A stretch of 52,565 nt of DNA from contig JAOAIL010000001.1 in NCBI GenBank assembly GCA_026414725.1, positions 1-52,565 of the forward strand, read 5' to 3'. The stretch comes from a bacterium. GTDB taxonomy: Bacteria > Ratteibacteria > UBA8468 > B48-G9 > JAFGKM01. A program made the translations under genes and the position numbers. The notes under the pieces are model-generated. The model did no database searches. It was given only the letters and a program-made list of their open reading frames with translations, and was not told where the DNA came from. Of this stretch, positions 1 through 52,565 are shown one piece after another (within the stretch, counting starts at the first letter, position 1; each line of letters starts with the position of its first letter).

Positions 1-457
<457 letters not shown>

Positions 458-471
458 TAATTTTTATTCTG

Positions 472-507
472 ACAGGGAAGATGACAACGTCTTCCCTGTT
501 TTTTTTT
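472..507 (+). terminator. Rho-independent terminator of the rRNA operon
   Basis: A perfect 10-bp stem (ACAGGGAAGA at 472-481 with TCTTCCCTGT at 490-499) encloses an 8-nt loop and runs straight into nine T residues (499-507). It lies about 15 nt after the 23S 3' end, so this rRNA operon appears to end here. Confidence 0.93.
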
Positions 508-534
508 GACATAAATTATGCTATCTTTTAAAAT
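506..534 (+). promoter_or_regulatory. Sigma-70-type promoter of the prepilin-like gene
   Basis: A perfect -35 box TTGACA (506-511) is followed by a 17-nt spacer and TAAAAT (529-534). The -35 box starts inside the T-tract of the rRNA terminator. Only six bases separate the -10 box from the ATG at 541, so transcription should begin at or next to the start codon. Confidence 0.75.
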
Positions 535-540
535 ATTAGT

Positions 541-2535
541 ATGAAAAGAAAAAAATTGAGAAATGGATTTACACTCATAGAGATAAGTACAGTTGTAGGG
601 ATTGTCTCTGCACTCTCAGTTGGAACATATATGGGAGTGCAGAAAGGAAGAGAAAGAGAATGTATTAATAATCTTCAGCAAATACACAAAGCGGTTGTTA
701 TGTTTGAAATGGACCATGGGTATCTACCTATGGCTAAATTTTTCCCTTCATCTCCATCTGACCCGAAAGGACTTAACAACATATTAATACCTTATGGAAT
801 AACAGGCAGTATTCTTTTTTGTCCTTCTATTCCTGAACAGTTGAATAGATATGGTACAAATTACATATGGAATGACACAGCCAACGGGAAATCTCTTGAC
901 TCTCTCGCCCCCAACACATGGCTTATGACTGAGATGACAGCCGTTAGTAAAAACATACCGGGGCCCCATACAGGTAGTAGATTTTCTATACTTTATGCAG
1001 GGGGAAATGCACAAACAGGAGAAAGAATATATCTGCCTGATACCACTCCTGTCCAGAAGCCCAAAGAGGAAACAAGAGAGATTAAAAAAGAAGAGAAAAA
1101 AACTGTTGAGATACAGCCATCTTTAAATATCCTAACGAAAAAAGAGGCACGGGCAGGAGAAAAGGTAAAGATATCTATCTCTATATCAGATGGGAAAGGT
1201 GGTTCACTACCGATAAAACCCGGTATATTTTCAATAACTACAGATGACCCATCGGTAGATATCCCTTCATATTTTGAAGTAAAAAATGAAACATTGAATT
1301 TTGAAATTTCTTCTGTTTTTAACAAAACAGGTAAATTTCATATAAAAGTAAAAGAAGAAAGTTCAGGAATAGAAGGAGAATTTGAGATAACTATCATACC
1401 TGAGTCCGTCTCCCAATTTTTATTTTCTAACTTTCCTTTAATATGGGAAGCAGGTAAACCACAGATAGTTTACATCCACGCCTGTGATAAAAATGGCAAC
1501 AGGACAGATGATTATGACGGTGAAATAAATATTCTGGCAAGAAATGGAAAAATATCCCCTGAAAAAATAATGATGGCAAAGGGTACATGGATAGGCGATA
1601 TTATGTTGACAGAATCTTCTGAAAGTAATGTTTTATATGTAGCAGGTGAAAGAGGTATCATGGGAGTAAGTCCTGAATTCCAAGTTAGACATACAACACC
1701 TTCAACTATTACTATATCTTCTGAAAGCAAAACAGAACCAGTGGCAGGTACCTCTTATGATATAACATTAGAAGTGAAAGATATGTATGGCAATATATGT
1801 ACTGATTATACAGGTGAGATTGAAATGGCCCTTCCCGAAGGTGCATCTGGTGATAAAAAGGTCTCATTAAACATAGAAGATAAAGGAACCAAAAAAACAT
1901 CACTTATATTTTTTAAAGCAGGAAATAAAAAAATTCTGGTTTCATCAAGAGATATTAAAGGAGAAAAAGAGTTTTATGTGGCTCCTGGACAACTGGCTGG
2001 CTTTTCCATCGGAGATATAGGAACACAGGAAGCAGGCAAAGCATTCAGCATAATTATTAAAGCAACGGATAAATGGGGAAATGTTGTAAAGGGTTATTAT
2101 ATCAAAGAACCATCTGGAATGGAATATATGAAACGTGATACCTCAGCGGGGATATGGATGGAAACAGTAGTGATAAAGAAAGCGGGACAGTATAATATTG
2201 TAGTTGAAGATATGGCAGGTAATCGTGGGACATCAAATCTATTTTATGTAAAGCCATCATCTCCTGTAAAACTTGAAATTGAAAATATCCCTCTGGAATT
2301 AATCTCTGGGAAAGAATATACAGGAAATATTGTAGTGAAAGACCAATTTGATAATGTTATTTCTGACTATAAAGGCAACTTCACATTGGAGACAGAAGGG
2401 ATAAAAACAGAAATAAAAGAACTCTTTATAAATATAATTCCTGATAAAACCGGATGTTATAAACTTATTTTAAAAGATAAAGATAGTAATTTATCCACTG
2501 AAAAATATCTTGTTGTCATATCAGATAAAAAATAA
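541..2535 (+). CDS. Prepilin-type N-terminal protein with Ig-like repeats
   Basis: The 664-residue product starts with a short basic leader and a type IV prepilin motif, GFTLIEIS (about residues 9-16), followed by a hydrophobic helix. A prepilin peptidase would cut after Gly9. Residues about 35-165 resemble pseudopilins of the GspG/DUF1559 kind. A charged linker follows at about 170-185. After that come about five Ig/filamin-like repeats, beginning near residues 190, 292, 387, 483 and 573, with the recurring pattern AG...D..GN...DY.G. It probably forms a pilus- or surface-anchored stalk; the partner is unknown. The ATG has no Shine-Dalgarno sequence and lies six bases after a -10 box. The family call is firm for the N-terminus and less so for the repeats. 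Confidence 0.85.
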   Translation: MKRKKLRNGFTLIEISTVVGIVSALSVGTYMGVQKGRERECINNLQQIHKAVVMFEMDHGYLPMAKFFPSSPSDPKGLNNILIPYGITGSILFCPSIPEQLNRYGTNYIWNDTANGKSLDSLAPNTWLMTEMTAVSKNIPGPHTGSRFSILYAGGNAQTGERIYLPDTTPVQKPKEETREIKKEEKKTVEIQPSLNILTKKEARAGEKVKISISISDGKGGSLPIKPGIFSITTDDPSVDIPSYFEVKNETLNFEISSVFNKTGKFHIKVKEESSGIEGEFEITIIPESVSQFLFSNFPLIWEAGKPQIVYIHACDKNGNRTDDYDGEINILARNGKISPEKIMMAKGTWIGDIMLTESSESNVLYVAGERGIMGVSPEFQVRHTTPSTITISSESKTEPVAGTSYDITLEVKDMYGNICTDYTGEIEMALPEGASGDKKVSLNIEDKGTKKTSLIFFKAGNKKILVSSRDIKGEKEFYVAPGQLAGFSIGDIGTQEAGKAFSIIIKATDKWGNVVKGYYIKEPSGMEYMKRDTSAGIWMETVVIKKAGQYNIVVEDMAGNRGTSNLFYVKPSSPVKLEIENIPLELISGKEYTGNIVVKDQFDNVISDYKGNFTLETEGIKTEIKELFINIIPDKTGCYKLILKDKDSNLSTEKYLVVISDKK

Positions 2536-2563
2536 CTCTTTATTTTCAAATTGACCTGCAAAA

Positions 2564-3787
2564 ATGAAAAAAGTCATAGTTGAAGTTATCTGTGTAGGAA
2601 GTGAACTTTTATATGACAGGATAAACACAGATATTAATATTATATCAGGTATAATTATAAAAGCAGGTTATACTGTACAAAGATGTACAACTGTCAGGGA
2701 CGAGAAAGAAGAAATAAAAGATATAGTATATACTGCTCTAAAGAGAAGTGATATTATCTTTATCACAGGTGGTTTGGGTCCAACATCCGACGACTTAACA
2801 AGAGAGGCAGTTGCAGAAACTTTGAATAAAAAACTTATCTTTTCAGATATTATCTGGGACAGGATATGCAACAATTTTTACAGAAGAGGCATAAAAGACA
2901 TACCTGAAATAAATAAAAAACAGGCATATATTATTGAAGGAGCAGAAGTGATAGAAAATAATGTTGGAACAGCCCCTGGAATGGTAATAAGATATGATGA
3001 AAAAATATTACTTCTTCTCCCCGGTCCACCTACAGAACTCATTCCTATGGTAGAAAAATTTGTAGAGGGCATAAAAGAAAAAAACAATACTAAGGTATAT
3101 CGTTTTGGGATTTCAGGAGTACCTGAATCTTATGTTGAAGAAAAAATTTATAATTTTTTTACAGAAAAAGGTATTAAATATACTATCCTCGCCAGTCCTC
3201 AGGTAATAGAAATCCTTATACCATACGAAGGTGAATTGGAAGAACTTTCTTCAATAGAGTCATTTATGAAAGAGATATTTGCTGAAAATTACCTGGGAAT
3301 AGACCCCCCTGCCCTACCTGTGATTATAGGTAATCTGTTAAAAGAAAAGAAATTAAAGATAGCAATTGCAGAATCATGTACAGGAGGGCTTGCTGGTAAA
3401 CTTCTTACAGACATTCCTGGAAGTTCTGAGTATTTTCAGGGCTCCTTTGTTGTATATAGTAATATCTTAAAAAAAAGGATATTAGGAGTGCCAAAGACAA
3501 TTATAAAAAAGTACGGCGCTGTAAGTGAAGAATGTGCACTTTATATGGCAAAGGGCGCTAAAAAGAAAGGAAAGGCAGATGTCTCTATAAGTATAACAGG
3601 GATAGCAGGACCTACAGGTGAAACAGATACAAAACCTGTGGGGCTTGTATATATAGGTATTGGATTTCCTAAAAACAAATTCTATATCCATCGGTTTATA
3701 TTCTCAGGTAATAGAGAGAGAATAAGAGAAAGAGCGGTCTATCAGGCATTTGAACTTTTAAGGAGATACCTTGTTTATGAAAAGTAA
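2564..3787 (+). CDS. cinA: CinA-family protein (NMN deamidase / competence-damage protein)
   Basis: The 407-residue product has both halves of full-length CinA. The N-terminal MoCF-like domain carries GSELLYDRINTD near residue 12 and GGLGPTSDD near residue 69. The C-terminal domain carries AESCTGG near residue 268, the signature of the nicotinamide mononucleotide deamidase active site. The family recycles NMN to nicotinate mononucleotide in the cytoplasm, and some members act on ADP-ribose. It lies 28 nt after the prepilin-like gene, and its end overlaps mltG. No Shine-Dalgarno sequence precedes the ATG. Length and motif order match the family. Confidence 0.95.
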   Translation: MKKVIVEVICVGSELLYDRINTDINIISGIIIKAGYTVQRCTTVRDEKEEIKDIVYTALKRSDIIFITGGLGPTSDDLTREAVAETLNKKLIFSDIIWDRICNNFYRRGIKDIPEINKKQAYIIEGAEVIENNVGTAPGMVIRYDEKILLLLPGPPTELIPMVEKFVEGIKEKNNTKVYRFGISGVPESYVEEKIYNFFTEKGIKYTILASPQVIEILIPYEGELEELSSIESFMKEIFAENYLGIDPPALPVIIGNLLKEKKLKIAIAESCTGGLAGKLLTDIPGSSEYFQGSFVVYSNILKKRILGVPKTIIKKYGAVSEECALYMAKGAKKKGKADVSISITGIAGPTGETDTKPVGLVYIGIGFPKNKFYIHRFIFSGNRERIRERAVYQAFELLRRYLVYEK

Positions 3788-4748
3788 AATTATCTCAATT
3801 ATAATTGCTGTTCTAATTATGGGGACATTGACAATAAAAATTGTTACACTTCCTCCTAAACTTAAAACAGCAAAACTTATAGAAATTCCTGAAGGGGCAA
3901 ACGCAGTAGATGTGGCAAAAATTCTGGAAGAAAAAGGAATAATAAAAAATGATGACTGGTTTCTTTATCTAACAAGAAGATACAATGTCCAGGAAAAACT
4001 TCAGGCAGGAATATATGAATTTTCAGGTAGAACTTATCTGAAAGAAGTGATAAAAAAGATTGTACATGGAGATGTTATAATGGTAAGGGTAACCATCCCT
4101 GAAGGAAGTACTGTTAAAGAAATTGCCGATATACTTGAAAGAAGAAAATTGGTCTCAAAGGATGAGTTTATTAAGTATGCTGAATATAAAAAATTAGAGG
4201 GTATGCTTTTCCCTGATACATATCTTTTTCCTCATAAGATATCAGTTGAGGCAATAGCAAAAACAATGTATAAAAGATTCAAGGAGGTCTTTGAAGAAAT
4301 ATATGGAGCCCCAATAACAGAGGAAAACTTCAAAAAAGTAAAAGAGCTCGTCACTGTTGCATCAATCGTTGAAAAAGAGGCAATGTATGACAGTGAAAGA
4401 AGAATTATTGCAGGGATTATATATAAAAGATTAAAGAAAAATATCCCATTGCAGAGTTGTGCTACGGTTATTTATGCAACAGGGAAAGCGAGAACACGGC
4501 TTTCAAACTCTGACCTTAAGGTAAGGTCTCCATACAATACCTATACACACAGAGGACTTCCCCCTGGCCCTATATGCAATCCTGGACTTTCTTCACTTAA
4601 AGCTGCCTTAAATCCAGAAAAAACGGACTATCTCTATTTTGTATCTATGGGAGATGGAAGAAACTACTTTTCAAAGACATATGCTGAACACATTGCAGCA
4701 ATCAAGATGTTTTTATCATCTACCACATCATCAGAAACTTCCCTATAA
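3777..4748 (+). CDS. mltG: Endolytic murein transglycosylase MltG
   Basis: This YceG/MltG-family membrane protein (323 residues from this start) cuts nascent glycan strands near the inner membrane to end their synthesis. A single N-terminal membrane helix covers about residues 4-22. The catalytic region shows FPDTYLFPH, then VASIVEKEA near residue 195, which contains the expected catalytic Glu, then LPPGPICNPG near 260. A ribosome-binding site AGGAG (3761-3765) precedes two possible starts. I prefer the ATG at 3777; an in-frame TTG at 3771 has closer spacing and would add two residues. The start overlaps the end of cinA, implying coupled translation. It converges with the GGDEF gene, leaving a 2-nt gap. 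Confidence 0.95.
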   Translation: MKSKIISIIIAVLIMGTLTIKIVTLPPKLKTAKLIEIPEGANAVDVAKILEEKGIIKNDDWFLYLTRRYNVQEKLQAGIYEFSGRTYLKEVIKKIVHGDVIMVRVTIPEGSTVKEIADILERRKLVSKDEFIKYAEYKKLEGMLFPDTYLFPHKISVEAIAKTMYKRFKEVFEEIYGAPITEENFKKVKELVTVASIVEKEAMYDSERRIIAGIIYKRLKKNIPLQSCATVIYATGKARTRLSNSDLKVRSPYNTYTHRGLPPGPICNPGLSSLKAALNPEKTDYLYFVSMGDGRNYFSKTYAEHIAAIKMFLSSTTSSETSL

Positions 4749-4750
4749 AA

Positions 4751-6154
4751 TTATTTCAGATATCTATAAAATCTCCATGTATTACGGCCTGCCCTTTTCG
4801 CCTCATACATCGCAATATCTGACTTCTTCCAGAGCGTATCTACATCTTTACCATCCTGAGGGAAAAAAGATACTCCTATACTTGCTGTAACATTTATTGT
4901 TTCTCTTTTCATTACTATTGGCGCTTGAATACTTTTCAAAATTTTTTTTATAACCTTATTAACTGAATCTACTGTGGAAACATCTGAAACGAGTATTAAA
5001 AATTCATCTCCACCTATACGAGCAACCACCTCATTTTTTCTTAATACATCCGTAATACGTTTACTTATTATCTTTAATACTTTATCACCTGCTATATGCC
5101 CATTATTGTCATTAATATGTTTAAAATTATCAATATCAAGAAATAACAGGGCAAACTTCTGCTCGTTATACTTTGCCCATTGTATATGGGATGCAAGATA
5201 CCCTCTAAAATACATACGGTTAGGCAGTCCTGTTAATCCATCAGTATATGCTAATTTTCTAATCAGTTTTTCTTCCTTTTTCTTCTCTGTTATATCTACC
5301 ATTGTTGTTCTTATACTTATAACCCTTCCCAACATATCTCTCTCAACTTTATCTTCTATTGAAACAATGACAGGACTACCATCCTTCCGTAAATAAACAC
5401 GGCCATTGGCTTTGGGGAGTTTACATCCTTTAATTTTTAACAGAAATCTTTTTCTTGCCTCCTCTCTCTGTTTAGGATGTATAAAATCGAAGATAGAACG
5501 TCCTACCATCTCTTCAACTTCATACCCTAACATTTCTGCCTCTGTTTTATTTACAGCGATAATAATTCCCTCTGGATTCAGGATATGATAAGCTATAGGT
5601 GCATTGTCCCATAATTCCCTGTATTTTTCTTCACTCTTTTTGAGGATATCTTTGGTTCTCACCAACTCACATAGATGGCCAAAAGTAGCAGCAAAAAGCG
5701 CCAGAAGTTCCGTATTTATCTCTTTACCAGAAAAGAAGTTATCTGTCATAACATATCCGATATTTTTATTACCACACCAGAGAACTGCACATGCCCACAT
5801 ACCTTTACCTACAACTTTCCCTTTATTATCCCGGAGATATGTATTTCTTACAAGTACTTTAGGAGGTTTTAAAGAACGAACCTTTCTTGCTATTTCTTCG
5901 TTATCAAGCGGCAATACGCTATTTCTCTCATCTCTAACATTTCCTTTTTCATCAATACCGAAAGACCCCTCTATTTTATTTGGTTCCTTACTTTTAAACC
6001 ATATACCTATTCTATCAAAACCAAGTTTTTCCTTTGCTAATCTAACTGCTTCTTTACACAGTTCATCAAATGACTCTATCCGGGAAAGTTTATTGTTAAT
6101 CTCAAGAAGAGCAATAAGTTGGTCTCGCGTTACACGTTCATTTTTCGGTTTCAT
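4751..6154 (-). CDS. GAF-PAS-GGDEF diguanylate cyclase
   Basis: A soluble signalling protein of 467 residues that probably makes cyclic di-GMP. It has an N-terminal GAF domain (about 10-165), a PAS domain (about 175-295) and a C-terminal GGDEF domain with an intact GGDEF motif near residue 381 and ARIGGDEF context. The usual inhibitory-site RxxD is RKNE here, so product inhibition may be weak. I chose the internal ATG at 6154: it is preceded by GAGGGACAGG, whereas the upstream in-frame ATG at 6175 has no ribosome-binding site and abuts a TATAAT box. It follows tsaD on the same strand but may have its own promoter inside the end of that gene. No membrane segment is visible. Confidence 0.93.
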   Translation of the reverse strand: MKPKNERVTRDQLIALLEINNKLSRIESFDELCKEAVRLAKEKLGFDRIGIWFKSKEPNKIEGSFGIDEKGNVRDERNSVLPLDNEEIARKVRSLKPPKVLVRNTYLRDNKGKVVGKGMWACAVLWCGNKNIGYVMTDNFFSGKEINTELLALFAATFGHLCELVRTKDILKKSEEKYRELWDNAPIAYHILNPEGIIIAVNKTEAEMLGYEVEEMVGRSIFDFIHPKQREEARKRFLLKIKGCKLPKANGRVYLRKDGSPVIVSIEDKVERDMLGRVISIRTTMVDITEKKKEEKLIRKLAYTDGLTGLPNRMYFRGYLASHIQWAKYNEQKFALLFLDIDNFKHINDNNGHIAGDKVLKIISKRITDVLRKNEVVARIGGDEFLILVSDVSTVDSVNKVIKKILKSIQAPIVMKRETINVTASIGVSFFPQDGKDVDTLWKKSDIAMYEAKRAGRNTWRFYRYLK

Positions 6155-6175
6155 ATACCTGTCCCTCAAATTCAT

Positions 6176-6184
6176 ATTATATCA
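6176..6184 (-). promoter_or_regulatory. Extended -10 promoter for the GGDEF gene
   Basis: On the minus strand the sequence reads TGATATAAT, a full extended -10 element (TGnTATAAT). No good -35 is visible 17 nt upstream. It ends directly before the ATG at 6175, so initiation would fall just downstream and favour translation from the ATG at 6154. Confidence 0.4.
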
Positions 6185-6189
6185 TATAT

Positions 6190-7167
6190 TCAGGTGGGAA
6201 TAACTTCTATGGAAAGTGTACTGGATTTTATTCCATGTTTAATAAGGAAAGAAGTCATAATAGCAATCATTGCGCCATTATCAAGGCAGAGTTTTTTATC
6301 AGGTATAAAGAGTTTTATCCCTTTTTTTTCTGAAATCTCCTGAAACCTTTTTCTTATATATCCATTCTGCACCACACCACCACCAAGCATAAGTGATTTA
6401 ACAGGGTACTGCTCAAAACATCTTGATGTCTTCTCTATAAGTGTATCCCCCACTGCTTTCTGAAATGAAGCACAGATATCAGGGATATTTTTAAGTCCAT
6501 ACTTCTTTACATAATAGAGTACTGCTGTTTTAAGCCCACTGAAACTGAAATTGAGAGAGTCCTTATTAAGGAGTGTAACAGGAAATTTTATCTTTTCCTC
6601 ATCACCTTTTTCTGCCATCTTTTCAATATATGGTCCTCCTGGGAACCCCAATTCAAGCATCCTCGCAACTTTATCAAACGTTTCTCCACAGGCATCATCA
6701 AGGGTCCTACCAATTATTTCAAAACTCACAGGGGTCTTGATATAGAAAAATGTTGTATGCCCGCCAGATACCACAAAACCGAGTGCTGGAAACTCTATGT
6801 CTGGATTAAGAAAGTTTGCTGCAATATGTGAATAAAGGTGGTTAACCTTGTATAGCGGTTTACCGAGAGAATATGCAACTCCTGCTGCAAAAGAAACACC
6901 TACAAGTAAAGAACCTTTAAGTCCAGGAGTATTTGTCACACCTATGAAATCAATATCTGAAGGCCTTATACCACTCTCATTAATGGCTCTGTTAAATAGA
7001 AAATCTATCCTTTCTGTATGTGCCCTGCTGGCAAGTTCAGGAACGATACCCCCATAAGCAGAATGTATATCTTCCTGAGTAGCAATAATATTTGAAAGTA
7101 TCTGTCCATCCTTTAAAATCCCAATTCCTGTCTCATCACAGGATGTCTCTATACCGAGTATTAACAT
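6190..7167 (-). CDS. tsaD: tRNA threonylcarbamoyladenosine transferase TsaD
   Basis: TsaD (Kae1/YgjD family) transfers the threonylcarbamoyl group to A37 of ANN-decoding tRNAs, working with TsaB, TsaE and TsaC/Sua5, none of which is in this window. The 325-residue product begins LGIETSCDETG, the family signature. It has His50 in SRAHTERI and metal-binding His110 and His114 in VNHLYSH. Further conserved stretches are VSGGHTT and DDACGETFDK. Length is usual for the family. It lies 63 nt after the deacetylase gene and has no clear Shine-Dalgarno sequence before its ATG. Confidence 0.97.
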   Translation of the reverse strand: MLILGIETSCDETGIGILKDGQILSNIIATQEDIHSAYGGIVPELASRAHTERIDFLFNRAINESGIRPSDIDFIGVTNTPGLKGSLLVGVSFAAGVAYSLGKPLYKVNHLYSHIAANFLNPDIEFPALGFVVSGGHTTFFYIKTPVSFEIIGRTLDDACGETFDKVARMLELGFPGGPYIEKMAEKGDEEKIKFPVTLLNKDSLNFSFSGLKTAVLYYVKKYGLKNIPDICASFQKAVGDTLIEKTSRCFEQYPVKSLMLGGGVVQNGYIRKRFQEISEKKGIKLFIPDKKLCLDNGAMIAIMTSFLIKHGIKSSTLSIEVIPT

Positions 7168-7230
7168 AACTGAAAAATTAAAAATATATGAATATTACCT
7201 TACTCTCCTACAAAAGGGAAAATGTATAAT

Positions 7231-8091
7231 TCACTCAAGGAGTGAAGAAACAGGTACAATCTCCACCCCCTCCCTTTCTATTTCTGGTATAACCTTTCTC
7301 AAGACCTCAATAGTATTCTTCCTCGCATGACCTATCCCTAATGCTTTTCCCTGTTCTTTAGCCGTTTTTACAAGTGCCCATATCTGCCCTTCTATATATT
7401 GAGGGTCTGACTGATTATCAAGGAATATATCCCTCTTTGCTGTCTTTATCCCCATCTCCTTTGCAAGGGTATAACCCTTACTCTGTCTTGCTGTCATACT
7501 GTCAACAAAAAAAAGATTTTTCGCTCTAATAGCATCTAACAAAATACCCATCTTCTCTTCATCTGAAGTGAATAAAGAACCCTGATGGTTATTTATTCCT
7601 TTCACCCCGGGATAGAAATTTTTAAGTGCTTCATAAAACTGCTGGTTAATCTCATTATTACTCATATCTGTTTTTATGACCCCTTTATCAAGTGGTTGTG
7701 CAGGTGGTTTTGGCTCCAGAGGTATATGTAAAAGCACCTCTATTAACTCTTTATTTCTAACTTCATTAAAGACATCTTTACTGTAAGGAGCATAAGGAAG
7801 TATTGAAATAGCAATTGGTCTGTTAATCTTCTCTATTTCCTTTATAATTTCTTTGTTCCACCCGGCATCATCTATAATAATACCTATCTTTACCCTTTCC
7901 TGTATTGGCACTGAGGTTTTCTTCTCTGCTATGGATACCCCTTCCTTCTTTTGAACCGGAACAGGAACTTTTGGAAATCTTTCCTTCTTTACTTCCCTAA
8001 TAATACCAACAAATGTTATAAGAATACACAGAATAATAAAAAGCACAAGAGGCAAAAAAGGAGAATTATCAGATAAATTTTTTTTAACCAT
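7231..8091 (-). CDS. Divergent polysaccharide deacetylase (YibQ/DUF610 family)
   Basis: A 286-residue protein with one membrane helix near residues 13-31 and a periplasmic polysaccharide deacetylase-like domain. Visible motifs are IGIIIDDAGWN, LLHIPLEPK, GINNHQGS and FVDSMTA, which match the YibQ family of NodB-fold proteins. The family is linked to peptidoglycan turnover and division, but its substrate is not settled. The start overlaps the end of ctpA by 8 nt. The ctpA-yibQ order is common in diderm bacteria (often envC-ctpA-yibQ), which supports the assignment; no envC-like gene is present here. Confidence 0.88.
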   Translation of the reverse strand: MVKKNLSDNSPFLPLVLFIILCILITFVGIIREVKKERFPKVPVPVQKKEGVSIAEKKTSVPIQERVKIGIIIDDAGWNKEIIKEIEKINRPIAISILPYAPYSKDVFNEVRNKELIEVLLHIPLEPKPPAQPLDKGVIKTDMSNNEINQQFYEALKNFYPGVKGINNHQGSLFTSDEEKMGILLDAIRAKNLFFVDSMTARQSKGYTLAKEMGIKTAKRDIFLDNQSDPQYIEGQIWALVKTAKEQGKALGIGHARKNTIEVLRKVIPEIEREGVEIVPVSSLLE

Positions 8092-9262
8092 TACCTACTT
8101 TCTGTTTAAGTATTTCAAGTGCTTTTTGAAACTGTACATCATCCTTCCCTGCAGGTATTATTGCATTATCTTCAGGAAGTTTTACAGATATATCTGGTTC
8201 TATCCCTTTACCTTCAATACAGACACCTGATGGTGTATAGTAATGCGCCGTGGTTAACTTCAAAGAAGAGCCATCAGATAATGGCACAAGATTCTGTACA
8301 GACCCTTTTCCAAACGTTTTCATACCAACCGCAACAGTAGAAGGGATATTATCTTTTAATGCACCTACAACAATTTCAGATGCACTTGCACTACCCTCAT
8401 TTATAAGTAAAACAACTGGCTTTTCCCATAATGGACTTTTCCTGCTGTTAAATGTATTCTTATCTTTCTGTTCTCTCCCTTGAATATAAACAATCAATTT
8501 ACCCTTAGGTACGAAAAGTTCACTGACCTCAATGGCTGAACTTAAAAGCCCTCCTGGATTATTACGCAGGTCAAGAATAAGTCCTTTTACACTCTTTCTA
8601 TTGAAGTTTTCAAGAACCTTTGCAAGGTCAGATGATGTCTTTTCCTGAAAATCCCTTATTCTAACATATCCAATATCTCCCTCCATTATCTCTTCTTTTA
8701 TGGATTTTACCTTTATAACATCCCTGACAAGTGTTATCTTTTTAAGTTCCTTGCCTCCTTCTCTTAATAAACTGATTGTAACCTCTGTCCCTTTTTTACC
8801 TCTTAACTTTCTTGCTGCTTCAAGGGTACTTAGTCCTTTTGTTGATTCCCCATCAATCTCTATTATTTTATCTCCTGCTTTTATACCTGCCTTCCATGCA
8901 GGAGTATCTTCTATAGGGCTTACAACTGTTATTATCCCATCTTTAGATGTAATCTCCATACCGACTCCACTGAATTCACCTTTTGTTTCTATCTGAAGTT
9001 CCTGGGTAAGTTCTGGTTCAAGAAAGGCACTGTAAGGGTCAAGTGATTCAAGCATACCTTTAAGTGCACCATATACCAGCTTCTTGTTCTCTACTGGTTC
9101 TACATACTGACTCTCAACAATCTTCATTGCATCAAGGAAAAGTTCTATATTTCTGTATACGTCTTCTTCTTTCTTTCGTGTCTGAGAAGCCCTAACATCA
9201 CTCCCAACTATTATCGCGAGAGAAATCAACCCTATGATACTCCACACTACTTTTCTTCTCAT
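8084..9262 (-). CDS. ctpA: Carboxyl-terminal processing protease (S41, CtpA/Prc type)
   Basis: A periplasmic serine protease of 392 residues that trims the C-termini of envelope proteins. It has an N-terminal signal anchor (about 7-24), a PDZ domain (about 90-175) with GVGMEITS and AGIKAGDKIIEIDG, and the S41 catalytic core. The nucleophile region NEGSASASEI lies near residue 291, and the general-base Lys lies in FGKGSVQ near residue 318. The start codon follows AAGGGGAATAG. The 46-nt gap after gatB contains a TATAAT (minus strand, 9296-9301), so it may have a promoter of its own. The motifs make this call secure. Confidence 0.95.
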   Translation of the reverse strand: MRRKVVWSIIGLISLAIIVGSDVRASQTRKKEEDVYRNIELFLDAMKIVESQYVEPVENKKLVYGALKGMLESLDPYSAFLEPELTQELQIETKGEFSGVGMEITSKDGIITVVSPIEDTPAWKAGIKAGDKIIEIDGESTKGLSTLEAARKLRGKKGTEVTISLLREGGKELKKITLVRDVIKVKSIKEEIMEGDIGYVRIRDFQEKTSSDLAKVLENFNRKSVKGLILDLRNNPGGLLSSAIEVSELFVPKGKLIVYIQGREQKDKNTFNSRKSPLWEKPVVLLINEGSASASEIVVGALKDNIPSTVAVGMKTFGKGSVQNLVPLSDGSSLKLTTAHYYTPSGVCIEGKGIEPDISVKLPEDNAIIPAGKDDVQFQKALEILKQKVGNG

Positions 9263-9308
9263 CTTACTATTCCCCTTTCTAATTTTTTACCTATAATTAT
9301 ACACCTTA

Positions 9309-10736
9309 TCACTTTTTATTTAAATACTCCTCTAACTTTCTCTTCACTATAACAGGACTTGCCTTACCTTTTGTTTTTCTCATCACCTGTCCTATTAAAA
9401 AAGAAATTGCCTGCTCCCTACCTGCTCTATAGTCATCTACAGCAGATGAATTTTCTGCTATTATTCCTTCTATAATACTACTTATTGCATCCTCATCTTC
9501 TATCTGTAATAGGTTCTTTTCAATGACTATTTTTTCAGGGGATATACCTGTGTTAAAACACTCCTGAAGTATTGATTTCGCAACTACTCCTGTAATTTTA
9601 CCATCTTCTATCATTGATACAATCTGAATTAGATATTCAGGAGTAACAGGAGAATCTTCAATATCCTTCTTTGCTGATTTCAATAAAGCAGTAAGGTCTC
9701 CCATTATCCAGTTTGCAATTATCTTTGGCTTACCACCTTTTTTAACACACTTTTCAAAATAATCTGCAATATCCTTTTTAGATGTAAGAACACCTGCATC
9801 ATATTCTGATAACATATATTCCCTACAAAATCTTTCTTTCCTCTGAAATGGCAATTCTCCAACCTGTAAAATGATATCTTTAATCATTTTATTATCAAAG
9901 ATAAGGACAGGGAGGTCTGGCTCAGGAAAATACCTGTAATCCTGTGCCTCCTCCTTCCTTCTCATCTCCTCTGTAATCTGAAGGTCTTCATTCCATAAAC
10001 GGGTCTCCTGTCTTAATATCTCTCCTTCTTCCAAACAGGTAATCTGCCTCCTCGCTTCATACTCAAGCGCTTTTCTCACTGCTTTGAAAGAGTTCATATT
10101 CTTAATCTCTATCTTTACGCCAAATTCTGTCTCTCCATATTTTCTTACAGAGATATTTGCATCACATCTTAAAGAGCCCTCTTCCATATTACAATCACTC
10201 ACTTCAAGATATTCAAGTATGCTTTTTAGTGTAACCAGAAACTTCTCTGCTTCATGAGGACTTCTAATATCCGGTTCAGTAACTATCTCAATAAGAGGAA
10301 CTCCACTTCTGTTAAGGTCAACAAGAGAAAAATCACTGTTACCTTCTGGATGAATAAGTTTACCTGCATCTTCCTCAAGATGTATCCTTCTTATTCTTAT
10401 ATTTCTATTGTCTATAAGAATAGCACCTTCTACAGCGAGTGGTTCTTCATACTGAGATATCTGGTAGTTTTTAGGCAGGTCTGGATAAAAATAGTGTTTC
10501 CTCGCAAAACGAGAAAATGGAGAAATTTTACAATTAAGTGCTATGGCTGTTTTCAGTGTCAGGTCAATTGCTTTCTTATTTATCACAGGGAGTACTCCAG
10601 GGAAACCAGCACAGACAGGACAGACCTGTGAATTAGGAGGTGCTCCAAATTTTGTAGAACATCCACAGAACATCTTTGAATCCGTAAGAAGTTCCACATG
10701 CACTTCAAGTCCTATTACAATTTCATATCCTTCCAT
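9309..10736 (-). CDS. gatB: Asp-tRNA(Asn)/Glu-tRNA(Gln) amidotransferase subunit B
   Basis: GatB is the kinase/binding subunit of GatCAB, which converts mischarged Glu-tRNA(Gln) and Asp-tRNA(Asn) to the correct forms. The 475-residue product opens YEIVIGLEVHVEL and continues with FCGCSTKFGAPPN, CPVCAGFPGVLPV, RKHYFYPDLPKNYQISQY and the C-terminal YqeY-like helical and tail regions. Length is normal. Neither gatA nor gatC is present in this window. The ATG lacks a Shine-Dalgarno sequence; a TATAAT box lies 11 nt upstream on the minus strand, suggesting a very short leader or coupling to the DUF4432 gene 34 nt away. Confidence 0.98.
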   Translation of the reverse strand: MEGYEIVIGLEVHVELLTDSKMFCGCSTKFGAPPNSQVCPVCAGFPGVLPVINKKAIDLTLKTAIALNCKISPFSRFARKHYFYPDLPKNYQISQYEEPLAVEGAILIDNRNIRIRRIHLEEDAGKLIHPEGNSDFSLVDLNRSGVPLIEIVTEPDIRSPHEAEKFLVTLKSILEYLEVSDCNMEEGSLRCDANISVRKYGETEFGVKIEIKNMNSFKAVRKALEYEARRQITCLEEGEILRQETRLWNEDLQITEEMRRKEEAQDYRYFPEPDLPVLIFDNKMIKDIILQVGELPFQRKERFCREYMLSEYDAGVLTSKKDIADYFEKCVKKGGKPKIIANWIMGDLTALLKSAKKDIEDSPVTPEYLIQIVSMIEDGKITGVVAKSILQECFNTGISPEKIVIEKNLLQIEDEDAISSIIEGIIAENSSAVDDYRAGREQAISFLIGQVMRKTKGKASPVIVKRKLEEYLNKK

Positions 10737-10770
10737 AAATAAAAGAGATTATAATTAAGATATATACTCT

Positions 10771-11784
10771 CTAACTGGTTATTACACCTGTTTTAATACT
10801 TGCTTTAAGTGATGCGCCTGCAGAAAGTTTTAAACTATCTCCTCTTTTAACCGCATCTGCGAGATTGGGTAAACTTGAAAATGGTTCAAGTGCAATATTA
10901 TAATTTCTGCCATACCATGGATATTCAAAACTTCCACCTCCTATCCTCCAGAACCATATATATCTAAAAACATCCAGAGGGAATTCAAATTGAAAACCTA
11001 TCTTCAATTTTGTATTAAAAATCTCATATTTGCCCTCTGAAAGTTCAGAAAGAAACATTACTTCGGAAACATTATCTTTTTCATCAGGACAGATACTTAT
11101 ATCAACCTTTTTACCATTTATACCCTCAACCATTGGCCATATCCCTTCTGTTTGTTTAAGATTTGTAAATGACCTGCCATCGCCCTTACCTACAAAAACC
11201 TTTGCTTTCTTTATTCTAATAATACAATCAGGAGATAAAAACGGTTTTCCAAAAGCAGGATGATGCCCCCATATAAAATCCATCTCCTCACCACTTTTAT
11301 TTGTTATCTTCTCATCAAAACATACAAAAGGGTTGTTCTTTTCAATGGATATTGTTTTTTCTATTAAAAATGGTGTTCTGTATGTCTGTGTATAAAATTT
11401 TATAGATAATTTTTCTCGTGAGTCATCAACTATATCATATCTCCAGGGAAGAAGTGCAACCTCTCCATGGAGTCCTAATACCGCCCCTTTATATTCACAT
11501 ATACCCCCACCATTTGGAAATATCTCTTGCCATCCACCTGGATACCAGTCAAGGAAATTTCCCACTTTGCCTTCCGCTGTTGTAATGAAAAGGTATGGTT
11601 TATAGAGTGGGATTGGACTTCTCCACATAAAATCAATATCAAGTGGTTTATAAAGAAACTCCACTATATCCGTTCCTTTATCTGCAAGGATTTCAAGACG
11701 GATAAGGTCATTTTCCATAATAACTGTTGTTATTCCATTCCATAAACATTCCATCCATCTACATCCACTATTTGCTGATAACAT
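10771..11784 (-). CDS. DUF4432 / aldose 1-epimerase-like protein
   Basis: The 337-residue product looks like the DUF4432 branch of the galactose mutarotase fold. It has motifs typical of that beta-sandwich: NDLIRLEILADKGTDI near the start, DWYPGGWQEIFPNGG in the middle, GLHGEVALLPW and WGHHPAFGKPF. The family probably binds or interconverts sugars, but the substrate is not known. It has no signal peptide. A strong ribosome-binding site (AAGGAGAAG) precedes the ATG, and the start overlaps the end of the NlpC/P60 gene by 17 nt. The sugar-linked context nearby (polyol and alcohol dehydrogenases) fits. Confidence 0.85.
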   Translation of the reverse strand: MLSANSGCRWMECLWNGITTVIMENDLIRLEILADKGTDIVEFLYKPLDIDFMWRSPIPLYKPYLFITTAEGKVGNFLDWYPGGWQEIFPNGGGICEYKGAVLGLHGEVALLPWRYDIVDDSREKLSIKFYTQTYRTPFLIEKTISIEKNNPFVCFDEKITNKSGEEMDFIWGHHPAFGKPFLSPDCIIRIKKAKVFVGKGDGRSFTNLKQTEGIWPMVEGINGKKVDISICPDEKDNVSEVMFLSELSEGKYEIFNTKLKIGFQFEFPLDVFRYIWFWRIGGGSFEYPWYGRNYNIALEPFSSLPNLADAVKRGDSLKLSAGASLKASIKTGVITS

Positions 11785-12913
11785 CCTCTTCTCCTTTTAC
11801 AAAAAATGATTTAGGTGGGAGTAATCTTCTTGCACCCGCAAAGTTTCTCTTGAAGTATGAGTTATTAAGAGACGCAATGGTAACCTTTTTTTCTTTAAAA
11901 CTGGCATGGATAAACTGATTATCCCCTATGTATATACCTACATGACCTATAGTTCCCCTGCGATAAAAGAAAACAAGGTCACCCTCTTCTATCTCTTCTT
12001 TCTCAACCGGTTCTCCTGCTCTGAATTGCTGACAGGATGTGTTTGGCAGGTCTATCCCTACTTTTTCATAGACACGTTTTACAAGCGTAGAACAATCAAT
12101 TGACGATTTACCTATTCCTCCAAGCTTATAAGGCATATTAAGGAAATTAAATGATTCCTTGAGTATTACATCTCTGAGTGTTTTTGTTTCTCTTACAATC
12201 TCTGTTTCTGTATTATTCCCATCCGTCAAAGAAACACTTTCTTTTCCAGCAGAAACTACTGGAATTACAATCGTCATTCCTACCTTAAAATCATCATCAC
12301 TCATAAGATTTTCTTCTTTTAACTGTTCCGGAGTAATATTATATTGAGATGCGATAGATTCTAATGTATCCCCATTCTTAACCTTATAATATATCTTTTC
12401 TGTATATGTACCAACAATAGGTTGAGGAGTTGTAACATCAGGGATAACAGGTTCCTTTTTCAGTACCTTAATTTTCAAGTTCTGTCCTATTTTTATATTA
12501 GAACTTTTAAGATTGTTTGTTTTTTTAATCTTTTTCACCGACACCCCATATTTTTTACTTATCCTTTCAAGTGTGTCTCCTTTTTTCACAGTATAAGATA
12601 TGGTCTCATAATTCCCTGCAGGAACAGATATTTTTGCTGAAGAGTTATTTTCTTTTTTGGTCGGTTTATTTTCTTTTTCTGCCGTTTTTGATTCCTCTAC
12701 TTTTCTAACTATAATTTTTTGTTTCGGCTTTATCATTGATGTTTCAAGGTCATTTAATTTTTTAAGTTCATACACAGTTGTACCATATCTTTTCGCAATA
12801 GAAGATAATGTCTCGCCCTTTTTTACATAATGATACTGTGTTATACCTTCAGAATACAGATAAGTGCATAGGAATATTATAACAACGAGGTATTGACATC
12901 TTATACGCATCAT
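11768..12913 (-). CDS. LysM-repeat NlpC/P60 peptidoglycan hydrolase
   Basis: A secreted cell-wall hydrolase of 381 residues. It has a signal peptide (about 1-20), three LysM domains (about 25-70, 105-150 and 170-217, each opening YxVKxGxTLxxI) and a C-terminal NlpC/P60 endopeptidase. The catalytic Cys is in [13 protein letters not shown] near residue 273, and the His is in GHVGIYIGD near 322. It should bind glycan strands through the LysM domains and cut stem-peptide bonds. Two adjacent ATGs exist; the first overlaps the cysE stop as ATGA, so translation is probably coupled. Confidence 0.93.
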
Positions 12914-13638
12914 TCACCCCCTGTTTCTGAATCAACAGGAAAAAGTTTTTCTATCTCTTTTTTCTTCTTCTCAAAATACTCATCTATCTTACACATCAAG
13001 CCTTCCATATTTTCTATAGCCCTTATTCTTTCTTCAAGTTTATCCTGTTCTTTTATTATTACCCTTAATGCCTCTGCCACCGGGTCAGGGAGTTTTGCAT
13101 GGTCAAGGTCAACCTTCTCCGTTTTATGTTCTCCTACGACCCTTCCAGGCACACCCACAACTGTTGAGCAAGGTGGAACATCCTTTATTACAACAGAACC
13201 TGCTCCTATCTTTGAATTATCCCCTACTTTTATTGCTCCAAGTACAATAGCACCTGCCCCTATCACCACATTATTTCCTATAGTAGGATGCCTCTTCTTT
13301 TTTTCGGTAGAGGTTCCACCCAGTACAACACCCTGATAAAGCAACACATCATCCCCTATTTCAGCTGTTTCGCCTATAACTACTCCCATACCATGGTCTA
13401 TAAAAAACCTTCTTCCTATTACTGCCCCGGGATGTATTTCCACACCTGTTATAAACCTACCTATATGAGAAATAAGCCGTGCAATACTCTTTTCACCTTT
13501 CTTCCATAGAAAATGTGCTATCCTGTGCATAATAATAGCATGGACTCCGGGGTATGAAGTAAGTACTTCAAAAACATTTCTTGCTGCAGGGTCTCTTTCA
13601 AATACTGTTTTTATATCCTCTCTTATTCGCCCAAACAT
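12910..13638 (-). CDS. cysE: Serine O-acetyltransferase
   Basis: CysE acetylates L-serine with acetyl-CoA, the first step of cysteine synthesis. The 242-residue product has the N-terminal helical region ([12 protein letters not shown]) and a left-handed beta helix with hexapeptide repeats, including [20 protein letters not shown] with the catalytic His, then GVVLGGTS and GAGAIVLG. It ends in an extra helical stretch of about 60 residues with a charged tail. It lies three bases after the E2 gene and overlaps the NlpC/P60 gene by 4 nt. No cysteine synthase is nearby. The class V aminotransferase at 41669 could supply serine (inference). Confidence 0.95.
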
Positions 13639-13641
13639 AGT

Positions 13642-14835
13642 TTATTCCAGCACAGGACTTTCTATCATCTCCTTAAATTTTTTATAAAACATTCCTGCAT
13701 AAGCACCATCAATAACCCTGTGATCAAATGAAAAAGAGATATTCATCACAGAAATTATGCCAATTTTATCATCCATCACCACAACCTCTTTATCAATTTT
13801 CCCCACTCCCATAATCGCTAACCCTGGTGGACTTATTATCGGCTGAAAATTCTCTACACCATACATTCCTAAATTAGAGATTATAAATCTTACATTTTTA
13901 GTGTCTTCTTCAGTAAGTTTATTTAATCGTGCCTTTTCAATAATCTTTTTCCTCTCCTCTGATATCTGATATATAGTTTTACTATCACATTTTCTTAACC
14001 CAGGAACCACAAGCCCATCTTCAACAGAAACAGCCAGTCCTATATCGACTGAAGAATATATCCTTATCTCATCATTTATAAGTGCTGCATTTATCAAAGG
14101 ATATTCTTTAATCGCCCTGGCTGCGAAAAAAATAAGAAAATCCGTATAGGTAAGGTCTACTCCTTCGTTCTTTTTAATATCTTTTATCTTTGCTATCCCG
14201 TTGACATTAAATTTTCCCTGTAAGTAAAAATGTGGTATCTCTCTTTTACTTTCGCCGAGCCGTTTTGCAATAATTCTTCTTAAAGGAGACCACTCTTTTA
14301 CTGTATATTCCTCAGAAGATGTTTTCTTTACCTCTTCCTTTTTACTGGAAAGATAGTCAAGTACATCCTTTTTTTCAATCCTTCCTTCAGGACCAGAACC
14401 TTTTATAACAGTAATATCTATCCCTGCTTCTTCTGCTAACTTTTTTGCTACAGGACTTGCCTTTATTCTCCCTGATGTATCAGTTTCTGCTCTCTTCTGT
14501 ACTTCGGGGATATGTGTTTTGTCCAAAGTCCTCTCTTCAGATACATCGGCTTTTGTTCCACTTTTCTTCTCCATAATATCAAGTGGTTCATCAGGAGTAT
14601 CAGAAAGATAACCAATAACCGTTGTCACAGGTATGGCATTATCAGACGGTTCATAAAGTTTCTTCCTCAAATACCCACTTTCCAGTGCCTCAACCTCAAA
14701 ATTTGTTTTATCACTCATAACCTCAAAAATAACCTCTCCTTTCTCAACCCTGTCCCCTTCATTCTTCTTCCATGAAACAAGGTATCCCTCTTCCATTGTC
14801 TCACCTAATTTTGGCATTATGATTTCTTTAATCAT
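13642..14835 (-). CDS. pdhC: 2-oxoacid dehydrogenase E2 (dihydrolipoamide acyltransferase)
   Basis: The acyltransferase core of a pyruvate- or acetoin-type dehydrogenase complex, 397 residues. It has one lipoyl domain with the modified Lys43 in MSDKTNFEVEA, a peripheral subunit-binding domain at about 122-160 (ASPVAKKLAEEAGID), and the catalytic domain ending in FDHRVIDGAYAG near residue 370, with the conserved His and Asp. Linkers are charged and Thr/Glu-rich. A GAGGTGA ribosome-binding site precedes the ATG, 4 nt after the E1 beta gene. The substrate (pyruvate, acetoin or branched-chain) cannot be fixed from sequence alone; pyruvate is the simplest guess. Confidence 0.92.
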   Translation of the reverse strand: MIKEIIMPKLGETMEEGYLVSWKKNEGDRVEKGEVIFEVMSDKTNFEVEALESGYLRKKLYEPSDNAIPVTTVIGYLSDTPDEPLDIMEKKSGTKADVSEERTLDKTHIPEVQKRAETDTSGRIKASPVAKKLAEEAGIDITVIKGSGPEGRIEKKDVLDYLSSKKEEVKKTSSEEYTVKEWSPLRRIIAKRLGESKREIPHFYLQGKFNVNGIAKIKDIKKNEGVDLTYTDFLIFFAARAIKEYPLINAALINDEIRIYSSVDIGLAVSVEDGLVVPGLRKCDSKTIYQISEERKKIIEKARLNKLTEEDTKNVRFIISNLGMYGVENFQPIISPPGLAIMGVGKIDKEVVVMDDKIGIISVMNISFSFDHRVIDGAYAGMFYKKFKEMIESPVLE

Positions 14836-14839
14836 AAAT

Positions 14840-15817
14840 TCACCTCGCTACAAGGTTTCTAACTGCATCACATATCCTTTCAACATCGGGTATTGCTAAC
14901 TTCTCCAGAACAGGACTTTTCGGCATTGGAACATCTGCCCCTGCTACCCTTACAACAGGTGCATCAAGATAGTCAAAGGCATTCTCCATAATCTGGGCTG
15001 TAATCTCTGCACCTGTCCCACCTGTCTTACAGTCCTCCTCTACTATTATTACCCTGTTTGTCTTTTTTACTGTTTTTACAATTGCTTCTATATCCATAGG
15101 AAGTAGTGTCCTTAAATCCAGAACCTCAACAGAAATCCCTTCTTTTTCAAGAATTTCTGCTGCCTTAAGTGAGAAAAGTGTCATACGAGAATAGGTTATA
15201 AGAGAAACATCTGCTCCTTCCTTTTTTATATCCGCAACTCCTATAGGTATAGTATATTCTTCTTCTGGAACAGGTCCTTTTGTATTATAAAGCATTTTAT
15301 GCTCAATAAAGACAACCGGATTATCTTCTCTTATTGAACTTTTAAGAAGTCCTTTTGCATCATAAGGAGTAGAAGGCATAACTACCTTAATTCCTGGAAT
15401 ATGTATGAGCCATGACTCCAAACTCTGTGAATGATGCGCTCCAAGTGTTCTTCCTGCACCACCTTCAGTCCTTATAGTCAGAGGAACTGTACATTTACCA
15501 CCAAACATATATCTTATCTTTGCCACCTGATTGTTAAGTTGCTCAAGACAGAGTCCTATAAAATCAATGTACATAATTTCAGCAACAGGTCTCATACCCG
15601 TAAGTGCTGCTCCAAGCCCAACCCCCACAATTGCATTTTCTGATATAGGAGTATCTAGTACACGTTCATCACCATACTTCTTCCACAAACCTGCTGTTAC
15701 TCCATAAGCACCACCATATATAGCAATGTCCTCCCCCAATAAAAAAACCTTCTGGTCTCTCTCCATCTCCTCTATAAGTGCCTCATTGAGTGCCTCTCTG
15801 TATGTTATCTCCCTCAT
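14840..15817 (-). CDS. pdhB: 2-oxoacid dehydrogenase E1 component, beta subunit
   Basis: The beta subunit of the thiamine-diphosphate E1 enzyme, 325 residues, the normal length. Visible family stretches include MREITYREALNEAL, FLLGEDIAIYGGAYGVT, DTPISENAIVGVGLGAAL, RTEGGAGRTLGAHHSQSLE and the C-terminal transketolase region with VLDLRTLLPMD and VEEDCKTGGTGAEI. With the alpha subunit it decarboxylates the oxoacid and passes the acyl group to lipoyl-E2. It follows E1 alpha by 12 nt, with AAAGGAG before the ATG. The layout E1a-E1b-E2 is operon-like, and E3 is encoded 28 kb away. Confidence 0.95.
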   Translation of the reverse strand: MREITYREALNEALIEEMERDQKVFLLGEDIAIYGGAYGVTAGLWKKYGDERVLDTPISENAIVGVGLGAALTGMRPVAEIMYIDFIGLCLEQLNNQVAKIRYMFGGKCTVPLTIRTEGGAGRTLGAHHSQSLESWLIHIPGIKVVMPSTPYDAKGLLKSSIREDNPVVFIEHKMLYNTKGPVPEEEYTIPIGVADIKKEGADVSLITYSRMTLFSLKAAEILEKEGISVEVLDLRTLLPMDIEAIVKTVKKTNRVIIVEEDCKTGGTGAEITAQIMENAFDYLDAPVVRVAGADVPMPKSPVLEKLAIPDVERICDAVRNLVAR

Positions 15818-15829
15818 TCATCTCTCCTT

Positions 15830-16783
15830 TCATACGTAAAGGTCAGTATATAACTCTTCTGGTTCAGGGAAAGGACTATTTATAGCATATTCCACTGCCT
15901 CATCTATCTCCCTGATAACAAATTCCTCTAATTCCTTAACTTCTTCTTCTGTAAGAACTCCCTGCCCTACCATTCTTGCTGAAAATAATTTAATAGGGTC
16001 CCTTTCTCTCCAGAATTTTTCTTCTTCTCTCGTTCTGTAAACCCTTGGGTCACTCCTGCTGTGTCCATAGTATCTATAAGTATTCGCTACGATAAAACTC
16101 GGTCCTTTGCCACTTCTTGCATATTCAATCCACTTACCTGCCACCTCTCTTACAGCGAGAACATCCTGCCCATCTACTGTTTCAGAAGGCATATCAAAAG
16201 CAAGTGCTTTTTTAGAAAGGTCTTCTACGGCACTTGAACGTTTTACAGATACACTCATTCCATAAAGATTATTTTCACACACATATATAACAGGTAATTT
16301 CCATAAGGATGCCATATTAAGTGATTCAAAGAATATACCATTATTTGTCGCCCCATCTCCAAAGAAACATACAACAACTCTATCTTTCTTCTGTAATTTC
16401 ATTGATAACCCTGCACCTGTTGCTATACCTAAACCACCTGCTACAACTCCATTGGCACCTAAGTTTCCTTTTGAAAGGTCTGCAAGATGAAGAGAACCAC
16501 CTTTTCCTTTGCACACACCCGTTTTTTTACCCAGTATCTCAGCCATAAGTGCCTTGATATCCCCATCCTTTGCTATCGCATGTCCATGTCCTCTGTGTGT
16601 ACTCGTGATGTAATCATCCTGTCTCAACATTGAAATCACACCTGTAGCCACTGCCTCCATACCTGCATATAAATGTGAACCCCCTTCCGCTATATTCTTA
16701 GCAAGAAGGTCCATAATCCTATCTTCAAAATGTCTGATTTCCATCATCTGCTGAAGCAACTTCTTTGCAAGTTCCTTATTCAT
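15830..16783 (-). CDS. pdhA: 2-oxoacid dehydrogenase E1 component, alpha subunit
   Basis: The 317-residue alpha subunit binds thiamine diphosphate through GDGATNNGIFFESLN...CENN (about residues 140-170). It also shows GVCKGKGGSLHLAD and the phosphorylation-loop-like YRYYGHSRSDPRVYR. The compact size and the GKGGSMH-like stretch resemble acetoin/pyruvate E1 alpha from anaerobes and Gram-positives. The ATG follows AAAGGAGAAGAG. It starts the E1a-E1b-E2 block, 39 nt after the zinc dehydrogenase gene. The substrate is not certain, so the symbol is tentative. Confidence 0.92.
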   Translation of the reverse strand: MNKELAKKLLQQMMEIRHFEDRIMDLLAKNIAEGGSHLYAGMEAVATGVISMLRQDDYITSTHRGHGHAIAKDGDIKALMAEILGKKTGVCKGKGGSLHLADLSKGNLGANGVVAGGLGIATGAGLSMKLQKKDRVVVCFFGDGATNNGIFFESLNMASLWKLPVIYVCENNLYGMSVSVKRSSAVEDLSKKALAFDMPSETVDGQDVLAVREVAGKWIEYARSGKGPSFIVANTYRYYGHSRSDPRVYRTREEEKFWRERDPIKLFSARMVGQGVLTEEEVKELEEFVIREIDEAVEYAINSPFPEPEELYTDLYV

Positions 16784-16822
16784 TATCTCTTCTCCTTTAA
16801 TATAATCTGTTAATCCTCTAAC

Positions 16823-17857
16823 TTAAGGTGTTATTATTATCTTCAGGCCCTCTTTTTTTTCTGCCTTTTCAAGTCCTGTTTTTATCTCTTCCAGCGGATA
16901 TCGGTGTGTTATATATCTACCAGGATTTATCCTGCCTGAAGAGATAAGGTCCAGAGCAATCCTGTTATGTAATGGACTTGAACCATGTGTACCAATAACA
17001 AAAAATTCACCATAGTGTACAAGATTACTGTTAAAATTAATAAATGGCTTTTCTTTCGGAAGTCCACCAAAATAGTTAACAGACCCTCTTTTAGATACAA
17101 GTTCCAGAGCAATCTCCTGTGCCTGATGGACACCTGCTGCTACTATAACCCTGTCAGCCATCTTGCCATCAGTAAGGTCAGTAATTACTTTCTTTATATC
17201 TTCCTTCCCCATATCCACCAGTATTGCTCCTGTAAATTCAGCCATTTTTATCCTATCTGATGAAACATCCGCGAGAAAGACCCTTCCTGCTCCTGTATTC
17301 TTTGCAAGTTCTGCATGGAGACATCCTATAGGACCTGCACCGAGTATTAAAACAGTATCCCCTACTTCTATACGGCTTAACAACTGGCCATTAATTACAC
17401 AGGCAAGTGGTTCCGCCAGAGATGCATATTCAAAAGATACATTATCAGGAATTTTATTTACACATCCATTCCTCACTGCATCCTCTGGCACAAGCATATA
17501 TTCTGCGAACCCACCATCATAATGATAGCCAATTGCCTTAAGGTTATCACACATTGACTGGTATCCCTTTCTGCAGTAATAACATCTACCACATGGAATA
17601 GCAGGAGCAACTGCTACACGGTCCCCTTCTTTCAGTCCAGAAACATTTTTCCCAACCACACTTATAACACCACTCACCTCATGACCTGTAATACGAGGGA
17701 AAATGATATGTTTATGCCCGTAATGAAAAACCTTTACATCTGTCCCGCATATAGCACAACTTTTAACTTTTATAACAACCTCATTATCCCCGGGGACAGG
17801 AACTGGAACCCCCTCTATAGAAATCTCCTCAGGTCTTTTAAGAACTGCTGCTTTCAT
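16823..17857 (-). CDS. Zinc-dependent alcohol/polyol dehydrogenase (MDR family)
   Basis: A medium-chain dehydrogenase of 344 residues in the sorbitol/threonine/galactitol dehydrogenase group. Catalytic zinc ligands are Cys in CAICGTD and His-Glu in GHEVSG. The structural zinc site is CGRCYYCRKGYQSMC. The NAD-binding Rossmann motif is LGAGPIGC. It probably oxidises a polyol or sugar to a keto-sugar, which fits the neighbouring mannitol-phosphate dehydrogenase; the exact substrate is unknown. I chose the ATG at 17857 (MKAAVLKRPEE, the family's usual N-terminus, preceded by GAGAGG); an ATG at 17869 would add four residues. It overlaps the mtlD 3' end by 20 nt. Confidence 0.92.
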   Translation of the reverse strand: MKAAVLKRPEEISIEGVPVPVPGDNEVVIKVKSCAICGTDVKVFHYGHKHIIFPRITGHEVSGVISVVGKNVSGLKEGDRVAVAPAIPCGRCYYCRKGYQSMCDNLKAIGYHYDGGFAEYMLVPEDAVRNGCVNKIPDNVSFEYASLAEPLACVINGQLLSRIEVGDTVLILGAGPIGCLHAELAKNTGAGRVFLADVSSDRIKMAEFTGAILVDMGKEDIKKVITDLTDGKMADRVIVAAGVHQAQEIALELVSKRGSVNYFGGLPKEKPFINFNSNLVHYGEFFVIGTHGSSPLHNRIALDLISSGRINPGRYITHRYPLEEIKTGLEKAEKKEGLKIIITP

Positions 17858-19022
17858 TAATCCTCTCATAATAATACCCTATCTTATCAATAATCTCTCT
17901 TTCTTCTATCTTAGAGACCTCTTTAAGTATATAAAAAATACCCTTCTCTTTTATCATCTTCTGCATCTCCATCGCGCTTTTATCTTCTGGATAATTATAA
18001 CACAGGCAGGTAGCCATAACAAAACATATTTTCTCAGGGTATATACCCTGAGAAAGGCATAGATTTATCGCACCTGCAATCCTATCATTATGTCCTATTT
18101 TTCTTAAAGGGTCTCTCCCAACCCTGAATACAGTATCCTTGAGTAGTTTATTGCCAAACCTTTTTACAAGGTCGTTGATGTATTCATCTATCTCAGAAGT
18201 ATTAAAATTATGTTTTTTTATAAGTGCTGCACGTGTTTCACTCACAACTTCATCAAAGATATCTCTTATATCAGGGTTCTCAAGTGCTTCCCATATATAG
18301 GTATAACCTTTAAGATATCCTAAATACGCGAGGCAGGCATGTGATAGATTATGAATAAATAACTTTAACTCTTCATAAGGGAAAAGGTCTTCCACAGGAT
18401 ATAATCCTTTGATTGGGGGAATATCTCCTCTGAATTTTTTCTTCTCCACCGGAAGTATATTATATGGTTCAACAGTAACCAAAAGAGGGTACTTTTTTCT
18501 CATATCATCAGAGAGAGGTGCCACCATCCTGCTTACAACACTCTCTATAAGTCCTGTGCGGTTTTCTAAAAAGGACATGCCACCAGATGAAAGGTATTTT
18601 TTGATTTCTTCTTTCAGAATATCTGAACTGCCGAGAAGATTCTCACATATTACCACATTGAAATATGAATCAGGGAATATCTCTGCCTTTCTATCTATCC
18701 CATCTGCTAAAAGAGGAGCTAATGACTTAATATTATTTGCACCGACAGCAGTAAAAACAACATCTGTATCTACAAGAATCTGTGAAATTTTTTCTCTATC
18801 TGAAAAATGTATTGCAGAAAGGTCTGTTATTAACTTTTCTTCTTTTCTATCATTACCGAGCAACCATAAGGGATACTCTTTCTTTTCATTTAGCATATTA
18901 ACAACTTCTTCCACCACATCTACAAATACCAGATGATAACCTGAACTGTGGCATATATCTCCGATAAATCCCCTTCCTATCTGTCCTGCCCCGAATATTA
19001 CCACCTTTCTCTTTTCTATCAA
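17838..19022 (-). CDS. mtlD: Mannitol-1-phosphate 5-dehydrogenase family protein
   Basis: The 394-residue product is a polyol-specific long-chain dehydrogenase. Its N-terminal Rossmann motif is FGAGQIGRGFIG (about 10-21), and its body matches MtlD (VFTAVGANNIKSLAPLL, ENLLGSSDILK, ENRTGLIESVVSRM). Conserved catalytic-region residues lie in LFIHNLSHACLAYLGY. It should interconvert mannitol-1-phosphate and fructose-6-phosphate, though related polyol phosphates are possible. The start codon is TTG, well supported by AGGAGA 6 nt upstream and by the family N-terminus. No mannitol PTS gene is nearby, so polyol uptake must occur by another route. Confidence 0.88.
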   Translation of the reverse strand: MIEKRKVVIFGAGQIGRGFIGDICHSSGYHLVFVDVVEEVVNMLNEKKEYPLWLLGNDRKEEKLITDLSAIHFSDREKISQILVDTDVVFTAVGANNIKSLAPLLADGIDRKAEIFPDSYFNVVICENLLGSSDILKEEIKKYLSSGGMSFLENRTGLIESVVSRMVAPLSDDMRKKYPLLVTVEPYNILPVEKKKFRGDIPPIKGLYPVEDLFPYEELKLFIHNLSHACLAYLGYLKGYTYIWEALENPDIRDIFDEVVSETRAALIKKHNFNTSEIDEYINDLVKRFGNKLLKDTVFRVGRDPLRKIGHNDRIAGAINLCLSQGIYPEKICFVMATCLCYNYPEDKSAMEMQKMIKEKGIFYILKEVSKIEEREIIDKIGYYYERINESSSS

Positions 19023-19036
19023 TACTGTCTCCTGTC

Positions 19037-19906
19037 TTAAAAGGTAGCACCTTTTTTCCCTGTCTTCTTTTCCATCTCAAGAAGTTGTCTGCCATATTCA
19101 AAGCCCGCCTGTGCAACAGGGCTATCACTCCTTAAAGTTCTACTCTTTGTATGTTCAGCATTATAAAAATCCCTTTTTTCAAGAAGTTTAAGAAACCTTT
19201 CTTTGAAATCAGCAATACTTTCTCCATATATGTGGTAGGAATCTGCTATGTCTGTATACTGTCCGACCTTAATTTCTTCACCTGTCCTTTCAGATATTTT
19301 TTCAGCAATAAATTGCTGTAGAGAAGTAAGCCCGAATATATTCATAAACGCAGCCCTGTATGCATCCCTTGAGCGCCAGTGGACATTCATCACAAGATAT
19401 TTTTTCCCACCATACCCTTTAACTATCCTGCACCAGAGCCGTTGAAGACATGGGGGGTCATACGTCTGCGGGTCATAAAACGGAATCCATGTAATTGCCT
19501 GTGCCCTTCTACTGAAAGGTACTGAACTGAGTTTTTCAACAATATAGTCAATCTGATTGACCCTTCTCTGTTCAGGACTTTCCGGAATGTTATAGTTGAA
19601 CAACCTATCGTGATATGTATATGTCCACTTCTTCTCCTCAGGACATATCCAGTGGTCGTGGACACCATCCACAACCTCCTGCCTGTACTTTTCAAGGTCT
19701 TCTATACCCCCAGGGAAAGCAAGATGGATTCTCGGTTCAGCAAATGGATTATTCACAACCATTATCATAGTAGCATCTTTACTCTCAGGGTCTTCGGGTC
19801 TGTCATACTCTGTTTTTATAGAAAAACCCTTCTCCCATAGTTCTAATAAACTCTTTTCCCATACTTCTGCTACTGTTTCTCCCTTTACCATCAACACTGG
19901 TATCAT
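19037..19906 (-). CDS. Thymidylate synthase-superfamily protein (divergent)
   Basis: The 289-residue product matches the thymidylate synthase / dCMP hydroxymethylase fold, in a form closer to archaeal-type sequences than to E. coli ThyA. It retains PPCLQRLW with the nucleophilic Cys near residue 151, WRSRDAY (phosphate-binding Arg and the following Asp), FMNIFG (the dUMP Asn position) and HIYGE (nucleotide-binding His and Tyr). It therefore probably methylates dUMP with methylene-tetrahydrofolate, or hydroxymethylates a pyrimidine nucleotide. The start at 19906 is decided by AAGGAGG and an ATGA overlap with polX; a longer reading from 19939 lacks support. It sits in the polX operon. Confidence 0.78.
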   Translation of the reverse strand: MIPVLMVKGETVAEVWEKSLLELWEKGFSIKTEYDRPEDPESKDATMIMVVNNPFAEPRIHLAFPGGIEDLEKYRQEVVDGVHDHWICPEEKKWTYTYHDRLFNYNIPESPEQRRVNQIDYIVEKLSSVPFSRRAQAITWIPFYDPQTYDPPCLQRLWCRIVKGYGGKKYLVMNVHWRSRDAYRAAFMNIFGLTSLQQFIAEKISERTGEEIKVGQYTDIADSYHIYGESIADFKERFLKLLEKRDFYNAEHTKSRTLRSDSPVAQAGFEYGRQLLEMEKKTGKKGATF

Positions 19907-21594
19907 CTCTTCCTCCTTCTCAGTGGGATATCTTCCCATCTGTATGTATTAAGAACTTCCTTTTTCCCAAGCCATCCCCTTCTCGCAGTCCCTATACCTA
20001 ATTCCATATCTCCAAGCATTCCTGTACTGTGTGCATCTGTCCCTATAATAAATTTTGCTCCATATCCCTTTGCTTTAATAATATTCACATCATTCAGGTC
20101 AAGCCGGTCATAAGAGGCATTAATTTCAAGAACAACCCCTTTTTTCACTGCATATCCCATTATATCTTCAATATCTATCTTATACCCTTCTCTACCTGAT
20201 AACAATCTTCCTGTAGGATGTGAAATAATATCTACAAAAGGATTATCCATTGCCTTTTTCATCCTTTCAGTAACATTTTTTGCAAACCCCTGATGGATTG
20301 CTGCTATAACAAAATCAAGTTTCTCCAGTATTGAATCAGAATAGTCAAGAGAACCATCAGAAAGTATATCAACCTCCATCCCTTTCAATATCTTTATCCC
20401 CTTTATTTTCTCCTGAACTATGTCTATCTCCTCATTCCTTCTTTTCAAGGTTTCCTCATCAAGACCACCTGCTATCTTGGATGTCTTTGAGTGGTCACAT
20501 ATACCTATATATTCATACCCCATCTTTTTTGCTGCAACAACAATTTTTTCAATCTCATCCATACCATCAGAGTAGTTTGAGTGAACATGAAGGTCCCCTC
20601 TTATATCTATTTGTTCTATAAGAACCGGTAATCTATCTTCCATTGATGCTTCTATTTCTCCTCTATCTTCCCTTATCTCCGGAGGTATCCATTTAAGTCC
20701 TAATTTGTTATATACCTCTTCTTCCGTTTTACCTGCAACCTTCTTTGTCCCTCTGAATACACCGTATTCATTTATCTTAAGCCCTTTATCCTTTGCCAGT
20801 CCTCTGAGTTTTATATTATGTGCCTTTGAACCAGTAAAATATAAAAGTGCTGCACCCCAGCAATCTTTCTCAACAACCCGCAGGTCAACCTGCATATCCT
20901 CAAAGGAAGTTCTCACAGATGCCTTCGTATCCCCTTTTGCTAATATCTCCTTAACATATGGTTGCCTCACAAATCTTTCAATAATATCTTCTGTCCTGTC
21001 CCCTGTAGCAAGGATATCTATATCTCCTATGGTTTCTTTCATCCTTCTTAAAGAGCCAGCAGGAGAGACATTCTCTGATATAGCAATCAGTGGTTTTACA
21101 ACTTCCCTTGATACCATCAATGCAGTAGCAAGGGGTATCCTTGCCCTTCCCTCTTTATATAGAAAAATCCCTTTTTTTATATTCTCCTCTTTTTTTTCTC
21201 CCATACCTGGCAGGATAGCCACCTTACCTTCCTCTATTACCCTCTCAAGATCTTTAAGATTATTAACTCCTAACTCTTTATGTAGAAGTTGAAGGGTTTT
21301 AGGTCCCATATTCGGTATATTTAGGAGTTCTAAAAGTCCTTCAGGTATATCAGCAATTACCTCCTCATATTTTTTAATTCTACCTGTCTTAAGATACTCC
21401 TCTATCTTTTCTGTCATACCCTTACCTATCCCTTCAATCTCAGAGGGATGTATGGAAGATAAATCTCCTGAAAACTCCCTTAATACCCTCGCTGCCTTCC
21501 TGTAAGCATTCACCTTAAAGACCATCTCTCCCTTAAACTCAAGGGCATCTGCAATTTTATCAAAAATATCCGCTATCTCAGTATTTTTCCCCAT
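19903..21594 (-). CDS. polX: DNA polymerase/3'-5' exonuclease PolX
   Basis: A bacterial family X DNA polymerase with a C-terminal PHP domain, 563 residues, normal length. Order: helix-hairpin-helix regions (about 1-150, with GIGKGMTEKIEEY and NMGPKTLQLL), nucleotidyltransferase palm with AGSLRRMKETIGDIDI near 180-195 (metal-binding Asp pair), and PHP domain from about 330 with DLHVHSNYSDG, EVDIL, ISHPTGR and IGTDAH. The family fills short gaps in base excision repair and has 3'-5' exonuclease/phosphatase activity from the PHP site. It begins an operon; a TATAAT box (21613-21618, minus strand) and a nearby inverted repeat lie upstream. AAAGGT precedes the ATG. Confidence 0.97.
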   Translation of the reverse strand: MGKNTEIADIFDKIADALEFKGEMVFKVNAYRKAARVLREFSGDLSSIHPSEIEGIGKGMTEKIEEYLKTGRIKKYEEVIADIPEGLLELLNIPNMGPKTLQLLHKELGVNNLKDLERVIEEGKVAILPGMGEKKEENIKKGIFLYKEGRARIPLATALMVSREVVKPLIAISENVSPAGSLRRMKETIGDIDILATGDRTEDIIERFVRQPYVKEILAKGDTKASVRTSFEDMQVDLRVVEKDCWGAALLYFTGSKAHNIKLRGLAKDKGLKINEYGVFRGTKKVAGKTEEEVYNKLGLKWIPPEIREDRGEIEASMEDRLPVLIEQIDIRGDLHVHSNYSDGMDEIEKIVVAAKKMGYEYIGICDHSKTSKIAGGLDEETLKRRNEEIDIVQEKIKGIKILKGMEVDILSDGSLDYSDSILEKLDFVIAAIHQGFAKNVTERMKKAMDNPFVDIISHPTGRLLSGREGYKIDIEDIMGYAVKKGVVLEINASYDRLDLNDVNIIKAKGYGAKFIIGTDAHSTGMLGDMELGIGTARRGWLGKKEVLNTYRWEDIPLRRRKR

Positions 21595-21634
21595 TATTAT
21601 TACCTTTAACTTATTATATCTTACAGGTTTTCAG

Positions 21635-21654
21635 AAACTATGGCAAGATAGTTT
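21635..21654. repeat. Inverted repeat in the polX promoter region
   Basis: A perfect 7-bp inverted repeat with a 6-nt centre: AAACTAT (21635-21641), GGCAAG, ATAGTTT (21648-21654). On the minus strand it covers the place where a -35 box would sit relative to the TATAAT at 21613-21618, about 40 nt before polX. A regulator-binding site is plausible but unproven. The rest of the 21595-21699 gap shows nothing else that I can name. Confidence 0.4.
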
Positions 21655-21699
21655 AGTATAAATAAATAGCATAAAGAAGAAACAGTTTTTACTTCTGCC

Positions 21700-22188
21700 T
21701 TAATACTCATAAGGGGTGATTGTGGGGGTTTCAAGAACAGCACCAAGAATTTCTGACGCACTCTCCTCATCTATATAGTCAATTTTTTCAAGGATACTCT
21801 GTTCAGAATATGGTAGAGAGGTAAGAACAATTCCATAACCATTTTTACCGCTCCTAAAAACTATCTTTTCCTTTTCATTATCAGTCCTTTTTATCAAAAA
21901 TAAAGATACAATAAGTAATAGAGAAACCAGAGCGAACACGGGTTTAATAATGGAGATGCGATGCGGGATAGATACCTTTATATCAGAGAGTTTCTTTTCC
22001 CATACATCCATTTGAGGTACAGATATTTCTATACTTCTACTTTTTACAATGATTTCTCTATACTCCTCAAACAATTTACTACAATCTAAACATTCTTTTA
22101 GATGTATCATAAGATTCTCTCTATCTATCTGGGATAATTCCCCTGCGAGATAATCCACCATTAATCTTTCATATCTTTTACATACCAT
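21700..22188 (-). CDS. Anti-sigma factor with zinc-finger (zf-HC2) domain
   Basis: The 162-residue product has an N-terminal zinc-binding anti-sigma domain with Cys3 and the HLKECLDC motif (His28, Cys32, Cys35). A linker follows, then one membrane helix at about 85-102 (FALVSLLLIVSLFLI), then an extracytoplasmic tail of about 60 residues. It should hold the preceding ECF sigma factor at the membrane until a signal releases it. Its start overlaps the sigma gene by 11 nt and has a strong GGGAGGT ribosome-binding site. The tail has no recognised sensor domain, so the signal is unknown. Confidence 0.87.
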   Translation of the reverse strand: MVCKRYERLMVDYLAGELSQIDRENLMIHLKECLDCSKLFEEYREIIVKSRSIEISVPQMDVWEKKLSDIKVSIPHRISIIKPVFALVSLLLIVSLFLIKRTDNEKEKIVFRSGKNGYGIVLTSLPYSEQSILEKIDYIDEESASEILGAVLETPTITPYEY

Positions 22189-22693
22189 TTTTCTTACCTC
22201 CCAGGTTTTTCTTTATCTTCTGTATAACCTGAAAGTATGTCGCTTTTACAGTTCCTATCCTGCTTTTTGTAAGTCGGGCAATCTCTTCATATGTAAGCTC
22301 CTCATAACACTTTAATATAAAAACCGCTTTCTGTTTTGGAGTAAGATTATCTATCTCTTTCTTAATACTATCTATCCTGTCTGAATTTATGAGATTCTTT
22401 TCTCCAATATGTAATCTTTCATCTTCAAAGTCCTTTTCAATAGGTAATAACCCTTTCTGTGACCTTTTATTCAAAAAATCATAAGAAAGATTAAGTGTTA
22501 TCCTGTATAACCAGGTAGAAACAGCGGCTTCATTTCTAAACTTTTCCCAGTTCTGGTATGCCCTTATAAAACTTTCCTGAACTATGTCCATAGCATCCTG
22601 CTTGTTACTAACCATTCTGAATGCCACACTATATAGTTTCCCTGCATATTCCTTATAAAATTCTTCAAATATTATCTTTTTTTCATCTGGCAT
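22178..22693 (-). CDS. ECF-family RNA polymerase sigma factor
   Basis: The 171-residue product has only sigma regions 2 and 4. Region 2 holds MDIVQESFIRAYQNWEKF and the -10-recognition stretch VSTWLYRITLN. Region 4 holds LTPKQKAVFILKCYEELTYEE followed by a helix-turn-helix ending GTVKATYFQ. It should direct a stress or envelope regulon under control of the anti-sigma factor encoded just downstream. It is transcribed divergently from rpsT. I do not see a repeated GAAC-type ECF promoter upstream, so self-regulation is not shown by the sequence. Confidence 0.93.
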   Translation of the reverse strand: MPDEKKIIFEEFYKEYAGKLYSVAFRMVSNKQDAMDIVQESFIRAYQNWEKFRNEAAVSTWLYRITLNLSYDFLNKRSQKGLLPIEKDFEDERLHIGEKNLINSDRIDSIKKEIDNLTPKQKAVFILKCYEELTYEEIARLTKSRIGTVKATYFQVIQKIKKNLGGKKNGM

Positions 22694-22727
22694 ATTTTTC
22701 CATTCTTCTTTATTATGACAGATGTTC

Positions 22728-22756
22728 TTGATAAAAGGTTTAGTTTATGGTATTAT
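22728..22756 (+). promoter_or_regulatory. Promoter of rpsT
   Basis: TTGATA (22728-22733), a 17-nt spacer and TATTAT (22751-22756), with TGG directly before the -10 box, giving an extended -10 element. It would give a leader of about 33 nt ahead of rpsT. Confidence 0.7.
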
Positions 22757-22795
22757 CATACCACTTTCATCAATACTATAAAAGGAGATAGAGAT

Positions 22796-23077
22796 ATGGC
22801 GAAAAAGAAAAAGAACGTTTTAAAAAGGCAGAGACAGGAAAAGAAAAAGAGGTATTACAACAAAAAAATTAAAGAAGCCATTAAAAAATCAATAAAAGAT
22901 GTAAAGAAAGCAATTTTAACTCAAAAAGCAGAAGTACAGGATATGCTGAAAAAAACATATAAGATGATTGATAAAGCCGTTGCAAAAGGTGTAATACACA
23001 AAAATACTGCTGCCAGGAAGAAAAGTAGATTAGCCCTATTTTTAAAGAAATACGGAAAACAGATAAAAACTGGTTAA
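22796..23077 (+). CDS. rpsT: 30S ribosomal protein S20
   Basis: A 93-residue, very lysine-rich helical protein that binds 16S rRNA in the small subunit. It begins MAKKKKNVLKRQRQ and ends with NTAARKKSRLALFLKK, matching the S20 C-terminal signature. I chose the ATG at 22796 because AAAGGAG lies 7-8 nt before it and the upstream in-frame extension overlaps a good promoter. It converges with holA, 10 nt apart. The rpsT-holA-lptE neighbourhood is common in diderm bacteria. Confidence 0.96.
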   Translation: MAKKKKNVLKRQRQEKKKRYYNKKIKEAIKKSIKDVKKAILTQKAEVQDMLKKTYKMIDKAVAKGVIHKNTAARKKSRLALFLKKYGKQIKTG

Positions 23078-23087
23078 GAATAAAAAG

Positions 23088-23714
23088 TCAGGGAAGAATA
23101 GAGAAAAGAAATACATCAAACTCTTCTTCACCCATCTTGCCTATTTTAAGATTAAAATCAAGATTGTAAAGTTTTTGATACGAATCAAAAATCTTCTCAT
23201 CAATATTCTTCTTATTTTTGATAGTATTCCTTAAATATATAAAAGAAGCGTTAATTACAGCAGGAAAGTCATGTGGATTATGTGTTATATATTCTCTTAT
23301 AAGAGATATTATCTTCTTTTTATCTTTCGGACCTTTCATATAGAAGATAGCAGGGAAAAGTTCTAAAGGTACTTCTTCTTTTAACATTATATCCACATAA
23401 TCAGCAAGTACATCTTTTATCTCTTTACCGCTAAGGATAAGAAATATATCCTCTTTAGGATTTTCAAAAAGGTCCTTTAAGAGTTTACAGTCCTCTTTGT
23501 TTATCTTTTCACAGTTTTTTATATGGATGAGTTTTTTATTTGAAAAAAGCGGTAAAAAACCTGTTTCATCAAGAAGTACTTTTATAGATATCTCATCTGC
23601 AAAAACCGTCTTTATTTCACCTTTTTCTATACCATATTTCTCTATAAGATGTTGTTTTAATTCCTCTGCTTTCGCATCATCCCCAATAATTATATAGTTG
23701 TTCTTATCTATCAT
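23088..23714 (-). CDS. holA: Short DNA polymerase III delta subunit (HolA-like)
   Basis: The 208-residue product keeps the HolA N-terminus (YIIIGDDAKAEELKQHL; GFLPLFSNKKLIHIKNCEK) and C-terminus (LYNLDFNLKIGKMGEEEF). A typical delta subunit is about 330-350 residues, so about 120 residues of the middle region between the ATPase-like part and the collar are missing. No frameshift was found; the frame is open throughout. The delta subunit opens the sliding clamp in the clamp loader. Its place between lptE (ATGA overlap) and rpsT is the classic holA location, which supports the call despite the length. Confidence 0.72.
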   Translation of the reverse strand: MIDKNNYIIIGDDAKAEELKQHLIEKYGIEKGEIKTVFADEISIKVLLDETGFLPLFSNKKLIHIKNCEKINKEDCKLLKDLFENPKEDIFLILSGKEIKDVLADYVDIMLKEEVPLELFPAIFYMKGPKDKKKIISLIREYITHNPHDFPAVINASFIYLRNTIKNKKNIDEKIFDSYQKLYNLDFNLKIGKMGEEEFDVFLFSILP

Positions 23715-24199
23715 TTTCTATCAATAATACGGAAATAAATCTTATTCGCCAGTTTCTCTGAAATATCTTTAAGAACACCCTCCTCTTCATATTCCTTACC
23801 TAAAGAGGTTGAAATATTATCTGTAATGGTATCAGTAAATACAATATTTTCACCTTTATATAGTATTACTTCTGCTTCTATAATAAACTTTGCAATAACT
23901 ATCTCCCTTGACCTTTCTCCAGAAAAAAATAATGGGGTTCTCTCCCACTTTTTGATAAGAACCTTCAATGTATATTCTGCATCAGATGAATTTTTAACTG
24001 GCTGATACTCTGCATATTTAATAAATACATCCCTTAAAAATTCTGTTAGATAGATATCTACAAGTGGTTGTAAAGAATAGTTCAATACTGGCTGTATAAA
24101 AATTTTTGCTTTAGCATTTGAGATAAACTTATAACCGCATCCACATAGTAACAAAGTCATACTAATTACTACGTAGTTTCTTAGAAGCATCTTTACCAT
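23711..24199 (-). CDS. lptE: LPS-assembly lipoprotein LptE-like
   Basis: A lipoprotein of 162 residues. It has a signal peptide with lipobox LLCGC followed by CGYKF, the sequence typical of LptE, and a mixed beta-sheet body with the family patterns (IFIQPVLNYSLQP, EFLRDVFIKYAEYQPV). LptE plugs the LptD barrel that inserts lipopolysaccharide in the outer membrane; no lptD is in this window. Start choice: the ATG at 24199 has GGAA upstream; the ATG at 24190 is a possible alternative. Its first bases overlap the BamD-like gene by 38 nt, and it overlaps holA by 4 nt. Confidence 0.82.
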   Translation of the reverse strand: MVKMLLRNYVVISMTLLLCGCGYKFISNAKAKIFIQPVLNYSLQPLVDIYLTEFLRDVFIKYAEYQPVKNSSDAEYTLKVLIKKWERTPLFFSGERSREIVIAKFIIEAEVILYKGENIVFTDTITDNISTSLGKEYEEEGVLKDISEKLANKIYFRIIDRK

Positions 24200-25079
24200 A
24201 ACTTGTTTCCGCATAATTATCAACAAGAATCTTATAATAGTAGTTTGCCGAGTTCTTGTTTCCTGCCTTTTCATAAAAAGAAGCAATTTCAAAATATCTC
24301 TTCGCTTCATTCTCCATAATCTTATTTTTAATTTTCATCACTTCATCTCTGTAAGTACTCTCTCCGTAAAGTGCAAGAAATGTCTCTATATTTTTCTTTA
24401 CTCCTTCATACTGCCTTATATCGGTGGAGACCTCCGGAACGGAAAGGAATTCTGTCTTTATGAGATAAAAGTGTGCTTCTTCAAGTATAGAAGGATTAGT
24501 GTACTTCATTACTATATCAGAAAACACTTCCTTTGCTTTCTTGTACTGTTTGGTTTCAAGATAAAACTTCCCTAATTCTATCGCTCTTTTCTCTGAATCT
24601 TCTGCATATGGGTGATTTTCTATAACTGTAGCAAGCATCTCACCCCTTTCTTCTTTCCTCTCTTTAAAGAAAAGCCAGCCAGAACCTTTTTCAATCTCCT
24701 CTTCTGCTATCTTTCCCTGTCTCTTTATTGCCTCCATAAGAAAGGGAGATGAAGGATATTTATCCACAATCTTTTGATAATAATCAAATGCCTTTTTATT
24801 ATCTCCTTTTGACTGATAAAGTTCACCGAGAATAAAGCAGGAAGATGCAGCATATTCTGAATCAGGATAATGCCTCAAAAGTTTCTCGTATTCCCATATT
24901 GCACTGTCTATATTACCCTCTCTCTTCAACTGTTCTGCCCATTCAAACTGTTCCTTAGGGGTATCTTTGACAGCATACTTTGGATTTATCCACTTGCCTG
25001 TTTTGGGTGTCCACTCCCAGTAAGCAAGGCAATGAAGAGAAAAAAGAAAGGATACAAAAATTATTATTTTATATTTCAT
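24162..25079 (-). CDS. bamD: BamD-like outer-membrane assembly TPR protein
   Basis: A 305-residue exported protein with a signal peptide (about 1-19) and no clear lipobox. It then has a short WEWTPKTGKWINPKYAVKD segment and about five TPR-like helix pairs (EYEKLLRHYPDSEYA, YYQKIVDKYPSSPF, VFSDIVMKYTNPS and others), as in BamD/YfiO. BamD helps fold beta-barrel proteins at the outer membrane. The N-terminal WTP motif resembles homologues from Omnitrophota-like bacteria, from memory. The ATG at 25079 follows AAGGAGGACAAA. An extended -10 lies just upstream. It is followed by lptE, so the operon is about envelope assembly. Confidence 0.8.
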   Translation of the reverse strand: MKYKIIIFVSFLFSLHCLAYWEWTPKTGKWINPKYAVKDTPKEQFEWAEQLKREGNIDSAIWEYEKLLRHYPDSEYAASSCFILGELYQSKGDNKKAFDYYQKIVDKYPSSPFLMEAIKRQGKIAEEEIEKGSGWLFFKERKEERGEMLATVIENHPYAEDSEKRAIELGKFYLETKQYKKAKEVFSDIVMKYTNPSILEEAHFYLIKTEFLSVPEVSTDIRQYEGVKKNIETFLALYGESTYRDEVMKIKNKIMENEAKRYFEIASFYEKAGNKNSANYYYKILVDNYAETSYGKDASKKLRSN

Positions 25080-25095
25080 TTTGTCCTCCTTTTTT

Positions 25096-25104
25096 ATTAT
25101 ACCA
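25096..25104 (-). promoter_or_regulatory. Extended -10 promoter of the bamD-lptE-holA operon
   Basis: The minus strand reads TGGTATAAT, a perfect extended -10, about 17 nt before the BamD-like start codon. No convincing -35 is seen, which is usual for extended -10 promoters. Confidence 0.55.
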
Positions 25105-25122
25105 TACCAGCATATTTTTTTC

Positions 25123-25151
25123 TTTACCTTTATTATCTTCAAGTTTATAAT
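25123..25151 (+). promoter_or_regulatory. Promoter of the receiver-domain gene
   Basis: TTTACC (25123-25128), a 17-nt spacer and a perfect TATAAT (25146-25151). The predicted leader of about 18 nt contains the GGAGG ribosome-binding site of the gene starting at 25176. Confidence 0.5.
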
Positions 25152-25175
25152 ATAGTACGCCTAATGGAGGATACA

Positions 25176-25559
25176 ATGGAAGGGATAGAAAAACAGCTGA
25201 ATATAATGATAATAGAGGATGATGATACTATAAGAAAAATTATTACTATTGAATTCAAAAGAAAGGGACATAATGTTCTTGAATATACAGATGCTGCAGC
25301 AGCAATGCAGGACCTTGAGAGAGAAAAAAAACCCATAGATGTAGCAATAGTTGACCTTATGAATATGGGGTATGGTGGAAATATTGGAGAGTATCTGAGA
25401 AAACAGAACGAATATAGAAATATCCCTATATTTTTCTATACAGCTCTTACACAACAGCAGTTCAATACAAAGATATTAGACACTCCTAACACCCACTACA
25501 TACATAAAGAACCTGGAAGTATCAAAATTCTTGTTGAAAAAATAGAGTCCCTTTTTTAA
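25176..25559 (+). CDS. Stand-alone response-regulator receiver domain
   Basis: A CheY-like single-domain protein of 127 residues. It has the acidic pair in MIIEDDDTIRK (about 12-16), the phospho-acceptor Asp in IVDLMNMGY (about 62-64), Thr in FFYTAL (near 90) and Lys in HKEPGS (near 112), so all key receiver residues are present. It lacks an output domain, so it probably passes phosphate on or binds a partner. The ATG at 25176 lies 5 nt after GGAGG; the ATG at 25164 is inside that site. It faces the FecR-CHASE2-kinase genes and could be the partner of the kinase at 28512 (inference). Confidence 0.92.
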   Translation: MEGIEKQLNIMIIEDDDTIRKIITIEFKRKGHNVLEYTDAAAAMQDLEREKKPIDVAIVDLMNMGYGGNIGEYLRKQNEYRNIPIFFYTALTQQQFNTKILDTPNTHYIHKEPGSIKILVEKIESLF

Positions 25560-25600
25560 CTCATTATCCATAATCTTTTCAAAAAAGATATAGAAATGAG

Positions 25601-25630
25601 AAAAACAGAAAGATTAAAAATTTCTGTTTT
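25601..25630. terminator. Possible bidirectional terminator
   Basis: A perfect 10-bp inverted repeat AAAACAGAAA (25602-25611) / TTTCTGTTTT (25621-25630) with a 9-nt loop lies between the convergent receiver and FecR genes. It is GC-poor. Arms rich in A on one side and T on the other fit termination in both directions. On the minus strand the stem overlaps the FecR gene stop codon. Strength is doubtful because of the low GC. Confidence 0.5.
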
Positions 25631-26681
25631 ACAGGGCTTCTTTCAACTTTTCTATAAATATAATCTTCTTCTCTTCTCCATATGTATCACCTGTTGCGCC
25701 TATAAGTCCAAATGTAGAGAGTTCAATGTATTCCTTTCCTGCTGGTGTTTTCTTCTTTTTATACTGGTATGGTCTACCATAAGGGTCCATAAAGGTTGTT
25801 CCAGCACCTAAATATGGTCCGTTCCATCCCTGAATATCAGGGTTTTTCATCAAATCCTCCAGTTTTGTAGGAACTGTTCCAGTATCCGCGTAGAAAAGTT
25901 TTATAGCATTCTCTATCGCAGAAAAGTCATTTATTACCTTTTCAGTACCCTTCTTTGCCATACTTAATTCTCTGACTATTCTTGCTGCTTCCTGTATCTG
26001 CATAGCATTTATCTCAGCAATACCACCAACAATACCTATCTCGGAAAATGGAATACTGTTCTTCCAGTTTTCCCATTCCTGTTTTTCTTTTTCCTCAAGC
26101 ATCTGTGGTGGAACAGGTGGTTTATTCGCAACTATAACTGTGGACATATTTTCTTTAAGGATTACATAACCTGGGGTCTTTGTTGATGCCACTCCCACCT
26201 CTCCTGCAATTACCCCCACTGTTGTGGTATCATCCTGCTGATTATAGTTTGTAGTAAATATTGTCCCCCTTACCCCTGCAATGGTATTGGGTGTCTCTAT
26301 GTTAAACTTCCTGTCTGGTTCAGGAAGTTTCTCCACTACAGACCATACCTTTCCCTTAGGCAACTGGACTTTTATCTCTTTTATCTCATCCTTCTCGTCA
26401 AAAAGTGAACGTTCTATCTTTATCGCTGTATTTTCCGAAAGGGTTATAACTGCTTTTTTTCCAAAAGAGATAATTGCTTTCCCTCCAGAGTCAACTTTTA
26501 CAAACATCCCTTCAGTAAGTTTACTCTTCACAGGAAGGTCTTCCCATCTGGTAGTAGCAGAATTCCAGTAATATACTGAACCAGTCCTTTCAGCGAGCAT
26601 TATCGGATTATCTCCTGCAAAACAGAATAAACTTAAATAAATTATGACTATCAACCCAAAAAGTATTTTTTTCTTTTCCAT
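25629..26681 (-). CDS. FecR domain fused to a pseudopilin GspG-like domain
   Basis: An exported 350-residue protein. It has a signal peptide (about 1-22), an SH3-like/FecR region at about 30-165 (LSENTAIKIE and NTIAGVRGTIF, the FecR signature), a linker rich in Glu and Pro (about 190-215), and a C-terminal GspG-like domain at about 255-350 (FSAIENAIKLFYADTGTVP, GWNGPYL and DPYGRPYQY). The GspG part lacks its usual N-terminal prepilin helix, so it should not polymerise as a pilin. FecR domains often act as periplasmic sensors or anchors. It is downstream of the CHASE2-cyclase and kinase genes. GGGGAG precedes the ATG. Confidence 0.85.
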   Translation of the reverse strand: MEKKKILFGLIVIIYLSLFCFAGDNPIMLAERTGSVYYWNSATTRWEDLPVKSKLTEGMFVKVDSGGKAIISFGKKAVITLSENTAIKIERSLFDEKDEIKEIKVQLPKGKVWSVVEKLPEPDRKFNIETPNTIAGVRGTIFTTNYNQQDDTTTVGVIAGEVGVASTKTPGYVILKENMSTVIVANKPPVPPQMLEEKEKQEWENWKNSIPFSEIGIVGGIAEINAMQIQEAARIVRELSMAKKGTEKVINDFSAIENAIKLFYADTGTVPTKLEDLMKNPDIQGWNGPYLGAGTTFMDPYGRPYQYKKKKTPAGKEYIELSTFGLIGATGDTYGEEKKIIFIEKLKEAL

Positions 26682-26725
26682 ATTGCTCTCCCCTGTATAA
26701 AAAATCTTTCTATCAATTTAATCCT

Positions 26726-28528
26726 TTAACTCTGTACATCTTCCGGGCATGTTATTATCACCCTGTACAGTTTCAGTTTATCCTGTTTTCCTCTGATAGT
26801 AAATACACCTGCCGGCTCACAAATTACCCTTTCCTTCACAAGATTATATGTCTCTTCTCCAATAAGTATCTCACCACCAGAAGTAAGTTCTTCTATTCTT
26901 GCAGCAACATTTACTGTGTCTCCTATGGCTGTATATTCCATCCTCTGAGTGGTTCCTATATTCCCTATAACTGCCTTACCTGTATTTATCCCCAATCCTA
27001 TCTGTACATCTCCGCTGAATTCTTGTATTTTCTTAATCATCTCTATTCCTGAATATACTGCATTAAGTGCATGTTCAGGGTCATCAACAGGAGCTCCATA
27101 TATACCCATCACCTCATCTCCTATAAATTTATCAAGTGTACCACCAAATTTAAATATCGCATCTGTCATAATACTTAATACTCTATTAAGAAAAGAAAAT
27201 GTCTCTTCAGGAGAATGGTTATCAGCATAAGAAGTAAAGCCCCTGATATCTGCAAAAAGAACTGTTATTGTTTTTTCTTCTCCCCAGAGCATAATCTCTC
27301 CTTTAAGAGCGAGAATCTTTTCCATTACCTGTGGAGATACATATCTTCCAAAAATATTCCTTATCCTCGCTTTATCCTTCACTTCCCAAATAAATTTAAC
27401 AAGTACTACTACCCCATAAACAATAAGGATACTTATAACAGGATAAAAAACATCTATCCAGAAAAGTTTTGATATAAATAAAAAGAATGTAAGTGTTATG
27501 AAAAGACAGATAAGAAACATAATAGAGATTACACTAATAACAGGAGAAAATGTAATGGCAATGGTCCCTGAAAAAAGTGAAAAACATAGCGGTATGAAAA
27601 AATTAGGAATATCTCCTGCCTTTCTTATGAACTCCCCTTTAAGAAAATTCTCTAAAAAACTCGCATGGACACCTACAAGAGGATAACCAGCAACCCCTGG
27701 AACATTCCCTGTATCAGGTACTCCTGTTGCTGTTATTCCTATAATAACTATTTTATCTCTGAATGCGTCCGGTGGTACAAAAGATGCCTTTCCCATATAG
27801 GACTGGAATACCTGAACAAATGAATAGTTAGGAAATTTTTTAAGGTCATTATAGACATTGAGGTAAACAGACCTGTCTTCATTTACAGGAATTTTTCTTT
27901 TTTGCCCGTCTATCTCAAACTCAATGAATCCTTTTCCCATCCTTAAAATAGAACCATCCAATATATCCTCTACTACAGATATATCAAGAGACCTGTATGT
28001 CTTCCCATTGTAATCTATAAAAAGTGGATACTTCCTTATAACCCCATCTTTATCAGGTATAATATTGATGAAGCCAGTGGATACCGCATACCTCTTGATT
28101 TCTTCAACTGGTTCCACTATTTTTTCTGCCTCTAAGATTCCTTTTTTCACTTCTGGACGGTCAAAAAAGAAGGGCAGGACAACATTACCTGCGTCTTTTA
28201 TCGCTTCTACAAATTCCTTATCACCTTCCTTCTGTTCAACAAATAAAATATCAAAAACAATTGCCTTTGCCCCCATACCTTTCAATATCTTTACTATTTC
28301 TGCATACCACTCTCTCGAAATCGGCCATTCTCCGAGAAGAGAAAGGGTATCATCTCCTATAAAAATAATTACTATATTACCTGTTGGTTGTTTATTCTGA
28401 AGGTATTTTATCCTCCAGTCATAAGTGGTATTTTCCAATCTTTTAAGAAAGTCCAATCTGAATAGAAAAAATAGTACTATATTTACAACAAAAGCTATTA
28501 TAAATATCTTTTCATTTCTTCTTAACAT
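26726..28528 (-). CDS. CHASE2-domain class III adenylate/guanylate cyclase
   Basis: A membrane sensor-enzyme of 600 residues. A first membrane helix (about 8-24) precedes a periplasmic CHASE2 domain (about 30-270). Then come three membrane helices (about 305-375) and a cytoplasmic class III cyclase domain (about 410-600). The cyclase keeps the metal-binding Asp residues in FADIRGFTS and FIGDEVMGIYG, the Lys in DKFIGDE, and the transition-state Asn-Arg in VNVAARIE, so it should be active. YTAIGDTVN and the Lys favour adenylate over guanylate cyclase. It overlaps the kinase gene end by 17 nt, implying coupled expression. Confidence 0.93.
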   Translation of the reverse strand: MLRRNEKIFIIAFVVNIVLFFLFRLDFLKRLENTTYDWRIKYLQNKQPTGNIVIIFIGDDTLSLLGEWPISREWYAEIVKILKGMGAKAIVFDILFVEQKEGDKEFVEAIKDAGNVVLPFFFDRPEVKKGILEAEKIVEPVEEIKRYAVSTGFINIIPDKDGVIRKYPLFIDYNGKTYRSLDISVVEDILDGSILRMGKGFIEFEIDGQKRKIPVNEDRSVYLNVYNDLKKFPNYSFVQVFQSYMGKASFVPPDAFRDKIVIIGITATGVPDTGNVPGVAGYPLVGVHASFLENFLKGEFIRKAGDIPNFFIPLCFSLFSGTIAITFSPVISVISIMFLICLFITLTFFLFISKLFWIDVFYPVISILIVYGVVVLVKFIWEVKDKARIRNIFGRYVSPQVMEKILALKGEIMLWGEEKTITVLFADIRGFTSYADNHSPEETFSFLNRVLSIMTDAIFKFGGTLDKFIGDEVMGIYGAPVDDPEHALNAVYSGIEMIKKIQEFSGDVQIGLGINTGKAVIGNIGTTQRMEYTAIGDTVNVAARIEELTSGGEILIGEETYNLVKERVICEPAGVFTIRGKQDKLKLYRVIITCPEDVQS

Positions 28529-29735
28529 TTTCCGGATCTACAGGTAGTTTCAGAATAAATGTTGTCCCCTTGCCCTGTTCAGAAACAACATTAATATCTC
28601 CCTTATGTTCTGTAACTATCTTTTTAACAACAGGAAGGCCCAGTCCTGTTCCTTTATGTCCTTTGGTTGTAAAGAAGACTTCAAATATCTTCTTTAAATT
28701 TTCAGGTGGAATTCCTGTCCCGTTATCAGATATCTTTATAAGATACATTCCAGTACTCTCCATCTCTGTTGAAATTTTTATAAACCCTGTCCCTTCAGTA
28801 ACTGCCTCACAGGCGTTAGTAAAAAGATTGAGTACAACTCTCTGCATACCATCTACATCTACTTTTACATTTTTAATCTTCTCATCCAGTTGATACTCAA
28901 CTTTTATGTTTTTTTCCCTTATCTTTTCATTATAGACACCTGTAACATCCCTTATAAAACTATTCAACTCTACCTCCTGCAAGAGTGGTTTTTTCTTGGA
29001 AGAATAATTAAGCATATCAAGTATAAGTTCTGAGATTCTATTAACATTTGCCTTTACTATATTCCAGCCCTCTTTCACATATTCCTCGGTAGAAGCCCCT
29101 ATTGTTTCATCAATAAGAGAAATACCACCTACCAGCCCATTAAGTATATTTTTAATATCATGGGAGAGAGAAAGCATTGTTTCACCAACACCTGCCATCC
29201 GTGCATTTTTCACATTTTCAATATATAAATGCGCATTTTCTATTGTAAGGGCTGCCTGAGAAGCAATAATTCTCATTAGCTCTTCATCTTTTTTATCAAA
29301 CGGTTTGCCATCTTTTCTGTTCAAAACCTCAAGTACACCCAGCAGTTTACCTTTTTTACCGGTAAGAGGAACTGCAAGTATACTTTTTGTCTTAAAATGG
29401 CTTTTCTTATCAGCGAGAGAGAAGAATCTTTTATCTTTTGAAACATCTTTAACATTTATTAATCTCTTTTCCTGTGCGCATATTCCTGCAATACCCTGTC
29501 CGAGTTTAAGTTTTATTGCTTTTACATCTCTGCCTTTTTCTCCTGTAGCAACCTCAAAAAAAAGTTCTTTCTTCTCTCTGTCATAAAGAAGGAGGGAACT
29601 GGCTTCTGCTTTAAGAATATTTTTGCTTTCTTCCATTATCAGATTAAGCAACTGGTGGAGGTTATATATGGAGGATATAAAAGAACTTATTCTTTTCAGA
29701 ACTTTAAACTTTTGCAGATACTCTCTGTCTCCCAC
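28512..29735 (-). CDS. GAF-domain sensor histidine kinase
   Basis: A soluble kinase of 407 residues with a GAF domain (about 15-165), a dimerisation/phospho-acceptor helix with LSLSHDIKN (His near 196), and a HATPase domain with NLFTNACEAV (N box), DNGTGIPP (G1) and GTGLGLPVV (G2). It has no membrane span, so the signal is cytoplasmic or comes from the linked CHASE2 protein. The start is unclear: an ATG at 29753 lies upstream of, and overlaps, a TGGTATAAT extended -10 box. Transcription from that box would begin at the in-frame GTG at 29735, which I prefer. The receiver at 25176 is a candidate partner. Confidence 0.9.
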   Translation of the reverse strand: MGDREYLQKFKVLKRISSFISSIYNLHQLLNLIMEESKNILKAEASSLLLYDREKKELFFEVATGEKGRDVKAIKLKLGQGIAGICAQEKRLINVKDVSKDKRFFSLADKKSHFKTKSILAVPLTGKKGKLLGVLEVLNRKDGKPFDKKDEELMRIIASQAALTIENAHLYIENVKNARMAGVGETMLSLSHDIKNILNGLVGGISLIDETIGASTEEYVKEGWNIVKANVNRISELILDMLNYSSKKKPLLQEVELNSFIRDVTGVYNEKIREKNIKVEYQLDEKIKNVKVDVDGMQRVVLNLFTNACEAVTEGTGFIKISTEMESTGMYLIKISDNGTGIPPENLKKIFEVFFTTKGHKGTGLGLPVVKKIVTEHKGDINVVSEQGKGTTFILKLPVDPENVKKK

Positions 29736-29741
29736 AATGTT

Positions 29742-29750
29742 ATTATACCA
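29742..29750 (-). promoter_or_regulatory. Extended -10 promoter of the histidine kinase operon
   Basis: The minus strand reads TGGTATAAT. The six bases AACATT separate it from the in-frame GTG at 29735, so the mRNA would begin at the start codon. Confidence 0.55.
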
Positions 29751-29762
29751 CATTATTGATTA

Positions 29763-29791
29763 TTGCGAAGAAACAGATTTTGCTGTAAACT
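29763..29791 (+). promoter_or_regulatory. Possible promoter of the 29813 operon
   Basis: TTGCGA (29763-29768), a 17-nt spacer and TAAACT (29786-29791). Each box matches consensus at four of six positions. It is divergent to the kinase promoter; a weak call in AT-rich DNA. Confidence 0.35.
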
Positions 29792-29812
29792 TTAATGAAA
29801 AAGGAGGAGAGA

Positions 29813-30658
29813 ATGAAATTTTCAGGTATAAGTGATGAGGCAGGTCAGGCAATAGAAATACAGATAAAAGCACATAAAGAATTGGGCTGGGAATACCTTG
29901 AACTACGTAATGTTAATGGAGAAGGTATTGCACTTATGGATGATAGAAAGTTTGATGATGCCTTTGAAAAAGTTATTGCTTCCGGGTTAAAGGTATCCTG
30001 CTTTGCCAGTTCCATAGCCAACTGGGCAACAGAAATATCAGGAAATTTTCAGAAAGATATAGATGAACTTAAAAGAGCCATCCCGAGAATGCATAGGTTT
30101 AATACAAAATATATAAGGGTAATGTCATGGCCCAATAACAAAGAAAACCCACTTTCTGAAGAGGACTGGGGAAAAGAAGCAATAAGAAGAATGAAAGAAC
30201 TAACAAAGATAGCAGAAGATGGTAAAGTTATTCTCCTTCATGAAAACTGCAGTGGATGGGGGGGCTTGAGTATTGAAAATATGTTAAAACTCCATCAGGA
30301 AGTAAACTCTCCTAACTTTAAAATTCTGTATGACACAGGAAATGTTATTCACTATAATAAAGGTGTTGACCCTTGGGAATTTTATAGTAAAGTAAAACCG
30401 TACATTGGATATGTCCATATAAAGGACTATAAAACACTTGCAGATGGGACAGAAAAGGCAACCTATCCTGCTGAAGGGGAAGCAAAGGTAAAAGAAATAC
30501 TGCAAGACCTGAAACAATCAGAATACAATGGCTTTATATCCATAGAGCCACACCTTGCAAGTGTAGTCCATGAAGGTAAGGTCGGTGACCCTGAGGTTAC
30601 CTATCAGACATATATCACATATGGCAAAAAACTTATGGATGTTGTTAAGAGATTATGA
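29813..30658 (+). CDS. Sugar phosphate isomerase/epimerase (TIM barrel)
   Basis: A 281-residue AP-endonuclease-2-type TIM barrel. It starts MKFSGISDEAGQAIE and has metal-site style stretches LHENCSGWGG, YDTGNVIHY, GYVHIKDYK and FISIEPHL, the usual His/Glu/Asp pattern of this family. It probably isomerises or epimerises a sugar or inositol derivative; the substrate cannot be read from the sequence. The ATG at 29813 follows AAGGAGG by 5 nt. It opens the long plus-strand run, and its stop overlaps the DUF362 start as ATGA. Confidence 0.88.
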   Translation: MKFSGISDEAGQAIEIQIKAHKELGWEYLELRNVNGEGIALMDDRKFDDAFEKVIASGLKVSCFASSIANWATEISGNFQKDIDELKRAIPRMHRFNTKYIRVMSWPNNKENPLSEEDWGKEAIRRMKELTKIAEDGKVILLHENCSGWGGLSIENMLKLHQEVNSPNFKILYDTGNVIHYNKGVDPWEFYSKVKPYIGYVHIKDYKTLADGTEKATYPAEGEAKVKEILQDLKQSEYNGFISIEPHLASVVHEGKVGDPEVTYQTYITYGKKLMDVVKRL

Positions 30659-31749
30659 AAGAAAAGGTTGTAGTAGCAAGATGTGCATCTTATGAAAAAA
30701 GTGTGGTTGAAAAAGCAATAAACAAGATTTTTTCTGTTTTAAATATACAATCCCCTGATAAGGTTTTATTTAAACCCAATATGCTTTCTGCAAGAACACC
30801 TGAAGAAGGGGTCACCACACATCCTGTTGTACTGGAGATATCTGTAAATCTATGTAAAAGCCCCAAAAAAATTATAGGAGACAGCCCTGCAAGTGTAAAC
30901 AAACCAGTAGAGTTATACTGGGAAAAATGCGGATATAAAAATGTTTCCCAAAATACCGGTGTTCCTCTCGTAAAATTCAGCAATTCTATAATGATAGAGT
31001 TGCAGGTATCCGGTAAAAAAGAAAAAGTTCCTGTTACTGATTACCTGAAAGAATACAGAATATTTAATCTACCTAAACTGAAGACACATGGACTTACAGT
31101 TATAACTGCTGCATTAAAAAACCTTTATGGACTTATACCCGGTTTTCATAAGAGTGTTCTCCACAGTAAATTCATTTCACCGGTTGAGTTTTCTGAATTT
31201 CTCATCTCCTATTATCAGGTAATTAAACCATATGTTTTCTTTAATCTTATAGATGCTATTATATCTATGGAAGGAGAAGGGCCATCTGCAGGAAATCTAA
31301 TACATACCGGTTATCTTATAGGAGGAAGAGATGCAGTGGCAATAGATATGATATGTTGTGAACTTACAGGATTAAAAGTAGAAGATGTCCCATACCTTAG
31401 AATATATAAAGAAAGATATGGACTACCTGATATAGAAGTTATTGGAGATATACCGCTTTCTACTAAAAAGTTTAATATACCGGGCAGAAAGAGAAATAAA
31501 ATATTTTCCAGTAAAGTTCTGAAGCCAGTTCTATGTTTACTTGCAAAATATTTCAAAGCAATTCCAGTAATAAATCCTTCTGTATGCAAAAAATGTTATG
31601 CCTGCAGAGAGGTATGTCCTGTAAAAGCAATATCAGAAAACTTGAAATTTGACAGAAAAAAGTGTATAAATTGTCTGTGTTGTTTTGAGGTATGTCCTTA
31701 TAAAGCCATTAATATAAAAAAAAGTTTGATTGCTAAACTATTCACATAA
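30655..31749 (+). CDS. DUF362 domain protein with two 4Fe-4S clusters
   Basis: The 364-residue product has the DUF362 domain (about 1-250, with FKPNMLSA, LPKLKTHGLTVITAALKN and GEGPSAGN). A C-terminal bacterial ferredoxin part (about 305-355) has two CxxCxxCxxxCP motifs (CKKCYACREVCP and CINCLCCFEVCP). DUF362 proteins are iron-sulfur proteins of unknown reaction, often in anaerobes. It is coupled by ATGA to the isomerase before it and by a 16-nt gap to the isomerase after it, so it may act with sugar metabolism (inference). Confidence 0.9.
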   Translation: MKEKVVVARCASYEKSVVEKAINKIFSVLNIQSPDKVLFKPNMLSARTPEEGVTTHPVVLEISVNLCKSPKKIIGDSPASVNKPVELYWEKCGYKNVSQNTGVPLVKFSNSIMIELQVSGKKEKVPVTDYLKEYRIFNLPKLKTHGLTVITAALKNLYGLIPGFHKSVLHSKFISPVEFSEFLISYYQVIKPYVFFNLIDAIISMEGEGPSAGNLIHTGYLIGGRDAVAIDMICCELTGLKVEDVPYLRIYKERYGLPDIEVIGDIPLSTKKFNIPGRKRNKIFSSKVLKPVLCLLAKYFKAIPVINPSVCKKCYACREVCPVKAISENLKFDRKKCINCLCCFEVCPYKAINIKKSLIAKLFT

Positions 31750-31765
31750 AAACAAGGAGAAACTT

Positions 31766-32563
31766 ATGGATGAGAAAATAGGTGTGATTAATTATAATCT
31801 CTCTAACTTTTCAGTTGAGGAACTTTTCAGATGGTGTAAAGAAAATGTTGTGGATTATGTAGAACTTCAGAGAAAAGATGTATGGCCTGATATTACAAAG
31901 AAAGAACATAACATATCAGAGGTTGCTCGCTTACTACAAAAATATGACATAAAAATATCCCAGATATCCACAGGCAGTGACTTCCTTCAAAAAACAGAGA
32001 ATGAATTTAACAAGCAGGTATGGATGGTAGGTGAGATGTGCAAGATGGTGAAAGACCTCGGATTCAATCAACTTAGAATAGATGGTGGATGGCCTAAAGA
32101 AGGCGTAGAGGAAAAGGACTACAAAACTCTTATAATTAAAGGGGTTTCTGAAGTAACGGATATAGCAAGTAAAGAGGGGGTTTATCTTGCTCTTGATAAT
32201 CATGGGGTTATCACAAATGATTATAATTTTCTACTTGAAATTTTAGACAGAGTACATTCCAGATATCTGGGAACAAACTTTGATACTATGAACTACAGAT
32301 GGTATGGATATAAAGTAGAAGAACTACCTGATATTTATAAAAAGGTTGCTCCTTATGTTTTACACACACATATTAAAGATGGTACTGGCTCGAGAGAAAA
32401 ATATAAAGGTGCTGTATTAGGTGAAGGAGAAATACCCCTTTTAGAGGCGATTAAAATACTAAAAGAGAATGGATATAAAGGTGTATGGTGCGTAGAATAT
32501 GAAGGGGATGAAGGTGCTGACGGATATAAAAAGTGTGTGGATTGGTTAAGGAACCATCTATGA
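31766..32563 (+). CDS. Sugar phosphate isomerase/epimerase (TIM barrel), second copy
   Basis: A 265-residue TIM-barrel protein of the same broad family as the gene at 29813 but clearly distinct in sequence. Conserved stretches are YVELQRKDVW near the start, LALDNHGVI, TNFDTMNYRW, HTHIKDGTG and WCVEYEGDEGAD. The ATG at 31766 follows AAGGAGA; a longer reading from 31730 runs back over the DUF362 gene and lacks a site. Its stop overlaps the transporter start as ATGA. Substrate unknown. Confidence 0.87.
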   Translation: MDEKIGVINYNLSNFSVEELFRWCKENVVDYVELQRKDVWPDITKKEHNISEVARLLQKYDIKISQISTGSDFLQKTENEFNKQVWMVGEMCKMVKDLGFNQLRIDGGWPKEGVEEKDYKTLIIKGVSEVTDIASKEGVYLALDNHGVITNDYNFLLEILDRVHSRYLGTNFDTMNYRWYGYKVEELPDIYKKVAPYVLHTHIKDGTGSREKYKGAVLGEGEIPLLEAIKILKENGYKGVWCVEYEGDEGADGYKKCVDWLRNHL

Positions 32564-34089
32564 ACAGAGAAAAATGGGGAAGTAAGTTAGGGGTAATACT
32601 GGCAGTTGCCGGAAGTGCTGTAGGACTGGGTAATTTTTTAAGATTTCCTGTCCAGGCAGCAAGGAATGGCGGTGGAGCATTTATGATACCCTACTTCATT
32701 GCCCTCTTCCTTCTCGGTATCCCTCTTATGTGGATTGAGTGGACTATAGGAAGATTTGGTGGTGGCTTCGAACATGGAACTGCCCCGGGTATATTTCATT
32801 CGCTCTGGCGTAAGAACAGGTTTATAAAGTATTTTGGAGTTATAGGGATATTTGGACCTATAGTGATATTTATCTACTATGTCTACATAGAATCGTGGTT
32901 ATTGGGCTACAGTTTTTTTTCCCTTACAGGAAAATATGCAGGTATCGCAGAAGAAGCAGGTATGATTTCTTTTTTACGGGGTTACCAGGGTATCGTGAAA
33001 AATGAATTCTTTTCTAATATCGTACCTGCCTATATATTCTTTCTGATCACATTCGTATTAAATATTCTTGTGGTCTTTTTCGGGATAAAAAAAGGCATTG
33101 AAAGGATATGCAGGATAGCATTACCCACCCTTTTTATACTGGCAATTATTATTATGGTTCGGGTATTCACACTTAAATCTCCCTATGACCCTTCATGGAG
33201 TCCTTATAACGGTCTCGGGTTTTTATGGAATCCTGACTTCTCAGCACTTAAAGATGCAAAAGTCTGGCTGGCAGCAGCAGGACAGATATTTTTTACATTA
33301 AGTGTTGGGATAGGCGTGATACTCACTTATGCAAGTTATCTAACAAAAGATGATGATGTACTTCTTTCAGGACTTACAGCAGCAAGCACAAATGAATTCG
33401 CTGAGGTAATCATTGGTGGAAGTATAGTTATTCCTGCTGCTTTTGTCTTTTTTGGACCTTATGGAATATCACAGGTAGCACAACAGGGAGCTTTTGACCT
33501 CGGTTTTGTTACTATGCCATTGATATTAAAAACATTTTCTGCTGGTATGTTTTTTGCATTTATATGGTTTCTGCTTCTTTTTCTCGCAGGTATAACATCT
33601 TCTATATCCCTCGCACAGCCAGCAGTTGCATTCTTAGAAGACGAGTTCAACATCTCAAAGAAGAAGGCGGTAGGGATATTTTCCATTGTTTGTTTTGCTC
33701 TTTCACACATTGCTATACTATTTCTTGCAAAAGGGACTGTAGATGAACTGGACTTCTGGGGTGGAACATTTGCCCTGGTTGTCTTTGCAACTGTAGAAAC
33801 AATACTATTTGCCTGGATATTCGGTATTGATAAAGCATGGGAAGAGATGCATTCTGGTTCTGATATAAGAATACCCCGAGTTTATAAATTCATTATCAGG
33901 TACATTACACCCCTCTTCCTGCTTTTTATACTCGGCTTCTGGACATATCAGCAGGCAATACCAACACTTTTACTTAAAGGCGCACCTGAAGAAAATATAC
34001 CATACATAATTTTTACAAGGGTTGTACTTGTAGTACTCATCCTGACTATTGCTATTCTGGTTAAAAAGGCGTGGGAGAAGAAACAATAA
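32560..34089 (+). CDS. Sodium-dependent NSS-family transporter
   Basis: A 509-residue integral membrane protein of the neurotransmitter:sodium symporter family, with the LeuT-type first helix GSAVGLGNFLRFP and following AARNGGGAF that form the sodium and substrate site. About 11-12 hydrophobic helices are visible. Bacterial members usually import amino acids such as methionine, alanine or tyrosine; sugars are not typical. The ATG at 32560 overlaps the previous stop (ATGA), and the longer reading from 32533 overlaps that gene without a site. It is followed with one-base overlap by a tiny gene for a likely small subunit. Confidence 0.93.
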   Translation: MNREKWGSKLGVILAVAGSAVGLGNFLRFPVQAARNGGGAFMIPYFIALFLLGIPLMWIEWTIGRFGGGFEHGTAPGIFHSLWRKNRFIKYFGVIGIFGPIVIFIYYVYIESWLLGYSFFSLTGKYAGIAEEAGMISFLRGYQGIVKNEFFSNIVPAYIFFLITFVLNILVVFFGIKKGIERICRIALPTLFILAIIIMVRVFTLKSPYDPSWSPYNGLGFLWNPDFSALKDAKVWLAAAGQIFFTLSVGIGVILTYASYLTKDDDVLLSGLTAASTNEFAEVIIGGSIVIPAAFVFFGPYGISQVAQQGAFDLGFVTMPLILKTFSAGMFFAFIWFLLLFLAGITSSISLAQPAVAFLEDEFNISKKKAVGIFSIVCFALSHIAILFLAKGTVDELDFWGGTFALVVFATVETILFAWIFGIDKAWEEMHSGSDIRIPRVYKFIIRYITPLFLLFILGFWTYQQAIPTLLLKGAPEENIPYIIFTRVVLVVLILTIAILVKKAWEKKQ

Positions 34090-34193
34090 TGAGAACAAGT
34101 GGACTTATATTTATGTGTATCTCGTGGATAACCATTATATCCTTACTTGTATTCTGTATAAGTAAAATAATAAAAAGTTCTATGGAGGAATAA
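34089..34193 (+). CDS. metS: Small membrane subunit of the NSS transporter (MetS-like)
   Basis: A 34-residue protein, MRTSGLIFMCISW... ending KSSMEE. One membrane helix covers about residues 5-25, with a short basic cytoplasmic end. Size, position and composition match MetS-type small subunits that partner two-component NSS transporters such as MetPS. Its ATG overlaps the transporter stop (TAATG), so it should be translationally coupled. Its last codons contain GGAGG, the ribosome-binding site of rnfB. The protein is below usual gene-finder size limits; the identification rests on context and general pattern. Confidence 0.72.
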   Translation: MRTSGLIFMCISWITIISLLVFCISKIIKSSMEE

Positions 34194-34195
34194 AG

Positions 34196-35005
34196 ATGTT
34201 AATACCTGTTATTATACTCGGTGGTCTCGGTATTATATTTGGTGTTTTTCTAACTTATTTCAGCATAAAGTTCAAAACAGAAGAAAACCCTGTACTCCAA
34301 AATCTTTATGAACTTATGCCCAATGCTAACTGCGGTGCCTGTGGACTTGCTGGCTGTAGTGCTTTTGCAGAGGCACTGGCTGAAGGTAAAATAGAACCTT
34401 CTAAATGTGTAATGATGTCTGATGAAAATCTCCAGAAGATATGTTCATTGTTAGGAATAACATCAGGTGATAGAGAAAAGAAGATAGCGCGGGTACTCTG
34501 CTTCGGCGGTAGTAATACAAAAAAACGTTTTGAATACAAAACCATCAAGACCTGTAATGCAATCAATGCCCTTTTTAATACGCATATTGAGTGTAATTAC
34601 GGATGTCTCGGAATGGGCGATTGTGTAAAGGTATGTCCTGTAGATGCTATTTCAATAGATGAAAATAATCTTCCTGTGATAGATGAAGAAAAATGTATCG
34701 GTTGTGGTAAATGTGTTACTATATGTCCCAAAAACATTATCAAACTTATTCCTTCTGATAAAAATGTCTATATTGCCTGTTCTTCTTATGACAGAGGACC
34801 TGTGGTAATAAAGGTATGTAAGACAGGCTGTATCGGCTGTGGTAAATGCGTAAAGGTATGCCCACAACAGGCAATAATACTACAGGATAACCTTGCAGTC
34901 ATTGATTATGAAAAATGCGATAACTGCGGTAGATGTGTTGAAGAATGCCCCAGAAAAATTATCTTTGTTACATCTTTGAAAGAAAAGCAGGGTATTCTCG
35001 CATAA
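34196..35005 (+). CDS. rnfB: RnfB-like ferredoxin subunit
   Basis: The 269-residue product has one N-terminal membrane helix (about 3-24) and the RnfB-type cluster NCGACGLAGC (about 45-54) with a later Cys. Further iron-sulfur motifs lie near 132-147 (CNYGCLGMGDC), 167-178, 212-223 and 241-252, each a CxxCxxCxxxCP. In Rnf complexes RnfB takes electrons from ferredoxin. No rnfA, C, D, E or G is in this window, so the partner complex is unknown; it may be encoded elsewhere or this may be a stand-alone electron carrier. GGAGG precedes the ATG from inside the small upstream gene. Confidence 0.9.
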   Translation: MLIPVIILGGLGIIFGVFLTYFSIKFKTEENPVLQNLYELMPNANCGACGLAGCSAFAEALAEGKIEPSKCVMMSDENLQKICSLLGITSGDREKKIARVLCFGGSNTKKRFEYKTIKTCNAINALFNTHIECNYGCLGMGDCVKVCPVDAISIDENNLPVIDEEKCIGCGKCVTICPKNIIKLIPSDKNVYIACSSYDRGPVVIKVCKTGCIGCGKCVKVCPQQAIILQDNLAVIDYEKCDNCGRCVEECPRKIIFVTSLKEKQGILA

Positions 35006-35009
35006 AGGA

Positions 35010-35768
35010 ATGAAAGAAAAAAATATAAAGTTAATCATTACCTTCAATGGTAATAAATTTTATGGCTGGCAAAGACAGACAGAAAAAAGCAGTATACAGG
35101 GCACTATTGAAAAAATACTAAAAAAAATTACAGGAGAAGATATAAAACTCATCGGTTGTGGAAGAACTGACAGTAAAGTACACGCAATATCCTATACAGC
35201 CAATTTTAAGACAAAGAGCCATCTTACACCCGAACAGATTAAGAGAGCCCTTAATTCCAATCTGCCTTCTGATATTTATATAAAAGACGCTAAAGTTGTT
35301 TCCCCTGATTTTCATAGTAGATACAGTGCTAAAAAAAAGACATATAGATATCTTATTTTAAATTGTGAAAAAAGTCCTTTCTTACAGGGATTTGTCTGTT
35401 ATGTAAAAGAAAAACTTGATATAAATACTATGAAAAAATCAGCAAAGTATCTTACAGGAGAACATGACTTCTCTGCCTTTCAATCAGCAGGTAGCAGTAT
35501 AAAAAATACGATAAGAAAAGTTTATAATATTACCATCAAGAAAGAAAAAATTAGTATAGCTCCGGACATAAAGGTCATATCCATAGAGATAACAGCAGAT
35601 GGTTTTCTTTACAAGATGGCAAGAAATATTATTGGGACACTTATCTATGCAGGACTCGGGAAGATACCACCAGAGGATATACCTGAACTTATTACTCTAA
35701 AAGACAGGAAAAAAGTTCCACCTACTGCACCCCCTGAAGGGCTTTATTTGAAAAAGGTCTATTACTGA
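35010..35768 (+). CDS. truA: tRNA pseudouridine synthase A
   Basis: TruA makes pseudouridine at positions 38-40 of tRNA anticodon arms. The 252-residue product has the catalytic Asp in GCGRTDSKVHA (usually GRTDAGVHA, so two positions after the Asp differ), YGWQRQ near the start, and FLYKMARNIIGTL with PPEGLYL near the end. Length is normal. It lies 4 nt after rnfB. AAAGGA touches the ATG without spacing, so initiation may depend on coupling. Confidence 0.95.
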   Translation: MKEKNIKLIITFNGNKFYGWQRQTEKSSIQGTIEKILKKITGEDIKLIGCGRTDSKVHAISYTANFKTKSHLTPEQIKRALNSNLPSDIYIKDAKVVSPDFHSRYSAKKKTYRYLILNCEKSPFLQGFVCYVKEKLDINTMKKSAKYLTGEHDFSAFQSAGSSIKNTIRKVYNITIKKEKISIAPDIKVISIEITADGFLYKMARNIIGTLIYAGLGKIPPEDIPELITLKDRKKVPPTAPPEGLYLKKVYY

Positions 35769-35843
35769 GGATAAGGGAAACTTATTATTTTCTAAAAAGG
35801 ATTTCCTCACCCGAACAGTTTACTGTGAGAAAGAAGGAAAGAA

Positions 35844-36746
35844 ATGGATGGGATAAAGAAAGATTTAAATATAATAAGTAAAAATGTACAGGAAGATTTC
35901 CCACTACATACACTGACAAGTTTCAAAACAGGCGGACCAGCAAGATTTTTAATCACACCATCAGATGTAGAAGAAGCAAAAAAAATCATTGCCTGTTGTA
36001 AACAATATAATACACCTCTTTTAATCATTGGGATGGGCACCAATATGCTTATAAGTGATAATGGTTTTGATGGCGTTGTCCTATCTACTCAGGGACTTAA
36101 AGAAGTACTTGTTGAAAAAACATCCGTATACTCACAATCAGGGGTTTTGCTTTCAACCCTCCTAAACATTTGTATTATGGAATCACTATCAGGACTTGAA
36201 TTCCTTGCAGGAATACCTGGAACAGCAGGTGGTGCCATTATGTCAAATGCAGGACTTAAAGAAGAGTGGATATCAAAAAAAATAGTAAGTGTTACTGTCT
36301 TTCACCTCTCCTCTCTCAAGGAAGAAACAATATTAAAAGAAAAAATACAATTTGGTTATAGAAAAAGTGGTCTTGAAAAGTATTTCATTACGGGGGCTTT
36401 ATTCTCTCTTAACAAAGGGAAACAGGAAGAAATAAAACATAATATATCAATGTATATGAAACAACGTATTAAAACGCAACCACTGGAATATCCTTCTGCT
36501 GGTAGTGTATTTAAAAATCCACCGGGACTTTTTGCCGGGAAACTTATAGAAGATTGTGGACTGAAAGGATATAGTATAGGTGGTGCCTGTATATCTGAAA
36601 AACATGCCAATTTCATTATAAATAAAGGTAGTGCAACGTCTGAAGATATATATAAACTTATCTGCACTGTTAAGGAAAGAGTTAAAAAGATGTATAATAT
36701 AGAACTTGAAACAGAAATAAAAATTATTGGCAGTTTTGGAGGTTAA
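35844..36746 (+). CDS. murB: UDP-N-acetylenolpyruvoylglucosamine reductase
   Basis: MurB is the FAD enzyme that completes UDP-MurNAc in peptidoglycan synthesis. The 300-residue product shows FKTGGPARFLI, GMGTNMLISDNGF, GIPGTAGGAIMSNAG, the catalytic Ser in PSAGSVFKNP and the C-terminal Glu in ETEIKIIGSF. It looks like type II (short) MurB. GAAGGAAAG precedes the ATG. It begins the division-cell wall group and lies 75 nt after truA; that gap has a small ACAGT-TT-ACTGT inverted repeat but no clear promoter. Confidence 0.96.
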   Translation: MDGIKKDLNIISKNVQEDFPLHTLTSFKTGGPARFLITPSDVEEAKKIIACCKQYNTPLLIIGMGTNMLISDNGFDGVVLSTQGLKEVLVEKTSVYSQSGVLLSTLLNICIMESLSGLEFLAGIPGTAGGAIMSNAGLKEEWISKKIVSVTVFHLSSLKEETILKEKIQFGYRKSGLEKYFITGALFSLNKGKQEEIKHNISMYMKQRIKTQPLEYPSAGSVFKNPPGLFAGKLIEDCGLKGYSIGGACISEKHANFIINKGSATSEDIYKLICTVKERVKKMYNIELETEIKIIGSFGG

Positions 36747-36752
36747 TATAAA

Positions 36753-37673
36753 ATGAAAATAGTCGTACTTTATGGTGGAGATAGTCCTGAAAGGGAAATA
36801 TCCTTACGTTCTGGGAAAGCAATAGCAAAGGCACTGAAAAGAAAAGGTCATCGTGTATGGCTTCTTGATACAGTAAAGAAAAATTTCAGTAAAAATATCC
36901 TGAGTATAAAACCGGATTGTGTTTTCATAGCACTTCACGGAGAAAAAGGGGAAGACGGAACTATACAGGGACTTCTTGAAATACTCGGTATCCCTTATAC
37001 TGGCTCTGGTGTCCGGGCATCAGCGATATGTATGAACAAAATTATTACAAAAAAGTTGTTGATATATCATAAGATACCCACGCCAATGTTTGTAGAAGTA
37101 GAAAAAGGTAATATTCTAAAAATGCCTTTTTCTTTTCCTGTTGTTGTAAAACCAGCAAATATGGGCTCAACCATAGGTATAAAAATTGTGAAAAATAAGC
37201 AAGAGATGCTTAATGCTATGAAGGATTGTTTTGAACTTGACAGTGAAGTATTTATTGAGGAATATATAAAAGGAATAGAGATTACAGCAGGTATATTAGG
37301 AAACGACACGCTGGATATACTACCTGTTATTGAAATAGAAACACCTACAGGGTTCTATGACTATAAAGCAAAATATACTCCGGGTGGAAGTAAACATATC
37401 ATCCCTGCCAGAGTAGATAAAAAGACACTAAAGAAGATAGAGAATATAGCCATAAAGACATATAAGATACTCGGATGTTCTGGTTTTGCAAGGATGGAAA
37501 TGATAGTAAGAAAAGGCATACCTTACATACTTGATGTGAATACAATACCGGGTATGACAGATACAAGTTTATTTCCTGATGCAGCGAAAGCGAAAGGGAT
37601 TCAATTTGATGATTTATGTGAGAAGATTGTAATGTTAGGACTTGAAAGATGGCAAAAACAGAAGAGAGGATAA
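36753..37673 (+). CDS. ddl: D-alanine--D-alanine ligase
   Basis: An ATP-grasp ligase of 306 residues that makes the D-Ala-D-Ala dipeptide used in peptidoglycan. It begins VVLYGGDSPEREISLRSG and shows ALHGEKGEDGTIQG, VKPANMGSTIGI and, near the end, EMIVRKG and LDVNTIPGMTDTSLFP, the expected substrate and ATP-binding motifs. Length is normal. GGAGG lies upstream of the ATG, and it follows murB by 6 nt. Its end overlaps ftsQ by 25 nt. Confidence 0.97.
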   Translation: MKIVVLYGGDSPEREISLRSGKAIAKALKRKGHRVWLLDTVKKNFSKNILSIKPDCVFIALHGEKGEDGTIQGLLEILGIPYTGSGVRASAICMNKIITKKLLIYHKIPTPMFVEVEKGNILKMPFSFPVVVKPANMGSTIGIKIVKNKQEMLNAMKDCFELDSEVFIEEYIKGIEITAGILGNDTLDILPVIEIETPTGFYDYKAKYTPGGSKHIIPARVDKKTLKKIENIAIKTYKILGCSGFARMEMIVRKGIPYILDVNTIPGMTDTSLFPDAAKAKGIQFDDLCEKIVMLGLERWQKQKRG

Positions 37674-38446
37674 AAGAAATACGACAACTGGTATGGAGTA
37701 AAAGGAAACGAAAAATAAAAATCGCTTCTATTGTTATCGGAATTGTCATACTGATAACAGCGATATTAAATATTGAACGTCTTTTAACTGCTCTCTTCTG
37801 GGATATGGAATTATTTTATGTAAAAAAGGTCAAGATTATACCGGAAGATGCAAAGCGATTACTTGCAGGCACATTAGAAATAGAAAATCCAGGAAACTTA
37901 CTTTTTCTTGATATAGAGGAGTTAAACAACAGGATATCAAAGATACGAGAAGTAGAAAAATGTTATATAACAAAAGAGTTCCCTTCTACCCTGAAGATTG
38001 AAATAATTGTTAGAAAACCATGGGTATTTATAGAAAAAAACTGGGGTGGCATATTTATAGACAGGGAAGGGAAATTCGTTGAAACATCTACCAGTCCATC
38101 TTTCTACCTAAAAGTAAGCGGAATAGAAACAGAAGGGGATGGTGTGGCAGAAGATGAATTATGGAAATTAGAAACTTTACAGGAAATAGAAAAATGGTAT
38201 AATTTTTACAATCTACAGCGATATTTTAAACTTGAAAAAATAACAATAAAAAAACCCACAGAGATATTATTAAATGAAACAGAAACTATCAGAAAAATAA
38301 TTATAACAAGAGATAACATAGAAGATACTCTTAATAAGGTCAAAATTGTTCTTGAAGAATGCGAAAAAAGTGGTAAAGAATGGGAATATATTGAAGGCAG
38401 GTTTAAAGACCCGGTAGTAAAATATAAAATAGCAGATTCTAAATAA
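37649..38446 (+). CDS. ftsQ: Cell division protein FtsQ/DivIB
   Basis: A bitopic membrane protein of 265 residues: a charged cytoplasmic start, one helix at about 24-42, and a POTRA domain (VKKVKIIPEDAKRLLAG...LFLDIEELNNRI) followed by the FtsQ beta region (VFIEKNWGGIFIDREGKF). It joins the divisome and links FtsB/FtsL. Sequence identity in this family is low, but order and context are convincing: it sits between ddl and ftsA as in many dcw clusters. Confidence 0.88.
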   Translation: MAKTEERIKEIRQLVWSKRKRKIKIASIVIGIVILITAILNIERLLTALFWDMELFYVKKVKIIPEDAKRLLAGTLEIENPGNLLFLDIEELNNRISKIREVEKCYITKEFPSTLKIEIIVRKPWVFIEKNWGGIFIDREGKFVETSTSPSFYLKVSGIETEGDGVAEDELWKLETLQEIEKWYNFYNLQRYFKLEKITIKKPTEILLNETETIRKIIITRDNIEDTLNKVKIVLEECEKSGKEWEYIEGRFKDPVVKYKIADSK

Positions 38447-38474
38447 TTATAGAGTAATTTGTAAAATTTAACCG

Positions 38475-39713
38475 ATGAATGAAAATATAATTACAGTTCT
38501 GGATATAGGAACAAGTAAGATATTTGGACTTTCAGCCCTGATAAAAAACACAGGAATTGAGATTATCGCTACCGATATTCAACTCTTATCTGAAGAAGTG
38601 ATAAAGAAAGGTAGAGTTGTTGATATTGAAGAGACAACGAATACTATTTTTTCTGTTCTTAAAAACCTTCAGGCAAAGATAGGAGAAAATATTGACTGGG
38701 TTACTATAAGTATAGGAGGAGGACATCTTAAAGGTGAAAACCACAGAAGAAGTATCCCTATTGAACCATCAGGAAGAGAAATAAGCGATAATGATATTCA
38801 AATATTACGAAGAGAACTGAATAGTACCATCTTTGCAGAAAGAGGTTCCGGCAAAAAAATACTTTATACTGTGCCGAGAGAATACAGGGTAGATAATCTG
38901 AACATAACAAAAAAAGAACCAGTAGGAATGCACGGTAATGTACTTGAAATGTCTGTTCACAGTATAACGGTAGATGCCAATCCACTTCAGGACATTAAAA
39001 ACTGTATAAAAAACGCAGGTGCGCAGGTTGATACAATTTATCCACATTCATGGGCAGCCGCAGAGGCAGTACTTACAGAAGAAGAGAAAAAAACAGGATG
39101 CTTGCTTATAGATATAGGGAAAGGGACAACAGATATATGTTTTTTCATAGATGGCACGATTGCAGTCACTGAATCAATAAAAATTGGGGATGGACTTATA
39201 GATAGTGACCTTTCACGACTTTTACATACCTCTTTAACCTATGCAGAAGAACTTAAAAAAAATTATGGATATGCATATCCTTTATTAAAAGAAGATAATA
39301 ATAGTGTATTTTCACAAACAGTAGAAATTATAAGCACATCTGGTAAACTATCAAAAGATGTAACTGTGGGGCAGATATCAAACATCACATATGACAGATT
39401 AAATGAACTATTTTCTAATTATATAAAACCTATTATTATGCATACAGGGGAAGCAAGTATTATAGGGTCAAACATAGTCATTACAGGTGGTGGTGCTAAA
39501 ATTAAGGATATAACAGTGCTATCAGAAAAGGTATTTGGACTACCATCAAGAATAGGAAAACCCAAAAATCTTCCAGGGCTTGAAATAACCTATCATCAGC
39601 CAGAATTCAGTGTAGGGATAGGACTTGTTATGTTAGCATCACAGCAGGCAAGAAAACATAAAGTTAAGGACCCTTTACAGAAAGTAAAAGAGTTTCTCGG
39701 GAAAATTTTTTAG
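38475..39713 (+). CDS. ftsA: Cell division protein FtsA
   Basis: An actin-like ATPase of 412 residues that tethers FtsZ to the membrane. Motifs include VLDIGTSKIFGL (phosphate 1), CLLIDIGKGTTDICFF (phosphate 2), the 1C SHS2 region near residues 80-170, IVITGGGAKI (adenosine motif) and an amphipathic C-terminal tail (KVKEFLGKIF). The ATG has no Shine-Dalgarno sequence; TAAAAT ends 7 nt before it. It lies 28 nt after ftsQ and 3-33 nt before ftsZ depending on the ftsZ start. Confidence 0.95.
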   Translation: MNENIITVLDIGTSKIFGLSALIKNTGIEIIATDIQLLSEEVIKKGRVVDIEETTNTIFSVLKNLQAKIGENIDWVTISIGGGHLKGENHRRSIPIEPSGREISDNDIQILRRELNSTIFAERGSGKKILYTVPREYRVDNLNITKKEPVGMHGNVLEMSVHSITVDANPLQDIKNCIKNAGAQVDTIYPHSWAAAEAVLTEEEKKTGCLLIDIGKGTTDICFFIDGTIAVTESIKIGDGLIDSDLSRLLHTSLTYAEELKKNYGYAYPLLKEDNNSVFSQTVEIISTSGKLSKDVTVGQISNITYDRLNELFSNYIKPIIMHTGEASIIGSNIVITGGGAKIKDITVLSEKVFGLPSRIGKPKNLPGLEITYHQPEFSVGIGLVMLASQQARKHKVKDPLQKVKEFLGKIF

Positions 39714-39746
39714 AAAATGGCGAAATTGTCCAAAGGACGGGCACAG

Positions 39747-40835
39747 ATGATTAAATTTATAGAGGAAAATGATAATGCTGGAACAATAAATGTGAAAGTG
39801 GTTGGAGTTGGAAATGCTGGTAGTAATATCGTCTCAAGGATATACGGGAAAATAGATGGAGTGAAGTTTGTTGTGTTTAACACAGATATAAATGCTTTAA
39901 AACATGCAAAGGCAGATTATAAAATACAGATAGGTGAAAAAACCACCAATGGCAGAGGAACAGGCACTGACCCTGAAAAGGGAAAATTTGCAGCAAATGA
40001 AGACAAAGAAAAGATAACAGAGGCACTGAAAAATACTAATATTGTGTTTCTTGTTGCAGGATTAGGAGGTGGAACAGGGACAGGTAGTTCTCCTGCAATA
40101 GCAAAATTTGCAAAGGATACGGGTGCCATAGTTATATCAATAGTTACAACACCATTTGATTTTGAAGGAGAAAAGAGAATTAACTTTGCAACAAACGGTA
40201 TACAAATACTTGAAGCCAATGTTGATACTCTTATTCATATACCCAACCAGAAACTATATGAAATTGTTGAGGACAACATATCTATGGCAGATGCTTTTGG
40301 TAAAATTGATGATAGAATAACAAACATAATTACAGCGATTTCTGACCTTATATATAAACCCAAACTTCTTGATATTGACTTTGCAGATATATGCACAGTG
40401 GTAGAGAATGCAGGAAGAGGAATAGTAGGATTAGGTTATGGCAGAGGTGAGGGCAGAATAGAAAAAGCAGCGAGAGATACAATTAACGACCCCCTGATAG
40501 AAAAAGGTGATATAATGGAAGCAAAAAATATCCTGATAAGCATCACAGGAAGCGACCTTTCGTTGAAAGAATTTGGTGAAGCAATGAATATAATACAGAA
40601 TAGAATATCTTCCCCTTCAAGGAAATTAGGAGTAACATTAGACCCTGATATGGAAAGTGAAGTGAAAATTACACTACTTGCTACAGGTATCGGTAGTAAA
40701 CAAAGAGAGCCAATTAAAAAAACTGCCGAAGTAAAACCAACTAAGGAATCAGGAGAACTGCCGCTAACGAAAAAAGATGATGATGACGATATTGATATTC
40801 CTCCTTCAATAAGAAACCCGAAAGGTAAAATATGA
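39747..40835 (+). CDS. ftsZ: Cell division protein FtsZ (divergent)
   Basis: A tubulin-like GTPase of 362 residues. The GTP signature GGGTGTGSS is near residue 107 (usually GGGTGTGAA). The first glycine loop is GVGNAGSN instead of GVGGGGSN. The T7 catalytic loop reads DIDFAD near 208 where most FtsZ have NxDxxD. The C-terminal peptide DIDIPPSIRNPK is present for FtsA binding, after a short linker. I prefer the ATG at 39747 (MIKFIEEN, the family-like N-terminus, with AGGA upstream); the ATG at 39717 would add ten residues. Its stop overlaps the isomerase start as ATGA. Confidence 0.93.
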   Translation: MIKFIEENDNAGTINVKVVGVGNAGSNIVSRIYGKIDGVKFVVFNTDINALKHAKADYKIQIGEKTTNGRGTGTDPEKGKFAANEDKEKITEALKNTNIVFLVAGLGGGTGTGSSPAIAKFAKDTGAIVISIVTTPFDFEGEKRINFATNGIQILEANVDTLIHIPNQKLYEIVEDNISMADAFGKIDDRITNIITAISDLIYKPKLLDIDFADICTVVENAGRGIVGLGYGRGEGRIEKAARDTINDPLIEKGDIMEAKNILISITGSDLSLKEFGEAMNIIQNRISSPSRKLGVTLDPDMESEVKITLLATGIGSKQREPIKKTAEVKPTKESGELPLTKKDDDDDIDIPPSIRNPKGKI

Positions 40836-41641
40836 AAATTGGTATATGTAATGAGATGTTTAAGAACTGGGAACTGGAAAATATCTTTTCTTTTGTGAAA
40901 GGGACCGGATATGAAGGAATTGAAATAGCACCCTTTACACTTGCCGATTCAGTGGATATGATACCGGAACAAAAAAGAAAGGAAATAAGAGAACTTTCCC
41001 ACAGGTATAATATAGACATTATAGGAACACACTGGCTTTTAGTAAAGCCAGAAGGACTTTCTGTATCAACAGGTGACAGGACTTTAAGGGATAAGACCGC
41101 AGATTATCTATGTAAACTTGTCCATTTTACAGCAGATATAGGTGGTTCCCTTATGGTATTTGGCTCACCAAAACAGAGGAGTATTGGAGAAGGGCAGACA
41201 AAACAAGAGGTAAAAGAAAATGTAAAAGAGGTTCTGATAGAGGTACTTAAAGAATGTGAAAAAAGAAAGATTTTTTTATGTCTTGAACCACTGGCAAGGA
41301 CAGAAACAAATTTTATCAATACTGCAGAAGAAGCAATAGAAATTATAGAAGAAATATCCCATCCATACCTTAAACTTCATTTAGATGTAAAAGCAATGAG
41401 TGATGAAGAAAAAACAATTCCTGATATAATACAGTCAAGTAAAAAATATCTTAAACACTTCCATGCCAATGATAAAAATTTAGGTGGACCTGGCTCAGGA
41501 GATATTGACTTTACACCCATCATAAACACATTAAAACAAATAGGATATGATGGATGGTTATCTATTGAGGTATTTGACTTCTCCCCGGGACCTGAAAACA
41601 TAGCAAGAAAAGGTATTGAATATCTAAAGAAATTTTTATAA
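40832..41641 (+). CDS. Sugar phosphate isomerase/epimerase (TIM barrel), third copy
   Basis: A 269-residue TIM barrel of the AP-endonuclease-2 family. Stretches FCLEPLARTE-like (LCLEPLARTETNF), LHLDVKAMS, HFHANDKNLGGPGSGDID and WLSIEVFDFSPG match the metal-binding pattern and resemble 3-ketoglycoside or tagatose-type epimerases. The substrate is unknown. Its ATG overlaps the ftsZ stop by four bases, which implies coupled translation with a division gene; this is unusual. A class V aminotransferase follows after 27 nt. Confidence 0.87.
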   Translation: MKIGICNEMFKNWELENIFSFVKGTGYEGIEIAPFTLADSVDMIPEQKRKEIRELSHRYNIDIIGTHWLLVKPEGLSVSTGDRTLRDKTADYLCKLVHFTADIGGSLMVFGSPKQRSIGEGQTKQEVKENVKEVLIEVLKECEKRKIFLCLEPLARTETNFINTAEEAIEIIEEISHPYLKLHLDVKAMSDEEKTIPDIIQSSKKYLKHFHANDKNLGGPGSGDIDFTPIINTLKQIGYDGWLSIEVFDFSPGPENIARKGIEYLKKFL

Positions 41642-41668
41642 CCCCTATAATAAGGGAAAGGAGAAAAA

Positions 41669-42814
41669 ATGTTAAAGAAACGGCTTTTTACACCAGGCCC
41701 TACATCTGTTCCCGAAGAAGTATTATTGGAAATGGCATCTCCTATTATGCATCATAGAACCGACGAATTTATAAAAATTGCCGGAGAGGTATTTGAAGGG
41801 TTGAAGTATGTATTCCAGACAAAAAACGATGTATTCATTATTGCCTCTTCAGGAACAGGAGCAATGGAAGCAAGTGTGGTAAACTTTCTTTCTGAAGGTG
41901 ATAAAGTAATAGTAATCTCTGGTGGTAAGTTTGGAGAAAGGTTTAAGGAAATATCTACTGCCTATAAACTGGATGTAATACCTGTAGAACTTGAATGGGG
42001 GAAGAAATTAAATTCCGATGTAGTCAAAAATCTATTAGAGAAGAATAGAGATGTAAAAGCGGTCTTCAGTACACTATGTGAAACATCTACAGCAACACAC
42101 TTTGATATAGAAGCGCTGGGAGAGATTGTATCAAAATATGATGATACAATACTTGTTGTTGATACAATAAGTTCACTCGGAGCAATGCCATGCCTTACAG
42201 ATGAGTGGAAGATAGATGTTGTAGTTACTGGCTCACAGAAGGCATTTATGTTACCACCAGGGCTTGCTTTTATCTCTGTAAGTGAAAAAGCGTGGAAAAA
42301 AACAGAAACATCAAATCTCCCAAAATATTATTTCAACCTTAAAAAATATAAGAAGACACTTGCTAAAAATGATTTCCCCTTTACCATCCCTGTATCTCTG
42401 GTAGTGGGCTTAAGAAAGTCCTTACAGATGATTAAAAACATCGGGATTGAAAAGATATGGGAAGAACACCGTCTCCGTGCTGAAGCAACGAGACAGGCAC
42501 TTATATCAGCAGGGTTAAAACTTCTATCTGAAAATCCTTCAGATGCAGTAACAGCAGTCCTTCTCCCTGAAGGTGTGGATGGTGATAAACTGGTAAAAAT
42601 TTTAAGGACAAAGTATGGTATGTCTATTGCAGGTGGACAGGACCATCTTAAAGGCAAAATCATAAGAATCTCACATCTGGGATGGCAGGATGAGTTTGAT
42701 GTCCTTACCGCAATAAGTGCTGTTGGTGTGGGTTTAAAAGAGATGGGTGTGGATATTGATATAGAAAAAGGATTATCTATTGCCCGTAAGATTCTTTTTG
42801 GTTCTGCTCGGTAA
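41669..42814 (+). CDS. Class V aminotransferase (serine-pyruvate/alanine-glyoxylate type)
   Basis: A PLP enzyme of 381 residues. It begins RLFTPGPTSVPEEVLLEM, then SSGTGAMEASV, DTISSLGAMP and the PLP Lys in TGSQKAFMLPPG (near residue 192). Homologues use alanine, serine or phosphoserine-related substrates with glyoxylate or pyruvate; in some bacteria and archaea they serve in serine synthesis. With cysE in the same window, a serine-cysteine role is possible. GAAAGGAG precedes the ATG. It converges with the AbiE genes, 4 nt apart, and no terminator is visible between them. Confidence 0.92.
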   Translation: MLKKRLFTPGPTSVPEEVLLEMASPIMHHRTDEFIKIAGEVFEGLKYVFQTKNDVFIIASSGTGAMEASVVNFLSEGDKVIVISGGKFGERFKEISTAYKLDVIPVELEWGKKLNSDVVKNLLEKNRDVKAVFSTLCETSTATHFDIEALGEIVSKYDDTILVVDTISSLGAMPCLTDEWKIDVVVTGSQKAFMLPPGLAFISVSEKAWKKTETSNLPKYYFNLKKYKKTLAKNDFPFTIPVSLVVGLRKSLQMIKNIGIEKIWEEHRLRAEATRQALISAGLKLLSENPSDAVTAVLLPEGVDGDKLVKILRTKYGMSIAGGQDHLKGKIIRISHLGWQDEFDVLTAISAVGVGLKEMGVDIDIEKGLSIARKILFGSAR

Positions 42815-42818
42815 AGGA

Positions 42819-43433
42819 TTATCTGGTTTGTTCCAGTAGAATTTCCTGAAAGAGCCGAGCAACGGTAGATTTTCTCCTTTTCGCTCTTATCATTGCAATA
42901 AATTTTTCTGCACGGCGGATACTAAAATCCTTAGAGATTTCTATCTCTGGAAGGGTATAAAAGAGACGGGATTTTGCAGGAGAAAAATACAGAAAATCAA
43001 TAAGTGCCTTTTCCTGTGTTGCAATATAAAATCCTTCCTTTGATTTTTTATATCCACAGAAAAACGACGGCTGGATATGATGGATTGAAACATTACCTAA
43101 TGGGGTTCTGAACAAGCGAGTTCTTGAAAGGGAAACAATATACAATATATTCGGTACCTGAGAGATAATTCCGTAATAATAAAGCGCACTTTGTAAAGAA
43201 ATATAATAAGGCAGAGGACTGGTTAAATATTCTGCTAAATTCCATAGTGTTACTTTATCTTGTATAACCCATAATCCTCTCTTCACATTCACTACATATC
43301 CTGAATCTCTTAATCTCTCCATAATCTTGCTTGCATTTGCTTTTCTCACATTAAGACATTGAGAAACATCATCTGTTTTCAAAACAGGTTGGTTTAATTG
43401 CAAAATTTTTATATATGCATCTACAAGTTTCAT
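42819..43433 (-). CDS. abiEi: AbiEi-family type IV antitoxin / transcriptional regulator
   Basis: The 204-residue product has an N-terminal winged-helix region (about 10-60, DDVSQCLNVRKANASKIMER...GYVVNVKRGLW) and the AbiEi C-terminal pattern (YYISLQSALYYYGI, ATQEKALIDFLYF). In the AbiE system this protein opposes the AbiEii toxin and represses its own promoter by binding inverted repeats. Its start overlaps the toxin stop (ATGA). Here it follows the toxin gene, the reverse of the usual abiEi-abiEii order. Confidence 0.85.
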   Translation of the reverse strand: MKLVDAYIKILQLNQPVLKTDDVSQCLNVRKANASKIMERLRDSGYVVNVKRGLWVIQDKVTLWNLAEYLTSPLPYYISLQSALYYYGIISQVPNILYIVSLSRTRLFRTPLGNVSIHHIQPSFFCGYKKSKEGFYIATQEKALIDFLYFSPAKSRLFYTLPEIEISKDFSIRRAEKFIAMIRAKRRKSTVARLFQEILLEQTR

Positions 43434-44203
43434 TGTTTATCACTACCTTCTATCACTTCAATTATCTTTAAACGGATTGTATCCCAGACATCCTCCGAAT
43501 CATATACATTTCTATCATCCGGAGAAAGATAAGAAATAACCTGACTTTTAAAAATATCATAATTGATTGAGAAAATATTGTTTTTTGTCTTTGATATTGT
43601 TATTTTATCCAGATTTTTAAGTATTTTGGAAGTATCTACGCCCATTATTATTAAAAGATATGTATCAAAAATATCTCTCGCCTGTGGAATTTTTCTTGAT
43701 GAGATCGCAACTATCTTCTGTAAAAAAGATGCCTCCGCAGTATAATGGCGAACCAGCACAGGAGCTATTTCATATTTTTTAAGGATTATTGGGTCCACTG
43801 CTTCAAATCTGCTTTCTGTTTTTCCCACATCTCTTCTTGAAAACTCTATTTTTGTTGGTATATATGTCTTCGTTTGTCCGTAACCAAGAGATAATTTCCA
43901 TCTCTGTGTTGTTTCTGTCTGCTTGGACTCTGTTATATTTCCAATAGTCAATCCTTTTACAGAAAGTGCCTCTTTAAATGTAGAAGACCTCAATATCCTG
44001 TTTACATCTTCCCTGAATTTTTGAACAGATATATCCTGTAGGTCAAAGTCAATATCTTCTGAATATCTCGGACTTTTGAAGAAAAACCTCAGATTACAAC
44101 CACCTTTAAGAACATAATGCTTACGGTCTATCTTCTGCGACAAAAAAAGAAGAAAAACCAACTGAAAACATTCCACTCTTTCTTCTATATTAAGAACCTT
44201 CAC
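43430..44203 (-). CDS. abiEii: AbiEii-family nucleotidyltransferase toxin
   Basis: The 257-residue product carries the AbiEii/MenT nucleotidyltransferase motif LKGGCNLRFFFKSPRYSEDI followed by DFDL, which includes the metal-binding Asp pair, then KIEFSRRD and a helical C-terminus with SRKIPQARDIFDTYLL. Such toxins transfer nucleotides, in known cases onto tRNA, and are bacteriostatic; AbiE also aborts phage infection. The start codon is GTG at 44203, decided by GAGGAG upstream. It is the first gene of the pair and lies 33 nt after the -10 box of a strong promoter with a palindromic operator. Confidence 0.88.
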   Translation of the reverse strand: MKVLNIEERVECFQLVFLLFLSQKIDRKHYVLKGGCNLRFFFKSPRYSEDIDFDLQDISVQKFREDVNRILRSSTFKEALSVKGLTIGNITESKQTETTQRWKLSLGYGQTKTYIPTKIEFSRRDVGKTESRFEAVDPIILKKYEIAPVLVRHYTAEASFLQKIVAISSRKIPQARDIFDTYLLIIMGVDTSKILKNLDKITISKTKNNIFSINYDIFKSQVISYLSPDDRNVYDSEDVWDTIRLKIIEVIEGSDKQ

Positions 44204-44236
44204 TTTTCTCCTCTGTTCTTCTATCTCTCTATTTAT

Positions 44237-44265
44237 ATATTACCTGAAATTGACATATATGTCAA
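44237..44265 (-). promoter_or_regulatory. Promoter of the AbiE pair
   Basis: On the minus strand: perfect TTGACA (44265-44260), a 17-nt spacer and TAATAT (44242-44237). The predicted leader is about 26-30 nt before the GTG of abiEii. Confidence 0.75.
44250..44265. promoter_or_regulatory. 16-bp palindrome, candidate AbiEi operator
   Basis: TTGACATATATGTCAA is a perfect palindrome that contains the -35 box of the AbiE promoter on one strand and a -35 box of an opposite promoter on the other. A bound regulator would block both. Autoregulation by AbiEi through inverted repeats is known in the family; binding to this site is inference. Confidence 0.65.
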
Positions 44266-44278
44266 CTTCTTGTATTAT
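44250..44278 (+). promoter_or_regulatory. Second, divergent promoter from the same palindrome
   Basis: Plus strand: perfect TTGACA (44250-44255), 17-nt spacer and TATTAT (44273-44278). The region 44279-44399 downstream holds only a 12-codon frame (MWIFIENSDVMR, from 44282) and two small hairpins (GGGA/TCCC at 44355-44373 and ATCTC/GAGAT at 44374-44388). A transcript would then run antisense into lpdA. No gene for it to serve is visible. Confidence 0.5.
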
Positions 44279-44399
44279 ATTATGTGGATTTTTATTGAAA
44301 ATAGCGATGTAATGCGATAAAATCATCATTACCCGTTATCCTTCACTAATATTAGGGAGAATAAATATTTCCCATCTCAAATAGAGATTATATAAATAT

Positions 44400-45713
44400 C
44401 TATTTCTTCTTTGGGGGAAGATGGATACTTTTGGATTTCAGGTCATAGACCGCTTCCATAATTCCTTCTGCGAAGGTAGGATGGCAGTATAGAATTTTTT
44501 CAAGGTCTTTTATCTTCAGTCCATTAGAAATTGCGAGGGTGGCAAAAGAGACAAGTTCTGTAGCACCTTTACCTATTATATGAATACCCACTATTTTTTC
44601 TGTTGATTTTTCAGCGATTACTTTGAAAAATCCATCTGTCTTTTTATCCGCATAGGCACGGCCTAAGGCAGAATAAGGGAATTTACCCACCATTACATCT
44701 ATCCCCTCCTCCCCTGCCTTCTCTTCTGTGAGTCCACAGACACCAATTTCTGGGTCTGTGAATATAACCTCAGGAATAACACTATAGTCAATGGTCACAT
44801 CTTTACCACAGATATTTTCTGCAGCAACCTCTCCTTCTTTTGTTGCAACATAGGCAAGCTGATATTTACCGTTTACATCACCTGCTGCATAAACACCATC
44901 TATATTTGTTCTCAATCTTTCATCTGTCTTAATCCCTTTCCTGTCTAATTCAATCCCATTAAGTTCCGGTACATTAGCCACTACTCCAACTGATACAAAA
45001 ATCTTCTCTGCTTCAATGGTTTCACAACTTGTAAGTTTCTTATTAATGTTTACCTCTATACCTCTTTTTTCAAACTGTTTTTTCAGAAGTTCTGTTATCT
45101 CTCTGTCTTTCCCTGGAAGAAGTGTATCCATCATCTCATAAATTTTTACTTTAACCCCAAACTTGTTTAATATTGAAGCAAACTCACATCCGATGAAACC
45201 ACCACCTATGATGGCGAGTGATTCTGGGAGTTTCTGGAACTGCCATATATGGTCTGAAACAATAACCCTCGCATCCCCTTTGAAACAATCAGGGACAAAA
45301 GAAGAAGCACCTGTAGAAATTACAATATTATCTGCTGTATATACCTTACCATTAACTTCAACTGCTTTCTGTTCAACAAATTTTGCCTTTCCTTTTATTA
45401 CTTCCACTCCATAACTTTTAAGAAGCATACTTATACCAGTTCTCAGTTTCAATATCACATCATTCAGAACTTCATTTAATACCTTACTCCAATCATAACT
45501 TACATTCTTTTCAATAGATTTATATTTTGGGGAAGAAATCTCTTCAGAAGCAGTATATAATGCCTTTGTTGGAATACACCCTCTGTTAAGACATACACCA
45601 CCGAGAGCGAATTCTTCAATAAGCACAACCTTTTTGCCATAACTGGCACATTTTATTGCAGATGGATAACCCGCAGGGCCTCCCCCTATAACTATTACAT
45701 CATACTTTTCCAT
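44400..45713 (-). CDS. lpdA: Dihydrolipoamide dehydrogenase (E3)
   Basis: A flavoprotein disulfide reductase of 437 residues that reoxidises lipoyl groups of 2-oxoacid dehydrogenases. FAD-binding motif VIGGGPAGYPSAI, redox pair in GGVCLNRGCIPTKAL, second dinucleotide site IIGGGFIGCEFAS, GVYAAGDVNG, and the catalytic His-Glu in CHPTFAEGIMEA are all present. It is slightly shorter than the usual 460-475 residues. It overlaps the gmhB-like gene by 14 nt and is far from the E1/E2 genes (13642-16783), which it may serve. Confidence 0.93.
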   Translation of the reverse strand: MEKYDVIVIGGGPAGYPSAIKCASYGKKVVLIEEFALGGVCLNRGCIPTKALYTASEEISSPKYKSIEKNVSYDWSKVLNEVLNDVILKLRTGISMLLKSYGVEVIKGKAKFVEQKAVEVNGKVYTADNIVISTGASSFVPDCFKGDARVIVSDHIWQFQKLPESLAIIGGGFIGCEFASILNKFGVKVKIYEMMDTLLPGKDREITELLKKQFEKRGIEVNINKKLTSCETIEAEKIFVSVGVVANVPELNGIELDRKGIKTDERLRTNIDGVYAAGDVNGKYQLAYVATKEGEVAAENICGKDVTIDYSVIPEVIFTDPEIGVCGLTEEKAGEEGIDVMVGKFPYSALGRAYADKKTDGFFKVIAEKSTEKIVGIHIIGKGATELVSFATLAISNGLKIKDLEKILYCHPTFAEGIMEAVYDLKSKSIHLPPKKK

Positions 45714-46263
45714 TTTTATTCCTCTTTATTATAAAATCCGCTGCTTCTTTCAAGTTATTAAAGATATAGTCGGGTTTTGTCTCCCAGTTTTCAACTTCTT
45801 CTTTCGTTTTCGTTTTTCCTGTAAGAACCAGAACTGTCTTCGCACCGATATTTTTACCTGCAATCACATCAATATCACTATCCCCTATAAAATATGTCCT
45901 CTGGAAATCAATGTTCCCTATCTCTTCCTTTGCCTTCATAAACATTCCTGTCTTTGGTTTTCTACAATCGCAATCTTCTTCTGATGTATGCACACAGTAA
46001 TAAACCCCTGCAAGTTCTACTCCTTCTTTCTTTAATATGTTTTTCATTCTTTCTGTTATATCCTGAAGGTCCTCTATCTTAAACAGCCCTTTGTTTATTC
46101 CTGACTGATTGGAGATAATAACAAGACGGTATCCATTGCTATACAATAGTTTAAGCCCTTCAATAGCACCATCTATAAAAGCGAACTCACCCCAGTTTTT
46201 TATATAGTCATTCGGGGTGAAAATAGAAATAACACCATCCCTATCAAGGAATACCGTTTTCAT
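45700..46263 (-). CDS. gmhB: D-glycero-D-manno-heptose-1,7-bisphosphate 7-phosphatase-like HAD protein
   Basis: A HAD-IIIA phosphatase of 187 residues. It has the nucleophile Asp pair in FLDRDGVI, the motif IISNQSGI, the zinc-loop Cys/His pattern CVHTSEEDCDCRKPKTG and the acidic motif FIGDSDIDVIAG. GmhB acts in ADP-heptose synthesis for LPS core, which would fit an LPS-bearing diderm (lptE present). Related histidinol-phosphate phosphatases share the fold, so the exact substrate is likely but not certain. It lies 12 nt after argC and overlaps lpdA. Confidence 0.85.
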   Translation of the reverse strand: MKTVFLDRDGVISIFTPNDYIKNWGEFAFIDGAIEGLKLLYSNGYRLVIISNQSGINKGLFKIEDLQDITERMKNILKKEGVELAGVYYCVHTSEEDCDCRKPKTGMFMKAKEEIGNIDFQRTYFIGDSDIDVIAGKNIGAKTVLVLTGKTKTKEEVENWETKPDYIFNNLKEAADFIIKRNKNGKV

Positions 46264-46275
46264 AATATAGATTTT

Positions 46276-47292
46276 TCAGAAGAATGGCAGTGTCTCTTTT
46301 AAACCCAGCATTAAATTCATATTCTGAACTGCCTGACCACTTGCACCCTTTACAAGGTTATCAATAGCAGCAACCACAACAAGAATTTTCTTGTCCACAA
46401 GTTTAATTCCTATATCACAGTAATTGGTATTAACAACATTCTTAACCTCTGGAGAGACACCATACTTCATTATCCTAACAAATGGTTCATCCTCGTATGT
46501 CTTCTCATATACTTCCTGTAATTTCTCCTCTGCTATCTCGCTTTTAAGATTTATATAGCAGGTAGAAAGAATACCCTGATTGTAAGGGACGAGATGAGGA
46601 ACAAATGTAATGGAGTATTTACCATTTCCTGCTTTATTTACCATCTCTTCCATTTCAGGTTGATGTCTGTGTTCTCCTATTTTATATGCTTTTATACTCT
46701 CATTACACTCCACAAAAAGTGTCCCAATAGTAGGAGTTCTACCTGCGCCTGTAACCCCACTTTTTGAATCAACAAAAACCTTTTCTTCTATCATATGGTT
46801 TTTAACAAGTGGGAATAGGGCTAAAATTACAGATGTGGGATAACATCCCGGATTGGCTACAAAATCACTGTTTTTTATCTTTTCTCTGTTTATTTCAGGT
46901 AGTCCATAAACAAACCTGCTGTTTAATTCCGGGCAGGTATGTTTTAAATAGAATTTCTCATAGATTCTAATGTCATCAAACCTGAAGTCAGCACTGAGGT
47001 CTATAATCTTTTTCTTCATTTCGGCAATTTGAGGGACAAGTTTCATTGAAACGGAATGAGGGAGGGCAAGAAATACAACATCACACTTCTCTATCTTTTT
47101 CCAGTCAGGGGTATTTTCGCATTTAAGATTGATACGTCCTTTCAGACGAGGAATAATATCTGTTATTTCTGGTGTCCCTTCTTCGGGAGCAACAAAACCA
47201 GCAGTTATCTCTATTTTGGGATGAGAAATAAGAAGTTCCACAAGTTTCTGCCCTGCGTATCCAGAGATTCCGAATATCGCTATCCTTATCAT
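46276..47292 (-). CDS. argC: N-acetyl-gamma-glutamyl-phosphate reductase
   Basis: ArgC reduces N-acetylglutamyl-5-phosphate in arginine synthesis. The 338-residue product starts with GISGYAGQKLVELL (Rossmann loop), has the catalytic Cys in ANPGCYPTSVILAL near residue 149, SGVTGAGR, and HRHQPEME in the substrate site. Length is normal for the long form. It follows rpsI by 3 nt, so it is coupled to a ribosomal protein gene; no other arg gene is present in this window. Confidence 0.96.
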   Translation of the reverse strand: MIRIAIFGISGYAGQKLVELLISHPKIEITAGFVAPEEGTPEITDIIPRLKGRINLKCENTPDWKKIEKCDVVFLALPHSVSMKLVPQIAEMKKKIIDLSADFRFDDIRIYEKFYLKHTCPELNSRFVYGLPEINREKIKNSDFVANPGCYPTSVILALFPLVKNHMIEEKVFVDSKSGVTGAGRTPTIGTLFVECNESIKAYKIGEHRHQPEMEEMVNKAGNGKYSITFVPHLVPYNQGILSTCYINLKSEIAEEKLQEVYEKTYEDEPFVRIMKYGVSPEVKNVVNTNYCDIGIKLVDKKILVVVAAIDNLVKGASGQAVQNMNLMLGLKETLPFF

Positions 47293-47295
47293 TTC

Positions 47296-47694
47296 TTATC
47301 TCTTTGTCCACTGGAACTTCTTTCTCGCACCTTTCTGCCCGTATTTCTTCCTTTCTTTCATCCGTGGGTCTCTGGTAAGTAATCCATACTCCCTCAATGT
47401 AGAAACTAAGGAAGGATTATATTTCGCAATTGCTCTCGCAATCCCCAGTTTTAAAGCATCCACATGACCGGTGAGACCACCACCTGAAACCTTCGCATAG
47501 ACATCAAAAAGGCCTGCTGTCTCTGTTACATTGAGTGGCTTTATAACCTCATCAACCTGATATGGAAGTGGAAAGTACTCTTTGATTTCCTTTCCATTTA
47601 TAAAAATCTGTCCCTTCCCTTCTTTAATCTTTACCACGGCGGTGGCGGTTTTTCTTCTCCCTATTCCAATAATCATATTTGCTTGTTCTGCCAT
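47296..47694 (-). CDS. rpsI: 30S ribosomal protein S9
   Basis: A 132-residue ribosomal protein whose C-terminal tail reaches the P-site tRNA. It has GIGRRKTATAVVKI, GGGLTGHVDALKLGIARAI and the basic end KYGQKGARKKFQWTKR, ending with the conserved Lys-Arg. The usual partner rplM is not upstream; xylB lies there, 90 nt away. GGAGG precedes the ATG. It is followed closely by argC. Confidence 0.97.
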   Translation of the reverse strand: MAEQANMIIGIGRRKTATAVVKIKEGKGQIFINGKEIKEYFPLPYQVDEVIKPLNVTETAGLFDVYAKVSGGGLTGHVDALKLGIARAIAKYNPSLVSTLREYGLLTRDPRMKERKKYGQKGARKKFQWTKR

Positions 47695-47731
47695 ATCTTT
47701 TCCTCCACATTTAAAATTTTCAGGACTTAAA

Positions 47732-47765
47732 GATTGCAGGTCTAAAAATTCCTAATCTTGCAATC
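47732..47765 (-). promoter_or_regulatory. Inverted repeat in the rpsI leader
   Basis: GATTGCA and TGCAATC (7 bp, 20-nt spacing) flank inner bases that can add a GG/CC pair, 38-71 nt before the rpsI start on the minus strand. It could be a leader structure, for example for ribosomal-protein feedback, or the end of the xylB transcript. No T-tract follows, so it is not a typical terminator. Confidence 0.3.
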
Positions 47766-47784
47766 ATAAATAGTAAGTTAGATT

Positions 47785-49290
47785 TTATGAAATTTCAGCG
47801 AGGTTGTCAAATATACCCTTAACATTTTTATAGATGTTCCCATAAAGAGTATAAAATTTATTATATAACTCAGTATTTCGTACATCCGGTATAAACACTT
47901 TTTCATCTTCTTTTACCAGTTTTTTGCAGGCGGTCTTTACATCGCTATACATACCCACTCCTACACCTGCAAGGACTGCTGCACCAAAAGAAGGTCCTTC
48001 TTCAACCTTCAATCTTACAGTATCTCCATCAAAAACATCTGCCATCATTTTACACCACAAATCACTCTTAGCCCCTCCACCTGTAATACGAAATCTTTTT
48101 CCTTCAGGCACACCTATTTCTTTCATAATCCTTATACTATCTTTCAATCCAAAAGACACCCCTTCCATTACAGCCCTTACAAAGTGTTCTTTTCTGTGTT
48201 TAAGAGATATACCAAAAAAGATACCTCTCGCATTAGGGTCAGGATAGGGACATCTTTCACCGGTTAGATAAGGTAAAAACAGAAGTCCTTCACTCCCTAC
48301 TGGTACCTGCCCTGCCATATCCGTCATAATGTTATATGATGTCTCTTTACCAAAAAGAGTATCTCTTAACCATCTGAATGAACCACCAGCAGAAAGCATA
48401 ACCCCCATTATATGCCACTTTCCAGGAACCGCATGACAAAAGGTATGTAGCCGTCCTTCAGGGTCAACAAAAATATCTTCAAGATGTGCAAAAACAACCC
48501 CGCTTGTACCTAAAGAAACCGATACAAATCCTTCTTCAACAATTCCACTTCCTATTCCACCTGCTGCCTGGTCCCCAGCACCTGCTACAACAGGTGTACC
48601 TTCCTGAATACCTGTTAGCCCTGAAACTTCCTTTGTTATATATCCGGTTAATTCAGGTGATTCAAAACATTCAGGCAGTAAAGAAGAAGATATATCAAGT
48701 GCCTCAAGTATCTCTTCTGACCATTTCCTTCTCTTTACATCAAAAAGAGAGGTTCCTGAAGCATCTGCTACATCCGTTGCAAAAACACCTGTAAGACAGA
48801 ACCTTATATAGTCCTTTGGGAGGAGAACCTTTGAGATATTTTTATAAACCTCTGGGTGGTTATTTCTTAACCAGACAATTTTGGGTGCCTGGAAACCAGT
48901 TAAAACAGGGTTACAGGTAATTTCAAAAACCTTTTTCTTCCCCACTTTTTCTGTTATCTCTTCACATTCCTTTGCTGTTCTCTGGTCACACCATAATATC
49001 GCAGGATGGATAACCGCGCCTTTGTTATTAAGAAATACACTTCCATGCATCTGTCCTGTAAGTCCTATCCCTCTTATCTCCGTCCCTTTAACTCCTGTCT
49101 CTTCAATAAGTCTCCTTATTCCCTTTACTGTCGCTTCCCACCAATCAGAAGGATTTTGTTCTGCCCAGCCGGGCTTTGGAGTAAAAAGGGGATATTCCTC
49201 AGTAACACTACCTTGGATACGACCTCCTTCATCAATAAGGAGTATCTTAACACCTGTGGTACCAACATCAATACCTAAAAGATATTCCAT
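47785..49290 (-). CDS. xylB: Xylulokinase (FGGY family)
   Basis: A sugar kinase of 501 residues with the two FGGY domains. Motifs include LLGIDVGTTGVKILLID (phosphate 1), GLTGQMHGSVF, ILWCDQRT, GAGDQAAGGIGSG and RITGGGAKSDLW (adenosine motif). It phosphorylates D-xylulose to xylulose-5-phosphate for the pentose phosphate pathway; a related pentulose is possible. It lies 1 nt after the PmoA-like gene, so sugar use is suggested for both. No xylose isomerase or transporter is beside it. Confidence 0.94.
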   Translation of the reverse strand: MEYLLGIDVGTTGVKILLIDEGGRIQGSVTEEYPLFTPKPGWAEQNPSDWWEATVKGIRRLIEETGVKGTEIRGIGLTGQMHGSVFLNNKGAVIHPAILWCDQRTAKECEEITEKVGKKKVFEITCNPVLTGFQAPKIVWLRNNHPEVYKNISKVLLPKDYIRFCLTGVFATDVADASGTSLFDVKRRKWSEEILEALDISSSLLPECFESPELTGYITKEVSGLTGIQEGTPVVAGAGDQAAGGIGSGIVEEGFVSVSLGTSGVVFAHLEDIFVDPEGRLHTFCHAVPGKWHIMGVMLSAGGSFRWLRDTLFGKETSYNIMTDMAGQVPVGSEGLLFLPYLTGERCPYPDPNARGIFFGISLKHRKEHFVRAVMEGVSFGLKDSIRIMKEIGVPEGKRFRITGGGAKSDLWCKMMADVFDGDTVRLKVEEGPSFGAAVLAGVGVGMYSDVKTACKKLVKEDEKVFIPDVRNTELYNKFYTLYGNIYKNVKGIFDNLAEIS

Positions 49291-49291
49291 T

Positions 49292-50416
49292 CTATTTGTT
49301 TAAGTCCGGCGGATATATAAAATTAAGATACCTTTCTGCAACCTTTGCTTCTTCTGTATAGCCAGAATGGATATAGATACGGTGATAGAGTTTTAATTCA
49401 TTCATATATGGCAGTATATATGTTCCTGTATTACTCCTATCACCTGTAAAATCAGAGAGACCAAAGAAGTTTGCAGTATAAAGCCCATAATTTCTTATAT
49501 GCCACCATGTAGGATATCTAAAATTAGCGGGATAATCAAATACAGCAATTCCACATTTTATTCCCTCAACTTCACCACAGTAATCACACCATTCTGCTCT
49601 TTTGCCCCAGCACTCTGCCTCTCCTTTTGCCCCATAGGAATTTACCATAAACCCTTTTCTATCTCCCTGCATTTCAGGATTCACCCTTATACTTAATAAA
49701 CCTGACTCTTTAGTATCTTTGAAAACAACCTCTTTTTCACTTGCCCGCAGGATAACCCTGTGGTCTATTATTCTGCTTTCCACAGGAAGGTTGTAAATAA
49801 CTATTATCCGCTCTTCCTCAATAATCTTTTCATTTTTATCACTTACCCAGTTGCTTAACGTATGTATCTTTCCAAAAACAGGACCTGATGTTATTTCAAT
49901 AAACTTCTGATGGACTGTTCTTCCATGTCCGGGCATCTCAGACCAGTTATCTGTTCCGTTGATATCTCCATGTGCCACCCATATACCCCGGTGGTGTGGA
50001 TGGTCTATCTTTTCAGGATTTCCCTCTTTTGCAGGTGTCCTCAAAATAACTTTTCCACCAGGACCTATAACAGGAAAAAGATATGGTCTTACAACCTTTT
50101 CAGAGTAGTTATAGGATGTAAAATATTCCTCATTTATAAACACATTTACCATGCCTTCATCTTTATTGTCTGAAAGTTTTACATATAAAGGAACACTTCC
50201 TGCCTTCTTAACAGAAAGTTTCAACTCTTCTCCTGATTTTATAACATGAGGTATAAAAGTAAGATATATCTTCTCATCCTTTCTTTCTGTTTGTCCGTAT
50301 ATCTCTACTTTGTCTGAAGATAAAATAAAAACCCCTTCCTCTCCATCCCAGTTAACAGAAACAGGAGACCCTGTAAAATCTCTACTTCCTTTATTTACCA
50401 GCACTATTTCTTTCAT
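49292..50416 (-). CDS. PmoA-like protein (DUF6807 family)
   Basis: A 374-residue beta-rich protein of the family named after PmoA but unrelated to methane oxidation in this form. The motif [20 protein letters not shown] (near residues 140-160) is the family hallmark, with further conserved stretches [15 protein letters not shown] and [20 protein letters not shown]. Such genes often sit with carbohydrate-degradation genes; the function is unknown. I chose the ATG at 50416 because GGAGGGAAAAG precedes it; a longer reading from 50458 lies inside lon. It overlaps the lon stop by 26 nt and is followed by xylB. Confidence 0.88.
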
Positions 50417-52565
50417 CTTTTCCCTCCGTTTTACTCCATCCAATGATGGATTTTTCAATTACCTCTTTTATATTTTTTACCATTATTATTTCAAGGTCTT
50501 CTTTCACCTTTACCGGTATTTCTTTCAGGTCTTTTTCATTTTCTTCAGGGATTATAACCTTTTTAATACCCGAACGATGAGCAGCAAGGATTTTTGATTT
50601 CAACCCGCCTATCTTTAATACCTTTCCCTGTAATGTTATCTCTCCTGTCATCGCTATTCCGGCATCTACTGGTTTACCTGTAAGACAGGATATAAGTGCT
50701 GTGGCTATTGTAATACCAGCAGAAGGACCATCCTTTGGTATCGCACCCTCAGGAACATGGATATGTATATCTATATCTTTATAAAAGTCAGGAGCAAGTC
50801 CAAAATCATTTATATGTGCCCGGACATAACTTAAAGCTGCCTGTGCTGACTCTTTCATAATATCCCCTAACTGTCCTGTAAGTATAAGATTCCCTTTCCC
50901 TTTCATTGTAAGTACTTCTGTGAAAAGTATCTCTCCACCATACTCAGTCCATGCCATACCTGTAGCAACTCCAACCTTTGGTTCTTTCTCTCCTGAAGGT
51001 GTAGGAAATTTTTCTGGACCAAGATAATTTTCAATATTTCTTGCGGTAATACGATAAAATTCTTCTTTCCCTGTTTCAACAATTTTTTTCGTCACCTTTC
51101 TGCATATATTTGCAATCTCTCTTTCTAAATTTCTTACACCCGCTTCCCTCGTGTAATTTCTTATAATTTTAAACAATGCATCTTCTGAGAATTTTATATT
51201 TTTCTCCGTAAGGCCATGTTCTTTCATCTGTTTAGGGATAAGATGTCTCTGAGCAATCTCTTTCTTCTCCCAGATGGTATAACCCGGCAGGGAAATGATT
51301 TCCATTCTGTCGAGCAAGGCAGGTGGTATTGTATATTCTGTATTAGCGGTTGTTATAAACAGTACCTGTGAGAGGTCAAACTCCACTTCAAGATAATGGT
51401 CAGAAAAAGAGTGGTTCTGTTCAGGGTCAAGAACTTCAAGTAATGCACTTGCAGGGTCACCCCGAAAGTCCTTTCCGAGTTTATCAATTTCATCTAATAA
51501 AAATACAGGATTTTTCACCCCTGCCTTTCTTATTGACTGAATAATCCTTCCTGGCAGTGAACCAATATATGTCTTCCTGTGCCCTCTGATTTCTGCTTCA
51601 TCCCGCATACCACCTAAAGAAACCCTTACAAATTTTCTCCCCATTGCTCTCGCAATAGACCTTCCGAGTGATGTTTTCCCTACCCCAGGAGGTCCCACAA
51701 AACAAAGAATTGGGGATTTCATACCTTCTGACCTTTTTCTAACTGCAAGATACTCAAGGATTCTTTCTTTTACTTTTTCAAGTCCATAATGATCTTCGTC
51801 TAAAATTTTTCCAGCATGTGTAATATCAAGGTTATCTTCTGTTTTGATATCCCATGGAAGGTTTATCAACCACTCAAGATATGTTCTTATAACAGTGGCT
51901 TCAGGAGAAAGAGGCATCGTTTTTGAAAGACGGGAGAGTTCTTCCATTGCTTTTGCTTCTGCTGGCTGAGACATCTTTGCATTCTTTATCTTTTCTCTTA
52001 ATTGTGATATTTCATCACTCTCACCTTCCTTGCCTAATTCTTTCTGTATCTCTTTTAACTGTTCACTTAAAAAATACTGACGCTGTGTATCCTCTATCTT
52101 TTTTATTACCTGATTCTGTATCTTCTTCTGAATTTCAAGAAGTCCTATCTCCTGATTGAGTATATCTATAAGTAATCGCAATCTTTCCCCTATCTCAACC
52201 TTCTCCATCAGAGCGCCTTTATCTTTGAGTTTAAGGGGGAGATAACCAGCAATGGCATCACATAACCGTGAAGGGTTTTCAATAGTGGATATTGTAACGT
52301 ATAGTTCTCTCGGAACAGAAGTGTTGAGATTCAGATATTTATCAAGCATTTCAAGGGCAAGTCGTGATAATGCCTCGTTTTCTTTATTCACCCCTGTTTC
52401 TTTTACAACAATATTCTCTATTTTTGCAACAAATATCTTCTTATCTTTAAAAAAATCTTTTATAATTACTCTTTCAAGAACCTCTACCAGGATTTTCATT
52501 AAACCATTCTGTTCTCTTACACTCTGGATAATTTTTGTCTTCACTCCTACAGAATAGATATCTTT
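50391..52565 (-). CDS. lon: ATP-dependent protease Lon (5' end outside window)
   Basis: The coding frame continues to the window edge, so at least 724 residues are present and about 70-90 N-terminal residues are missing. The apparent start near 52544 is an internal GTG; bases beyond it encode KDIYSVG, which matches Lon's N-terminal domain. Visible are the rest of the substrate-binding N domain, a coiled helical part, Walker [12 protein letters not shown], Walker B region [11 protein letters not shown] and the protease domain with catalytic Ser in KDGPSAGIT and Lys in [12 protein letters not shown]. Lon degrades misfolded and regulatory proteins. Confidence 0.97.

Follow-up and report, generated by a model that had tools for sequence, protein, structure and literature searches.

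A conserved FecR-CHASE2 cyclase locus with a FecR-GspG fusion and a candidate cAMP-reading GAF kinase in an uncultured bacterial class

Known FecR-CHASE2 systems and the layout of the locus

The pairing of a FecR-domain protein with a CHASE2 receptor is already known from published cyclase and kinase clusters. In Campylobacterota, a CHASE2 adenylate cyclase is clustered with FecR, TPR and phosphodiesterase genes in a proposed single pathway, and CRP-like proteins occur in 86% of the species concerned (PMC9239204). The BiofilmReg operon of Burkholderiales encodes a response regulator, a LysM-FecR protein and a CHASE2 histidine kinase (PMC5192318). Lcd1 of Leptospira (PDB 5w10) is a cAMP-activated diguanylate cyclase with a cAMP-responsive GAF domain (PMC8846402, PMC11800159), and the cAMP contacts of CyaB2 from Anabaena (1ykd) include R291, T293, I308, D356 and N359 (PMC4411481). 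Histidine kinases that read other nucleotide messengers are SgmT, for c-di-GMP (PMC3509222), and KdpD, for c-di-AMP (PMC8214093).

The window analyzed here is the whole stretch of 52,565 nucleotides. Its open reading frames and a Pfam scan revealed an apparent minus-strand operon for a kinase, a cyclase and a FecR-GspG fusion, convergent with a lone plus-strand receiver gene:

28512..29753, minus strand: cytosolic GAF-HisKA-HATPase kinase gene, opening the apparent operon (GAF 1.3e-17, HisKA 5.1e-7, HATPase_c 4e-28)
26726..28528, minus strand: CHASE2 - class III cyclase gene (PF05226 3.6e-51; PF00211 2.1e-26)
25629..26681, minus strand: exported FecR-GspG fusion gene (PF04773 9.5e-14; PF08334 T2SSG 1.5e-11)
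25176..25559, plus strand: single-domain receiver gene (PF00072 5.8e-11, scanned from 25158)

All four genes sit where the original prediction had placed them, and the receiver faces the operon as it described. The kinase and cyclase genes overlap by 17 bases and 45 bases separate the cyclase stop from the FecR-GspG start, a spacing that makes co-transcription of the three genes likely. The start codon of the kinase is uncertain, with a TATAAT-like site inside its first codons, and promoter-like sites were not enriched over shuffled sequences (18 found, 18.0 expected). By Pfam, the left flank contains TPR, LptE-like (weak match) and DNA polymerase delta genes, together with an ECF sigma factor and its zf-HC2 partner. 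TIM-barrel genes, a transporter and a murB-ddl-ftsQ-ftsA-ftsZ run are present in the right flank.

As in the Campylobacterota cluster, a CHASE2 class III cyclase adjoins a FecR-domain protein. Unlike what the accessible text describes for that cluster (PMC9239204), no phosphodiesterase gene was detected by Pfam among the operon genes and the six neighbors scanned, the FecR protein is fused to a GspG domain, the locus also encodes a GAF kinase of the cNMP type and the host has no cNMP_binding protein. With BiofilmReg the locus shares a FecR protein, a CHASE2 receptor and a two-component output, but CHASE2 is described on the kinase there, while here the cyclase carries it and the kinase is a distinct, cytosolic protein (PMC5192318). 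The locus resembles the mtxA operon of Magnetospirillum in having an exported-protein gene and then a CHASE2 cyclase gene among signaling genes, although the exported protein is another one and the accessible part of that report describes no such kinase (PMC4439547). The view that no named system has this set thus stands for the exact combination, which was not found in the literature searched, and falls for the FecR-CHASE2 clusters, which have been published. Neither a cAMP-reading GAF histidine kinase nor a FecR-pseudopilin fusion was found in the open-licence literature, covered mostly by titles and abstracts. What is new here is the GspG fusion, a sister system based on prepilin-FecR proteins and the step proposed from cAMP to the kinase.

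Conservation and co-distribution

The sample comprised 61 genomes, that of the window and 60 relatives, of which 35 are from the same uncultured class and 26 from outside it. The cyclase query matched 40 of the 61, and at E <= 1e-100 only 12, all from the class. Among the 35 class genomes, 12 have the cyclase, 11 have the kinase and none has the kinase without the cyclase (Fisher 2.9e-8, with kinship and linkage ignored and inflated by co-inheritance within the operon). In the sole genome with the cyclase and no kinase, G005, the cyclase is cut by a contig end. The order kinase, cyclase, FecR-GspG is identical in the window, G002, G008, G009, G017, G019 and G021, and the FecR-GspG gene follows the cyclase in eight genomes. 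FecR-GspG (E <= 1e-70) was detected in 11 of the 61 genomes, namely G029, G034 and the nine cyclase-bearing genomes of the order. In G034, which belongs to another family, FecR-GspG, receiver, kinase, a second FecR and cyclase are found together. G030 and G032 harbor kinase and cyclase on different contigs, the kinase lying after an unrelated gene and near a receiver, and FecR-GspG was not found in them at the same threshold. The original prediction hinged on these genes co-occurring elsewhere; the set of three genes persists in different genera and families within a single uncultured class, and this recurrence makes it more than chance.

A fixed set of four genes, as first proposed, is not what the genomes contain. 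Receiver orthologs (E < 1e-40) are present in 15 of the 61 genomes, including seven order genomes with neither kinase nor cyclase, and adjoin FecR-GspG in only four (window, G005, G008 and G009); none was found in G001 despite its operon. In family f1 the receiver occurs in five of six genomes with the cyclase versus none of ten without it (p 0.0014, kinship ignored), whereas in family f2 it occurs in seven of nine genomes lacking the cyclase, so other kinases may also phosphorylate the window-type receiver. In six of those seven it lies upstream of one kind of gene (an abhydrolase by Pfam, one copy scanned), and in G027 it is beside two other kinases. In family f4 the kinase gene has a receiver gene as its direct neighbor in G032 and G034, and at a distance of one gene in G030; these receivers differ from that of the window, the G034 copy being 22% identical. 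A role of the receiver as obligate partner is weakened by this distribution.

The cyclase, the kinase and the route of the signal

The domains of the two enzymes are as follows:

27614..28477, minus strand: CHASE2 domain, cyclase residues 18-305 (Pfam)
26765..27274, minus strand: cyclase catalytic domain, residues 419-588, with D427, K467, D471, T533, N540 and R544
29241..29663, minus strand: GAF domain, kinase residues 31-171, with the cNMP-GAF signature GIAG, D115, S118, T122, N145-R146, F152, D156
28536..29171, minus strand: HisKA (H198) and HATPase_c, kinase residues 195-406 (Pfam)

Four membrane segments of the cyclase are predicted by hydropathy. K467 and T533 are placed as in CyaB of P. 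aeruginosa (3r5g), and the other four catalytic residues are also present. We take D427 and D471 to be the metal Asp pair and K467 and T533 the specificity pair, accompanied by the Asn N540 and the Arg R544. These residues suggest that the class III cyclase is active and produces cAMP. No other class III cyclase gene is present in any of the nine order genomes that bear it, including that of the window. PF00211 matches 14 of the 35 class genomes, which are the 12 with the CHASE2 cyclase plus G029 and G031. In G001 two class III cyclase fragments at contig ends were taken as a single split gene, and G034 has two further class III cyclase places. The usual reader of cAMP is a CRP protein. A profile search with PF00027 (cNMP_binding) gave no match in the window's genome and matched one of the 35 class genomes (G009) versus 19 of the 26 outside the class.

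The kinase has no membrane segment (top 19-residue hydropathy mean 1.1), so a periplasmic signal cannot reach it directly, and its sole sensor domain is a GAF of the cNMP type. By sequence this domain is closest to the GAFs of CyaB2, Lcd1, PmGH and mammalian PDEs. With Lcd1 it shares the signature and 34% identity over 161 residues, but the output is GGDEF there and HisKA/HATPase here. The cAMP-binding GAF of CyaB2 is the top PDB match, although CyaB2 is described with tandem GAFs on the cyclase itself (PMC4411481). Like SgmT and KdpD, the kinase would be a histidine kinase reading a nucleotide messenger; the accessible accounts of those two give other messengers and other receptor domains.

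The GAF alignment included 11 orthologs, six related GAFs (three from f4 and three from outside the class), seven control GAF kinases of the order and five PDB GAFs. GIAG, D115, Ser or Thr at 118, T122, N145, Lys or Arg at 146, F152 and D156 are kept in all 11 orthologs, while GIAG, D115, T122 and N145 are found in none of the seven controls, whose gaps depend on the alignment. In the NKFDE motif the K is R in the window kinase, as in Lcd1, and the final E is present in seven of the 11 orthologs. The CyaB2 contacts R291, T293, I308, D356 and N359 map to A51, S53, V68, D115 and S118, where Lcd1 has N, S, I, D and T; R291 is therefore not kept, being Ala in the window kinase and Asn in Lcd1. H119 sits where the PDB cNMP GAFs of the alignment have Gly. 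The PmGH GAF (4mcw) bears the same signature and scores about equal to the cAMP binders in the PDB comparison, and we know of no cNMP ligand for it. The signature thus supports a cNMP ligand but does not prove it, and overall resemblance of the GAF to PDB chains was not taken as proof. We infer from the signature that the kinase GAF binds cAMP. The two-component residues are present, both in the H, N and G boxes of the kinase and in the Asp, Thr and Lys of the receiver (127 residues, with D15, D16, D60, T89 and K111), and, given adjacency and co-distribution, the kinase may phosphorylate the window receiver.

The reading that we favor, and to which we give about an even chance, is a series from FecR-GspG and CHASE2 through cAMP and the GAF kinase to the receiver. 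A periplasmic envelope signal would be sensed jointly by FecR-GspG and the CHASE2 domain of the cyclase, and this sensing would set the output of the class III cyclase and hence cAMP. The kinase GAF would read cAMP in place of a CRP-type protein, and the cytosolic kinase would phosphorylate the convergent receiver. The original prediction had the periplasmic domains feeding cAMP and the phosphorelay in parallel; a kinase with no membrane or periplasmic part, a sensor of the cNMP type and a genome with no cNMP_binding protein fit the series better.

Parallel outputs could also arise if FecR-GspG and CHASE2 drive the cyclase and the kinase GAF has a different ligand, the two branches being co-regulated and joined downstream. 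This is possible but rather doubtful: co-encoding of the genes, a signature not unique to cNMP binders (4mcw) and the kinase-receiver pairs that G030 and G032 carry apart from the cyclase agree with it, but it has to face a kinase that occurs without the cyclase in none of 35 genomes, a signature kept in 11 of 11 orthologs, a periplasm out of the kinase's reach and the lack of a cNMP_binding protein to take up the cAMP signal. Improbable is a cyclase that signals through an unrelated, unrecognized cAMP receptor, with the kinase as a housekeeping neighbor whose GAF signature is only a fold lock. The exact co-occurrence of kinase and cyclase argues against it, and the GAF-SpoIIE protein found with the same signature in the same stretch as the cyclase in f4 genomes, where more than one GAF protein may read cAMP, lends it some support but would itself be a GAF reader.

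FecR-pilin hybrids beside CHASE2 receptors

Three parts of the FecR-GspG protein were delimited downstream of a signal-like segment at residues 6-24:

26196..26498, minus strand: FecR domain, residues 62-162 (Pfam), with a PupR-like fold over 56-196
26016..26105, minus strand: linker, residues 193-222, with 14 of 30 residues invariant, no Pfam match and low model confidence
25683..25946, minus strand: GspG/T2SSG domain, residues 246-333 (Pfam), with no prepilin signal

The AlphaFold2 model, built on 13 alignment rows, is a moderate one (mean pLDDT 76, pTM 0.52). In it, residues 56-196 match the PupR signaling domain (Z 15.9, rmsd 2.4, 128 aligned) and residues 239-349 match PulG (1t92_A; Z 10.1, rmsd 2.4, 97 aligned). 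The GspG part had been said to lack the prepilin helix. It does have no prepilin signal or membrane helix, but the model places a 46-residue helix (222-267) at the pilin alpha-1 position. Both the reuse of a GspG domain outside a secretion operon and FecR with CHASE2 as a plausible sensor pair are supported. FecR-GspG would contact CHASE2, and its linker, the stretch of the protein densest in invariant residues (210-227 being modeled with low confidence), likely contacts CHASE2 or the membrane. That FecR-GspG instead acts as an anti-sigma regulator of the FecR type or as a functional T2SS pseudopilin, with the cyclase a bystander, is very improbable, and the anti-sigma role was rejected. In its favor are the FecR and T2SSG domains recognized by Pfam and fold and an ECF sigma gene at a distance of 3 kb. 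Against it, the signal-like segment replaces the expected cytosolic anti-sigma domain, that ECF is already partnered by a zf-HC2 protein, no prepilin signal is present on the GspG part and the gene follows the cyclase in eight genomes.

The fusion also occurs outside the class, in G058, where a FecR-T2SSG protein exceeds both Pfam cut-offs. A scan of named genomes with short peptide patterns, which miss distant fusions, gave ten loci; nine have the fusion, all also among the class genomes, and the tenth, from Cloacimonadota, matches residues 107-162 only. The nearest named relatives are metagenome assemblies, several of them Candidatus Omnitrophota.

The CHASE2 genes of the class genomes whose surroundings were examined include 12 with a cyclase, 24 with an HD domain and two cut short. 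For 18 of the 24 CHASE2-HD genes, and for one of the truncated CHASE2 genes, the gene immediately upstream encodes a prepilin-FecR protein, with a prepilin signal, a long helix, a pilin-like part and a C-terminal FecR domain, a domain order opposite to that of FecR-GspG. One of these 19 proteins (G023) is cut at the prepilin end. In a Pfam scan of eight prepilin-FecR proteins, one being the unpaired copy of the window's genome, FecR was detected in all eight at E <= 1.5e-4 (above the curated cut-off in six), DUF1559 in seven and N_methyl in three. The model of that copy (pLDDT 83.7, pTM 0.75) has a helix at 9-60 and a PupR-like part (Z 13.6). Pilin folds score low on it (1ay2 Z 3.8), so the pilin part rests on the signal, the helix and weak Pfam matches. 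Six CHASE2-HD genes have no prepilin-FecR gene directly upstream: G009:C28, where a LysM-FecR protein is found instead, G025:C10, G017:C48, G024:C35, G031:C295 and one in G026 at a contig end. The window's genome has a prepilin-FecR protein (L158) and its only CHASE2 gene is the cyclase, which argues against a strict pair of prepilin-FecR and CHASE2-HD.

FecR and pilin parts have therefore been combined in either order, in both cases beside CHASE2 receptors, which suggests that the hybrids are coupled to pili or pseudopili. In a broader and quite speculative scheme, which we consider unlikely as a whole, they would be the periplasmic arm of filament-coupled CHASE2 receptors. The GspG type would drive the cyclase, with cAMP passing to the GAF kinase and phosphorelay and no CRP, the prepilin type would drive the CHASE2-HD (HD-GYP-like) enzyme, and pilus or secretion status would set cAMP and c-di-GMP. 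The signal sensed by CHASE2 domains has been called unknown (PMC5192318), and recurrent FecR-pilin hybrids on CHASE2 receptors give a hint of it.

The locus is a conserved FecR-CHASE2 signaling variant and not an accidental island. If the series reading is true, it would be a cAMP pathway with a two-component kinase as receptor, in a lineage nearly devoid of cNMP_binding proteins, and cAMP control could exist in genomes that are now scored as lacking it.

GAF signature in other proteins

The cNMP-type GAF signature of the kinase (GIAG, D115, S118, T122, N145-R146, F152, D156) is shared by three proteins of f4, a family within the class:

L045:11465-12739, GAF-SpoIIE protein according to Pfam
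L044:6350-7747, protein with the signature
L171:1550-2854, protein with the signature

A CHASE2 cyclase is present on the same stretch in L044 and L045. In genome G048 (L047:3571-10010), two GAF proteins with the cNMP-type signature flank a CHASE2 cyclase, and a protein with two cNMP_binding domains follows.

FecR fusions in other settings

In G029 (L130:61-2221), a FecR-GspG gene and a gene for a class III cyclase with HEAT are convergent and 20 bases apart, with no CHASE2 between them. A FecR-T2SSG fusion was found outside the class, in G058 (L132:7205-8494), where no CHASE2 neighbour was seen.

Prepilin-FecR genes

The window's own genome harbors a gene for a prepilin-FecR protein, with a prepilin signal, a pilin-like part and a C-terminal FecR (L158:2132-3094). 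The CHASE2-HD gene is absent beside it, while the pair is retained in relatives. The following genes lie upstream of prepilin-FecR and encode proteins of about 184-215 residues:

L137:4855-5409
L154:5542-6102
L139:6807-7454

A Pfam scan of these proteins gave no match; an EIQ(L/F) stretch near the start is common to them, where seen.

Other genes in the window

Mannitol and alcohol dehydrogenase genes form a run with 2-oxoacid dehydrogenase-like parts (13642-19022), and a zf-HC2 anti-sigma gene overlaps an ECF sigma factor gene (21700-22693).

Follow-up and report, generated by a model that had tools for sequence, protein, structure and literature searches.

A putative AbiEi operator covering the promoter of a toxin-first AbiE operon

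In AbiE systems the regulator gene usually precedes the nucleotidyltransferase gene, an order that is descriptive rather than defining (PMC3985639). In S. agalactiae the operon is autorepressed when two AbiEi monomers occupy inverted repeats that overlie its promoter (PMC3985639, PMC7319586). These repeats have 23-bp arms with N3 between them, the -35 lies inside IR1 and the promoter spacer is 17 bp (PMC3985639). In the M. tuberculosis pair Rv2827c/Rv2826c (MenA4/MenT4) an AbiEi-like autorepressor acts at 23-bp inverted repeats over its own promoter (PMC7319586). AbiEi autoregulation has so far been studied in a few systems of the antitoxin-first kind. Symmetry is also a property of bidirectional promoters in E. 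coli and Salmonella, where it lets RNA polymerase bind both ways and the opposite RNA is often non-coding (PMC12825309, PMC10268837). Here we describe the promoter region of an AbiE-type operon found in a 52.6-kb stretch of DNA (the window) from a 1.5-Mb bacterial genome assembled in 76 contigs.

The operon and its promoter region

Two minus-strand genes that overlap by ATGA at positions 43430-43433 probably form a two-gene operon (Table 1). The first product matches Pfam PF08843 (8e-21) and PADLOC AbiEii (1.5e-16), as expected of an AbiEii/DUF1814 nucleotidyltransferase, and the best fold matches to its AF2 model (pLDDT 93.9) are JHP933 and MenT3/MenT4. The second product matches PADLOC AbiEi (5.7e-27). 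Its AF2 model (pLDDT 91.5) combines a winged-HTH with a C-terminal domain and is matched best by 6y8q, the AbiEi of S. agalactiae (E 4e-7). The antitoxin also matches NCBIfam TAA_AbiEi at 4.9e-14, which is under the curated cut-off of that family, and no AbiEi domain match was returned by the Pfam search. A 27-nt leader containing AGGAG is predicted between the minus-strand transcription start and the toxin gene. The toxin gene comes first and the antitoxin gene second, the reverse of the usual AbiE order, and the same reversed order was found in all 25 close relatives from named genomes (L032-L056). Because the protein families, the operon structure and the inverted repeats over the promoter are those of AbiE while gene order differs, the locus is best filed as a putative toxin-first variant of the AbiE type IV toxin-antitoxin systems.

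The initial annotation had described a palindrome that gives each strand a TTGACA hexamer, followed on either side by a 17-nt spacer and a -10. All of these elements were confirmed at their coordinates. The accompanying claim of an AbiE-type operon with a palindromic operator overlapping its promoter is likewise supported. The symmetry, however, reaches 22 bp to either side of the axis, well beyond the 16 bp that had been noticed. Transcription starts are predicted from promoter position at about 44230 on the minus strand and about 44285 on the plus strand, roughly 55 bp apart. Nowhere else in the genome does the 16-mer occur, even with up to two mismatches allowed.

Table 1. Features of the AbiE module and its promoter region (positions in the window)
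Feature	Position	Strand	Remarks
Whole AbiE module	42815-44399		Insertion flanked by the 3' ends of lpd and an aminotransferase gene; insert ends approximate
AbiEi-type antitoxin gene	42819-43433	-	204 aa; second in operon; winged-HTH and C-terminal domain
AbiEii-type nucleotidyltransferase toxin gene	43430-44203	-	257 aa; GTG start; first in operon
Toxin Shine-Dalgarno AGGAG	44208-44212	-	4 nt before GTG
Imperfect dyad of 44 bp, putative operator	44236-44279		Axis between 44257 and 44258; symmetric at 18/22 positions on each side
Operon promoter -10 TAATAT	44242-44237	-	4/6, with T1, A2 and T6; inside block TATTTATATATTAC, which is kept in L003
Minus-strand -35 TTGACA	44265-44260	-	Perfect; 17-nt spacer to -10
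Perfect palindrome TTGACATATATGTCAA	44250-44265	both	Contains both -35 hexamers
Plus-strand -35 TTGACA	44250-44255	+	Perfect; 17-nt spacer to -10
Opposite-strand -10-like TATTAT	44273-44278	+	5/6; not kept in L003; probably incidental

Taken alone, the sequence of the window is only modestly above chance, which is suggestive, not decisive. Markov-1 simulation of 52.6 kb gave an expectation of about 1.6 perfect 16-bp palindromes per window, and 2 were seen. Loosely defined back-to-back promoters with a shared -35 were expected about 0.8 times in such a window, and 1 was seen. For TTGACA-N4-TGTCAA in exactly this arrangement the expectation falls to 0.006 per window and 0.16 per genome. What sets the palindrome clear of chance is its conservation across relatives, not the single sequence. 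The other palindrome in the window, a perfect 20-bp CTCAGGGTATATACCCTGAG at 18033-18052, was set aside as it lies within a coding gene, a 394-aa ORF on the minus strand (17838-19022).

The module, about 1.6 kb long, sits between two convergent genes. Two sister species of the genus (L076 in G004 and L077 in G003) carry an empty site at which the aminotransferase gene adjoins lpd directly, and the module has thus been gained or lost as a unit. With such empty sites in both species, promoter and operon behave as a single insert. The aminotransferase-lpd junction showed no clear target duplication. The only relative with the same insertion is the syntenic locus L003 of the same genus, whose toxin is 78% identical. 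The palindrome is identical there at 16/16 positions, whereas the whole intergenic region is about 51% identical and the part distal to the plus-strand -10 only 39.5%. Conservation of the palindrome, proposed in the initial annotation as a check, was thus found in L003, and counterparts exist in other phyla.

The dyad in toxin-first relatives

Dyads of the same geometry were found at the same place in about 20 toxin-first relatives from several phyla. The -35 lies on the axis and the outer arms contain both -10s. According to their locus labels, the relatives with a dyad upstream of the toxin include Lentisphaerae, Nitrospirae, Gammaproteobacteria, Verrucomicrobia/Opitutae, Deltaproteobacteria, Bdellovibrionales, Oligoflexales and others. 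The family consensus is ATAATACnnnTAnTTGACATnTnTGTCAAnTnnnGGTATTAT, in which the two TTGACA hexamers form the inner arms and the outer arms read AATAC...GTATT in most relatives. In L035 and L046 the dyad is perfect or near-perfect over 48-50 bp. L062, which was found outside the first set, has an 18/20 dyad, and L064 and L059 have none. The symmetric layout had at first been thought unusual. Judged by these loci it is a family trait that recurs across toxin-first relatives and is not peculiar to the window.

Each locus was compared with its own shuffles under the same symmetry maximisation, and the dyad was significant (p<0.05) in 23/30 toxin-first loci, a fairer figure than the arm-exchange counts. 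The seven loci without a significant dyad are L003 (borderline, p 0.056), L007, L038, L041, L050, L053 and L055, some of which have recognisable sites that are imperfect or off-centre. In the arm-exchange counts, for which the axis was placed in each locus by maximum symmetry and the loci were mostly picked for a visible dyad, arm-to-arm symmetry gave 410 matches versus 303 ± 11.5 with arms exchanged between loci; 381 versus 319 ± 10 with arms exchanged within clades, assigned roughly by organism label; and 213 versus 156 ± 8 in shuffles of 12 divergent loci. Arms paired at 83% in register and at 29-48% when slid by 1-3 columns, an excess that the choice of loci has partly built in. Mismatches between the arms showed little bias of G-T over A-C (26 versus 20), as expected for DNA and not for RNA.

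The toxin ATG lies exactly at axis+27, 6 nt after the -10, in ten relatives. These ten start codons would coincide with the predicted transcription start, which points to translation of a leaderless mRNA. Loci in which transcription would begin at the toxin ATG include L035, L046 and L054. Because the start codons sit at this position the forward promoter is probably real, and the placement favours the forward -10 as the genuine one. Leaders of about ten nucleotides are found in the Opitutae loci, and a leader with a Shine-Dalgarno sequence in the genus of the window.

A covariance model was built from 21 sequences, that of the window included. In the whole genome it matched 44233-44284 on the minus strand (E about 5e-9) and on the plus strand (E 3e-5), and no other site. 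A scan of 386 genomes with the same model matched five, and it is no proof of generality because four matches are AbiE loci that the model already represents, and the fifth is unrelated. This last match (L079, about 1500-1555, in another genome) is a long palindrome, TATATTACCACTAGTTATAA...TTATAACTAGTGGTAATATA, immediately upstream of the coding sequence of an HTH plus ATPase-like protein; it may be a similar self-operator of an unrelated regulator, or chance. Since the model also matched this palindrome, AbiE cannot be diagnosed from the motif alone. Toxin profile searches found one relative among viral contigs, without a clear dyad, and the plasmid search found one distant relative. Wider genome samples yielded few further members, among them L061, whose operator is nearly the same as that of L044 and brings no new information.

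The recognition helix of the antitoxin carries Q33 in L035, L040, L046 and L054, all of which have non-TTGACA cores. A connection of residue 33 with the operator core is no more than suggested by this, as the four loci look related. A sister toxin-first group (L004, L058, L063 and L065) has a different AT-rich palindrome, approximately TTATGTATTG.AATTTA...AATTATAATACATAAT; in three of these loci it includes a TATAAT immediately ahead of the toxin ATG.

Autorepression and the opposite-strand promoter

We consider it highly probable that the dyad is an operator at which AbiEi represses its own operon, and that this putative binding site covers the whole promoter. Binding of the antitoxin is inferred from knowledge of the family, from the adjacency of its gene and from the lack of other matching sites in the genome. 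Because AbiEi of S. agalactiae acts in this way, the protein would be expected to occupy both half-sites and block RNA polymerase. Two copies of AbiEi would bind the half-sites through their winged HTH, cover the -35 and the -10 and exclude the polymerase. When the level of AbiEi falls, the minus-strand promoter would make the abiEii-abiEi mRNA. A two-fold symmetric operator placed exactly on a promoter would also create a mirror promoter on the other strand. This may yield a weak, short antisense RNA, most likely as a by-product and not as a second output. The AbiEi autoregulation suggested in the initial annotation is likely by analogy with the family and from the conserved dyad, with the difference that the operon opens with the toxin and not with AbiEi.

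The initial annotation had also proposed that one operator controls the operon and an opposite transcript together. In such a scheme the operator would govern a functional plus-strand RNA, either antisense to the end of lpd or tuning the operon through competition for RNA polymerase. The plus-strand promoter has a perfect -35 and a better -10 than the minus strand. Across the family the reverse -10s are only somewhat worse than the forward ones, with T1, A2 and T6 kept in 10/23 loci versus 14/23, and some loci have the start of a divergent gene nearby, such as the YhcH-family gene of L032. However, no gene precedes the convergent lpd on the plus strand, the module lies between convergent genes and is missing from that site in the sister species, and the plus-strand -10 has been lost in L003, where the minus-strand one survives. 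The genes on the far side are also unrelated between loci, apart from the syntenic pair in the genus of the window and two DUF4143 ATPases; their orientation is mixed, directed toward the operator in about half of the loci, so that co-directional neighbours are about as frequent as divergent ones. A meaningful opposite transcript is thus not borne out, and we regard a second output as unlikely. Operator symmetry by itself would lead one to expect a reverse promoter. The opposite-strand promoter is probably incidental, a consequence of operator symmetry.

We also wondered whether the mirror promoter might serve a purpose of its own. The shared -35 would let polymerase load either way; unproductive loading in reverse and the leaderless toxin translation predicted in many members would then jointly keep toxin output low until derepression controlled by AbiEi. 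We hold this to be quite doubtful.

It is very improbable that the palindrome acts in RNA, as a terminator or as an insulator against read-through from lpd, instead of as a DNA operator. Minus-strand RNA from 44204-44399 does fold more stably than its shuffles (z -3.65) with the palindrome stem included, and lpd is transcribed toward the palindrome. Against this, perfect dyads have no loop, the mismatches between arms show no strong preference for G-U, and the distance to the -10 is fixed, as is that to the start codon in many loci. Dyads are kept even where the upstream gene is divergent, and neither a terminator-like site at the palindrome nor an Rfam match was found. Least credible of all is chance symmetry in an AT-rich intergenic region, which could draw on the expectation of about one such palindrome and one loose shared -35 per window but is contradicted by conservation and covariation of the dyad across phyla.

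Comparison with known systems

In the open-access literature we found neither toxin-first AbiE operators nor this dyad described. One compact device is shared by a toxin-first lineage spread over several phyla: the axis falls on the -35, each arm holds a -10, and the toxin often has a predicted leaderless start 27 nt from the axis. The half-site, approximately ATAC...TA.TTGACAT, offers an operator code that is readily testable. One may ask how an operon with the toxin gene in front holds its toxin below its antitoxin. It also suggests that what look like back-to-back promoters can follow plainly from the symmetry of an operator.

Canonical-order abiE loci from the same and other genomes (L010, L011, L013, L014, L016, L019 and L025) also have dyads close to where the operon begins, each spanning about 40 bp. 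They differ in that the antitoxin comes first and in the motif and its placement, and several share TTTAGCAAT|ATGGCTAAA. In some of them the axis lies very near the predicted start of the antitoxin.

The locus is not a bidirectional promoter of the kind described in E. coli and Salmonella, as far as its predicted starts indicate. Those promoters share a -10 and their starts are usually 18 bp apart, whereas here the -35 is shared and the predicted distance is about 55 bp. The toxin fold matches MenT4, but the M. tuberculosis operator is made up of two pairs of repeats, four in all, with 13-bp gaps and stands before an antitoxin-first operon, whereas a single gapless dyad is found here. S. agalactiae AbiE is alike in its AbiEii-type nucleotidyltransferase and winged-HTH AbiEi, in its bicistronic operon and in its long inverted repeats over the promoter. 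There the antitoxin comes first, the motif is another one and the -35, TTGCTT, lies in one arm. In the present locus the toxin comes first, the axis coincides with the -35, and each outer arm holds a -10.
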